Below are positions 1 to 42,660 of a stretch of DNA of 42,660 nucleotides, in pieces. The notes under the pieces were generated by a model, which searched no databases, was not told the DNA's origin, and worked only from the letters and a program-made list of their open reading frames with translations. The translations under genes and the position numbers were made by a program. Positions within the stretch are counted from its first letter, which is position 1; each line of letters starts with the position of its first letter. Source of the DNA: Candidatus Zhuqueibacterota bacterium (GTDB taxonomy: Bacteria > Zhuqueibacterota > QNDG01 > JABMRT01); NCBI GenBank assembly GCA_013202295.1, contig JABMRT010000288.1, forward strand, positions 1 through 42,660, in the 5' to 3' direction.

Positions 1-71
1 ACACTGAATAGCACTGTCATCAGAATGCGAACCAGTTGCATCCGTGAGGATTTGGATGGGAAATCATTCAA
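1..71 (-). CDS. mrdA: Penicillin-binding protein 2-like, N-terminal fragment (runs off window)
   Basis: Only the first codons are inside the window. Reading leftwards from a TTG that overlaps the mreD stop, the frame gives a short basic stretch and then a hydrophobic run (MQLVRILMTVLFSV), as expected for the cytoplasmic tail and membrane anchor of a class B penicillin-binding protein. In mre operons the gene after mreD is very often mrdA (PBP2, the elongation-specific transpeptidase). The start could be the TTG at 71 (TGA/TTG overlap with mreD) or the in-frame ATG at 41. The identity rests mainly on position and on this membrane segment, so it is tentative. Confidence 0.45.
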   Translation of the reverse strand, partial: MNDFPSKSSRMQLVRILMTVLFS

Positions 72-568
72 TTCCGCGCATCTCCTCTACACCAATCGAG
101 AATAGAATGAACCGCATGCAGGATGAGCCCGGCGATCAAAGTATAAAGAAAATTCGGAAAACCGTATCGAAGCAACAGCGATCCCAATCCGGCTTCGGCA
201 TCAATAGTACGAAACAGGAGCGGTATGATCGAATTCAGCAGACTGAGAACCAGCATCAAAGTAAATCGGATGGAGAAGGGTTTGCCTTGCTGGGGCACAC
301 CCGAAATCAGGGAACCGACATATCCGGCAATGACCAGGGAGAACGCATGCAGCCCGAGTATGCCTCCGCCTGTCAGATCCATGAGAAGACCGAGTGTGAA
401 TCCCCAGATGATGGAGGATTTTCGCCGATACTGAAGACAAAGGAACGACAGCCAGATCAGCGACAAATCAAATGCTATCCCGCGAATCTCAAACAGAGAC
501 GCCAGGAGAGGTTGCATCAGAATAACAGTGAGGGTGATGAGAATGTGCTTAAAGACTTGCAGGATCAA
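68..568 (-). CDS. mreD: Rod shape-determining protein MreD
   Basis: A 166-residue, almost wholly hydrophobic protein with about five predicted membrane segments, the usual size and make-up of MreD. MreD is a membrane part of the elongasome that helps couple MreB filaments to MreC, PBP2 and RodA in lateral wall synthesis. The segment around residues 55-75 (WGFTLGLLMDLTGGGILG) matches the family pattern of a GLL-x-D-x-x-x-G turn between helices. It lies 11 nt after mreC and its stop overlaps the probable start of the next gene, so it is part of the mreBCD operon. Sequence conservation in MreD is low; the call rests on topology, the glycine-rich turn and context. Confidence 0.88.
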   Translation of the reverse strand: MILQVFKHILITLTVILMQPLLASLFEIRGIAFDLSLIWLSFLCLQYRRKSSIIWGFTLGLLMDLTGGGILGLHAFSLVIAGYVGSLISGVPQQGKPFSIRFTLMLVLSLLNSIIPLLFRTIDAEAGLGSLLLRYGFPNFLYTLIAGLILHAVHSILDWCRGDARN

Positions 569-579
569 TCCTCTCAGTT

Positions 580-1365
580 TTATAAAGTGTCAATCACGAC
601 AAACACGGTTTCGAGTCTGGAAAAATCAACCGCCGGCCGAAGCTGAACATTCAGGAACAGGCCGGATTCATCCGATGTAATTTTTTGAATCTGGCCAATT
701 GGCAGACCCTTCGGGTAAATGTCGCTGTACCCGGAAGTAACCACCGTATCTCCAACCGTCACGTCACTGTTCACCGGCACACCTTTCAAGGAGAACACAT
801 CCCCATGAAGCCAGTGTACAATACCAAGGACGCGGCTGCGTTGAACCATGCCGCTGATGCGTGAGGTGGGATCATTCAACAATTGACCAACTGAAGAGGA
901 TCGTCCCGTGGCCACCAACCGACCGGCCGCACCCCCATGAGCAATCAGGGCCAGATTGCGGCGACATCCCTTGTCTGAACCCACGTTCAAGTGCACGCTG
1001 CCAGGAAGGACCCGCGTGCCCCAACTCGTAATTTCAGCAGGTAACAGAATATTCTCGGAGCGGGATCTCAAATCGAGAAGTGTTCGCAATCGCTCATTTT
1101 CGTGCCGGATCTCACGACACAGCGCAAAATCCAGATCACGTTGAGCAAGCTGTGTTATCAGGGTTTGATTTTCCTGACCGGATTGAAAAAAGTGCAAGGT
1201 CTGCTTCGGGCTGCCCGTCAAAGGCGTAACTCGATCCAGAACCCAGAGTTTAAGGGATTGAATGGATGATGTGGAATCCAGCTTCATGAAGATGAGAGAG
1301 AGCAGAATAAAAAACATGAGCAGCCAGCGGTCGCCGGAACGCTTCCAGAAGGATTGCTGTGTCAC
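580..1365 (-). CDS. mreC: Rod shape-determining protein MreC
   Basis: MreC is the bitopic periplasmic scaffold of the elongasome that binds PBP2 and links it to MreB and MreD. The 261-residue protein has a short basic N-terminus, one membrane helix (about residues 13-28), a region rich in Q, E, R and L suited to a coiled coil (about 65-100), and then the two-lobed beta domain. Family signatures seen are the glycine-rich segment around residue 145 (AHGGAAGRLVATG) and the C-terminal GDTVVTSGYSDIYPKGLPIG. The gene sits 15 nt after mreB and 11 nt before mreD. Length and domain order are normal. Confidence 0.93.
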   Translation of the reverse strand: MTQQSFWKRSGDRWLLMFFILLSLIFMKLDSTSSIQSLKLWVLDRVTPLTGSPKQTLHFFQSGQENQTLITQLAQRDLDFALCREIRHENERLRTLLDLRSRSENILLPAEITSWGTRVLPGSVHLNVGSDKGCRRNLALIAHGGAAGRLVATGRSSSVGQLLNDPTSRISGMVQRSRVLGIVHWLHGDVFSLKGVPVNSDVTVGDTVVTSGYSDIYPKGLPIGQIQKITSDESGLFLNVQLRPAVDFSRLETVFVVIDTL

Positions 1366-1380
1366 TGATCCATCCTGCCT

Positions 1381-2406
1381 TTAGCGCCGATGGCGTAAAT
1401 CAAGAATCGGCCTGTACGTTTTCAAATCCTCAAGCACGATGCCCACGCCGCGAACCACTGCAGTAAGTGGATCTTCACCAATGCTAATCGGCAGTTTGGT
1501 CTCCTGACGAAGTCGCTGATCCAGTCCACGAAGCATGGCACCACCCCCGGTCATGATAATGCCACGTTCAAGGATGTCGGAGGAAAGTTCAGGAGGGGTT
1601 TGTTCTAATGAAAGCAGTACCGCTTCCACAATTGCGCGCACTGGCTCTTCGAGGGCCTCCTGGATTTCACCGGCATGCACATCCACAGTCTGTGGAATTC
1701 CGGTCAGCAAATCACGGCCCTTTACGGCGAGTTGTTTGTCTGTATTGAATGGACGCACGGATCCCGCATTGATCTTGAGTTGTTCGGCAGAGAGTTCGCC
1801 AATGAGCAGGTTATGCTGCTTTTTAAAATGCTGTATAATGGCCTGATCCAGTTCATCGCCGGCGATACGAATGGAGATTTTGGTCACAATCCCGGACATG
1901 GCGATCACCGCGATTTCCGTGGTGCCGCCGCCGATATCCACGACCATACTGCCGACAGGATTTTCAATCGGGAGCCCTACTCCAACCGCAGCGGCCATTG
2001 GCTCTTCGATCAGATAAACCGCACGCGCTCCCGCGTGTTCACCGGAATCCCGTACAGCCCGCCGTTCAACTTCCGTGATACCGGAAGGAATCGAAATGGC
2101 CATCAGAGGATGGATAAACCGCCGCACTTTAATTTTCTGGATAAATTTTTTAATCATCAACTCAGCCAGATCAAAATCGGCGATCACACCGTCTTTCATT
2201 GGGCGGATGGTCATGATGTTTTCAGGTGTCTTGCCCCACATGGTTCGTGCGTCTGTTCCGACCGCCACGACCTGATGGTTGTCCCGGCGCACCGCGATCA
2301 TCGAGGGTTCGTTAAGCAGGATGCCCTTGCCCTTGACATGAATGAGTGTGTTGGCGGTTCCAAGATCAATTGCCAGATCCTGGCTAAGCAGATTAAATAA
2401 ACCCAA
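1381..2406 (-). CDS. mreB: Rod shape-determining protein MreB (bacterial actin)
   Basis: MreB forms ATP-dependent filaments under the inner membrane that orient the rod-elongation machinery. The 341-residue product is full length. The actin-fold nucleotide motifs are all visible: phosphate-1 loop IDLGTANT (about residues 13-20), phosphate-2 loop VVDIGGGTTEIAVIA (about 155-170), and the adenosine-binding MTGGGAMLRGL near residue 285. The N-terminal MGLFNLLSQDLAID is typical of MreB. It begins 14 nt after purH and leads mreC-mreD-PBP2, so it may be read together with the purine genes as well as from a local promoter. No anomaly seen. Confidence 0.97.
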   Translation of the reverse strand: MGLFNLLSQDLAIDLGTANTLIHVKGKGILLNEPSMIAVRRDNHQVVAVGTDARTMWGKTPENIMTIRPMKDGVIADFDLAELMIKKFIQKIKVRRFIHPLMAISIPSGITEVERRAVRDSGEHAGARAVYLIEEPMAAAVGVGLPIENPVGSMVVDIGGGTTEIAVIAMSGIVTKISIRIAGDELDQAIIQHFKKQHNLLIGELSAEQLKINAGSVRPFNTDKQLAVKGRDLLTGIPQTVDVHAGEIQEALEEPVRAIVEAVLLSLEQTPPELSSDILERGIIMTGGGAMLRGLDQRLRQETKLPISIGEDPLTAVVRGVGIVLEDLKTYRPILDLRHRR

Positions 2407-2420
2407 AATGAATGACTCCT

Positions 2421-4103
2421 TTAATGTCTGAAATGTCGCGTGCCCGTAAGCGCCATGGCCATTCCCAATTCATCACAAGCCTCGATGGAATCAGAATCCT
2501 GTTTGGATCCTCCGGGTTGCACGATATATTTGATGCCATACTCCGCCGCTGCCCGAACTGTATCATCAAACGGGAAAAAGGCATCGGACGCCATCACCAT
2601 GGGCTCAAATTCTTTTTGAACATAGGATTCGAAATCAATGGATGGCTTTATTGCATCATACTCAATTTGTAAATTTTCAATCGCTTTGGTCACAGCCAGC
2701 TTGCGGAGAGAATCCACCCGATTGGGCTGTCCGGCTCCCATGCCGATCACCTGATAATGACCGGATTTGTAGGCCCGTCCCAGAACGATCGCGTTGGACT
2801 TGGTATGCTTGCATGCCTTGTATGTAAATTCAGCAAGGGATGTCATCTCTGGATCAAATTGTTTTTTCGTAACCATGTCGAACTTTTCCCAAACAGCCAG
2901 GTCCCGATCCATTTCGAGCAAACCGCCTGTGATCTTGCGATACGTCTTGGATTCAATGATGCCTGAGTCAAGGTCTGGAACGCGGACCAATCGAAGCGTT
3001 TTTGTTTTGGAAAGCAGTTCCAATGCGGCCGGTTCGAAATCGGGCGCGATTACAACTTCCACGAATTTATTGGGGATTTCCCGAGGAATCAGTTTTCCGC
3101 CCTCGACCATATATCCGATATGCAGAACATTTGCTCCTTTTAAAAACTCAGCAAACGTCAAATCCACCGGTGCGCTGCACGCGATCACCGATCCGAATGC
3201 TGAAATGGGATCTCCCGCCCAGGCCCGTTCAAGTGCCTCACCCGCGGTTTCGCCCGTGGCATATCCGCAGGGATTGGTATGTTTAATCACTGCCACGCCG
3301 ATGGAACCCCTCAAATCTTTCACCGCTTCGAAACTCGCATCCGCATCCACATAATTATTAAAGGACATGGCCTTGCCACCCAACACCTCGCCAATGGCGA
3401 CCGAGGATTCCGTGCTGGATTCATCCTGATAAAACATCGCGCTCTGATGGCTGTTTTCGCCGTAACGGAGAACTTCTCCTTTGCCGAATCGAAATCGGAG
3501 AGCTGGGTCGTCTACCAGGGTTTTGGACAAATATTGATCGATCATGCTGTCATAATCTGCGGTTCGGCGGAAAACCTTGGCCGCCAGTTTCTGCCGTGTT
3601 TCAAGAGTCGTATTTCCTGTCTGGCCAATTTCATTAAGCACTGTTTTATAATCCACCGGATCTGTAACTACTGCCACAAATTTATAATTCTTCGCCGCAC
3701 TGCGCAGCATGGTCGGTCCACCAATATCAATATTTTCAATCGCGTCTTCAAGGGTGACATTGTCTTTCGCGATCGTGGCTTCGAATGGATACAGGTTCAC
3801 TATCACCAAATCAATCCACTGAATACCCATGTTCTCAGCCTGTTTCGCGTGGTCGGCATTGTCCCGCAATCCGAGAAGCCCGCCATGAATCTTTGGATGC
3901 AGAGTCTTGACCCGGCCATCCATCATTTCCGGAAATCCGGTCACCTCATCAATGGGAATCACTGGAATCCCTGCCTGACTCAGCATTTTGGCTGTGCCGC
4001 CTGTAGAAATAATCTCAACACCCAGTTCATTAAGCGATCGCGCAAAATCCTCAATACCGCTTTTATCGGAAACACTGATCAATGCACGTTTACATGTTAA
4101 CAA
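2421..4103 (-). CDS. purH: Bifunctional AICAR transformylase / IMP cyclohydrolase
   Basis: PurH catalyses the last two steps of IMP synthesis: formylation of AICAR by 10-formyl-THF and ring closure. The N-terminal IMP cyclohydrolase (MGS-like) part carries STGGTA, DGRVKTLHPKIHGG and NIDIGGPTMLRSAAKN. The C-terminal AICAR transformylase part carries LRYGENSHQ, FNNYVDADAS, VIKHTNPCG and the end VQPGGSKQD...TGTRHFRH. I start it at the TTG at 4103 (protein begins MLTCKRALISVSDK), because AGGGAGG lies 5 nt upstream and homologues start at KRALISVSDK. A longer in-frame ATG at 4163 would add 20 residues with no family match. The product is about 560 aa. It follows purN after a 203-nt gap and precedes mreB by 14 nt. 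Confidence 0.96.
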   Translation of the reverse strand: MLTCKRALISVSDKSGIEDFARSLNELGVEIISTGGTAKMLSQAGIPVIPIDEVTGFPEMMDGRVKTLHPKIHGGLLGLRDNADHAKQAENMGIQWIDLVIVNLYPFEATIAKDNVTLEDAIENIDIGGPTMLRSAAKNYKFVAVVTDPVDYKTVLNEIGQTGNTTLETRQKLAAKVFRRTADYDSMIDQYLSKTLVDDPALRFRFGKGEVLRYGENSHQSAMFYQDESSTESSVAIGEVLGGKAMSFNNYVDADASFEAVKDLRGSIGVAVIKHTNPCGYATGETAGEALERAWAGDPISAFGSVIACSAPVDLTFAEFLKGANVLHIGYMVEGGKLIPREIPNKFVEVVIAPDFEPAALELLSKTKTLRLVRVPDLDSGIIESKTYRKITGGLLEMDRDLAVWEKFDMVTKKQFDPEMTSLAEFTYKACKHTKSNAIVLGRAYKSGHYQVIGMGAGQPNRVDSLRKLAVTKAIENLQIEYDAIKPSIDFESYVQKEFEPMVMASDAFFPFDDTVRAAAEYGIKYIVQPGGSKQDSDSIEACDELGMAMALTGTRHFRH

Positions 4104-4227
4104 ATCAACCTCCCTTTCATTTCTACAGAAACGGACACTTACCGTCCGCTGCCACAATTTCATTGGCTGATTTTCAGGCGTCCGAGGAGAATAATGGAGG
4201 TCAGACCTCCCGGTCTATCGGATTATA
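4104..4227 (-). promoter_or_regulatory. purH leader: probable -10 element and two short inverted repeats
   Basis: The 203-nt purN-purH gap is unusual in a tightly packed operon. On the minus strand it holds a perfect -10 hexamer TATAAT (4227-4222) without a good -35, giving a leader of roughly 110 nt. That leader contains GGAGGTC-T-GACCTCC (7-bp arms, 4196-4210) and CGGAC...GTCCG (5-bp arms, 4132-4148). I could not match it to the ZTP, THF or purine riboswitch consensus by eye. It may be a local promoter with a structured 5' UTR. Confidence 0.35.
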
Positions 4228-4306
4228 AGCAAACCTGGTGCCACACCTGAATCAACCGTTATTATTTATGTAAAATTATCAATGGATCTCATGTCGCCAA
4301 TCGCCT

Positions 4307-4930
4307 TCATCGGATAATTGTTCTCCCATCCTTAACAGATACCCGCTCCTCGGCAAAGAGCTGAATCGCTTCGGGAAACAATTCATGTTCAACCTTAAGA
4401 ACGCGCGCGGCTAAAGTATCTGGCGTATCGTCCTCTTCAACCGGCACACATCTTTGAGCCACAACCGGGCCCTGATCATATACCTCATCAACCAGATGAA
4501 CCGTCACACCTGAAACCTTGCATCCCTGTTGGAGTACAGCTTCATGCACATGATGTCCGTACATGCCCTTGCCGCCAAAGCTGGGCAACAACGCGGGATG
4601 CACGTTAAGAATTCGATGATGATATTCACGGATAATCTCATCCGGAATTTTCTTCATGTATCCGGCCAGACAGATGAATTCTACCGAATTGGATCGGAGC
4701 GCCTCTTGCAGGGGTTGAAGAAAAGCGGGACGATCCGGGAAATCGGGCTTGTTAATCACCTGAGTCGGAATGCCCCGTTCCCTTGCCAGATCTTGCGCCT
4801 TGGCATCGGTATTGTTACTGATTAATATTTGGACAGATGCGTTTAGTCGGCCCACATCAATGGCTTTGAGAATGGCCGCGAAATTTGATCCACGACCGGA
4901 TGCAAACACTCCAAGTTTTAAAAGTGCCAC
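4307..4930 (-). CDS. purN: Phosphoribosylglycinamide formyltransferase (GART)
   Basis: PurN transfers a formyl group from 10-formyl-THF to GAR, the third step of purine synthesis. The protein has 207 residues, normal for the family. The phosphate-binding loop FASGRGSNF is at residues 9-17. The catalytic triad is visible as Asn109 and His111 in ILNVHPALLPSF and Asp148 in HLVDEVYDQGP. The start is a GTG at 4930 with AAGGAG 6 nt upstream. It lies 31 nt after the GWxTD gene and is followed by purH; purF is 7 kb upstream in the same gene series. Confidence 0.96.
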   Translation of the reverse strand: MALLKLGVFASGRGSNFAAILKAIDVGRLNASVQILISNNTDAKAQDLARERGIPTQVINKPDFPDRPAFLQPLQEALRSNSVEFICLAGYMKKIPDEIIREYHHRILNVHPALLPSFGGKGMYGHHVHEAVLQQGCKVSGVTVHLVDEVYDQGPVVAQRCVPVEEDDTPDTLAARVLKVEHELFPEAIQLFAEERVSVKDGRTIIR

Positions 4931-4961
4931 GAATACTCCTTCAGTTACTTAATCGGACAAA

Positions 4962-6242
4962 TCATTGTGCGCTGTATACTTCCCAGAGTGGATTTTGCAA
5001 TCGATAATCACCGAATCCGGTTCTGTCAATAAATACAAAATCCCGGCCCTGCAAATAATAACTCCACACAATATACGGCTTTGAAGCCTGTTCAAAAGGA
5101 TGCCGCTCAACGTCATCCGGCGCACCAAGCACAATAAAAACCAAACCGCGATCAGAGAGCCAACCCTCTGTATATCCTGAAAAATGTTGATTTGCATATT
5201 CAATCCGACGGAAATACTCAACCATTAATTCGTTGGCCTCTGTTCCGGGAGTCGGATCCACCGATTTCCAGTAGGCATCAAACTTTTCCTTCTTTTCATC
5301 GCCCTCAGCCTTCTTCATGGCCTTGATGTCATCCGGATTGGCAATATAACGCAACTGATCAATCGCTTTGTTCAAGTCGGTGGTAATTATGGGAAGATTC
5401 ATCCAGCGAATGGTTAAATCCTTGATTCGCCGGGTGGTTATTTTTTCATTGCCTACTTGAATTTCGAGTTTGTATTTTCCAGCCAGCACCTCTGCTTTGG
5501 GAATTTTTTGAACTACCGGTGTTCTGAATTTTGACAAGGAAATTTCTTGCTTCAACTCATAGACCACCTTGTCTTCAGGGGTTCGAATCAACACGTTAAT
5601 CGGCATGGATTCAAAGGGTATCGTACTGTATATTTCAAAATACAGGTTTAATGTTTTGGATTCACTGCCCAGGTTCCACAACACATTGGGCTCCAACTGG
5701 AACACACCGTCAGCCCTGGTATATGTGGTATCTGCCAGAAGCAAATCACTCATACTGAAATCAAATTTCCAATAATCAATCAGATCGAGTTCCACCTTAT
5801 GCTGACCGCCCCGATCTGAATCCAAATCAGCCAGCCCCACCACCAGTGTATAGGGCGCCGGCTCCAAAGCAAAAGAGACCTCAGCAAATGCGTAAGAATA
5901 TGGCGCGTTGGTCTCTTCGAATGTAGCGACGGTTACATCATGGGCCTTGATATAACTTTCAACCGTCTCTTCAGATTCATTCAGAACCGTCACGGTCAAT
6001 TCAAATCGCGCTTTAAAAAATTCCTCATCCTTGATGAATTGAAGTTCGTCATGCGCGATTTTAACAAACAATTTAAGTTCTGTCATGCCGGTGTCTTCAG
6101 CTGCTTTGGTCATGATATCATAATAATAGATCGGCATCTCTTTTCTCGCATCAATCCGGATATCGGCCCTGGCGGATAATGAGATGAGCAACATACATCC
6201 CAAACAAAATGCGATGCTTTTAAAAAGATGGTGCATTTTCAT
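4962..6242 (-). CDS. Secreted GWxTD-domain protein
   Basis: A 426-residue protein with a clear Sec signal peptide (residues 1-27, cleavage near SARA-D). A beta-rich middle part is followed by a C-terminal GWxTD domain: EYANQHFSG..EGWLSDRG, then VFIVLGAPDDVE, a WSYY segment and FIDRTGFGDYRL. This domain is common in Bacteroidetes, Acidobacteria and related candidate phyla; its function is not known. The eponymous motif here reads GWLSD rather than GWxTD. The start is supported by GGAG 7 nt upstream. It lies 18 nt after rimO and 31 nt before purN. It probably acts in the periplasm or at the outer membrane. Confidence 0.82.
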   Translation of the reverse strand: MKMHHLFKSIAFCLGCMLLISLSARADIRIDARKEMPIYYYDIMTKAAEDTGMTELKLFVKIAHDELQFIKDEEFFKARFELTVTVLNESEETVESYIKAHDVTVATFEETNAPYSYAFAEVSFALEPAPYTLVVGLADLDSDRGGQHKVELDLIDYWKFDFSMSDLLLADTTYTRADGVFQLEPNVLWNLGSESKTLNLYFEIYSTIPFESMPINVLIRTPEDKVVYELKQEISLSKFRTPVVQKIPKAEVLAGKYKLEIQVGNEKITTRRIKDLTIRWMNLPIITTDLNKAIDQLRYIANPDDIKAMKKAEGDEKKEKFDAYWKSVDPTPGTEANELMVEYFRRIEYANQHFSGYTEGWLSDRGLVFIVLGAPDDVERHPFEQASKPYIVWSYYLQGRDFVFIDRTGFGDYRLQNPLWEVYSAQ

Positions 6243-6260
6243 GGTCCATCTCCTTTTAAA

Positions 6261-7598
6261 TTAAGAAGGATTTAGAACGCCAATCAGATCGTACACATCA
6301 GCGTCTGTAATCTGCACAGGTACAATTTCTCCAATAGAACATTCTCCCTGGACCCAGACCGTTTGATCAATCTCGATCGCGTCGCCCCGGGTGCGCCCTG
6401 CATACATTTTCTGGGCAGGATCATACTCATCTATCAGCACCGGGAGGGTCTTGCCGATAAAAGCTTCATTAAGTTCGAGGGAGATTTCCTGCTGCGTTTG
6501 CATAATTTGATCGTAGCGAGCTTCTGCAATATTTTTTGGAGGAATGGGACCGAATTCAAATGCGGGCGTGCCCTCTTCGGGTGAATAGGTAAACGCACCC
6601 AGCCGCTCGAACCGCGTGGCCTGGATAAACTGAAGCAGCTCTTCAAACGCCTCATCCGTTTCGCCGGGAAAACCTACAATAAAAGCCGTTCTCAGGGTGA
6701 TATTTGGAATCTTCTCGCGCAGTTTGCGGATCAATCCTTCAATCTCCTCGCGCCGCATACCCCGTCCCATTTGCTTGAGAATGGGTGTGTGAATATGTTG
6801 AAGCGGCATGTCCAGGTAATTACAGATCTTCTCTTCTTCTAATATGATCTGAATCAAATCATCCTCGATATGCGATGGATGCGCATATAAAATACGAATC
6901 CATTCGATGCCATCAATTTGTACAAGGTCACGGAGGAGATCAGAAAGTCGGGTACCGTCATTAAAATCCGTGCCGTAAGCTGTGGTATCCTGCGCGATCA
7001 GGCTGAGTTCGCGTACGCCCTGATCCGCCAGTGCTTGTGCTTCATGAACCAAATCCACGATTGGACGACTTCGGTATTTCCCTTTGAACAGAGGAATAGC
7101 ACAAAATGAACATTGATGGCTGCACCCTTCTGCAATCTTAAGATACGCGGTGTGCGACGGCGTGGAAAGAACACGCGATCCAGGAGTGGCATCGGACAAA
7201 TCTTTTCTACGATGATTGAGTCTTGATCGGATCTGATCAAAAGCTTCTACACCGAAAAATCCATCCGCCTCGGGAATCTCTTGGGGAAGCTCCTCTTTAT
7301 ATCGTTCCGCCAGACAACCCCACACATAAATCTCGGGATTCTGATCTGTCTCTTTCAAACGCAATAAATCCAGAATCGCTTCGATGGATTCTTGTTTGGC
7401 TGATTCAATAAATCCGCATGTGTTCACAAGAATGATATCTGCTTCTTCAGGTTCGGGGCAAAGAAGAAATCCGTCATCGCGGAGTTGCCCCGCCAATACT
7501 TCCGAATCCACTTCGTTTTTCGGACATCCCAGCGTGACAAGCGCCACACGTCTTTGATGCGTTTTATTTGGATTTTTAGGTTGGATCAAATACCTCAA
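6261..7598 (-). CDS. rimO: Ribosomal protein uS12 methylthiotransferase RimO
   Basis: RimO is a radical-SAM enzyme that adds a methylthio group to the conserved aspartate of ribosomal protein S12. The 445-residue protein shows the N-terminal UPF0004 domain with three cluster cysteines (C25 in TLGCPKN, C61 in NTCGF, C95 in WGCLAE). The radical-SAM CxxxCxxC is at C159, C163 and C166 (GCSHQCSFCAIP), and a C-terminal TRAM-like region ends the protein. TLGCPKNEVDSE distinguishes RimO from MiaB. The start is a TTG at 7598 with AAGGAG about 12 nt upstream, a rather long spacing, so the exact start is uncertain. Confidence 0.94.
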   Translation of the reverse strand: MRYLIQPKNPNKTHQRRVALVTLGCPKNEVDSEVLAGQLRDDGFLLCPEPEEADIILVNTCGFIESAKQESIEAILDLLRLKETDQNPEIYVWGCLAERYKEELPQEIPEADGFFGVEAFDQIRSRLNHRRKDLSDATPGSRVLSTPSHTAYLKIAEGCSHQCSFCAIPLFKGKYRSRPIVDLVHEAQALADQGVRELSLIAQDTTAYGTDFNDGTRLSDLLRDLVQIDGIEWIRILYAHPSHIEDDLIQIILEEEKICNYLDMPLQHIHTPILKQMGRGMRREEIEGLIRKLREKIPNITLRTAFIVGFPGETDEAFEELLQFIQATRFERLGAFTYSPEEGTPAFEFGPIPPKNIAEARYDQIMQTQQEISLELNEAFIGKTLPVLIDEYDPAQKMYAGRTRGDAIEIDQTVWVQGECSIGEIVPVQITDADVYDLIGVLNPS

Positions 7599-7652
7599 AC
7601 AATTAAGAGTCTCCTTGAAAAAGCAATATCAATCTGTTGATTGACAGAAAAT

Positions 7653-8060
7653 TTACAAGACCAATACTGAATCTATTAAAACCGAATTATCCGGTTGATG
7701 AACAGTAATTAAAAGTGTGCCCTTATTCTGGGGCTTGAAATTATATTCTTTTCCTCGCAATTCACTGAGAGCCGTTGCGCATATATCATCATTTGTATGA
7801 AAGCCCCATAAAGTAAAATAAATTTGATGAGGTTCTGTATGCACTTCGAAATGATGAAATCCATAACACAAATCGGGACCGATGATTCCCCAAAATTTGA
7901 CAGATAAAGTGTCATTGAGATTGATTTCGCTTTCAACCTGGATGCTGTCAACTTGAATAACAAATTTTTCATCAGACGGAGAGTTTGGATCTTCCGATTT
8001 ACAAAAAAGAAAACTTAAAATTATCATAAGAATAAAAATTAAACATTTATACTTATACAT
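7653..8060 (-). CDS. Hypothetical exported protein, possible lipoprotein
   Basis: I do not recognise this 135-residue protein. It opens with a basic-hydrophobic signal sequence (residues 1-20) followed at once by Cys20 and a polar stretch SEDPNSPSDE, the look of a lipoprotein. However, the residues before Cys (FLF) are a poor lipobox. The rest is predicted beta-strand-rich and could be a single Ig-like fold. The gene is clearly more AT-rich than its neighbours: by eye, one 60-nt stretch near its start is only about 22% GC. It sits between ftsY (40 nt) and rimO (54 nt) and is on the same strand, but it looks like a late insertion into the operon. Confidence 0.6.
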   Translation of the reverse strand: MYKYKCLIFILMIILSFLFCKSEDPNSPSDEKFVIQVDSIQVESEINLNDTLSVKFWGIIGPDLCYGFHHFEVHTEPHQIYFTLWGFHTNDDICATALSELRGKEYNFKPQNKGTLLITVHQPDNSVLIDSVLVL

Positions 8061-8100
8061 GGCTGATCCCCATTTTATCTAAGTGCCAATAAAATACACA

Positions 8101-9015
8101 TCAATTAGAGATCTTCAACAATCCATCCACGAACGCTTCAGGATTAAACTCCAGCAAATCGTCAATAGTTTCTCCGACACCCACAAACTGGACGGGAATG
8201 CCCAATTCTTTTTGTATAGCCAGAATGATCCCGCCCTTTGCCGTGCCGTCCAGCTTCGTGAGCACAATCCCAGTCACTCCGGCTGTCTCTGTGAAAGACA
8301 CCGCCTGTCTCAATCCATTCTGCCCGGTGGTCGCGTCCAGAACAAGCAGTACCTCGTGGGGAGCGGATTCGAGCCGCTTTTTCAGAACACGTCGAATCTT
8401 GCTGAGTTCCTCCATCAGATTGGCTTTATTGTGGAGACGGCCTGCAGTGTCAATCAGGAGCACATCCACACCGCGTGCGATAGAGGCTTCAAGCGCATCA
8501 TAAGCCACAGCCGCGGGATCAGCTCCGTGTTTTTGCTGGATCAGATCCACACCGGCGCGTTGCGACCAGATTTCAAGCTGCTCGCTTGCCGCAGCCCGAA
8601 ACGTATCAGCTGCCGCCAGTAAAACCTTTTTCCCCTGCCGCTTGAACAGAAATGCGAGCTTCCCGATCGTAGTCGTCTTGCCCGTACCATTGACACCCAC
8701 AACCAGAATCACATGCGGCGATTCATTGGAAGGATTGGACTGCGTATCATCCCGCGCATTCTCACGTAATTGATCAATCAGCAGCTGACGTAAGGCCAGC
8801 AGCGGATCATCCGCGTTTTTCAATCCCTTTTGTGCCGCGTCCAGAAGCGCGTCTGAAATGTCAATGCCGACATCCGCTTGGAGCAGCATCTCCTTCAGCT
8901 CTTCGAGCGTGGCTGCATCCACATAAGTTTGACGTTGAAACACATGAGAAATGCGACCCCAAATATTACGTGACTTGGAAAGCCCCTTGTCCCATTGTGA
9001 ATTGTGATCTGACAT
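8101..9015 (-). CDS. ftsY: Signal recognition particle receptor FtsY
   Basis: FtsY is the membrane-associated SRP receptor GTPase that hands ribosome-nascent chains to SecYEG. The 304-residue protein contains only the N and G domains; the long acidic A domain found in E. coli is absent, which is usual in many phyla. Seen motifs are the helical N domain (about 20-100), P-loop [10 protein letters not shown], the SRP-GTPase insertion box [19 protein letters not shown], the guanine-specificity motif [10 protein letters not shown], and the C-terminal FVGVGE..DDLLEF. It follows pgsA by about 42 nt. Confidence 0.97.
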
Positions 9016-9057
9016 GATTTAAAAATCTCCGGGGGATCAAGTGTTAAAGTGTGACAT

Positions 9058-9597
9058 TCACTTTGTGGATTGAACCGCCTTCCGAAAAATCCGGATATAG
9101 GTCCAGGTCGAAACAATAGTCAGGATCAACGTAATCCAGAGCAGGATCCATCCATACGGCTGCCAGCGCATGACAAAGAAAAGGATCATAAATCCAGTTG
9201 TAAATGCAGACATCTTTCCGGCCCGATTTGCCTCAAGCACATTATGTTTTTGTAGGATGATGATCCATCCTCCGAGCAAGATGAGAAGTTCCCGCGTGAT
9301 TGTGAATACAAAAAACCAGAAAGGGAAACCATAATGCGGTGTAAAGGTCAGAACCGCTAAAACAACCACGATATTGATCTTATCCGTTACCGGATCCAGA
9401 ATGCGCCCCAGATCGGATTGCTGATTAAACCGGCGCGCGATGAATCCATCCAGATTATCAGAGGCAATACTGCATAGAATCCAGAACAGTGCCCACCATT
9501 GGTTCAGATGAACGATATGGTGGACAATGGGAATCAGAATAAAAAGCCGCGCTACCGTCAGCACATTCGGGATTGTAAATATTTTTTTATCTCGCAT
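9058..9597 (-). CDS. pgsA: CDP-alcohol phosphatidyltransferase, PgsA-like
   Basis: An integral membrane enzyme that condenses a CDP-activated lipid with an alcohol, most likely sn-glycerol-3-phosphate to give phosphatidylglycerol phosphate. The family signature D-x2-DG-x2-AR-x8-G-x3-D-x3-D is complete in SDNLDGFIARRF followed by SDLGRILDPVTDK. Membrane helices flank it. I place the start at the ATG at 9597 (MRDKKIFTIPNVLTVARL), which fits homologues; a GTG at 9609 would add four residues. The substrate alcohol cannot be decided from sequence alone. It follows a 41-bp tandem repeat and the geranylgeranyl-reductase-like gene. Confidence 0.85.
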   Translation of the reverse strand: MRDKKIFTIPNVLTVARLFILIPIVHHIVHLNQWWALFWILCSIASDNLDGFIARRFNQQSDLGRILDPVTDKINIVVVLAVLTFTPHYGFPFWFFVFTITRELLILLGGWIIILQKHNVLEANRAGKMSAFTTGFMILFFVMRWQPYGWILLWITLILTIVSTWTYIRIFRKAVQSTK

Positions 9598-9646
9598 CGG
9601 AAATCTCACATTAAACTATAATATGGGAATGTTATTCTTCCCCGTT

Positions 9647-9728
9647 TCCTGCTTGTCCGCCGAAGCTGCTCTTTAGCGCAAGCGGATTCCTGCTTGTCCG
9701 CCGTAGCCGTTCTTTGGCGCAGGCGGAT
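9647..9728. repeat. Two tandem 41-bp repeats with internal inverted arms
   Basis: Units 9647-9687 and 9688-9728 are directly adjacent, 41 bp each, and differ at only a few positions. Each reads TCCTGCTTGTCCGCCG.AGC followed by a TCTTTRGCGC core and AGCGGAT or GGCGGAT. Each has outer arms (TCCGCC / GGCGGA) that can pair, so each can form a hairpin. The second unit ends on the first base of the flavoprotein stop codon. A degenerate third copy is at about 33450-33487. They look like REP-type intergenic elements unrelated to the CCCACGG palindromes at 24-26 kb. Confidence 0.8.
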
Positions 9729-10909
9729 TATTTACTTCTAATCCACATCGTCGCCATATCCAAAATCAGCTTGGGATATTTCCTCAGCGCAACCTTGAAC
9801 AGTTCCGTATTCGTTCGTTTTTCAAGAGGCAGTTCTAAAACCACATCCGCGATTTTGTTGAAATCCTCGTCCTTAAATTCATGGATAATATTCTTGATTC
9901 TATATGCGAGTTGAAGCTCTTTCTTCTTCTGCTTTTCCCATTGTTTCTGATATCGAGAAAGTTGTTTTTTTGTGACATCCTTTTTCGTGATGGATTCAGC
10001 AGCCACTTCCCCGGCCATTTTTCCACCAATCAACGCATTGATAATGCCGCCACCTGAAAGTGGATCCGTATGATGCGCCGCATCCCCAACCAGCATCAGA
10101 CCATTACCAACCAGTTCATTCAACTGAGGTCCGGAAGGAACCCCACCCGCAACAATCGTCAGAATGGATGCAGAGGAATATTTTTTCTCGATAAAGGATT
10201 TCAGATAATGGATCGCTTTTTTATCTTTGGTAAACTTCCCGGATATGCCTAGCCCGACATTGGCTGTACCTGGCCCCTTGGGGAAAAGCCAGAAATATCC
10301 ACCGGGCGCGATGTCCTTGCCAATCCAGAATATCACCCGGGTGGGATCAATATCCAGATTGGACAGCGTCATCTGTGCGCAACTTTCCATTTCTGCAAAG
10401 GGAGTCTGAGTCTTGATGCTCGCCCACCGGCCGACACGTGATTCAATCCCGTCCGCGCCAATAACAATGGAGCTTTGGATTTCGTACGACTCACCCAGAT
10501 GCTGCACCTTTACGCCGCAAACCTGGCTGTTCTTCATTAACAGTCCGTGGACATTAGCCTTGGTCACCACCTCGGCGCCGGCTTCGGAGGCCCGTTGGGC
10601 CAATCCAGCATCAAACAATTTACGATGCAGAACCACGCCTTTTTCACCAGAGTACGCTTCCACCTCTCTACCGTCGGGCGCGACAATAATCGCTCCATCT
10701 ATCACTTGCGCAATCCAGGATTTGGGAAATTCAGGGATTTGTTCTTTTAATCCGTCCAAACCCACGCCTTCTGCACAACGGACAGGCAAACCGATCTCCC
10801 GATCCTTTTCGAGGAGAAGAACCGACGCGCCACCTTCTGCCGCATGCTTGGCTGCCCACGATCCTGCCGGACCGCCGCCTACAACAATCACATCATAGAA
10901 TGTTTTCAT
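9728..10909 (-). CDS. Geranylgeranyl reductase family FAD-dependent oxidoreductase
   Basis: A 393-residue flavoprotein of the GGR family, which saturates double bonds of isoprenoid chains (archaeal lipids, chlorophyll phytyl chains, menaquinone tails). The Rossmann motif VVGGGPAGSWAAKHAAEGG is at the N-terminus. The family motif GLPVRCAEGVG follows, and the second FAD motif is GDAAHHTDPLSGGGI. I start it at the ATG at 10909, overlapping the ferredoxin stop by 4 nt (ATGA) with GAGGTGG upstream; an upstream extension to 10960 would lie inside the ferredoxin gene. The adjacent ferredoxin is a likely electron donor and the UbiA enzyme a likely supplier of the prenylated substrate. The real substrate is unknown. 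Confidence 0.87.
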   Translation of the reverse strand: MKTFYDVIVVGGGPAGSWAAKHAAEGGASVLLLEKDREIGLPVRCAEGVGLDGLKEQIPEFPKSWIAQVIDGAIIVAPDGREVEAYSGEKGVVLHRKLFDAGLAQRASEAGAEVVTKANVHGLLMKNSQVCGVKVQHLGESYEIQSSIVIGADGIESRVGRWASIKTQTPFAEMESCAQMTLSNLDIDPTRVIFWIGKDIAPGGYFWLFPKGPGTANVGLGISGKFTKDKKAIHYLKSFIEKKYSSASILTIVAGGVPSGPQLNELVGNGLMLVGDAAHHTDPLSGGGIINALIGGKMAGEVAAESITKKDVTKKQLSRYQKQWEKQKKKELQLAYRIKNIIHEFKDEDFNKIADVVLELPLEKRTNTELFKVALRKYPKLILDMATMWIRSK

Positions 10910-11091
10910 TTGACCACCTCCGGCACACCAAGCGGACAAATATGCACACAATTCAAGCACACCGTGCAGGTTTCAGGATCGACTGAAATTGCTGATTCTT
11001 CAAGTGTAATAGCATCTGCCGGACACACGGCCACACAGGTGCCGCAAAAATCACAACGGGCATGAGAAATTTCTATACGGGATTCTTTCAT
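10906..11091 (-). CDS. 2[4Fe-4S] ferredoxin
   Basis: A 61-residue bacterial-type ferredoxin with two cluster motifs: CDFCGTCVAVCP (residues 13-24) and CTVCLNCVHICP (about 42-53). Each has C-x2-C-x2-C-x3-C-P spacing. It overlaps the flavoprotein gene downstream by 4 nt and follows the UbiA gene by 8 nt, so the three are certainly co-transcribed. The tight pairing suggests it feeds electrons to the GGR-like flavoprotein, as ferredoxins do for some archaeal GGRs; that role is inference. Confidence 0.93.
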   Translation of the reverse strand: MKESRIEISHARCDFCGTCVAVCPADAITLEESAISVDPETCTVCLNCVHICPLGVPEVVK

Positions 11092-11099
11092 TCACTCCC

Positions 11100-12026
11100 T
11101 CAGGAATTTTTTAAAGATGGATAATCCAATCCGAACCGGGCTTTGTAATACAATTTGGATCCGAAGAAGACTACAAACACAGGAATCAAAAACCATGGGT
11201 ATACAATACAAATCGCAATCGCCATGACCAGAACCGAATATTTCGTGGCGCGTACCACCTCGCTGACCTCTTTCTTCGTCAGCGCATAGATAAAGAAGGG
11301 CAGCATGGCCAGTGCCGGATAAAACAAAATCCACTCCTTGAAGATCCAGGCCAGGATCATGGTAACCGTTTCAGTCACAAGCGCCCAGATCACAGTGATG
11401 CGGAGTCCGTAACGCACAGCGAATGTGATCTTGCTCGAGGCCCGGTCTCCCTCGATATCCGGAAGCATTGTATTAAAACTCACGGCAGCGCAGGCAAAAA
11501 AATAAACAATGGATCGAAGTGGCAACCAACCCGCACCGCCTCCGGCAATCCAGCCAAGAGAGGCGATCAACAAACCGCCGCCCCCATTCACGATCAAGCT
11601 GGCAATGGGTCGATTCTTGAATTGCATGGGCGGAAAACTGTACGACCATCCTGTCAGTAAAAATAAAAATAGTAGGAGAGCACCAGCCCTGAGTTCTGTC
11701 TGGAATCCGATAAAGAGGCCTGCAAAAATAAGGAGTGCCGCTTGAAGCCAGGCCGAGTGCACTGGCACATGACCATCACTGATGAGAAAGAGCTTGTGGT
11801 TGATCCTGTCGGTTTCCACATCCTGGATTTGATTCAGAATATAAACCGCACCCATCACAGCAGTCAGACCCAGCCCGATCCAGAGACTGGCGGAAGAATG
11901 GATTTCAGCAGGAACGGAATGCTGTCTCGCGCTCCACAATCCGGCCAGATAAAAGATCCAGGCGGGTAACATCAGCGTGGGCCGAAGCAGAAAAACCGGA
12001 TCGAGTATTTTCCATCCGGATTGCAT
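11100..12026 (-). CDS. UbiA superfamily prenyltransferase
   Basis: A 308-residue polytopic membrane protein with both Mg-prenyl-diphosphate motifs of the UbiA superfamily: N65-x3-D69-x3-D73 (NQIQDVETD) and D190-x3-D194 (DIEGDRASSKIT). It also has the YS-FPP-x-x-K loop (about 128-137). The superfamily includes quinone prenyltransferases and the archaeal digeranylgeranylglyceryl-phosphate synthase. The stretch after the first motif is unusual: the common RPDRPIPSG-type segment is replaced by HKLFLISDG, so this is a divergent member. Its start overlaps the purF stop by 1 nt (TGATG). With the ferredoxin and reductase downstream it probably makes a prenylated molecule that is then reduced. Confidence 0.85.
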   Translation of the reverse strand: MQSGWKILDPVFLLRPTLMLPAWIFYLAGLWSARQHSVPAEIHSSASLWIGLGLTAVMGAVYILNQIQDVETDRINHKLFLISDGHVPVHSAWLQAALLIFAGLFIGFQTELRAGALLLFLFLLTGWSYSFPPMQFKNRPIASLIVNGGGGLLIASLGWIAGGGAGWLPLRSIVYFFACAAVSFNTMLPDIEGDRASSKITFAVRYGLRITVIWALVTETVTMILAWIFKEWILFYPALAMLPFFIYALTKKEVSEVVRATKYSVLVMAIAICIVYPWFLIPVFVVFFGSKLYYKARFGLDYPSLKNS

Positions 12027-13444
12027 CAGTCTTTTGATCCTTCTACTTCATGCACGTTCTTGGTAAACTTCTCGTCAATCGGGATAGGATAACAGCCGTT
12101 GAAACACGCCGCGCAATATCCCTTTCCTCCATCAGGGACAGCACTTAACAGCCCCTCGAGAGACAGATATCCGAGCGAATCCACATCGATAAAATCACGG
12201 ATTTCATCTACGGTTTTCTTGTTGGCGATCAACTCGGCCCGTGTCGGAAAATCCATTCCGTAAAAGCAGGGATAGCGGATCGGCGGCGAACTGACCAGCA
12301 CGTGAACTTCTTTGGCCCCCACTTTTCGGATTGAATTGACCAGCATCTTGAGTGTTGTGCCGCGTACAATGGAATCTTCAACCACAACCACCCGTCGCCC
12401 TTCAAGCACGCCTCCAACCGGATTAAATTTCACTCGCACATTAAAATCCCGAATCGCCTGCTGAGGCTGAATAAATGTTCTGCCAATATAATGATTGCGA
12501 ATAAGCCCCAGTTCAAACCGCATTCCGGTTCGATGCGAATATCCGAGCGCCGCTGTGTTGCTTGAATCCGGCACTGAAATTACAATATCCGCGTCAATGG
12601 GATACTCGGCGGCCAGCATTTTGCCGAACTTGCGGCGCGTCTTGTCCACATACTCACCGAATATCCGGCTGTCGGGCCGTGAAAAATAAATCAATTCAAA
12701 GATACAGTGGGCGGGTTTGACTGGTTGTCCAAGTGATTCGGATTTCATCCCGTTTTCATCAAAAATGAGGAGCTCACCGGGCTTCACGTCGCGGATGTAT
12801 TCTGCACCGATGAGATCGAGAGCACAGGTTTCCGAAGTGACAATATGACTGTCCTTGAGCTTGCCGATCGCAAGGGGTCGCACACCGCTGGGGTCACGCG
12901 CAGCGATCAGTTTATTCTTCGTCATAATTAAAAGGGAGTAGGCACCTCGTACCTGGGATAGCGCATCTTTGATCTGCTCGACCAATCCTTCTTTCTTAGA
13001 TCGGGCGATCAAATGCACAATGACCTCTGTATCCGTGCTGGTTTGAAATAGCGCACCTTCGCTCTCAAGTTCTCTACGGATTTTACGGGAATTAACCAGA
13101 TTGCCATTATGTCCGAGTGCCAGCATCCCGTTCTTGGATTTCACCAGAATCGGCTGCACATTCGCATCCTCATCAGATCCCGTGGTGGAATAACGATTAT
13201 GCCCGATCGCGATATGACCGAGCAGTTTTTCGATTGTCTCATGGGAACCAAATACATCATTCACGAGTCCCCGGCCGACATGTCGGTGCAGCCGGTTACC
13301 ATCAGAGGAAACGATGCCGGCCCCCTCCTGACCACGATGTTGCAGGGTGTAAAGACTAAGGTAGGTCATTTCTGCGGCTTCAGCATGATTGTAGATCCCG
13401 AATACACCGCAAAATTCTTTGGGTTTGTCAAATGCTTGATTCAT
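12026..13444 (-). CDS. purF: Amidophosphoribosyltransferase PurF ([4Fe-4S] type)
   Basis: PurF makes phosphoribosylamine from PRPP and glutamine, the first committed purine step. The 472-residue protein has an 11-residue propeptide (MNQAFDKPKEF) before the nucleophile Cys12 in CGVFGIYNH, as in Bacillus-type enzymes that mature by cleavage. The glutaminase domain carries LQHRGQEGAG, and the PRPP loop is VVVEDSIVRGTTLK. Cysteines at PAHCIFE, RYPCFYG and CAACFNGC match the Fe-S ligands of that type. It follows the PHP gene by 21 nt and overlaps the UbiA gene, so it is inside a larger operon rather than a pur cluster. Confidence 0.97.
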   Translation of the reverse strand: MNQAFDKPKEFCGVFGIYNHAEAAEMTYLSLYTLQHRGQEGAGIVSSDGNRLHRHVGRGLVNDVFGSHETIEKLLGHIAIGHNRYSTTGSDEDANVQPILVKSKNGMLALGHNGNLVNSRKIRRELESEGALFQTSTDTEVIVHLIARSKKEGLVEQIKDALSQVRGAYSLLIMTKNKLIAARDPSGVRPLAIGKLKDSHIVTSETCALDLIGAEYIRDVKPGELLIFDENGMKSESLGQPVKPAHCIFELIYFSRPDSRIFGEYVDKTRRKFGKMLAAEYPIDADIVISVPDSSNTAALGYSHRTGMRFELGLIRNHYIGRTFIQPQQAIRDFNVRVKFNPVGGVLEGRRVVVVEDSIVRGTTLKMLVNSIRKVGAKEVHVLVSSPPIRYPCFYGMDFPTRAELIANKKTVDEIRDFIDVDSLGYLSLEGLLSAVPDGGKGYCAACFNGCYPIPIDEKFTKNVHEVEGSKD

Positions 13445-13465
13445 CTTTATCCTTCTATATAGATC

Positions 13466-14530
13466 TTACTGAATTACAATGGGATTGCTGTAAATCCAAC
13501 CCCTACGCTTACGAAACACTTCCACGCGGTACACTCCGGATTTGTCGGAGTGGAATTGTAATTCCTGTCCTTTGTCTTGCACAACAACCTGACCATCACA
13601 CAGAAGGCGAATCGTACCCGGCAGAGGTGTTTCAATTTCAAATTGGATATCTTTGGCCTTGTTAATCCGACTTCCCATTTCGAAATGCTTCTGTCCATCC
13701 GTGGCCTGGAAACGAAATCCCAGTCCATCGCCGAGTGAACTGTTCGTGATAAAGCAACGTCCCATTCGGAGTGCTTCATAGATCAGGGACTCGGACTCGC
13801 TGAACACCGCCTTTTCGCCTGAGTTGGAAAGAAGCGGTTTGGATGTCAACACGTGGGTATGGATGGATCGGAACTGGACTTTATAGGGATAAATCTCAAC
13901 CGGAAACAATCCAAACACTTTGATTTGAAACGCATGCACATCAATACCGCCGACACCCACCACACGGCGGAATCGATTGAGCCGATCCCAGCGTTCCAGT
14001 GTTTCCCAGACCGGAAAGCGGATTGAACGCAAAGGATGCAAAATACGCCATCCGATATTGCTACGTGTGACTCCCTCCATCCATTCGGAAAGCTGATTCC
14101 AGATCTCAATGGCATCGAAACCTTCCACATCCCAATCTGTCCAGGGATAAGGCGGATATGCTTCAGAGAAATTCCGCTTTTCGGCTGGATGCGCGATCAC
14201 ACCGAATCCGCCCTGATCCCGAACGCGGCGGACATACTCTGCCGCTTCCAGTCCATCGCCCACTTCCTGATCCAAACCGAATGCGAGATAATGATTCCGA
14301 TCATCCGGATCATTGATCTCATACCCGATCAGCACAAGCACTGGTCCGTACCAGCCTTCAAGACCCTGACGTTTCGGCTCAAGTGTGTTGTGATCGCTAA
14401 ACATCAGAAAGTCGAGTTCTTTATCCGCAGCAATCTTCGCGATTTCCGGGATAGGCAAAGAGCCATCCGAGAAATCCGAGTGCAGATGAATCGCGCCTAC
14501 AGATTCAAAATATAGAGTCGGTTCAGACAT
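13466..14530 (-). CDS. PHP-domain phosphoesterase family protein
   Basis: A PHP-fold protein of about 354 residues that probably hydrolyses a phosphoester. Metal-binding motifs are present: HLHSDFSDGS near residue 16, FSDHNT (about 48), an IAHPAEKR histidine (about 116) and GGIDVHAF (about 205). It is not a polymerase domain; a beta-rich C-terminal region follows the PHP part. I start it at the ATG at 14530, overlapping the upstream stop as TAATG, with GGAGTGGTGG upstream; a GTG at 14539 is possible. It lies 21 nt before purF. The substrate is unknown. Confidence 0.8.
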   Translation of the reverse strand: MSEPTLYFESVGAIHLHSDFSDGSLPIPEIAKIAADKELDFLMFSDHNTLEPKRQGLEGWYGPVLVLIGYEINDPDDRNHYLAFGLDQEVGDGLEAAEYVRRVRDQGGFGVIAHPAEKRNFSEAYPPYPWTDWDVEGFDAIEIWNQLSEWMEGVTRSNIGWRILHPLRSIRFPVWETLERWDRLNRFRRVVGVGGIDVHAFQIKVFGLFPVEIYPYKVQFRSIHTHVLTSKPLLSNSGEKAVFSESESLIYEALRMGRCFITNSSLGDGLGFRFQATDGQKHFEMGSRINKAKDIQFEIETPLPGTIRLLCDGQVVVQDKGQELQFHSDKSGVYRVEVFRKRRGWIYSNPIVIQ

Positions 14531-14901
14531 TACCACCACTCCAGAAGAAGGATTCCAAAACAGATGCCTGCCAGATCAGCAACCAGATCCTTCCAGCTAA
14601 ATAGACTGTACGGTTCCGGTTTTGACATGTCGCTCCATTCCTTGACCAGTCCCAGACCGAACGTCACGCCAGCGCCTGCGATTCTGCTATCAGACGCGTT
14701 CAATCCTTCATGAATATGAAATCGATACATCGTAGCTCCGGTCAGTATGAAACTCGCCAGAAAATGCTGGGCCTTGTCCGGGGCCAGCCATTGATCCTGC
14801 ATCGTTGAAACGGACTTTGAAATGGATGGAGTTTCTTCTGCGTGACACAGACAAGGTGCCATAAGCAGGGTAATTAAAAATATGAAACGATATTTTTTCA
14901 A
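14530..14901 (-). CDS. YfiM/DUF2279-like exported protein
   Basis: A 123-residue protein with a Sec signal peptide (residues 1-21, LCHA-E). The mature part resembles the YfiM/DUF2279 group: DKAQHFLASF near residue 42, then a glycine-rich membrane-like helix with GLGLVKEWSDM, and SWKDLVADLAGICFGILL at the end. The function of these proteins is not established; the conserved D-K-x-x-H and D-x-x-x-D-x-x-G residues suggest a membrane-embedded active site. The start is a TTG directly after the TAG of the HD gene, so translation is probably coupled. It overlaps the PHP gene by 1 nt. Confidence 0.65.
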   Translation of the reverse strand: MKKYRFIFLITLLMAPCLCHAEETPSISKSVSTMQDQWLAPDKAQHFLASFILTGATMYRFHIHEGLNASDSRIAGAGVTFGLGLVKEWSDMSKPEPYSLFSWKDLVADLAGICFGILLLEWW

Positions 14902-15450
14902 CTACAATCCGAGATCTTTATCAATGGACTGCATGGCTTTCAGCGATAACTCAATAAAATCATGCAGCGACAGGTTCATGGTTTCGCAACTCTGAATTTG
15001 TTCACGATTGGCGCCTGCTGCGAAACGTTTTTCTTTGTAGCGCCTCTCAATGAATTCGGTGTTTACGAATTTTAGTTTTTTAGAAGGATGCATCAACGCC
15101 GCCGCTACGATCAATCCTGTCACCGGATCGGCGGCATATAAGGCCTTATCCATTAAGGATTCTCTTTCCACATGACCCGGATGGCTCTTGATGGCCTGCA
15201 AGATCGCTTCAGGCACATCCTTGTCGGCGAGGATTTCAACAGTTATGAATCCGTGCTTGGAAAAATCTTTGACGGTTTTATCATAATCCAGATCATGGAG
15301 CAGGCCTGCCAGGCCCCAGACCTCTACATCTTCATGGAAATGTACGGCCAGCTCGCACATGACTGCTTCAGTCGCCAGCATGTGTTTTTGCAAATTTTTG
15401 TTCTTGATATGCTTCTGAACCAGATCAAGCGCTTCGTCTCGAGATATCAT
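14902..15450 (-). CDS. HD-domain (HDIG-like) hydrolase
   Basis: A 182-residue HD-domain protein. The motif residues are visible: H23 in KHMLATE, the HD pair in GLLHDLDYD (about 50-58), a histidine in SKHGF and the SHPGHVERESLMDKALYAADPVTG region with the distal aspartate. This subfamily is widespread as single-domain predicted phosphohydrolases without an assigned substrate. It lies 24 nt after the DUF5683 gene and abuts the next gene without a gap. No partner domain is present, so signalling roles such as cyclic-nucleotide hydrolysis are unsupported. Confidence 0.8.
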   Translation of the reverse strand: MISRDEALDLVQKHIKNKNLQKHMLATEAVMCELAVHFHEDVEVWGLAGLLHDLDYDKTVKDFSKHGFITVEILADKDVPEAILQAIKSHPGHVERESLMDKALYAADPVTGLIVAAALMHPSKKLKFVNTEFIERRYKEKRFAAGANREQIQSCETMNLSLHDFIELSLKAMQSIDKDLGL

Positions 15451-15474
15451 ATGCTAATTTCCTGTATGTTTTTT

Positions 15475-15921
15475 CTAAAAGGACCAGGACAATGAGACCA
15501 GTGATCCTGTTCCATTGTCAGGGACCTGGAGCATGGATAAATCCGGGCCAATATCAAAATCCGATAGATTGGCATCGACATATGAATCGATCATCACAAG
15601 AAAATAAACTCCTATAGCCAACCAGACAGACAAGCTTCGATTGGATTCATAATAGAGTCGCTCATCCTCTGTAACGGCGGAAACGACCTGTTGATTCAGT
15701 GCAACCGCATTGGTGATGAGTCCGACTTCGGCTATAACCGCAATACTTGCTTTGATTTTCTGATTGTTATACAACTGGCCCCATCCGGGGAGCACGGCAG
15801 ATCGAAGCATCGCACCCCGGGGGGATTTAATCAGAGAAGGTTGAGGTGCGGTAAGCGAATCGGCCGAAACTTGCGCATGAAGTGCGACAGCGGACATAAG
15901 AATCCATCCGCAAAACAACAT
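15475..15921 (-). CDS. DUF5683-domain membrane protein
   Basis: About 148 residues with a signal peptide (MLFCGWILMSAVALHA-Q) and two membrane helices. The family pattern is seen in RSAVLPGWGQLYN near residue 47, the following helix, and VMIDSYVDANLSDFD near the end. DUF5683 proteins are common in Bacteroidetes and relatives; their function is unknown. The open frame extends back to 16074 but would overlap ridA, and that part is a basic, non-family sequence, so I start at the ATG at 15921, 34 nt after the ridA stop. There is no clear Shine-Dalgarno, which leaves the start uncertain. Confidence 0.68.
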   Translation of the reverse strand: MLFCGWILMSAVALHAQVSADSLTAPQPSLIKSPRGAMLRSAVLPGWGQLYNNQKIKASIAVIAEVGLITNAVALNQQVVSAVTEDERLYYESNRSLSVWLAIGVYFLVMIDSYVDANLSDFDIGPDLSMLQVPDNGTGSLVSLSWSF

Positions 15922-15955
15922 ATTTCGGATATTGCTATGGATAATTCGTTTCGGA

Positions 15956-16342
15956 TCATTCCGGAACAATGGCCACACACTCCATTTCGATGAGCACATC
16001 CTTGGGTAGGCGCGCCACTTCAACCGCTGAGCGCGCCGGCGGATTCTCCAGAAAAAAGGTCGCGTAAACAGCATTCATTTCGGAGAAGTCAGCCATGTTT
16101 TTCAAAAATACGGTCACTTTCACCGCATGTTTCAAATCGGAACCCGCTGCGGATAAAACCGCGCTGAGATTCTCCAGCACCTGCTTTGTCTGGGTTTGAA
16201 TATCTTCGCCAGCGATCTCGCCGGTTTTTGGATCAATCGGAATTTGTCCCGCAGTAAAAATAAACTCACCGGCTTGAACGGCCTGACTGTATGGGCCAAT
16301 TGCTGAAGGCGCTTGGTCCGTCTGAACAATCCTTCTTTCCAT
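15956..16342 (-). CDS. ridA: RidA family enamine/imine deaminase
   Basis: RidA removes reactive 2-aminoacrylate and other enamines made by PLP enzymes. The 128-residue protein is full length, with IGPYSQAV at residues 15-22, [10 protein letters not shown], and the catalytic arginine in [20 protein letters not shown] near the C-terminus. The start ATG at 16342 overlaps the stop of the ABC exporter (TGATG), so it is translationally coupled. Its place after an exporter gene gives no extra hint of a special role. Confidence 0.93.
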
Positions 16343-18249
16343 CAAGTACTCCCTTTGGCTTCGAACGGTTTATCATATCGAAACTGCATTTCATAAAGCC
16401 GTTTGTAAAGACCCTCTTCTTCCAACAATGTATGATGCGATCCCGTTTCTACAATTTTTCCCTTGTCCAGCACGATGATCACATTGGCATGTTGGACAGT
16501 GGACAGGCGATGCGCGATCACGAAGGATGTTCGGTTTTTCATGAGATGATCGATGGCTTCCTGCACGAGCATTTCGGATTCAGTATCCAGCGAAGAAGTG
16601 GCTTCATCCAAAATCAGGATCGGTGGATCTTTCATAAGCGCCCGGGCAATGGCGAGACGCTGCCGTTCCCCGCCGGATAATTTCACGCCCCGCTCTCCGA
16701 TGATCGTATCGTATCCATTCTCCATGCGCTCAATAAATTGATGTGCATTCGCGCTTTTTGCGACCTGGACGATTCGTTCCATCGGCATGTCGCTCAGGCC
16801 GTAAGCGATATTGTTTCTTACCGTATCGTTAAAAAGGATTGTCTCCTGCGTCACAATACCGAGAAGGCAGCGCAAATCATTCATTTTAACAGCACGGATA
16901 TCCAGCCCGTCGATCAGGATGGCGCCCTGATTCGGATCATAAAACCGGGGCATCAGATCCATGAGTGTGGATTTCCCCGCACCACTCGGCCCGACAATGG
17001 CCAGCACCTGCCCTTTTTGTACTTCAAGATCGATCCCCCGTAGCACCGGATCGCCTTTGCGATAATGAAAATGAACGTCCTCAAATCGCACGGAACTTTT
17101 AAAATGATGTATGGATTGGGCATCCGGCGCATCCTGAACCTCAGGTTCCGTATCCATCAACTTGAAAACCCGCTCACCCGCGGCCAGCGCTTCCTGGATT
17201 CGATTGTTCACGGAGGAGAGTTCTTTCACCGGTTGCATGATAGAAAAGATGACAAGGAGAAACCAGATGAATTCTTCAGGAGCAAGAATATCGCCGCGCA
17301 GAATCTGATGGCCGCCAAACCAGAGAATGCCAACGCCCACCGTCGTGCCGAGGAATTCAGTAAGCGGTGATGCCAGATTTCGTGTGCGCGTCAACCGGAT
17401 CAAAGTCTTGAAATATGCATACGTGCGTTCCGAGAATTTCTGGATTTCAAAATTCTCCATCGCAAAGGCTTTCACGATCCGCGTACCGGCAATGGTTTCT
17501 TGTAAAACGGACGTGACATCGGCCATGCGCTCTTGTGAAATCCTGCTGGTCTTACGAAGCTTTAAACCAATCCATGAGATAATCACCAGGCTGAATGGTA
17601 GAATCAGAAATGCGATTAAGGACAATTTCCATGACAGGATAAAGGCCAGCCCAATGTAAACGAAAATGAGCAGTGGATTTTTAATCAGCGTAAAAAAGCT
17701 GGCCGAGATCCCGCTGTTGATCAGAGTCACGTCATTGGTAATGCGGGAGATGAGCTTGCCCGTTTGTGTGCGATGAAAAAAGCTGAGCGACAAGCTGTTG
17801 AGATGAACATAGATGTCGTTCCGGATATCCTTGATCACTCCCTGTTCCACATAGGCCATAAAATACGCCTGAAGATATCCGAACATCGCCCGGAGCATAA
17901 ACATAATCAGCAGCATCACGCATAGCCGTTGAAGTGCATTGACCTTGTTTATCTTCCAATCCGATCCGAGAAAGAGAACATAAGCGTCTGTCTTCAACTT
18001 ATTGAACCGTTGCTTCACAGAGAGAAGTGGTGATTTAGATGGGGTTGTGGATGTGGGTGCGGGACTGGAATCAAGAACCAGGGCTTCCTCGATCACGCTC
18101 TCTGTACCAAAGATGGTGGAAAGAAAGGGCATAATGGAAAAGAGTGAAACGCTGGAGAAAACCACAAAAAAGAGGACGCACAGAATTGATCCCGTGAGAT
18201 GTGCCCAGTAAGGCTTGACGTAACGAATAATTCTTAAATAGATATGCAT
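16342..18249 (-). CDS. MsbA-like ABC exporter (fused permease-ATPase)
   Basis: A 635-residue half-transporter that would work as a homodimer in the inner membrane, of the lipid/multidrug exporter (MsbA) type. Six membrane helices span about residues 15-345, with an unusually long polar Pro/Ser/Thr-rich loop (about 52-95) between helices 1 and 2. The nucleotide-binding domain has Walker [10 protein letters not shown] (420-428), signature [15 protein letters not shown], Walker [13 protein letters not shown] and H-loop IAHRLSTV. The neighbours do not fix the substrate; lipid A precursors or another lipid are likely. It begins 6 nt after a small membrane protein gene. Confidence 0.9.
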
Positions 18250-18255
18250 GTGCGC

Positions 18256-18453
18256 CTATTTGCCTTTCTCGTCCAGCTCTTCAAATTGCGCGTCTTCGAC
18301 ATCTGCATCCCGCAGATCGAGGGGCGGGTTCTTCGGCTTGCCCTTTACAGAGGATTCTTTTTTTGGAGAACTGGAAAAAAATCCTTTTATAAACTGATAC
18401 CCGAAATAAACAACCAGGCCGGTGAGTAAAATTCTAAACATGGTTTGGCTCAC
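18256..18453 (-). CDS. Small single-pass membrane protein, unknown function
   Basis: A 65-residue protein with one membrane helix (about residues 7-25, FRILLTGLVVYFGYQFIKGFF). A basic, serine-rich linker and an acidic tail (DLRDADVEDAQFEELDEK) follow. I know no named family, though small proteins with this helix-plus-DVEDAxFEE tail recur in related phyla. The start is a GTG overlapping the kinase stop (GTGA); an ATG at 18441 is possible. It is wedged between the deoxynucleoside kinase gene and the ABC exporter, so a role at the membrane with the exporter is conceivable but unproven. Confidence 0.65.
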   Translation of the reverse strand: MSQTMFRILLTGLVVYFGYQFIKGFFSSSPKKESSVKGKPKNPPLDLRDADVEDAQFEELDEKGK

Positions 18454-19088
18454 TTCTTTCTTGGTACATAATATTTGACACCCATGGGTGGATTCATGAT
18501 CTGAGCAATGAGATCATCCAGATCTTCTTCATTTTTAACAAAATCAATCTCGGTTGTATTTATGACAAGCAGCGGCGTATTGCTATAACGAAAAAAGAAT
18601 TCGTTATAGGCGTTATTCAACCGCTTGATATAATCTGTAGAAATCTGTTTTTCGAATTTACGATTCCGCTGTTTGATATTATCAATCAATCGCTCTGCGG
18701 AAGTCTGCAGGTAAATCACGAGATCCGGCTTCGTCAGATCCGTTTCAAGGAGGTTGACAACCCGGTCGTAAAGAACGAGATCGCGTTCTTCGAGATTCAG
18801 ATACGCAAAAATTTTGTCCTTGGCAAAAAGGTAATCTGCGATTAAGAAGGGATGAAACAAATCCTGCTGAGGCAGATTCACAAGTTGACGGTAGCGACTC
18901 AGCAGAAAGAAAAGCTGCACTTGAAAAGCGTACCGTTTCGGTTCCCGATAAAAATCTTCGAGATAAGGATTGTCTTCGGATTGTTCGAGCACAAGACGGC
19001 CATTTAGCTTTTCACTCACCCGCTCGGCCAAACTGGTTTTCCCCGCACCGATGACCCCTTCGATTGCCAGATAATTTAACGCACCCAT
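18450..19088 (-). CDS. Deoxynucleoside kinase (dNK/dGK-dCK family)
   Basis: A 212-residue P-loop kinase that phosphorylates deoxynucleosides for salvage. The P-loop is GVIGAGKTSLA (residues 11-21). Catalytic glutamate and substrate residues are in LEQSEDNPYLEDFY (34-47), and the QVQLFFLLSRYRQ helix and the DRV motif (about 108) follow, with a lid near RNRKFE. These match the deoxyadenosine/deoxyguanosine/deoxycytidine kinase family; which base is preferred cannot be told. It starts 24 nt after folK and overlaps the next gene by 4 nt. Confidence 0.9.
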   Translation of the reverse strand: MGALNYLAIEGVIGAGKTSLAERVSEKLNGRLVLEQSEDNPYLEDFYREPKRYAFQVQLFFLLSRYRQLVNLPQQDLFHPFLIADYLFAKDKIFAYLNLEERDLVLYDRVVNLLETDLTKPDLVIYLQTSAERLIDNIKQRNRKFEKQISTDYIKRLNNAYNEFFFRYSNTPLLVINTTEIDFVKNEEDLDDLIAQIMNPPMGVKYYVPRKK

Positions 19089-19112
19089 TACAGGTTCCCC
19101 CGCGATCGCGGT

Positions 19113-19607
19113 TTATTTTTGAAATAGTTGGACCCGCCCTGTATCAGAACATTGCTGCAACAAAATTTCCACGGTCTGCTGAAACCCCGGAACGATTTGT
19201 TTTAAAGCGATCTCTGCGAGTGGCTCAAGAACAAAACGCCGCCCGCTAATTTCGGGATGTGGAATCTGGAGATCCGGTAAATCGATTGTCTGTAAACTAA
19301 AAAGCAAAATATCAATATCAATGGTTCGCGGGCCCCAATGTTCCTGTCGCTGACGGCCAAGATTATTTTCAATCTGTTGGATAATCTGAAGCAATTTTTT
19401 AGGATCAAGTTGGGTATCAATCTCAATTGCCCTGTTAAGAAACACGGGCTGATCTGTTTTTCCCCAGGGATCGGATTCATAGAGAGACGAACGGTTCACA
19501 ACACGAATTCCGTCTTCCTGATTCAAGTGGAATTCTGCAGCTTCTATCATTTTCTGTCGATCACCTAGGTTGGACCCCAATCCTAAAAATGCCCGCATGT
19601 TTTCCAT
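19113..19607 (-). CDS. folK: 6-hydroxymethyl-7,8-dihydropterin pyrophosphokinase (HPPK)
   Basis: FolK pyrophosphorylates the pterin precursor of folate. The 164-residue protein has the N-terminal FLGLGSNLGDR, VVNRSSLYESDPWG in the substrate loop, and the diagnostic RxxxxxWGPRTIDIDILLF followed by IPHPEISGRRFVLEPLAEI. It is the first gene of the long minus-strand series, 39 nt from a good promoter. An ATG three codons in is an alternative start. Folate made here feeds the formyl-THF-dependent PurN and PurH encoded downstream. Confidence 0.95.
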   Translation of the reverse strand: MENMRAFLGLGSNLGDRQKMIEAAEFHLNQEDGIRVVNRSSLYESDPWGKTDQPVFLNRAIEIDTQLDPKKLLQIIQQIENNLGRQRQEHWGPRTIDIDILLFSLQTIDLPDLQIPHPEISGRRFVLEPLAEIALKQIVPGFQQTVEILLQQCSDTGRVQLFQK

Positions 19608-19645
19608 TCCAAAGAACCGTTAAACCATATAAAAATTAAGATTAA

Positions 19646-19674
19646 AATATATCAAATATGCCGGATATTGTCAA
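19646..19674 (-). promoter_or_regulatory. Promoter of the folK-to-mre gene series
   Basis: On the minus strand TTGACA (19674-19669) is followed after exactly 17 nt by TATATT (19651-19646). The expected start is near 19639, about 32 nt before folK. All six -35 bases and five of six -10 bases match the housekeeping consensus. It lies in the divergent gap with the DUF72 gene. Confidence 0.72.
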
Positions 19675-19776
19675 CCTTTAACTCCTTAGTAGATAGAATG
19701 GAATTCCAAAAGCTGCTTGCAATTTAATTTTGGATCTCCTAGCTTGTATCAATCTCAGTATCGCAGGAAAAAACTC

Positions 19777-20655
19777 ATGCAAACGCAATCTCAAATTCTT
19801 GTCGGCCCGGCCGGATGGCATTACAAGGATTGGTACGGTCCGTTTTATCCGGAAAAAGCAGGAAAAGATTTTAAAGAGCTGGATTATCTCGCCAATTATT
19901 TTGATACAGTGGAGATCAATTCCACGTTTTATCGTCCGGCCAATGGGTTTATGGGATCAGCCTGGGTGCGCAAAGTGGCGCACAATCCAAATTTCAAATT
20001 TACAGCCAAACTCTGGCAGCGTTTCACGCATGAGCGCCAGCCCTTCGGTAAGGATGAGGTCGAAACCTATAGGCAGGGCATTGATCCGTTGATGGAGGCC
20101 GGTAAACTTGGCGCCGTACTTTGTCAGTTTCCCTGGAGCTTTAAAAACAACGAGGGCAATCGGCATTGGCTCTCATCCATCTTTGAAAATTTTAAGGATT
20201 ATCCTCTGGTAATTGAAATCCGTCACGCGTCCTGGGACAATCCCGCATTTTATGAAGTGTTGGAAAAACGACAAGTCGGGATTGCTTGTATCGATCAGCC
20301 GGTCATTGGTCAATCCATCGCCTTCAAACCCGTGCGGACAGGGCCCATCGGATACGTGCGCATGCATGGGCGGAATTACAAATCCTGGTTCCCGCCAAAG
20401 AATCAGGAAAAGGTCGACGGCTCCGCCCGTTATGATTACTTGTATGATGATGACGAAATCGAGGAGATCACTGGCAATGTGCAACAGATCGCGGACAAAG
20501 CCCGTGAAACTTATGTGGTCCAGAATAATCATCCACGTGGGCAGGCCATTACAAACGCCATGCAAATCCGCGCCGCACTCGGTGAAGCCATCGAATCATT
20601 ACCGCCGGAACTTCTCGCCAGTTTTCCCCAACTCAAGAAAATCCTCACTAACTAA
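19777..20655 (+). CDS. DUF72 (YecE-like) protein
   Basis: A 292-residue DUF72 protein, a TIM-barrel-like family of unknown function present in many bacteria and archaea. Motifs are VGPAGWHYKDWYGPFYP near the start, YFDTVEINSTFYRPA (about 43-57), FTAKLWQRFTHER, LCQFPWSF, IEIRHASW and YVRMHGRN, then VQNNHPRGQA near the end. I start at the ATG at 19777, preceded by AGGA about 8 nt upstream; the open frame extends to 19717 but adds 20 non-family residues. It is the only plus-strand gene in the first 29.8 kb and is divergent from folK. Confidence 0.88.
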   Translation: MQTQSQILVGPAGWHYKDWYGPFYPEKAGKDFKELDYLANYFDTVEINSTFYRPANGFMGSAWVRKVAHNPNFKFTAKLWQRFTHERQPFGKDEVETYRQGIDPLMEAGKLGAVLCQFPWSFKNNEGNRHWLSSIFENFKDYPLVIEIRHASWDNPAFYEVLEKRQVGIACIDQPVIGQSIAFKPVRTGPIGYVRMHGRNYKSWFPPKNQEKVDGSARYDYLYDDDEIEEITGNVQQIADKARETYVVQNNHPRGQAITNAMQIRAALGEAIESLPPELLASFPQLKKILTN

Positions 20656-20990
20656 TTTTGTTCTTACCTCAAACAGCTTGCCACTTACCAACCTTTAGCC
20701 CATAGTCTATTGCCTCTCGCCTTTTTGTCCCGTAAGAATATTTCCTACAAATCATTCTGAAAAAACCTGACACACAAATCAGTGTTTAGACTATAGACAA
20801 ATTGAGATTCATTCTCGATATTAACAACTGAAGATCAATCTCATTCCTCAATATTCTCTCCTCTTTCCAACTTTATAGCCCGCCGGCACCACCAAGGCGG
20901 GCGCCTTTTTATATAAAGGGAAACGACCAACGGGGAAGGGGGAACGATATATGACCTACTATATACGATTTACTCTTCCCCATCGGTAAT
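20656..20990. other. Intergenic stretch between DUF72 gene and dnaE2
   Basis: 335 nt without a credible gene, between convergent genes. It is AT-rich in the middle and holds one terminator-like hairpin (listed separately). I see no tRNA, no repeat shared with the palindrome family at 24-26 kb and no open frame with a ribosome-binding site. Confidence 0.6.
20878..20907 (+). terminator. Rho-independent terminator-like hairpin
   Basis: GCCCGCC (20878-20884) and GGCGGGC (20896-20902) form a perfect 7-bp GC stem around an 11-nt loop. GCC and then TTTTT follow on the plus strand. It would stop plus-strand transcription coming from the DUF72 gene, but it lies about 220 nt beyond that stop codon, which is far for a terminator serving only that gene. 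Confidence 0.65.
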
Positions 20991-23900
20991 TCACCCTGCA
21001 ATTCGTTTATAATTTTGGATCTTCTTTCTTTGCTTCTCCCGCGCATCCAAAAACGCCATATCGGTCACGTGCAGGGACAGCGCGCCTAAATCATCTTCGA
21101 TGGTACCGTAAAGGATATACGGCCGCGACTGTGTCCAATGGCGGCAGAAGCGGTGGAACGCGTCCGGGAAAAAAATCGTCTCGTACAACGCGGTCGTATC
21201 CTCGAAACTAATGAAGGACATCGGCTCCTCGGTCTTGGTATACACCAGCTTGTTGGTCACCCACCATCCAATCATCGCGACCTTTTTCCCGATATGATTG
21301 GACATCTGATTGGCCGGCACGTAATTCAGCCCGCGCAATCCCTCGCGGTACAATTCAAGCGGATGCACGCTGATGGGAAATCCCAGCACTTCGACTTCGT
21401 GAAGGAGGAGGGTATGAAAATCATATCGCCCCAGTTCCGGCACGCGCACGGCCTCTTCCTGAAACAGATTCAGGGACGTCTGCACGGACTCCTTTTTCGG
21501 TCGCCGTCCGGCCATGACCTGCCACAACAGTTCGGCCCGGCTCTTGCCCTGCGAAATCCGGTCAAAGCATCCGGCCTTGATCAGGATGCGTAAATCCGAA
21601 GGATCAATCGCGATCCGGCGCTGCAACTCATCAAGCGAGCAAAAAGGACCATGTGTTTCACGATTCTGGAGAATCGCATCCAGCGCCGAGGCTTTCAATC
21701 CTTTCAATTGCATCAGCCCGATGCGTATGGATTGGCCGCATCCGATGTACGGTTCACGGCTCCCGTTGATGTCCGGCGGCAGAAGGACCAGCCCCATGCG
21801 CCGGGACTCGGTCAGATACGCGAACGTGGAATAATAGCCGCCCCGATTCGAGATCACGGCAGCCATGAACTCAGCCGGATAATGGCGCCGCAGCCACGCG
21901 GATTTGAACGACACCAGGGCATAGGATGCCGAGTGCGGCTTGCAAAAGCTGTATCCCGAAAAGCTGAGAATCATCTCCCAGATATTTTGGATGGTTTCTG
22001 GAAAAACGCCCCTGGCTCGCGCGCCCGCTGCGAACCGTTTTCTGTACGCCTTGAGTTTTTGTCCGCCCCGCTTCTTGGACAGCGACTTGCGCAGCCCGTC
22101 CCCTTCCTCTGCGGAAAATCCGGCCAGGGCCATGGCCACGCGCGTCACGTCCTCCTGATACACCATGATGCCGTAGGTGTCTTTGAGGATGTCGCCGAGC
22201 ACTGGATGCAGCGGCTCCCACGGTTCGCCCCGGAGCCGTCGAACATAGGCATTGATATACGTATTCGCCGCCGGCCGGATGATCGAGCTGTGAATCACGA
22301 GATGCTCGTAATCGCCCGTGCCCGCTTTTTTCTGAAGCTGCCGCGTGGCCGGGGACTCCACATAAAAAACGCCGAGCGTATCGCCCTTGCAGATCAAATC
22401 CTGCGTGTCCGGATCGTCGATCGGATTCAAATCGGCGTACTGGATCACCTCGCCCGTGTTTTTATGAATCGCGGCCAGTGCGTCCCGGATCACAGCAAGC
22501 GACCGGTTGCCTAACAAATCGATTTTGATCAGGCCGCTGTCCTCGGTCTGATCCTTTTCCCATTGCACAATTTGGACGCCCTTGGGCGCAATCTCAACCG
22601 GTACATGGTTGGACAATTTATCCGGCACAATCACCACGCCCCCGCAATGTACGGACAGGTACCGGAACGCGCCCTGCATCCGCTGTGCCTGGCGCAGAAT
22701 CTCGGGCCACGGCGGATTGAGTGTCATGCCCTTGAACAGGGGATGGCTAGCGATCACATCTTCAATAGACACCGTGCCCCACGACCAGAGATGGCTGAGC
22801 CGATCCGTAACCAGTTTAATTTCATTTTCAGGAAGCCCGTGTACTTTAGCCACTTCCCGCACCGCCGCCCGCAACCGAAAGCCCACATGATTGGCCACCA
22901 TTGCGGAGCGTTCCGGCCCGTACTTCTCGAATACATAATCGAGGATGTCATCCCGTTCGTCCCAGGCAAAATCGACGTCAATATCGGGAGGATCTATGCG
23001 TCCCGGATTCAGGAAGCGCTCGAAGAACAAATTGTGCCGCAAAGGATCGACATGGGTAATTCCGAGCGTGTAGCTCACAATACTCGCGGCTGCCGATCCC
23101 CGGCCGCAGGTACGCGGCGACTGGCGTACAATGTCTTCGACCATGAGAAAAACAGAGCCGAATCCCTTGTCGCCGATGATCTGGAGTTCGTGGTCCAACC
23201 GTTTTTGGACTTCAGGAGTGACCGATCCATACCGCCGGATCGCACCCCGCTCGCATTTTTTTCGGAGCGTATCGATTACGGTACTGGAGTCCATCCCTTC
23301 AAATCCCGCGTCAAGCGTCGATTGGCAAGGATGGCGCCATTGGCACGTCTCAGCAATCCGGATGGTGTTTTCCAATGCGTCGACCACATTGGGAAACGCA
23401 TCCCGCATTTGAGACGGATTTTTCAACCACGCTGAGGAAGGCGCGGTTTCGCGTTCCGGCAGGCGCGAGAGCTTGGCATTCAAATCAATGGCGCGCATCA
23501 GCTGGTGCAATTCATAATCATCCGGATCGAGAAAATGCACCGCGTTTGTCGCCACGGGCGGGATGGTATTCTCCCGAGCGAATTGGAGGACCGGCCGCCA
23601 GTTTCGTCCACCGATCAATTCGGCGTACACATGAGGACGGCCCTTCATTGTGTTCAGAACGGTACGCGAATCGGAAAGCACTGCCAGTCCGGTAGAGTAA
23701 TTTTGGAGTTCCGAGGAGAGGACAAACTCCTCCGCCGTGTGCCGCAACGTCAGCATCCGGCAGAGATTCGCGTACCCCTCGCTGGTTTGGACAAGCAGCA
23801 CGGCCCGCTCTTCCCCGGTCGAAATCTCCGCCCCGAAAATCGGCCGCACGCCCGTCTCCTCCGCGATCTGCTGAAAAAAGATCAAGCCGTACAGTCCGTT

Positions 23901-24026
23901 CGTCTCGGTCACGGTCAGCGTGTCCATGCCGCGATTGAGGACAGCTTTGCATAGCGTCTCAAGCTTGGCCGTGCCCCGCATCATCGAATATTGCGAATGC
24001 GTGTGTAGATGAATAAATGATTCCAT
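20991..24026 (-). CDS. dnaE2: Error-prone DNA polymerase III alpha subunit (DnaE2/ImuC)
   Basis: A 1,011-residue C-family polymerase of the DnaE2/ImuC type, the catalytic part of the ImuB-ImuC SOS mutasome. The N-terminal PHP domain is degenerate: HLHTHSQYS is kept, but the usual TDH is TET (near residue 40). The palm has CGRGSAAASIVSYTLG, the catalytic aspartates in PDIDVDFAWDERDD, and the third in IKIDLLGNRSL, so polymerase activity is expected. The finger and HhH regions and an OB-fold follow. A possible beta-clamp motif QTSLNLF lies in the C-terminal third. Length and pairing with a Y-family gene separate it from replicative DnaE. Base composition looks GC-rich against the flanks. The short leader contains a palindrome. 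Confidence 0.92.
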   Translation of the reverse strand: MESFIHLHTHSQYSMMRGTAKLETLCKAVLNRGMDTLTVTETNGLYGLIFFQQIAEETGVRPIFGAEISTGEERAVLLVQTSEGYANLCRMLTLRHTAEEFVLSSELQNYSTGLAVLSDSRTVLNTMKGRPHVYAELIGGRNWRPVLQFARENTIPPVATNAVHFLDPDDYELHQLMRAIDLNAKLSRLPERETAPSSAWLKNPSQMRDAFPNVVDALENTIRIAETCQWRHPCQSTLDAGFEGMDSSTVIDTLRKKCERGAIRRYGSVTPEVQKRLDHELQIIGDKGFGSVFLMVEDIVRQSPRTCGRGSAAASIVSYTLGITHVDPLRHNLFFERFLNPGRIDPPDIDVDFAWDERDDILDYVFEKYGPERSAMVANHVGFRLRAAVREVAKVHGLPENEIKLVTDRLSHLWSWGTVSIEDVIASHPLFKGMTLNPPWPEILRQAQRMQGAFRYLSVHCGGVVIVPDKLSNHVPVEIAPKGVQIVQWEKDQTEDSGLIKIDLLGNRSLAVIRDALAAIHKNTGEVIQYADLNPIDDPDTQDLICKGDTLGVFYVESPATRQLQKKAGTGDYEHLVIHSSIIRPAANTYINAYVRRLRGEPWEPLHPVLGDILKDTYGIMVYQEDVTRVAMALAGFSAEEGDGLRKSLSKKRGGQKLKAYRKRFAAGARARGVFPETIQNIWEMILSFSGYSFCKPHSASYALVSFKSAWLRRHYPAEFMAAVISNRGGYYSTFAYLTESRRMGLVLLPPDINGSREPYIGCGQSIRIGLMQLKGLKASALDAILQNRETHGPFCSLDELQRRIAIDPSDLRILIKAGCFDRISQGKSRAELLWQVMAGRRPKKESVQTSLNLFQEEAVRVPELGRYDFHTLLLHEVEVLGFPISVHPLELYREGLRGLNYVPANQMSNHIGKKVAMIGWWVTNKLVYTKTEEPMSFISFEDTTALYETIFFPDAFHRFCRHWTQSRPYILYGTIEDDLGALSLHVTDMAFLDAREKQRKKIQNYKRIAG

Positions 24027-24051
24027 ATGTCATCCGTTTGGACCATTAATC

Positions 24052-24077
24052 TAATCCACGGTTTTAACCGTGGATTA
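24052..24077. repeat. Perfect palindrome in the dnaE2 leader
   Basis: A 26-nt inverted repeat with 12-nt arms (TAATCCACGGTT and its complement) around TT. It lies 25 nt upstream of the dnaE2 start, so it will be in the mRNA leader as a strong hairpin. It shares the CCACGGTTTTAACCGTGG core with the other palindromes around the transposase. Confidence 0.85.
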
Positions 24078-24207
24078 GGGATATACAATCGGGGGGATAA
24101 CCGCCCACGGTTTCAACCGTGGGTCTGGGGTGTTCATTGGGATTGTCAACCAACCCATCTAATCCAACCCATGGCTTTAGCCGTGGGAATCGATTCATCG
24201 GTTTCCC
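24078..24207. repeat. Duplicated REP-type element, copy A (after imuB)
   Basis: About 130 bp that closely match 25494-25614. It contains palindromes at 24104-24123 (CCCACGGTTTCAACCGTGGG) and 24168-24187 (CCCATGGCTTTAGCCGTGGG), a shared linker with GTCAACCAA and CATCTAATCCAACCCA, and the end GAATCGATTCATCGGTTTCC. Copy A has about 10 extra nt after the first palindrome. It begins right after the dnaE2-leader palindrome and ends 4 nt from the imuB stop codon, filling the whole imuB-dnaE2 gap. Confidence 0.88.
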
Positions 24208-24211
24208 TGCC

Positions 24212-25378
24212 TCAATGCATCACCCTTCCCGTCGCAATGGCCGTCTCCCCGAATCTGACCCGGATCGCATCCATGGCGCGTACGAGATTGCGCGCTTTCT
24301 CATCCTGCGGAGCGACCGGGAACAGCTCGATCTGATCCGGCGCGGCGAACAAATCCGTAAAAGTCAAACTGATATACCGGATTCGTTGCCGGCGATAATC
24401 CGTCTTCGTGAAAAGAGGTTTGAGGATTCGGAAAAGCACAGGGTCCACTGGCATCGGGCCCTCAAGCCGCTTGCGTCGCGTGGCGTCCATGCCGTCTGAA
24501 TAGCGGATGTGCAGCCACACCGTTTTCGAAACCGCGCTCTTCTCGCGCATCCGGCGGCAGGCCCGCTCTATTAAAGCATAAAGGATGCCCAGCAGGATCG
24601 CGTCATCATTTGTGTCTTCATCAAGGGTGTGCTCTTCGAGAATGAAGGATTTGGTGCTCGGCGGCAGCACCGGTCTTGGATCCACGCCCAGCGCCTGACG
24701 GTGCAACACACCCCCGAACTTGCCGAACACGGATGCAAGCTGGGCCACGGAAATCCCCGCCAGTTGCCCTGCTGTGCGAATATTAAATTCAGCCAGAAGC
24801 GACCGCTCAGTTTTGGATTGCACCACCGGCAGCATGCGCACGCGAAGCGGTGCCAGAAACGAAGCCTCACTGCCCTGCGGCACAGCATACAGATCACCCC
24901 GGGACACCACCACCTGCGCCGCCACACTGCTGACGAGTTTATTGGAGGCCATGCCCAGCGTACCCGACAACCGAACTGAATCGACCACCTCCTTGCGAAG
25001 ATAATAGGCCGCGTCCTGCATGCTGCCGTACAGCCGCGAGGTGCCGCTCATGTCCACAAAAAAACGGCCCCATCCTCCCGGTTCGACCAGCGGAGAGTAA
25101 CCGCATAAAATCTTTGAAACCGCGCGGGAAGCGCGTTCGTACAACCCCGCATCCGGAGGCAGAATGACCAGCCGTCGACACCGTTTCAACGCCAGAGTCA
25201 GGGGCTGATGCTCGAACACCCCTTCGGCGCGAGCTTCAGGAGAGGCCGCGTAAATCAATGATCGGGGAGAATGGCGCGAGCAGACCACGACGGGTCTGGC
25301 GCGGAGAGAAGAATCACGAAGCCGCTCAACCGCCACCGGAAAGGCGTCGACCCGAAGATGTAAAACATGGCGGTGCAT
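24212..25378 (-). CDS. imuB: Catalytically inactive Y-family polymerase, ImuB type
   Basis: A 388-residue Y-family fold aligned throughout with DinB (finger and palm, YAASPEARAEGV, VEP...VDMSGTSRLYG, FGKFGGVLHRQALGVD). All three metal-binding acids of active DinB are lost. The HVDMD aspartate is Arg9 in HLRVD, and the SLDEA pair Asp-Glu is Gly104-Arg105 in GGWGRFF. Loss of the acids is a hallmark of ImuB, the non-catalytic hub that brings ImuC/DnaE2 to the sliding clamp. A clamp-binding motif QIELF is present at 349-353, and the protein ends about 35 residues later. It lacks the long C-terminal extension of some ImuBs. No clear Shine-Dalgarno is seen before the ATG at 25378. Confidence 0.87.
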   Translation of the reverse strand: MHRHVLHLRVDAFPVAVERLRDSSLRARPVVVCSRHSPRSLIYAASPEARAEGVFEHQPLTLALKRCRRLVILPPDAGLYERASRAVSKILCGYSPLVEPGGWGRFFVDMSGTSRLYGSMQDAAYYLRKEVVDSVRLSGTLGMASNKLVSSVAAQVVVSRGDLYAVPQGSEASFLAPLRVRMLPVVQSKTERSLLAEFNIRTAGQLAGISVAQLASVFGKFGGVLHRQALGVDPRPVLPPSTKSFILEEHTLDEDTNDDAILLGILYALIERACRRMREKSAVSKTVWLHIRYSDGMDATRRKRLEGPMPVDPVLFRILKPLFTKTDYRRQRIRYISLTFTDLFAAPDQIELFPVAPQDEKARNLVRAMDAIRVRFGETAIATGRVMH

Positions 25379-25437
25379 AATGTTTGCTCATAATAAAACC
25401 ATCAAAATATTTTCACCACAATCAACGGACAAATCCA

Positions 25438-25490
25438 CCCACAACTAGCCCACGACTAGCCCACGACTAGCCCACGACTTTAGTCGTGGG
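25438..25490. repeat. Tandem palindrome half-sites ending in a full palindrome
   Basis: Three 11-nt units CCCACRACTAG (25438-25448, 25449-25459, 25460-25470) run straight into the palindrome CCCACGACTTTAGTCGTGGG (25471-25490). Each unit is the left arm of that palindrome plus TAG. The sequence differs from the CCCACGGTT type by the inner bases, so it is a sister palindrome. Confidence 0.85.
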
Positions 25491-25493
25491 TTT

Positions 25494-25614
25494 GGGATAT
25501 GCAACCGGGAGGATAACCGCCCACGGTTTTAACCGTGGGTCCATTGGGATCGTCAACCAATCCATCTAATCCAACCCACGGTTTCAACCGTGGGAATCGA
25601 TTCATCGGTTTCCC
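25494..25614. repeat. Duplicated REP-type element, copy B (after transposase gene)
   Basis: Near-copy of 24078-24207, with palindromes CCCACGGTTTTAACCGTGGG (25520-25539) and CCCACGGTTTCAACCGTGGG (25575-25594). The last 13 nt run into the transposase gene and include its stop codon and the three codons before it, so copy A carries a fragment of the transposase 3' end. Confidence 0.88.
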
Positions 25615-26042
25615 GCGTCCAGTCCATATCGCGCGAAAAGCCGTTCACACTCCTCATTAAAACTGCGCTTCCGATGATGCGTCTCTTGTTTGCGGATGTA
25701 CTCTTCAACCTTCATAACCTGTGAGGCGCTCACGGACAAAGCGCAATATCCAACCTGCCAGGCGAATTTAATCTGGAGGAAATCCTGCTGATTGATCCAG
25801 TGGGAGGATTCACCTTTCACTAGCTGCATAATCTCTGCAATGGATTTCTCAGGATTCAAAACAAAAAACGCGTGCACATGCTCCGCCATGCCATTGACAA
25901 TTCGGGGTGCACAGCCGGATTCATGGAAACGTTCTTCTATGTGAAGAAAAACCTGATCACGAAACGCAGTCTTTAAAAGGGGCTGCCGGTCCTTGGTGCT
26001 CCAGATGGCATGAATATAGATCTTGGATAATGAATGCGCCAT
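25602..26042 (-). CDS. REP-associated tyrosine transposase (IS200-like, Y1_Tnp)
   Basis: A 146-residue Y1 HUH transposase of the IS200/RAYT group. The HUH motif is His55-Val56-His57 (AEHVHAFF), and the likely nucleophile is Tyr115 in VEEYIRKQETHHRK. KIYIHAIWSTKDR at the start, KGESSHWIN and FAWQVGYCALSVS are typical. All catalytic parts are intact. AAGGA lies about 7 nt before the ATG. Inverted repeats of the CCCACGG type lie on both sides (25520-25594 and 26096-26115), as expected of RAYT genes that mobilise or maintain REP palindromes. It lies between lexA and imuB, on their strand. Confidence 0.88.
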   Translation of the reverse strand: MAHSLSKIYIHAIWSTKDRQPLLKTAFRDQVFLHIEERFHESGCAPRIVNGMAEHVHAFFVLNPEKSIAEIMQLVKGESSHWINQQDFLQIKFAWQVGYCALSVSASQVMKVEEYIRKQETHHRKRSFNEECERLFARYGLDAGNR

Positions 26043-26054
26043 GCTTTTCCTTCC

Positions 26055-26076
26055 GGAATCCGTTAAAACGGATTCC
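26055..26076. repeat. Palindrome just upstream of the transposase start
   Basis: GGAATCCG and CGGATTCC flank TTAAAA: perfect 8-nt arms, 12 nt before the transposase ATG. In mRNA it would fold directly next to the ribosome-binding site. Its arms do not share the CCCACGG sequence, but the layout and AT spacer are alike. Confidence 0.75.
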
Positions 26077-26095
26077 CTTCCTTTTCATTCAGGGG

Positions 26096-26115
26096 CCCAC
26101 GGTTAAAACCGTGGG
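26096..26115. repeat. CCCACGG-type palindrome between lexA and the transposase gene
   Basis: CCCACGGTTAAAACCGTGGG, the upstream member of the palindrome family that brackets the transposase. On the minus strand it is preceded by TTAG, similar to the CTAG before the palindrome at 25471. Confidence 0.85.
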
Positions 26116-26148
26116 CTAACCTAATCCGTCAAATCCGCGTTCTATCCC

Positions 26149-26751
26149 CTACAACCCATATTGTCGCATGAGACCCACCACCACTCCGCGAATTTCGAAT
26201 GTACCGTTCTGAATCAACATCGGCTGCATCGTCGGATTGGCCGGACGCAGTTCCACACCCTTGCCCCGGACATAATACTTTTTCACCGTGGCCTCGCCCT
26301 CAACCAGCGCCACCACGGTCTGCCCGTTTTCAGCCGTGGCTTGCCGCCGCACCACAATCGTATCGCCGTCATGAATCCCCTCGTCGATCATGGAACTGCC
26401 CTTCACCTTGAGCGCGAAATACTCGCCGGAGCCTAACATCGCCTCAGGCACATCCACAGTCTCCTGTCCCTCAATGGGTTCAATGGGATTGCCCGCCGCC
26501 ACCGTGCCGGCCAGACGCAGCATCACGGATCGCCCACCGTGCTCGACGAGCCGGATGGCCCGCGACAGATGCTTGCCCGTGCGCTGAATATACCCCTTTT
26601 TCTCAAGCTGATCGAGATGCTTCTGCACAGATTGAAAGGATTGAAACCCGAAATGATGCCGGATCTCATCATACGACGGCGCCACACCGCGCGCCTGGAT
26701 GAAGTCACGGAGATAGTGATACATCCGCTGTTGTTTCTCTGTCAGTGTCAT
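26149..26751 (-). CDS. lexA: LexA repressor
   Basis: LexA represses SOS genes and cleaves itself when RecA filaments form. The 200-residue protein has a winged-helix DNA-binding domain (LTEKQQRMYHYLRDFI, APSYDEIRHHFGF, KHLDQLEKKGYIQR). The scissile bond is Ala86-Gly87 in GTVAAGNP, the nucleophile Ser120 in VKGSSMIDEGI, and the general base Lys157 in EATVKKYY. All catalytic residues are present, so autocleavage should work. The recognition helix differs from the E. coli type, which predicts a different operator. It heads the lexA-transposase-imuB-dnaE2 series and probably controls it. Confidence 0.95.
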   Translation of the reverse strand: MTLTEKQQRMYHYLRDFIQARGVAPSYDEIRHHFGFQSFQSVQKHLDQLEKKGYIQRTGKHLSRAIRLVEHGGRSVMLRLAGTVAAGNPIEPIEGQETVDVPEAMLGSGEYFALKVKGSSMIDEGIHDGDTIVVRRQATAENGQTVVALVEGEATVKKYYVRGKGVELRPANPTMQPMLIQNGTFEIRGVVVGLMRQYGL

Positions 26752-26760
26752 GATCGAAGA

Positions 26761-26782
26761 TAGGTATAAATTAGGTATAAAT
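26761..26782. promoter_or_regulatory. Candidate LexA operator: two tandem 11-bp direct repeats
   Basis: TAGGTATAAAT occurs twice in immediate tandem (26761-26771 and 26772-26782), 9 nt upstream of the lexA start codon. The period is about one DNA turn, so two protein subunits could bind on the same face. I found no further copy near the other genes of the cassette. Assignment to LexA is inference from position, since LexA usually represses its own gene. Confidence 0.45.
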
Positions 26783-26868
26783 CAAGAAGTTTTTAAAAAT
26801 CGAAAATAAAATGAAGGATAATCGAATGAATGGAGCAATCCTTGAGGAAAGAATGCCAGAAAGCAGAA

Positions 26869-27255
26869 TTACTTTTCAGTGGCGGGATGTTTCATCACAT
26901 GTTTCAGCACATCATCCAGTTCATCGGAAGTAAAAGGTTTTGTAATGTAACCCGACGGTTTTGCATCTTTGGCCCGTGCCATGGTAATTTGATCCGAATA
27001 AGCCGTGAGAAATACCACGGGCAGGTGGAACTTTGAACGAATTCGGTTCGCTGCGTCAATGCCGTTCAACCGGCCCTGAAGCACAATGTCCATGAGAACC
27101 ACATCCGGGTGCAACGATTCAATCTTTGCCAGCGCTTCTTCCCCTGATGAAAATACTCCCACAACCGGATATCCCAGCTTTTTCAAACTGCGCTGAATAT
27201 CCTCGCTGATAATGGAATCATCTTCAACGACCAGAACCTGGGCTTTGCTTGTCAT
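26869..27255 (-). CDS. Single-domain response regulator (CheY-like receiver)
   Basis: A 128-residue stand-alone receiver domain. The acidic pocket is Glu11-Asp12-Asp13 (VVEDDS), the phospho-acceptor is Asp56 (LMDIVLQG), with the conserved Thr in FLTAYSD and Lys in ITKPF. There is no output domain, so it must act by protein-protein contact or phosphotransfer. The LQGRLNGIDAA pattern is common in receivers linked to PAS-type sensor kinases, but no kinase gene is nearby. GAGAGGTG precedes the start. It sits between treT and lexA on the same strand, with gaps of about 115 nt each side. Confidence 0.9.
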   Translation of the reverse strand: MTSKAQVLVVEDDSIISEDIQRSLKKLGYPVVGVFSSGEEALAKIESLHPDVVLMDIVLQGRLNGIDAANRIRSKFHLPVVFLTAYSDQITMARAKDAKPSGYITKPFTSDELDDVLKHVMKHPATEK

Positions 27256-27368
27256 CGCTACACCTCTCGATCAGGTTTTAAAGAATACAATCCATGATAC
27301 GTATCGCAGTTGCAGGCGCTGGATGCGAAAAACAGATGGAATACTTGAGAAGAAAAAACCAGTGCAAC

Positions 27369-28589
27369 TCAGGAGCGACATGCTTTCAATTCATAATCCA
27401 GCATATCAAGATAATCTATAAGAAGTCGTGTAATTAAAAATTTACTTTTAACGTTTTCTTTGGCTTTTTCTCCGATTTCAGTTGCCAGCTTCGGATGCTT
27501 CATCAACTCAACTACACGATCTGCAAAGCCATCAATATCCGTGGGCTCGACAAGGAATCCATCCTCGCCATCTGTGATCTGAAGCGGGATTCCCCCGACC
27601 CGGGACGCGACGACCGGCGTTTTTTTCCACATGGCCTCCGTGACAGTTAATCCAAATCCTTCCCTGAGAGATTTTTGGATAACAACCGTGGACATTTGCT
27701 GGAGCACATTCACAAGCAGGCTGTTTTCATAGGTGATTAAAATCACATCGCCGGATTCGATCAGATCGCCGATCTGACGCCTCACCTCATCATAAATCTC
27801 CACACCTTCGGGATCGTCCATTGCCATGGAGCCGCAAAGCACGAGACGACAGTCGATCTTCTCCCTGACCTTCTTGAATATCTCGATCACTCCAAGAGGA
27901 TCTTTCCACTTGTCGAATCGGGAGATCTGCGTCAGAATGGGCTTGTCAATCGGGATATCAAACTTGCTTAAATGCTCGGCTGCCTCCACATCAGTCAGAC
28001 CAATATTTTTTCGTGTCAGAGGGTCAATCACGGGTTGAATAATACGCTGACGCACGGGCAAATCCTTGCGTTCATACTGTTCGCTTGAGACAATAGCGAG
28101 ATCGTATTTGATGATAAATCCTTTCAGATAATCCCACAGAGTTTCGTTTGGATTGGACAGATCAATATGACAGCGCCAGATCCAGGGTTGGCTCTTTTTG
28201 TAAAATTCAATCAGCGGCAGGGGCTGGGGATCATGAATGATTACCACATCGTGATCGATCAGGGCATAGGCCGCGAAATTCTCATTGGCTTGTATGTAGA
28301 TTTTTTTCATCAAGTCGGTCAGATCAACATCTTCGCCCTGCAGGGAATTGTGAAACTGTTTGGTAATTCCGAAAAGGTCGGTGTTTCCGTGAAGCACGCG
28401 CCAATCGGCGTCCAGGCCGGCGCTATTCATTAGAGGAGCAAGACTCGTCAAAATTTCAGCAACTCCTCCACCAATGAAAGTGGAATTAATATGCAGTATC
28501 CGCTTTCCATATAGCTTCTTAGCCTTTTGATAAATCTCGCCAATAATGGCATCGCCCACAATCGTCCGATAATCTGACAATCTTTTCAT
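27369..28589 (-). CDS. treT: Trehalose glycosyltransferring synthase (TreT-like, GT4)
   Basis: TreT makes trehalose reversibly from a nucleotide-diphosphate glucose and glucose in one step. The 406-residue GT-B fold protein shows the family N-terminal ILHINSTFIGGGVAEIL, LDADWRVLHGN, HDPQPLPL and IWRCHIDLSNPNETLWDYL. In the C-terminal domain it has QISRFDKWKDPLGVIE and the GT4 signature REGFGLTVTEAMWKKTPVVAS with the double glutamates. No otsA/otsB-type genes are adjacent, so TreT could be a stand-alone trehalose route. Trehalose here would serve as compatible solute or reserve. AGAGGA lies 5-6 nt upstream of the ATG. Confidence 0.88.
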   Translation of the reverse strand: MKRLSDYRTIVGDAIIGEIYQKAKKLYGKRILHINSTFIGGGVAEILTSLAPLMNSAGLDADWRVLHGNTDLFGITKQFHNSLQGEDVDLTDLMKKIYIQANENFAAYALIDHDVVIIHDPQPLPLIEFYKKSQPWIWRCHIDLSNPNETLWDYLKGFIIKYDLAIVSSEQYERKDLPVRQRIIQPVIDPLTRKNIGLTDVEAAEHLSKFDIPIDKPILTQISRFDKWKDPLGVIEIFKKVREKIDCRLVLCGSMAMDDPEGVEIYDEVRRQIGDLIESGDVILITYENSLLVNVLQQMSTVVIQKSLREGFGLTVTEAMWKKTPVVASRVGGIPLQITDGEDGFLVEPTDIDGFADRVVELMKHPKLATEIGEKAKENVKSKFLITRLLIDYLDMLDYELKACRS

Positions 28590-28632
28590 GCAAGTCCTCT
28601 TAGAGCAAATAATGATTAAACGAACCTGCTGG

Positions 28633-28661
28633 AATATATCAATTCGAAACCTTCAAGGCAA
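28633..28661 (-). promoter_or_regulatory. Possible promoter of treT
   Basis: TTGCCT (28661-28656), 17 nt, TATATT (28638-28633) on the minus strand, about 45 nt upstream of the treT start. The -10 is good and the -35 only partial. Confidence 0.4.
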
Positions 28662-28715
28662 TGGTTTTATTAAATACTAGATACAGAAGGGTGGAAATAC
28701 TCAGTGGAGTTAAAA

Positions 28716-29333
28716 TCAGAAAAACCAGTGTAGCTCACCGCCAACCTTGGGTCCGCTGTAATCTTCAACTCCACCCACAGGTTCTGGAAAACGCACAAAA
28801 TGATATTGAAGCAGAATACCGATTCCCAGATGCCGGGAAATCGCTAGATCCACACCCGTACCTAAATTCGCACCCCATCCGGCACGGGCCTTGGAGAGCC
28901 GATCCCCGAATGGATCGGTCTCATTCTCGACGCCCCAGTAAACGCCGCCTCCATACATGACGAACGCGGAGAGCCAGTAATCCGGAATCAGCCAGTATTT
29001 TAAATCAAGACAAATCGGATGAATCGTCAGGGAATGCACATGTTCGGTTTCTTCAAGATCGCGCAATGCCCAGTAATCAATTGAAAGGCGCAATCCCAAA
29101 TCAGATTTAAGGGGAAACACAATACTGAGCCCAACAAATGGAGTCGCTCCCGCAGCGCCAAAATCAGCAAACCGAGGTTCATCATTTAGACTATGGGGTT
29201 GCCAGTTGCCAATCTCAATACCAAAAGCGGCGCGCTGTACAATGGTCTTCGAAACTGCGGCTGTGGGAGAAACACTCAGGAAGTGCAGAAGGACTGTACT
29301 CCATATTACAATTTGACTCTGAATCAATTTCAA
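28716..29333 (-). CDS. Outer-membrane beta-barrel protein, unknown role
   Basis: A 205-residue protein with a signal peptide (about residues 1-26). It then alternates hydrophobic and polar strands rich in Gly, Tyr and Trp (AFGIEIGNWQP, GLRLSIDYWAL, LDLKYWLIPDYWLSAFVMYGGGVYWG, GIGILLQYHFVRF) and ends in ELHWFF with a terminal Phe, as outer-membrane barrels do. About eight strands fit an OmpW/OprF-like small barrel. The start is a TTG at 29333 with AGGA 8 nt upstream. It lies 34 nt after the DUF3467 gene and may be in its transcript. Confidence 0.7.
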   Translation of the reverse strand: MKLIQSQIVIWSTVLLHFLSVSPTAAVSKTIVQRAAFGIEIGNWQPHSLNDEPRFADFGAAGATPFVGLSIVFPLKSDLGLRLSIDYWALRDLEETEHVHSLTIHPICLDLKYWLIPDYWLSAFVMYGGGVYWGVENETDPFGDRLSKARAGWGANLGTGVDLAISRHLGIGILLQYHFVRFPEPVGGVEDYSGPKVGGELHWFF

Positions 29334-29367
29334 CGAATCATCCTAAATATTTATAGCATTAATGGAT

Positions 29368-29694
29368 TTAATTGGAATCCGGCTTACCCGGTTCAACGGG
29401 TTGAAATCCGAATGATTTACCCGGGTCCACCCCCATAATCTTGATTTCGCCATGCTGTTTCTCAAACTTCTCAACATTTTCATTCAGCGCTTTGGCCAGG
29501 GATTTGGCATGCTGCGGTGTCATAATGATGCGTGCAAAAACTTTGGCTTTGGGCACACCGGGCAGCATACGTGTAAAATCGAGGATAAACTCCGCAGGTG
29601 AATGGCTGATCACCACAAAGTTTGAATAAATGCCTTCGGCTTCTTTCTCTCCTAGCTCCAGATTGATGGACTGGGGCTTATTGGGCTGATTCAT
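29368..29694 (-). CDS. DUF3467 protein
   Basis: A 108-residue small soluble protein matching DUF3467: INLELGEKEAEGIYSNFVVISHSPAEFILDF, then a LPGVPKAKVFARIIMTPQHAKSLAKAL segment. The function is unknown, but the family is widespread in Bacteroidetes, Planctomycetes and relatives. The start is strong: AGGAGAGG lies just before the ATG. It has its own near-consensus promoter in the divergent gap with the RlmD-type gene. Confidence 0.88.
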   Translation of the reverse strand: MNQPNKPQSINLELGEKEAEGIYSNFVVISHSPAEFILDFTRMLPGVPKAKVFARIIMTPQHAKSLAKALNENVEKFEKQHGEIKIMGVDPGKSFGFQPVEPGKPDSN

Positions 29695-29738
29695 AACCTC
29701 TCCTGTCTGTTTGGATTTAACACTGGATGAAGCTTATT

Positions 29739-29767
29739 AGTATACGCATTTCAGCCTACTTTGTCAA
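29739..29767 (-). promoter_or_regulatory. Promoter of the DUF3467 gene
   Basis: TTGACA (29767-29762), exactly 17 nt, TATACT (29744-29739) on the minus strand: 11 of 12 consensus bases. The predicted start is near 29732, about 38 nt before the coding region. Confidence 0.75.
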
Positions 29768-29842
29768 TATTGAAAAAACACAGTTGCATTTCTACACCAT
29801 CCTCATTAGATTGATTGTCCTGAAAATAAAGGCGGATAAAGC

Positions 29843-31261
29843 ATGAAAAAGCCCCGAAAAGGCGAACTTTTTGAAATAGAAATAACGGATTTGGCATTCG
29901 GCGCAAAGGGAATCGCGCGCACGGATGATTTTGTCTGGTTCATCAATCGGGCACTGCCCGGACAAAATATCGTGGCCCGGGCCGGACGCATCAAAAAAGC
30001 GTATGGAGAGGCGCGTCTTATGGAAGTGCTCTCACCCGCACCGGATCAGATTGATCCTCCTTGTCCCTATTTTGGCATTTGCGGTGGATGCCAGATGCAG
30101 CACTGGAAATACGAAAAACAGGTGGAAGCCAAGGCCCGACAAGTGAAGGATATCCTGCAGCGCATCGGGTCTATTCCGGATCCGCCCATGCTTAAAGCAA
30201 TCGGTGCGGACAATCTATACGCATATCGAAATAAGATGGAGTTCACTTTTTCTGATCGGCGCTGGCTGCTGCAGGACGATCCGATGGAAAAACCTGTGGA
30301 CTTTGCTTTGGGCCTGCACGCACCAGGTTGCTATGATAAAGTACTGGATCTGGATGCCTGCCTGCTTCAATCCGAAATCAACAATGCAATCCTGCGGGAA
30401 GTCAAACAATTTACAATGGAAAGCGGATTGCCCCCCTACAATCTAAGAACCCATGAAGGATTCTGGCGGTTTCTCATCCTCCGTGAGGGTCAGCAGACCG
30501 GGCAGTATATGGTGCACCTGGTCACATCCGGACAATTTGAACCGGAGGGATTGGATGCAGTGAACCGCCTCTGTAAATTGCTGACGGATCAGCATCCTGA
30601 ACTGTTCACATTCATTCATGGCATCTCGGACAATATCGGCCAGGTCGCACGCAGTGAAACGGAGCGCATCCTGCATGGCCCAGGCCATATTTCGGAGAAG
30701 ATTTACGGACTGGAATTTGAAATCTCTCCGGCCGCTTTTTTCCAAACCAACACGGTCCAGGCGGAAATCCTGTTTCATTCTATTATTGAACTGGCGGATT
30801 TCAATGGCACGGAAACCGTCTTTGATCTGTATTGCGGCACAGGTGCAATCGGATTGGCATTGGCAGAAAAAGTCAAACAAGTCATCGGCGTGGAAGTGAT
30901 TGAATCTGCGGTTCAGGACGCCCACCGGAATGCGGAGCGCAACGGGATTGAAAACGCGACCTTTGTACTGGCAGACATGAAAGACGCTCTAAGGGATCAA
31001 CCTGTCATTCAAGAGCTGGGCGTCCCGGATGTGCTGATACTCGATCCGCCGCGCGGCGGCACACACCCTAAAACCATCGAGGATGTGCTGAACCTCAAGG
31101 CCCCGAAAGTGATCTACGTCTCCTGCAATCCGCCTATGCTGGCAAAGGATCTGCAATCACTTTCTTCGGCATATACATTAAAAAAAGTCCAGCCCGTGGA
31201 TCTCTTCCCACACACCAAGCACATCGAGGTAGTTGCCTTGCTGGAGTTGACATCGGTCTGA
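29843..31261 (+). CDS. rlmD: 23S rRNA (uracil-C5)-methyltransferase, RlmD/RumA family
   Basis: An SAM-dependent enzyme that methylates C5 of a uridine in 23S rRNA. The 472-residue protein has an N-terminal TRAM domain (GELFEIEITDLAFGAKGIAR), a [4Fe-4S] site (CPYFGICGGC near residues 74-83 plus a distal Cys in DLDACLLQS), and the SAM loop DLYCGTGAIGLALA. The catalytic motifs are ILDPPRGG and VSCNPPMLAKDL with the nucleophilic Cys. The family also includes RlmC, RlmCD and TrmA; the Fe-S site and TRAM favour an RlmD/RlmCD type, but the exact uridine is not decided. GGCGG precedes the ATG. Confidence 0.9.
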   Translation: MKKPRKGELFEIEITDLAFGAKGIARTDDFVWFINRALPGQNIVARAGRIKKAYGEARLMEVLSPAPDQIDPPCPYFGICGGCQMQHWKYEKQVEAKARQVKDILQRIGSIPDPPMLKAIGADNLYAYRNKMEFTFSDRRWLLQDDPMEKPVDFALGLHAPGCYDKVLDLDACLLQSEINNAILREVKQFTMESGLPPYNLRTHEGFWRFLILREGQQTGQYMVHLVTSGQFEPEGLDAVNRLCKLLTDQHPELFTFIHGISDNIGQVARSETERILHGPGHISEKIYGLEFEISPAAFFQTNTVQAEILFHSIIELADFNGTETVFDLYCGTGAIGLALAEKVKQVIGVEVIESAVQDAHRNAERNGIENATFVLADMKDALRDQPVIQELGVPDVLILDPPRGGTHPKTIEDVLNLKAPKVIYVSCNPPMLAKDLQSLSSAYTLKKVQPVDLFPHTKHIEVVALLELTSV

Positions 31262-31349
31262 AATTGCACTTGCATTTCCTGATCGGGATGTTTACACTGA
31301 ATAGAAAATTATTAATCCGAATCCAACCATTCTCCTGCTGGAGGCTGGC

Positions 31350-33335
31350 ATGAAAGCCAAATCCTTACTATTAGTATTCCTTTTACCAATCATGAGTGGA
31401 CCAACACTTCTGGCCGAATCAGCAGTACTGTCGCAATATGCATCCAGCTCGGAGTTGATCATGATCCCCATGCGGGACGGCGACAGTTTGGCTGCGGATA
31501 TTTACTTTCCATTAATCGGACAAAGCCCTTGGCCCACTGTTCTTGTGCGGACACCCTATGGCCGATCCATCTCCGGTTCGGGAGAGGATATTGTCGTTCA
31601 AATCCTCACCAATGTGCTGGCAGGATATGTCCTTGTGGTGCAGGACACGCGTGGCCGGGGCGATTCTCAGGGCACAGACAGTCTCTATTTTTCGGATGGT
31701 TGGGGCAAACGGCAGGATGGATATGACACAGTGGAATGGATCGCGGAACAGTCCTGGTCCAATGGCAAGATCGGCATGTGGGGACCTTCCGCGCTCGGCA
31801 TCACACAATATCTTGCTGCGGGCGCCAAGCCGCCCCATCTCACCTGTTGCTGCGTCCTTGTGGCAACTGGAAATCTGTATGAGGACGCAATCTTTTACGA
31901 TGGTGTCTATCGCCAGGCCCTCGTGGACGGCTGGCTCCATTCCGTAAAACAGGACAGTATGCAAAGCTATTTTGTGGACCATCCGAATTACGAACCGATT
32001 TATGATACGATGAACATTTACACACGGTTGGACAGCATCAACGTTCCCATACTGCACATCGGAGGCTGGCACGACATCTTTCTTCAAGGCAACATCGATG
32101 CGTTCACGGAGTTGCAGGAAAACGGCGGTCCAGGTGCACGGGGCAATCAGAAGCTGATCCTTGGCCCGTGGGTGCACAATATAACTGCGGCTCAACCGGG
32201 AGAAATCTATTTTCCACACGCCACACCGCTTCTCTTTTTTGCAACCATGTTCGACTGGTTTGACTATTGGCTGAAGGATGAAGTCAACACCATCGACTCC
32301 ATGGCTACAGTGCAATACTATGTAATGGGGGATGCAGATCAACCTGAAACGATCGGCAACAATTGGATTGAATCTGAGACCTGGCCGCCAGAGTACACAC
32401 CGGTTCGATTCTATCTGCAGCCGGATTCCGGTTTGGCTTCAACTTCCATACCCATCGAAGTGTTGCCGGATACATTTTCATACGATCCGCAATATCCTGT
32501 GCTCACGCGTGGCGGGCGCAACATGAACATTGACGCAGGCACCTATGATCAACGTGAATTGGAAGCCCGGCCGGATGTCCTAACATATACAACAGAAATC
32601 CTGATGGATACTGTGATCATCGCCGGCCCGGTCTGGGTACAACTCTACGCCGGCTCAGATGCGTTGGACACCGATTTCATGGCATCCCTCTGTGATGTTT
32701 ATCCCGATGGCCGATCAATGCTTATCGCGGATGGCGCGATTCAGGCACGTCACCGGAATTCGATTGAGGAGGAAGATCTGCTTACGCCTGGAGAGATTGA
32801 ATCCTATACCATTGATCTGTGGTCAACTGCTGTGGCTTTCGCACCCGGCCATCGGATTCGCCTGAACATTTCCAGTTCAAATTATAACCGTTTTGCCATA
32901 AATCCCAATACGGGAGAACCATTCCGTCAGCACACACGGACACAAATTGCCCTTCAATCCATATATCATGATCTGGAGTATCCATCCACGTTAATCCTGC
33001 CGGTGATGGAGGGTGTGGATACAGCTGTTCCGGAGAAACGTGAGAATCAGCCGGAGACAATGGCCCTACTTCCAAACTTTCCCAATCCATTTAATGGATG
33101 GACATCCATCCCTGTGATTTTGCCAAATCGGGAAGCACCGGCCACACTTTCGATCTTCGATCTAAATGGACGGCTTGTGAAAGAATGGACCATCAACCCG
33201 TCACGCGGACTGATGCAGATCATCAAATGGAATGGACGAAGTGAAGCGGGAAGCGAAGTAACCTCTGGTGTTTATATCACGAAACTCCAAGCAAAAGAAA
33301 TTCAGCAATCCCGGAAAATCATGCTGCTTAAATAA
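31350..33335 (+). CDS. Secreted CocE/NonD-family alpha/beta hydrolase with FlgD-like sorting domain
   Basis: A 661-residue exported hydrolase. The signal peptide is residues 1-22. An S15/CocE-type alpha/beta-hydrolase core follows, with oxyanion-region YGRS, VVQDTRGRGDSQG, the nucleophile Ser147 in GMWGPSALG and a HIGGWHD segment. The C-terminal jelly-roll (X-Pro peptidase type) includes DFMASLCDVYPDGR and PGHRIRLNISSSNYNRF. The family covers acyl-peptidases, esterases and amidases; the substrate is unknown. The last 90 or so residues begin LPNFPNPFN and form a FlgD/type-IX-style sorting domain ending in RKIMLLK, so the enzyme is probably delivered to the cell surface or medium. GGAGG lies 6 nt before the ATG. 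Confidence 0.87.
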   Translation: MKAKSLLLVFLLPIMSGPTLLAESAVLSQYASSSELIMIPMRDGDSLAADIYFPLIGQSPWPTVLVRTPYGRSISGSGEDIVVQILTNVLAGYVLVVQDTRGRGDSQGTDSLYFSDGWGKRQDGYDTVEWIAEQSWSNGKIGMWGPSALGITQYLAAGAKPPHLTCCCVLVATGNLYEDAIFYDGVYRQALVDGWLHSVKQDSMQSYFVDHPNYEPIYDTMNIYTRLDSINVPILHIGGWHDIFLQGNIDAFTELQENGGPGARGNQKLILGPWVHNITAAQPGEIYFPHATPLLFFATMFDWFDYWLKDEVNTIDSMATVQYYVMGDADQPETIGNNWIESETWPPEYTPVRFYLQPDSGLASTSIPIEVLPDTFSYDPQYPVLTRGGRNMNIDAGTYDQRELEARPDVLTYTTEILMDTVIIAGPVWVQLYAGSDALDTDFMASLCDVYPDGRSMLIADGAIQARHRNSIEEEDLLTPGEIESYTIDLWSTAVAFAPGHRIRLNISSSNYNRFAINPNTGEPFRQHTRTQIALQSIYHDLEYPSTLILPVMEGVDTAVPEKRENQPETMALLPNFPNPFNGWTSIPVILPNREAPATLSIFDLNGRLVKEWTINPSRGLMQIIKWNGRSEAGSEVTSGVYITKLQAKEIQQSRKIMLLK

Positions 33336-33366
33336 AAAGAAAAAGTACTTCCAACTGGAAGTGCTT
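33331..33366 (-). terminator. Terminator for the minus-strand secreted-protein gene
   Basis: Arms AAGTACTTCC (33343-33352) and GGAAGTGCTT (33357-33366) pair over 10 positions with one G-U around a 4-nt loop. On the minus strand the stem runs into TTTTTCTTTTT. It lies about 155 nt past the stop at 33520 and overlaps the end of the convergent hydrolase gene. Confidence 0.65.
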
Positions 33367-33449
33367 CATAATAATCTGATTAACAAGATTTAAATCGACA
33401 TACTACCTACGATATACTATTTTTCTTTCCCCATTAACCGTTCCCCGCT

Positions 33450-33487
33450 CGTTCCGTTGTAGCTGCTCTTTAGCGAAGGAGGATTTC
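33450..33487. repeat. Degenerate copy of the 41-bp repeat
   Basis: GCTCGTTCCGTTGTAGCTGC followed by TCTTTAGCGAAGGAGGAT matches the 9647-9728 unit over its core (TAGCTGCTCTTTAGCG is shared) but has lost its outer pairing arms. It is again intergenic, 33 nt past a stop codon. Confidence 0.6.
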
Positions 33488-33519
33488 CGGTCTCCTGACT
33501 CCAGTCTCCCACGGAGAGT

Positions 33520-36500
33520 TTATTGTATCAACATCATCTTCCGATAGAAATTCCCGCCCTCTGTCTGCATCCGGCAAAGATAAATACCTGATGGCATTTG
33601 CTGACCCGCCTCATTTTTCCCGAGCCAGAGAACATGATACGTCCCCGGCTCTTTGATGCCATTCTCAAGGAGTAGCACCTGCTGGCCCAGTACATTATAA
33701 ACGGCCAGATGCACGCGGCTTGTTTTTGGCACCTGATAAGTGATCTGCGTTTCCGGATTGAACGGATTGGGATAATTCTGCATAAGCCCAAAATCCGTGG
33801 GGATTGCTGACATGCCATCCTCAACACCCGCGAGCGGATCGACATCTTTTCTGAAAAATCCTGGGTCATCACAATCCTTGGTGATTGTACCGTCGGAGGC
33901 CACGATTTTCCAACCGTACACACCCGTATCCCAGGTCGAGTCAGGATAAAAAATCCGAGTGGTATCTGTCACAGGAATCGTAATCGGATCGAATACACCA
34001 CTGCCCTGCGCTTGATAAAAGACCCATTTATAGGTGAGCACGTCTTCTATATCAGGATCCGTGGTCGTGTGCCATGCGCATTCAACCGAATCGGGCCACT
34101 GTTCAAACCTCATATAAAATGGACTAATCAATTCAAAATCATGAGGCGGATCATTGACTGAATTCACAGTAATGATACTCTCATCCGTATCTTGCAGCCC
34201 CCCCGGATCTTGCACAACAAATGTAACAGTTTCTGATCCATGCCAATTCTCTGGCGCTGAAAGGTGGAATAGGCCTCCAGCGGTATCGATATCCACATTA
34301 ATCTCTGAGTTGCCTTCTATATAAAAATCAAAATCCTGTTTTTCATTGTCACTGTCATCTGATTTGGCGCGGAGTGAGATAAAGGAGATATTAAGCGATC
34401 CATCTTCATTAAATTCATAATTCGGCACATTACTTGTCCAAAAGGGCGGATCATTCACCGAATCAACACGGTAAACAACCTGACCCGAATCCATGATGCC
34501 GCCGAGATCCGTGACATAAAGTTTGAATATCTCTTGTCCGGCCCAGTCGCCGTCCGGAATCAAAACATTCAGCGTGTGATTCGTGAGTGTATCAATCAGC
34601 ATCTCTCCGCCCTCAACAGACAAGATCATGTCTTGCGGATTCTGCGAAGGATGCGAAATGTAATTATCGAGATTGAGCGGTGCGAAAATTGTATCACCCT
34701 CAAAAGCGATCTGAACAGGGATGGATTGTATCTCCGGCGCATCATCCCGGATGATTACAAATGCACTGTCAATATCGGAATCACCCTCATCGTCTTCAAC
34801 GCGAAACCAGACTGTATTCGTATCCGCCACGGCATAGGTCACTGTCGCATCAACGCCTGGAGTCTCAAATGTGCCATCTCCATCCAAATCCCATGAGAAG
34901 GTCAATGTGTCTTGAACACCCGGATCTGTGCCGCTGCCTTCGATATCAACCGGCAGATTGCGTGTGCCTAAATAGGGGCCGCCCGCTTCAGCTGTGGGCG
35001 GCGAATTTTCAACTGTGACATTCAGGGTATCCGAATCTGTGCCCCCATCATCATCTTCACATTGCACAATCACACTAAACTCTCCATTTTCAGGATAGCT
35101 TCGACTTGCGATTGGACCGGTCGCTTGCCCTCCCTCACTGAATGTCCACGCATAGGTATGTGTATCGTCCCCTGGATCATCGACCGAAGCGCTGAAATCA
35201 ACAGAGGCTCCCTCATTCACTACATGATCCAAACCGATATCCACAACGGGGGGGACATTTTCAACTGTGACATTCGCCAGATCGATATCCGTGTTACTAC
35301 TGAGATCGGTCACACGCAACCGGACCTGGCCCGAATAGTCATCCATGTAGGAACGTATAGCAGTAGGACTGGAGGAGGAAAAATCATAGACACCGTCCAG
35401 GTCCCAATCCCATTCATAAAGAGCGATCCCCGCATTTTGACCGCTGTCCGCGGAAGCGGACCCATCAAACGTCACCGGAATGGATTCTGTGGAAACATAG
35501 GGTCCGCCTGCATCGGCCTCGGGAACCTCTTCTCCAATCCTTCGCAGATACTGAACGCGAATAGTCGGTGTGCCGGTCTGATAGACCAAGTAGATATTGT
35601 TCTGAAAACTTCGGATTACATGCAGCGCCCGTCCATCCGTGGGACTCCAGGCGGGAGCATGATAATGAGGAGAGGACCAGGTCTCGCCACTGTCTGCTGA
35701 GTATACGGAATAAAGCGGTCCATTGTCCTTGCGAATGTAAGCCACAACAACAATTTCCCCGTCCGGTGTAGCAGTGACGCCGCCAAGGCCCCATCCAGTG
35801 TAATGCGGTGGATCTTTCCATGGAAGTAGAGAGCCAGTCCCCAACTGCGGAGTCACAGGTTTATTATGAACGATGCCGCCGTTTTTGTACTGCGCGTAGC
35901 GGATTGACCCGACATCCCCGAGATCAGAATCAAATCGTGTGCCATAAATAAAATGTGCACCACCCAGGGCATCTGCATACACATCTGCGGCTCCATTTCG
36001 GCTATGTGCGCTGGATGAATGGATATCCGCAACATGGGCCAGATTGCCCAAACCGCCAGCTGAAATATAATAATCAATAGAGATATCATCAATATCACGA
36101 CTGGTTGTGACCACATGTACATCACCGCCAGCGACCGCATCCACTGCCAGCCGATTATCAGCGCGGTATGTACCGGCATTCAGTTGGGCCTTGCGGATAC
36201 TGTTATTATAAATCTGATAATAATCAAAGTAACCGAGCAGAGTACCCACATCATCGGAATGCCCCTGAACCAAATGGATGACATTGCTGTTGTCCACGGC
36301 GATATCAATGGCATATCCATGCACCACATTGCTGGAAATCAACAATGGATCAGACCACGCGGCTCCCGCCTTGTAAATATAATGGAGATTATAATAACGA
36401 TTCTGTGGACTGGATCGGTAGACCAAATGCACCACACCGTTTTTATCCACTGCGATGGCGGGAGAGAAACCAAAGCCGCCGTTATCAACATTGGTGTTTG

Positions 36501-36726
36501 GTATGTGGACGGGCCCCTCTATTACTTCACAATCCTGATCGAGTTTTGTATACAGGATACCGGTATAATCGATTGAAACCACATGCAATTCACCAGTGAC
36601 GGGATCTATTTCCATATCCGGATTCTTACCATTGGATATCGGTTTGGGACCCTGCCATTGAATGTCAATCGCATAAGCAGAGGAAATCGCGATCGCAAAT
36701 AAAAAAAACAGACAATGTTTGATCAA
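33520..36726 (-). CDS. Large secreted propeller-PKD-Ig protein with FlgD-like sorting domain (paralogue 1)
   Basis: A 1,068-residue secreted protein. Signal peptide 1-19. Residues about 20-400 form a sialidase/BNR-like beta-propeller with an Asp-box SADSGETW (343-350) and repeated VD-x-x-N-x-x-H-L/V strands. Three PKD domains follow (about 403-490, 491-575, 577-662; EADAGGPY, WDWDLDG, WDLDGDGTF). Next are Ig/cadherin-like repeats (about 665-870) and a FlgD-like sorting domain (982-1068; QNYPNPFNPET...SGIYLCRMQT). No sialidase catalytic set (Arg triad) is obvious, so binding to glycans or surfaces is as likely as catalysis. The next gene upstream on the strand is a full-length paralogue 70 nt away. 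Confidence 0.82.
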   Translation of the reverse strand: MIKHCLFFLFAIAISSAYAIDIQWQGPKPISNGKNPDMEIDPVTGELHVVSIDYTGILYTKLDQDCEVIEGPVHIPNTNVDNGGFGFSPAIAVDKNGVVHLVYRSSPQNRYYNLHYIYKAGAAWSDPLLISSNVVHGYAIDIAVDNSNVIHLVQGHSDDVGTLLGYFDYYQIYNNSIRKAQLNAGTYRADNRLAVDAVAGGDVHVVTTSRDIDDISIDYYISAGGLGNLAHVADIHSSSAHSRNGAADVYADALGGAHFIYGTRFDSDLGDVGSIRYAQYKNGGIVHNKPVTPQLGTGSLLPWKDPPHYTGWGLGGVTATPDGEIVVVAYIRKDNGPLYSVYSADSGETWSSPHYHAPAWSPTDGRALHVIRSFQNNIYLVYQTGTPTIRVQYLRRIGEEVPEADAGGPYVSTESIPVTFDGSASADSGQNAGIALYEWDWDLDGVYDFSSSSPTAIRSYMDDYSGQVRLRVTDLSSNTDIDLANVTVENVPPVVDIGLDHVVNEGASVDFSASVDDPGDDTHTYAWTFSEGGQATGPIASRSYPENGEFSVIVQCEDDDGGTDSDTLNVTVENSPPTAEAGGPYLGTRNLPVDIEGSGTDPGVQDTLTFSWDLDGDGTFETPGVDATVTYAVADTNTVWFRVEDDEGDSDIDSAFVIIRDDAPEIQSIPVQIAFEGDTIFAPLNLDNYISHPSQNPQDMILSVEGGEMLIDTLTNHTLNVLIPDGDWAGQEIFKLYVTDLGGIMDSGQVVYRVDSVNDPPFWTSNVPNYEFNEDGSLNISFISLRAKSDDSDNEKQDFDFYIEGNSEINVDIDTAGGLFHLSAPENWHGSETVTFVVQDPGGLQDTDESIITVNSVNDPPHDFELISPFYMRFEQWPDSVECAWHTTTDPDIEDVLTYKWVFYQAQGSGVFDPITIPVTDTTRIFYPDSTWDTGVYGWKIVASDGTITKDCDDPGFFRKDVDPLAGVEDGMSAIPTDFGLMQNYPNPFNPETQITYQVPKTSRVHLAVYNVLGQQVLLLENGIKEPGTYHVLWLGKNEAGQQMPSGIYLCRMQTEGGNFYRKMMLIQ

Positions 36727-36796
36727 AACAAAACTCCCATCATTGCTTTGACAATCAAATATGGAGAGAAAACAGGGTCCGCTTCCTCTTCCCGAG

Positions 36797-39700
36797 TTAT
36801 TGGATCAGCAACATCTTGCGGTGAAAGCCATGACTGCCCGCTTGAAGTTGGTAGATATACACTCCACTTGGCAGCTTGTTTCCGAATGCGTCCCGGCTGT
36901 CCCACGTCACTGTGTAAGCTCCCTGACCCTGCGCGGTTTCAACAAGACGGCGTACCACTTGACCGCGTGGATTGTATACAACCAGACTGACATGCACTTT
37001 CTCGGCCAGGTGATATGTGATCCGGGTTTCCGGATTAAATGGATTAGGATAGTTCTGATATAGCGCAAACTCCTCCGGTAAAAAAGCCTCTTCGCTTTCG
37101 ACTGAGGATGGATTGCCAATCACCAGGAAACCGACATTATCACTCCGCCGCGCATTGCCGGTTGGCGCCACAGCCTTGACCCACCAGAAATAGGTGCCGT
37201 TGATCAATCCCGCATCGGGTACCAATGCAAACGTAGTATCCGTCATGTTCATTTGCCGCAACGGTGAAGTGGGGTGCCCCCCTTGATGTTCCAGCGTCCA
37301 TTCATACACCAATGAACCTGGCAGATCGGGATCCTCGCTTGCTTCCCATAAAAAATACACTGTATCCGGCCAAACATCCACTTCATAGTAGAAAGGATCA
37401 AGCAAGGAAAACGACAGCGGATCATCGGGCTGGCTCTCGACCAGTACAATGGCCATTGTGTGATCTTGACGGCCATCTGGATCCTGGACTACAAACACAA
37501 CTTCTGTCTCATCTGTCCAATCCGGATCACCCCAAAGTATCATTTGATCCGCCACAGGATCAATCATTGAATGAATTGACTGATGTGGTTCGATGGAAAA
37601 ACTCATCTGAGGGATGGAATTATCTATATCAGCTGTTCGAATCCGAAGCGAATCAAGCGGAATGTATAATGAATCATCTTCCGGGAATTGATAGTGTGGA
37701 AGCGTAGCAATCCAATGCGGACGGTCATTCACGGGATCCACATTGAAAACCACAATTCCGGTATCCATTAAATCAATATGGTTGGTGCAAATCAACATCA
37801 CATTGTTCTGACCGGCCCATTCACTATCTGGTACTGCGGCCTGAAAAATGCGGTCGTTTAGTTGAAGATGAAGATCATAGCTGCCGGCGATTGTCCAGTT
37901 CAACTGATCAATATCAATCACCGGATCGGTCACAAAGTCATCCAATGCAATGGATTCAAATGTGCCTCCCTCTGGAATGGTTTGTCCCTGGAAGGAGGAT
38001 ATTTCAGGCGGCGCATCGATTATCAGCAAATCTTCATCCGCATATCCGAAGCCGCCATCTCCATCCGAAACACGCAAGCTGATTGGATAGAGACCTTCAG
38101 CATTAAACGTCGCGACAATGGTTTGTCCGGTTCGCTCGTATATGTTGTCATTGTCCAGGTCCCAGGTGTATGTCAGCACATCATCTGGACCTGGATCACT
38201 GGCTTGAGCCTGAAATGTGAGCTCCATTTGTGTAGATCCGGCATGGGGAATCTGCATACTGGTTGCGGGGGGTAAATTATTTACCTGAACCGTCAACGCA
38301 TCTTGATCCGCACCGCCATCATCATCTGAGACAGTTGCGGTAATCTCATAAGCTCCATCATCTCGAAACAAATAAGATATGGACTGTCCATGCTGTTCAT
38401 CCCCTCCATTAATACGCCAGGTCACCGAAAGCAGATCCGACGAACCCGGATCACTGATCTCGCTGTCGAAATAAAGGATTTCCCCTTCATCGCATTGACG
38501 ATTTGACCCAATCTCGATTGTAGGAGGCAAATTTGATATAGTGATCGGGATGGATGTGGTATCTGCCTGATTCCACTGATCTCTTACAATTAAAGTTATC
38601 TCACCCATAAAATCATCTTCATAGGTATGTTCAACGACAGGCACTTCTGAAGTCAGATCTATTATGCCATCCTGATCCCAATCCCAGTCATAATAGGCAA
38701 GCTTGGGAGTTTGCCCGATATCATAGGATTCTGATGCATCAAACGTGAGTGACTGCCCTTCATTTCCTGTATCCGGTCCTGACATTAGGGCCACAGGCGG
38801 CCCGTCACCACCACTCATCAGAACACGCAGTTTAACATGAGGATAAGAAGCATTTTCTGGATAGACCAAGTAGAAATGGTTCTTGAATGCGCGGATTAAA
38901 GGCCGGTTTCGGCCATCCTCACCTCCGCAACTGGAACTTAGTTCAACGGGCGGGAGCCACGTTCTTCCGCTGTCTGTGGACATCTTGGCCAATAATCGAC
39001 CATTACCGTTTGGGCTTGTGAGGAAAGCGACAATCACGCCCTCGCCATCATCTGTGGAGGCCACTGAGGAGATAGCCCAGTTTGCGCCACCCGTATAGGG
39101 GTCCATCTCACCGGGAAGTGTTACGAGCGTATCATTGCGAATTGTATTGCCACCATACCGGGCATACCGAATAGCCGATCCCCCTGCTTCAACATCCGAA
39201 TTGGAGCCATAACTAAAATGCACAAATCCGGCCTGATCGGGAAATACATCAGGACTGCATGTGCGCCCCATGCCGCTCGGTTTTTGGAGGTCTGTTACAT
39301 AAAACATATTACCACCACCGGGCAAACCGCGAAAATATTTAATCGTGCCTTCGCTCGTATTGGCTAGAAGGCCGGGACATCCAAATACAAAATGGATGAT
39401 ATCATCCTTGTCAGTTGCGATGCTAAAGCTATTGTCATTTCGGTAATAGTTGGGTTCAATGGTCTGTTCATAAATTTCAGTCCCGTTCCAAAGTTGATGG
39501 TATTTGATCGGACCCCAGACTTGATCAACTTGAGTGCCGCGGACGATATGAACGATATCGTCACCATCTATTGTCATCCGTACATGAAAACCACGTGACT
39601 CATCATAACAGATCGGCACATTATTGCTCCACCCTGCAGTAAAACTGGCACTGGTTTTCCGTTTATAATAAATCGTATACGGCCAATCCCCGCGTTGCTG

Positions 39701-40054
39701 ATTCCCTTGTCTGTAGCAGATATGAGGCGCACTGTTCTCATCTATGGTGATACAAGGCCCACTATCCCAAATATTATTATCACTCTCTGTACCAATAATC
39801 GGCGCCTCTTGATGAAGAAGAGTGCCCAGAGAGTCAAGCACAACATAATGGACCCCACCCGAACCAAGTGGTGGTATATTGCTGTCGTTTTTAATCAACA
39901 CATGTAAGCGACCGGTCTGCCGATCAATCACAAAATCAGGTGAAGAACCCACCCCGAGTTCAATGGGATCGGACCATTCAATTTGAGCAAAAATAGATTG
40001 ATAAAACAAGGACAGCAACAAGCAGAACCAGCGGACACCGGTAAATCGTTTCAT
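36797..40054 (-). CDS. Large secreted propeller-PKD-Ig protein with FlgD-like sorting domain (paralogue 2)
   Basis: A 1,085-residue protein with the same architecture as its neighbour. It has a signal peptide (1-23), a propeller region with Asp-box STDSGRTW (359-366), three PKD-type domains (about 418-508, 509-593, 594-682; YDWDWDQDG, VSDDDGGADQD, WDLDNDN), Ig/cadherin-like repeats, and a FlgD-like sorting domain (998-1085; QNYPNPFNPETRITY...SGVYIYQLQAG). Both share phrases such as the SEWAGQ/DWAGQ and PVNDRPHW/SVNDPPFW linkers, so they arose by tandem duplication, but they have diverged widely. The expected site is the cell surface. The ligand or substrate is unknown. Confidence 0.82.
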   Translation of the reverse strand: MKRFTGVRWFCLLLSLFYQSIFAQIEWSDPIELGVGSSPDFVIDRQTGRLHVLIKNDSNIPPLGSGGVHYVVLDSLGTLLHQEAPIIGTESDNNIWDSGPCITIDENSAPHICYRQGNQQRGDWPYTIYYKRKTSASFTAGWSNNVPICYDESRGFHVRMTIDGDDIVHIVRGTQVDQVWGPIKYHQLWNGTEIYEQTIEPNYYRNDNSFSIATDKDDIIHFVFGCPGLLANTSEGTIKYFRGLPGGGNMFYVTDLQKPSGMGRTCSPDVFPDQAGFVHFSYGSNSDVEAGGSAIRYARYGGNTIRNDTLVTLPGEMDPYTGGANWAISSVASTDDGEGVIVAFLTSPNGNGRLLAKMSTDSGRTWLPPVELSSSCGGEDGRNRPLIRAFKNHFYLVYPENASYPHVKLRVLMSGGDGPPVALMSGPDTGNEGQSLTFDASESYDIGQTPKLAYYDWDWDQDGIIDLTSEVPVVEHTYEDDFMGEITLIVRDQWNQADTTSIPITISNLPPTIEIGSNRQCDEGEILYFDSEISDPGSSDLLSVTWRINGGDEQHGQSISYLFRDDGAYEITATVSDDDGGADQDALTVQVNNLPPATSMQIPHAGSTQMELTFQAQASDPGPDDVLTYTWDLDNDNIYERTGQTIVATFNAEGLYPISLRVSDGDGGFGYADEDLLIIDAPPEISSFQGQTIPEGGTFESIALDDFVTDPVIDIDQLNWTIAGSYDLHLQLNDRIFQAAVPDSEWAGQNNVMLICTNHIDLMDTGIVVFNVDPVNDRPHWIATLPHYQFPEDDSLYIPLDSLRIRTADIDNSIPQMSFSIEPHQSIHSMIDPVADQMILWGDPDWTDETEVVFVVQDPDGRQDHTMAIVLVESQPDDPLSFSLLDPFYYEVDVWPDTVYFLWEASEDPDLPGSLVYEWTLEHQGGHPTSPLRQMNMTDTTFALVPDAGLINGTYFWWVKAVAPTGNARRSDNVGFLVIGNPSSVESEEAFLPEEFALYQNYPNPFNPETRITYHLAEKVHVSLVVYNPRGQVVRRLVETAQGQGAYTVTWDSRDAFGNKLPSGVYIYQLQAGSHGFHRKMLLIQ

Positions 40055-40248
40055 TGGGCCACGCTCCCCCCCTCCGGCCGATTCTCGTGCAACAGTCTAA
40101 ATCGCGGTCAGAATCAGCCATACAGGCTTTTAATTTAACTTCCCCCTAAAACCTCAACAATATAACAACTTACAACAAAACTTCCTTAGCTTTTTCTCTG
40201 GACCCCGATAAAATTGCCAGAATTGTGCCAATCCGAGATAGAATCAAA

Positions 40249-41625
40249 TTAGCCATCAATTTCAGAGACTTCAACTGTAGGATACTTCGATAACCGTTCC
40301 CGGAACAAATCCCGGATTTCATTCAAACGTACTTCAGTCTTTGCCTCGAAACGTAGAACCAGAATGGGCTGCGTATTGGAAACACGTACCAGTCCCCATC
40401 CATCTCCGAATTCCACACGGGCGCCATCGATATCAAACACATTAAATTCTTTCTTGAAATCCTCAGTCAGTTGTTTGACCACATTAAACTTGTCTTCATC
40501 TGGGCAGGTGATGCGGATTTCAGGCGTCGCGTGATATTGCGGAAGCTCATCAATCAGTTCAGCCAGCGTTTTTTCCTGAGTGGATAAATATTGAACCAAC
40601 CGGAATGAAACATAGATACCGTCATCAAATCCGAAGAAACCATCTTTAAAAAAGATATGGCCGGACATTTCACCGGCCAGTGGCGCACCTGTTTCTTTCA
40701 TCTTTGCTTTCAGCAGAGAGTGACCAGTCTTCCACATGGTAGGTTTCCCGCCGGCTTTTTCAATCTCTTCGGGCAGCATCTGAGAACATTTTACATCAAA
40801 GAGAATCTCGGAACCTGGATTACGGGAAAGCACATCCCGTGCAAGAAGAGCGAGTACCTGATCGGCAAAAATCACGCGACCATTATCGTCCACCACACCC
40901 ACACGGTCGGAATCGCCGTCATAACCCAAACCGAAGTCAGCCTTTTCTGAGACTACCCGTTCGCGCAGATCTTTGATGTATTTAAGGACAGTGGGATCTG
41001 GCAAATGATTCGGGAAATTTCCATCTGGTTCGCAATACAACCGGATAACTTCACACCCAAACTCTTCCAGAAGGCCGGGCGCGATGGGGCCGGCTGTGCC
41101 GTTGCCCGCGTCCACAACAATCTTGAAGGGCTTCTGGAATTTGATGCGTTCTCTCAACATGGCTTTATATGCCGGCACAACATCTTGCTGGGTCACGGAT
41201 CCCTGACCGGTTTCAAAATCTTCATTCTGGATGAGCTGATAGATGGTGCGGATATCATCGCCGAAAACGGACATCAATCCTTCATTCATTTTTATGCCGT
41301 TGTATTCGATTGGATTGTGACTGCCCGTGATCATGACAGAGCCATCGGTTTCAAGATGGACGATAGAATAATATGTGATCGGCGTGGTCACCTGGCCGAT
41401 TTGAACCACATCCAGACCGGCGGAGATAATGCCCCGTGTCATTGCATTTTGGATGCGCTCGGACGTGAGCCGAACGTCACGACCCACAGAAATGGTTTTA
41501 TGTCCGCGTCGTGCCATCAATGTGCCATAAGCGCGGCCGATTATTTCAACAGCTTGATCATTTAAATCTAGATCCGCGATACCGCGAATGTCATATTCTC
41601 TAAAAATATTCGGATTAACTGCCAT
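40249..41625 (-). CDS. Phosphomannomutase/phosphoglucomutase
   Basis: A 458-residue alpha-D-phosphohexomutase of the AlgC/ManB type, converting hexose-6-P to hexose-1-P for nucleotide-sugar synthesis. The four domains are marked by FREYDIRG at the start, the phosphoserine loop TGSHNP (Ser102), the metal loop DGDSDR, the sugar-binding GEMSGHIFFKD, and the C-terminal phosphate loop RVSNTQPILVLRFEA. GEMSGH favours the PMM/PGM group over phosphoglucosamine mutase (GlmM). It could supply Glc-1-P for the NDP-glucose used by TreT. It abuts prmC without a gap. Confidence 0.92.
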   Translation of the reverse strand: MAVNPNIFREYDIRGIADLDLNDQAVEIIGRAYGTLMARRGHKTISVGRDVRLTSERIQNAMTRGIISAGLDVVQIGQVTTPITYYSIVHLETDGSVMITGSHNPIEYNGIKMNEGLMSVFGDDIRTIYQLIQNEDFETGQGSVTQQDVVPAYKAMLRERIKFQKPFKIVVDAGNGTAGPIAPGLLEEFGCEVIRLYCEPDGNFPNHLPDPTVLKYIKDLRERVVSEKADFGLGYDGDSDRVGVVDDNGRVIFADQVLALLARDVLSRNPGSEILFDVKCSQMLPEEIEKAGGKPTMWKTGHSLLKAKMKETGAPLAGEMSGHIFFKDGFFGFDDGIYVSFRLVQYLSTQEKTLAELIDELPQYHATPEIRITCPDEDKFNVVKQLTEDFKKEFNVFDIDGARVEFGDGWGLVRVSNTQPILVLRFEAKTEVRLNEIRDLFRERLSKYPTVEVSEIDG

Positions 41626-42462
41626 TTACTTCTCCTGTAAAACTGCTCGTACTACACGATTAATTTGATTGAGATCCTGAAAGATCTCCACACCTTTAAA
41701 TCCAGCTTCGCCCAAAAGAGTATGGACACTTTCGCTCTGAGTGTCCCCGACTTCCAGATAAAGCCGTCCTCCTTTTTGAAGGAGTGATTTGGATTTCTGC
41801 GCAATCACACGATAAAAACTGAGTCCATCCGACTCATCGCACAGGGCCATGCGGGGTTCAAAGTTTTGGATCTCCTCATCCAATCCGTCCCACTCATTCA
41901 ACGCAATATAGGGCGGATTGGAAACCACTACGTCGAACCGTGATTCAAATTCCAAATCGTCTCGGATATCGCCTTCAACGAATTGGATGCGATCCTGCAC
42001 GCCGTTCAGTTCAGCGTTTTGAGCTGCGATCTCGAGCGCTGAACTGGATGCATCCAGTCCGGAAATTTGGGCATCCTGCAGATTCGCTGCCAGGCTGATC
42101 GCGATGCACCCACTTCCCGTACCAATGTCAAGGATCGTGTGAATCGGCTCTGTCTTCGCATCTTCAAAAATGCGTTCGATCAGAGTTTCCGTCTCGGGCC
42201 GAGGGATTAATACATCCGGCGACACACGGAACGTAAGGGACATGAATTCCGTTTCTCCAAGAACATATTGTAGCGGCTCATGAGCCACCCGCCTTCGGAG
42301 AAGAACTTTATATGCATCCCGTTCGTGGGTATTCAGCGGCCTGTCAAACTGCAGGTACAGGTCAATCCGTTTCAGATCGAGCAGATGTGCGAGCATCCGC
42401 TCTGCGTTCAACCTCGAATCGGAGATTCCCTTGCTCTTCAAGAAGGCCGTCGCCTCAGTCAA
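41626..42462 (-). CDS. prmC: Peptide chain release factor N5-glutamine methyltransferase PrmC
   Basis: PrmC methylates the GGQ glutamine of release factors RF1 and RF2. It has an N-terminal helical domain (SRLNAERMLAHLL, RRRVAHEPLQYVLGETEF) and a SAM domain with IPRPETETLIE, ILDIGTGSGCIAISLA and the substrate motif NPPYI. The only standard start is a TTG at 42462, giving 278 aa. The frame stays open upstream and codes IWHLSDV just before it, which lines up with PrmC homologues, so the true start may be further out on an unusual codon. The next gene on the strand is the phosphohexomutase, directly adjacent. Confidence 0.93.
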   Translation of the reverse strand: MTEATAFLKSKGISDSRLNAERMLAHLLDLKRIDLYLQFDRPLNTHERDAYKVLLRRRVAHEPLQYVLGETEFMSLTFRVSPDVLIPRPETETLIERIFEDAKTEPIHTILDIGTGSGCIAISLAANLQDAQISGLDASSSALEIAAQNAELNGVQDRIQFVEGDIRDDLEFESRFDVVVSNPPYIALNEWDGLDEEIQNFEPRMALCDESDGLSFYRVIAQKSKSLLQKGGRLYLEVGDTQSESVHTLLGEAGFKGVEIFQDLNQINRVVRAVLQEK

Positions 42463-42596
42463 AACATCGGATAAATGCCATATGTTTGATGTATAAGATA
42501 TAGATTCGGCCTTCCGTGTGAATACCCATATTTTCTTAAAGCTTATAATTATAACAACTTTTCATCAAAGGATCAATAATTTTCTCAGAAAACCCC

Positions 42597-42624
42597 TTGA
42601 TATTCGAAAATTAATTATTATATT
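42597..42624 (+). promoter_or_regulatory. Promoter of the tRNA gene
   Basis: TTGATA (42597-42602), 16 nt, TATATT (42619-42624) on the plus strand, placing the start a few nt before the mature tRNA 5' end at 42636. The very AT-rich surrounding sequence fits a strong stable-RNA promoter. Confidence 0.55.
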
Positions 42625-42635
42625 AAAAACGCTTT

Positions 42636-42660
42636 TCCGGAGTAGCTCAATTGGTAGAGC
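42636..42660 (+). tRNA. 5' part of a tRNA gene (runs off window)
   Basis: The last 25 nt read as acceptor arm TCCGGAG, T8-A9, D-stem GCTC, loop AATTGGTA and GAGC. This gives the invariant T8, A14 and GG of tRNAs. The anticodon is outside the window, so the amino acid is unknown. Confidence 0.85.

Follow-up and report, generated by a model that had tools for sequence, protein, structure and literature searches.

The locus described here raises the question of whether a transposase gene lodged between lexA and a pair of polymerase genes marks the loss of imuA from a canonical lexA-imuA-imuB-dnaE2 cassette or, instead, has entered the spacer of a cassette that belongs to an ImuA-free type. The window, i.e., the whole 42,660-nucleotide stretch of DNA under study, corresponds to contig C283 in an assembly of 5.15 Mb (303 contigs, 95.65% complete). 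Its open reading frames place four genes on the minus strand, in the order lexA (26149..26751), a Y1 transposase gene (25602..26042), a gene for a Y-family polymerase homolog (24212..25378) and dnaE (20991..24026); imuA is absent from among the genes of the window, in agreement with the original prediction. The first product is an SOS repressor of 200 aa that is matched by TIGR00498 (190.7 bits, above the cut-off) and contains Peptidase_S24 and LexA_DNA_bind domains. The predicted arrangement of lexA and the two polymerase genes on one strand is borne out by the reading frames and protein families, but the names imuB and dnaE2, originally attached to the latter two, had to be abandoned because the encoded proteins belong to non-canonical families. 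We consider it very probable that the locus is an SOS-inducible translesion-synthesis operon of the DnaE2B-iPolY-RecA type, and that the transposase gene was inserted into a spacer without replacing any gene.

The Y-family protein (388 aa; IMS and IMS_C domains) is an inactive polymerase, hereinafter iPolY, in which R9, G104 and R105 are aligned with the catalytic residues D8, D103 and E104 of Escherichia coli DinB. The catalytic triad is retained in none of the 72 iPolY orthologs from cassettes, and the D103 position is occupied by glycine in all but one of them. A QxxLF clamp motif, QIELF in the window protein, is located near the end of 61 of the 72 orthologs. Furthermore, profile-profile comparison links the C-terminal 28 residues of iPolY to the N-terminal oligomerisation segment of RecA (82.7%, E 9.5e-6, compared with 0.4% for an internal iPolY block used as a control); this match is a property of the family profile, given that the similarity is not significant for single sequences, including the window iPolY. 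The ImuB-C domain (PF20114) was not found anywhere in the genome, with a positive result for the Caulobacter control, and iPolY ends at 388 aa. In sequence, iPolY is closer to DinB, and it is not a canonical ImuB.

The adjoining DnaE (1011 aa; DNA_pol3_alpha family; PF07733, PF17657, PF02811 and PF14579) is of the error-prone type, and its triad of catalytic aspartates is intact (aligned D401, D403 and D555). In the phylogenetic tree, it belongs to a distinct, DnaE2B-like clade of 24 rows (support 100/99), with members from Geobacteraceae inside, apart from the DnaE1 of the same genome (contig C187), E. coli DnaE1 and three canonical DnaE2s, all of the latter plasmid-borne and from Pseudomonadota. 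By comparison with these three representatives, the window protein is not a canonical DnaE2.

Together, these features resemble a module that has already been described, DnaE2B-iPolY-RecA, which includes a dead polymerase of the gbDinB2 type, is broadly spread among phyla and occurs without imuA or imuB in the genome (PMC12926913, 2026). RecA has been proposed to stand in for ImuA in this putative mutasome (PMC12926913), and ImuA-free variants had been reported earlier (PMC6511836, 2019). We infer from its composition that the cassette belongs to this family, in the gbDinB2 form. In common with the described systems (PMC12926913, PMC6511836), it encodes a dead Y-family protein with clamp and RecA-N-terminus-like motifs, the latter motif being evident in the family profile and not significant in the window sequence alone, next to a second DnaE with an intact triad; likewise, the genome (95.7% complete) contains neither imuA nor canonical imuB, ImuB-C is missing, and the phyletic spread is broad, including Geobacteraceae. 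The differences are the lexA gene in front, the transposase in the spacer and a recurrent DUF72 neighbor. The canonical lexA-imuA-imuB-dnaE2 cassette shares with the window the SOS setting and a dead Y-family protein adjoining a second DnaE, but the Y-family and DnaE proteins of the window belong to other clades, and imuA, ImuB-C (PF20114) and grouping with canonical DnaE2 (represented by three sequences only) are all lacking. The Streptomyces scDinB2-DnaE2B pair (PMC6511836, PMC12926913) also consists of an inactive Y-family protein and a DnaE2, without ImuA or ImuB-C, but it involves another iPolY group, and a Streptomyces plasmid pair (L123) falls on long branches outside the clade. Finally, the DnaE2X-iPolY-ImuBC type of Kyrpidia requires a standalone ImuB-C, and PF20114 was not detected in this genome.

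In the proposed mechanism, DNA damage would activate RecA, and LexA would cleave itself and leave a single operator located before lexA, so that a common transcript would cover lexA, the transposase gene inserted behind it, iPolY and dnaE. iPolY would then bind the sliding clamp via QIELF and RecA via the C-terminal segment resembling the RecA N-terminus, with no need for ImuA, and would deliver to the lesion an active DnaE whose fidelity is probably low. The candidate operator is a direct repeat, TATACCT-N4-TATACCTAT, directly upstream of lexA (26760..26779, minus strand). It is present, with 0-1 mismatches, upstream of all 8 lexA genes read in the order, whereas only 1 of 2000 shuffles reached a match with <=2 mismatches. 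The copy upstream of lexA is the only perfect one in the genome; within the cassette, the motif is absent from both spacers, including the region in front of iPolY. This distribution suggests one LexA-controlled promoter for the whole operon. Across the genome, the reversed control gave more matches with <=3 mismatches than the motif itself, and we therefore make no claim of a wider regulon. The direct-repeat operator candidate has apparently not been reported before.

The extent to which such a promoter would serve the distal genes depends on the spacers. Both fold strongly (z -5.65 between lexA and iPolY, z -4.73 between iPolY and dnaE), so that co-transcription is not certain, and lexA could possibly be uncoupled to some degree from the downstream genes. 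In the extreme case, the insertion would have severed iPolY and dnaE from the lexA promoter, leaving a cassette that is either decaying or separately controlled. The length of the lexA-iPolY spacer (~770 nt), the very stable folds and the lack of an operator in front of iPolY are compatible with this possibility, but a terminator-like site was reported on the transcribed strand in neither spacer, and iPolY and dnaE are intact and conserved to a normal degree (64% and 70% identity, respectively, to the counterparts in genome G007), which makes severance improbable.

The inserted gene encodes an intact transposase of 146 aa (PF01797, 84.8 bits), in which the HxH motif and the downstream tyrosine are discernible by eye. 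It passes the NCBIfam IS200/IS605 model NF033573 (68.8 bits, cut-off 55) but not the REP_Tyr_transposase model NF047646 (21.4 bits, cut-off 80). The HxH and tyrosine architecture and the flanking palindromes are shared with both IS200/IS605 and REP-associated Y1 transposases (PMC6006769); unlike in the latter, the palindromes are few rather than high-copy. Thus, the gene is intact and located between lexA and the Y-family gene, as originally described, but the label "REP-associated" is not supported by the model scores and the palindrome count. Six palindromes of the form CCCACGGTTNNAACCGTGGG (<=3 mismatches) surround the transposase gene and occupy the next spacer, with 0 expected in shuffles; genome-wide, at <=2 mismatches, five are in the window and one is elsewhere. 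One paralog of the transposase (48%) is encoded elsewhere in the genome. The palindrome 5′ of the gene (26096..26115) forms the left end of the element, and a three-palindrome module 3′ of it (25467..25614; repeat families D1-D3) the right end. A module of this kind, ~157 nt long, recurs in the iPolY-dnaE spacer (24051..24207) at 84-91% identity, along with ~16 nt of the transposase 3′ end, and we interpret it as what is left of a second copy.

The surroundings of related cassettes put this insertion into perspective. Because the multi-phylum iPolY alignment proved too divergent for scanning contigs, the DnaE alignment was used instead; it recovered 80 loci, distributed over Acidobacteriota, KSB1, Neomarinimicrobiota, Calditrichota, Nitrospira (with the complete N. 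moscoviensis genome among them), Geobacteraceae, other Desulfobacterota and Gemmatimonadota. Among 86 iPolY-containing loci, a few of which are the same contig fetched twice (e.g., L042 and L124), 50 carry lexA ahead of iPolY and dnaE behind it, all in one orientation. These 50 cassettes represent about eight phyla, and in only 2 of them does a transposase lie between lexA and iPolY. Such an insertion is found in L142 (Neomarinimicrobiota); in G007, lexA is followed by a transposase at the contig end and iPolY begins near the end of another contig, and in G004 a related element lies downstream of iPolY. The transposases of all three are flanked by palindromes, as are many related transposases elsewhere, the palindromes being similar in shape, and changes in one arm being matched by changes in the other. 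No single clade unites the cassette copies, and we rejected the idea that one transposase had been passed down vertically within the order.

Could the transposase be more than a passenger, having been recruited into the cassette as an SOS-induced component? With ~93 transposase matches in 99 genomes, ~0.12 would be expected near the cassette, as opposed to the 4 observed besides the window (P ~8e-6), although this test was framed after the data had been seen and its count takes in G062, where the copy is degenerate, and G076, where it lies at a distance of 2.2 kb. Wherever the strand of a transposase could be established, the gene points the same way as the cassette, as recruitment would predict. 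However, most cassettes lack a transposase, the copies are not united in one clade, and the same spacers in other genomes hold unrelated small genes, namely PDDEXK_3, DUF559, 23S_rRNA_IVP and GIY-YIG, as well as a borderline Y1_Tnp (L149). Therefore, a permissive insertion site is the simplest account of these spacers, and we regard recruitment as unlikely. A more specific conjecture is that the lexA-iPolY spacer has served repeatedly, and in more than one phylum, as an entry point for single-strand transposases with flanking palindromes, which would become damage-inducible there, their movement being coupled to the peak of single-stranded DNA and mutagenic synthesis; we regard this idea as improbable. 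Recurrent transposase insertions in this cassette are apparently unreported. Returning to the passenger interpretation, a palindrome-flanked IS200-like element would have entered the lexA-iPolY spacer, and the transposase probably has no part in mutagenesis.

There remains the fate of imuA. A search of the whole genome with the ImuA model NF033429 matched only RecA (C125) and RadA (C201). We judged this model too narrow, given that no control genome passed its cut-off, and therefore built a profile from three annotated ImuAs encoded in plasmid cassettes of Agrobacterium, Burkholderia and Croceicoccus. The 305-409 bits that it reached on the proteins from which it was built are unsurprising and do not constitute an independent control; the profile produced zero matches across ~100 loci of the lexA-iPolY-dnaE type and, in 99 genomes sampled by kinship (this one and 98 others), weak matches at most (<=36 bits), nearly all of them in RecA-sized frames. 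In this genome, the weak match is the RecA gene itself, so that the whole-genome search for imuA or a RecA-like paralog recovered RecA and RadA alone with one profile and RecA alone with the other. With the assembly at 95.7% completeness, an imuA could still lie in a gap of this genome, taken by itself.

Gene order in relatives points the same way. In four genomes of the same order (G005, G003, G011 and G008), the cassette is lexA-iPolY-dnaE, the gaps between lexA and iPolY measure 56-220 nt and contain neither imuA nor a transposase, and imuA is present in none of the 50 complete lexA-iPolY-dnaE cassettes. Therefore, the absence of imuA here was not caused by the transposase. Most relatives display the arrangement that the original prediction had itself named as incompatible with replacement, i.e., lexA, the Y-family gene and dnaE with neither imuA nor transposase, and a few carry insertions of their own. 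Although the transposase occupies the exact position of imuA in canonical cassettes, displacement of imuA from a once canonical lexA-imuA-imuB-dnaE2 cassette by the transposase and its palindromes is scarcely credible, given these relatives and a Y-family protein and DnaE of a non-canonical type with no known ImuA partnership. Thus, of the possibilities raised at the outset, an ImuA-free mutasome typical of the lineage and an insertion into mere spacer DNA are upheld by the short, imuA-free and transposase-free gaps in relatives and by profiles that reach nothing beyond RecA and RadA, whereas the loss of imuA upon arrival of the transposase is refuted, no relative showing lexA-imuA-imuB-dnaE2.

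The ImuA-free lexA-iPolY-dnaE cassette is the rule in this lineage and is widespread beyond it: the putative mutasome of the window is the standard form rather than a broken canonical cassette. The same layout is found in Acidobacteriota, Nitrospirota, Thermodesulfobacteriota, Gemmatimonadota and several candidate phyla. The operon is of an already described kind, and the corresponding spacers of several unrelated bacteria have likewise been entered by small mobile genes. Given that carriers of iPolY-dnaE include cultured organisms, such as Nitrospira moscoviensis and Geomonas, the question of whether RecA substitutes for ImuA is directly testable.

Downstream of the cassette, a gene on the plus strand (19717..20655; PF01904, 181 bits) encodes the only DUF72 match in this genome and is convergent with dnaE, as in G003. 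Further conserved neighbors were considered and rejected, the clusters being mostly generic or Nitrospira-only and many of them shadow ORFs. In 17 of the 86 loci, a DUF72 gene lies no more than 6 kb from iPolY, in the lexA-iPolY interval, ahead of iPolY or beyond dnaE, and three weak matches in Nitrospirota loci that were tested were confirmed by Pfam. DUF72 goes unmentioned in the description of the DnaE2B-iPolY-RecA module (PMC12926913), and its recurrence next to this cassette is apparently unreported. DUF72, which is structurally similar to UV-damage endonuclease, has already been noted near polB2 mutasomes (PMC11791011) and might be an additional damage-response partner of the cassette.

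The spacers of the lexA-iPolY-dnaE cassette, in which iPolY is an inactive Y-family polymerase, look like permissive insertion sites, because other genomes also carry small mobile-type genes there (PDDEXK_3, DUF559, 23S_rRNA_IVP, Y1_Tnp and GIY-YIG). Such genes lie at positions 2305-2724 of locus L045, 8219-8746 of L050, 5561-5950 and 7405-8004 of L149, 5504-5953 of L172, and 1784-2143 of L191. Within the phylum of the window's source genome, one genome (G049) has two iPolY-like genes, one complete and one partial, in a stretch of about 6 kb (L058, 8814-9962 and 14519-15244).

Cassettes from several phyla repeatedly have a DUF72 gene as a neighbor. In the window, this gene (19717-20655) and dnaE are convergent, and the genome has no other DUF72 match; the other loci with this neighbor are L044, L049, L053, L119, L126, L128, L148, L162, L180, L199, L200, L237 and L241. 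Among these, L119 (NZ_AP021877.1, 56109-67075) is a lexA-DUF72-Y-family-dnaE cassette located on a plasmid of Desulfosarcina ovata. Given that this plasmid is typed as mobilizable, the module may travel between bacteria.

Upstream of lexA, the window carries a direct repeat with a period of 11 nt, TATACCT-N4-TATACCTAT (26760-26779), which is conserved at this location across the order, recurs upstream of lexA in L042-L047 and L243, and is a candidate LexA operator. A near copy with 2 mismatches (L093; contig C69 of genome G000, 8701-8720) lies directly upstream of a 283-aa ORF which, by eye, resembles a dCTP-deaminase/dUTPase-type protein and is a possible second SOS gene.

Nitrospira loci where no lexA was detected (L166, L171, L182, L183, L186, L190, L194 and L203) have an ORF upstream of iPolY that, by eye, resembles a single-stranded-DNA-binding protein and appears to lie on the opposite strand.
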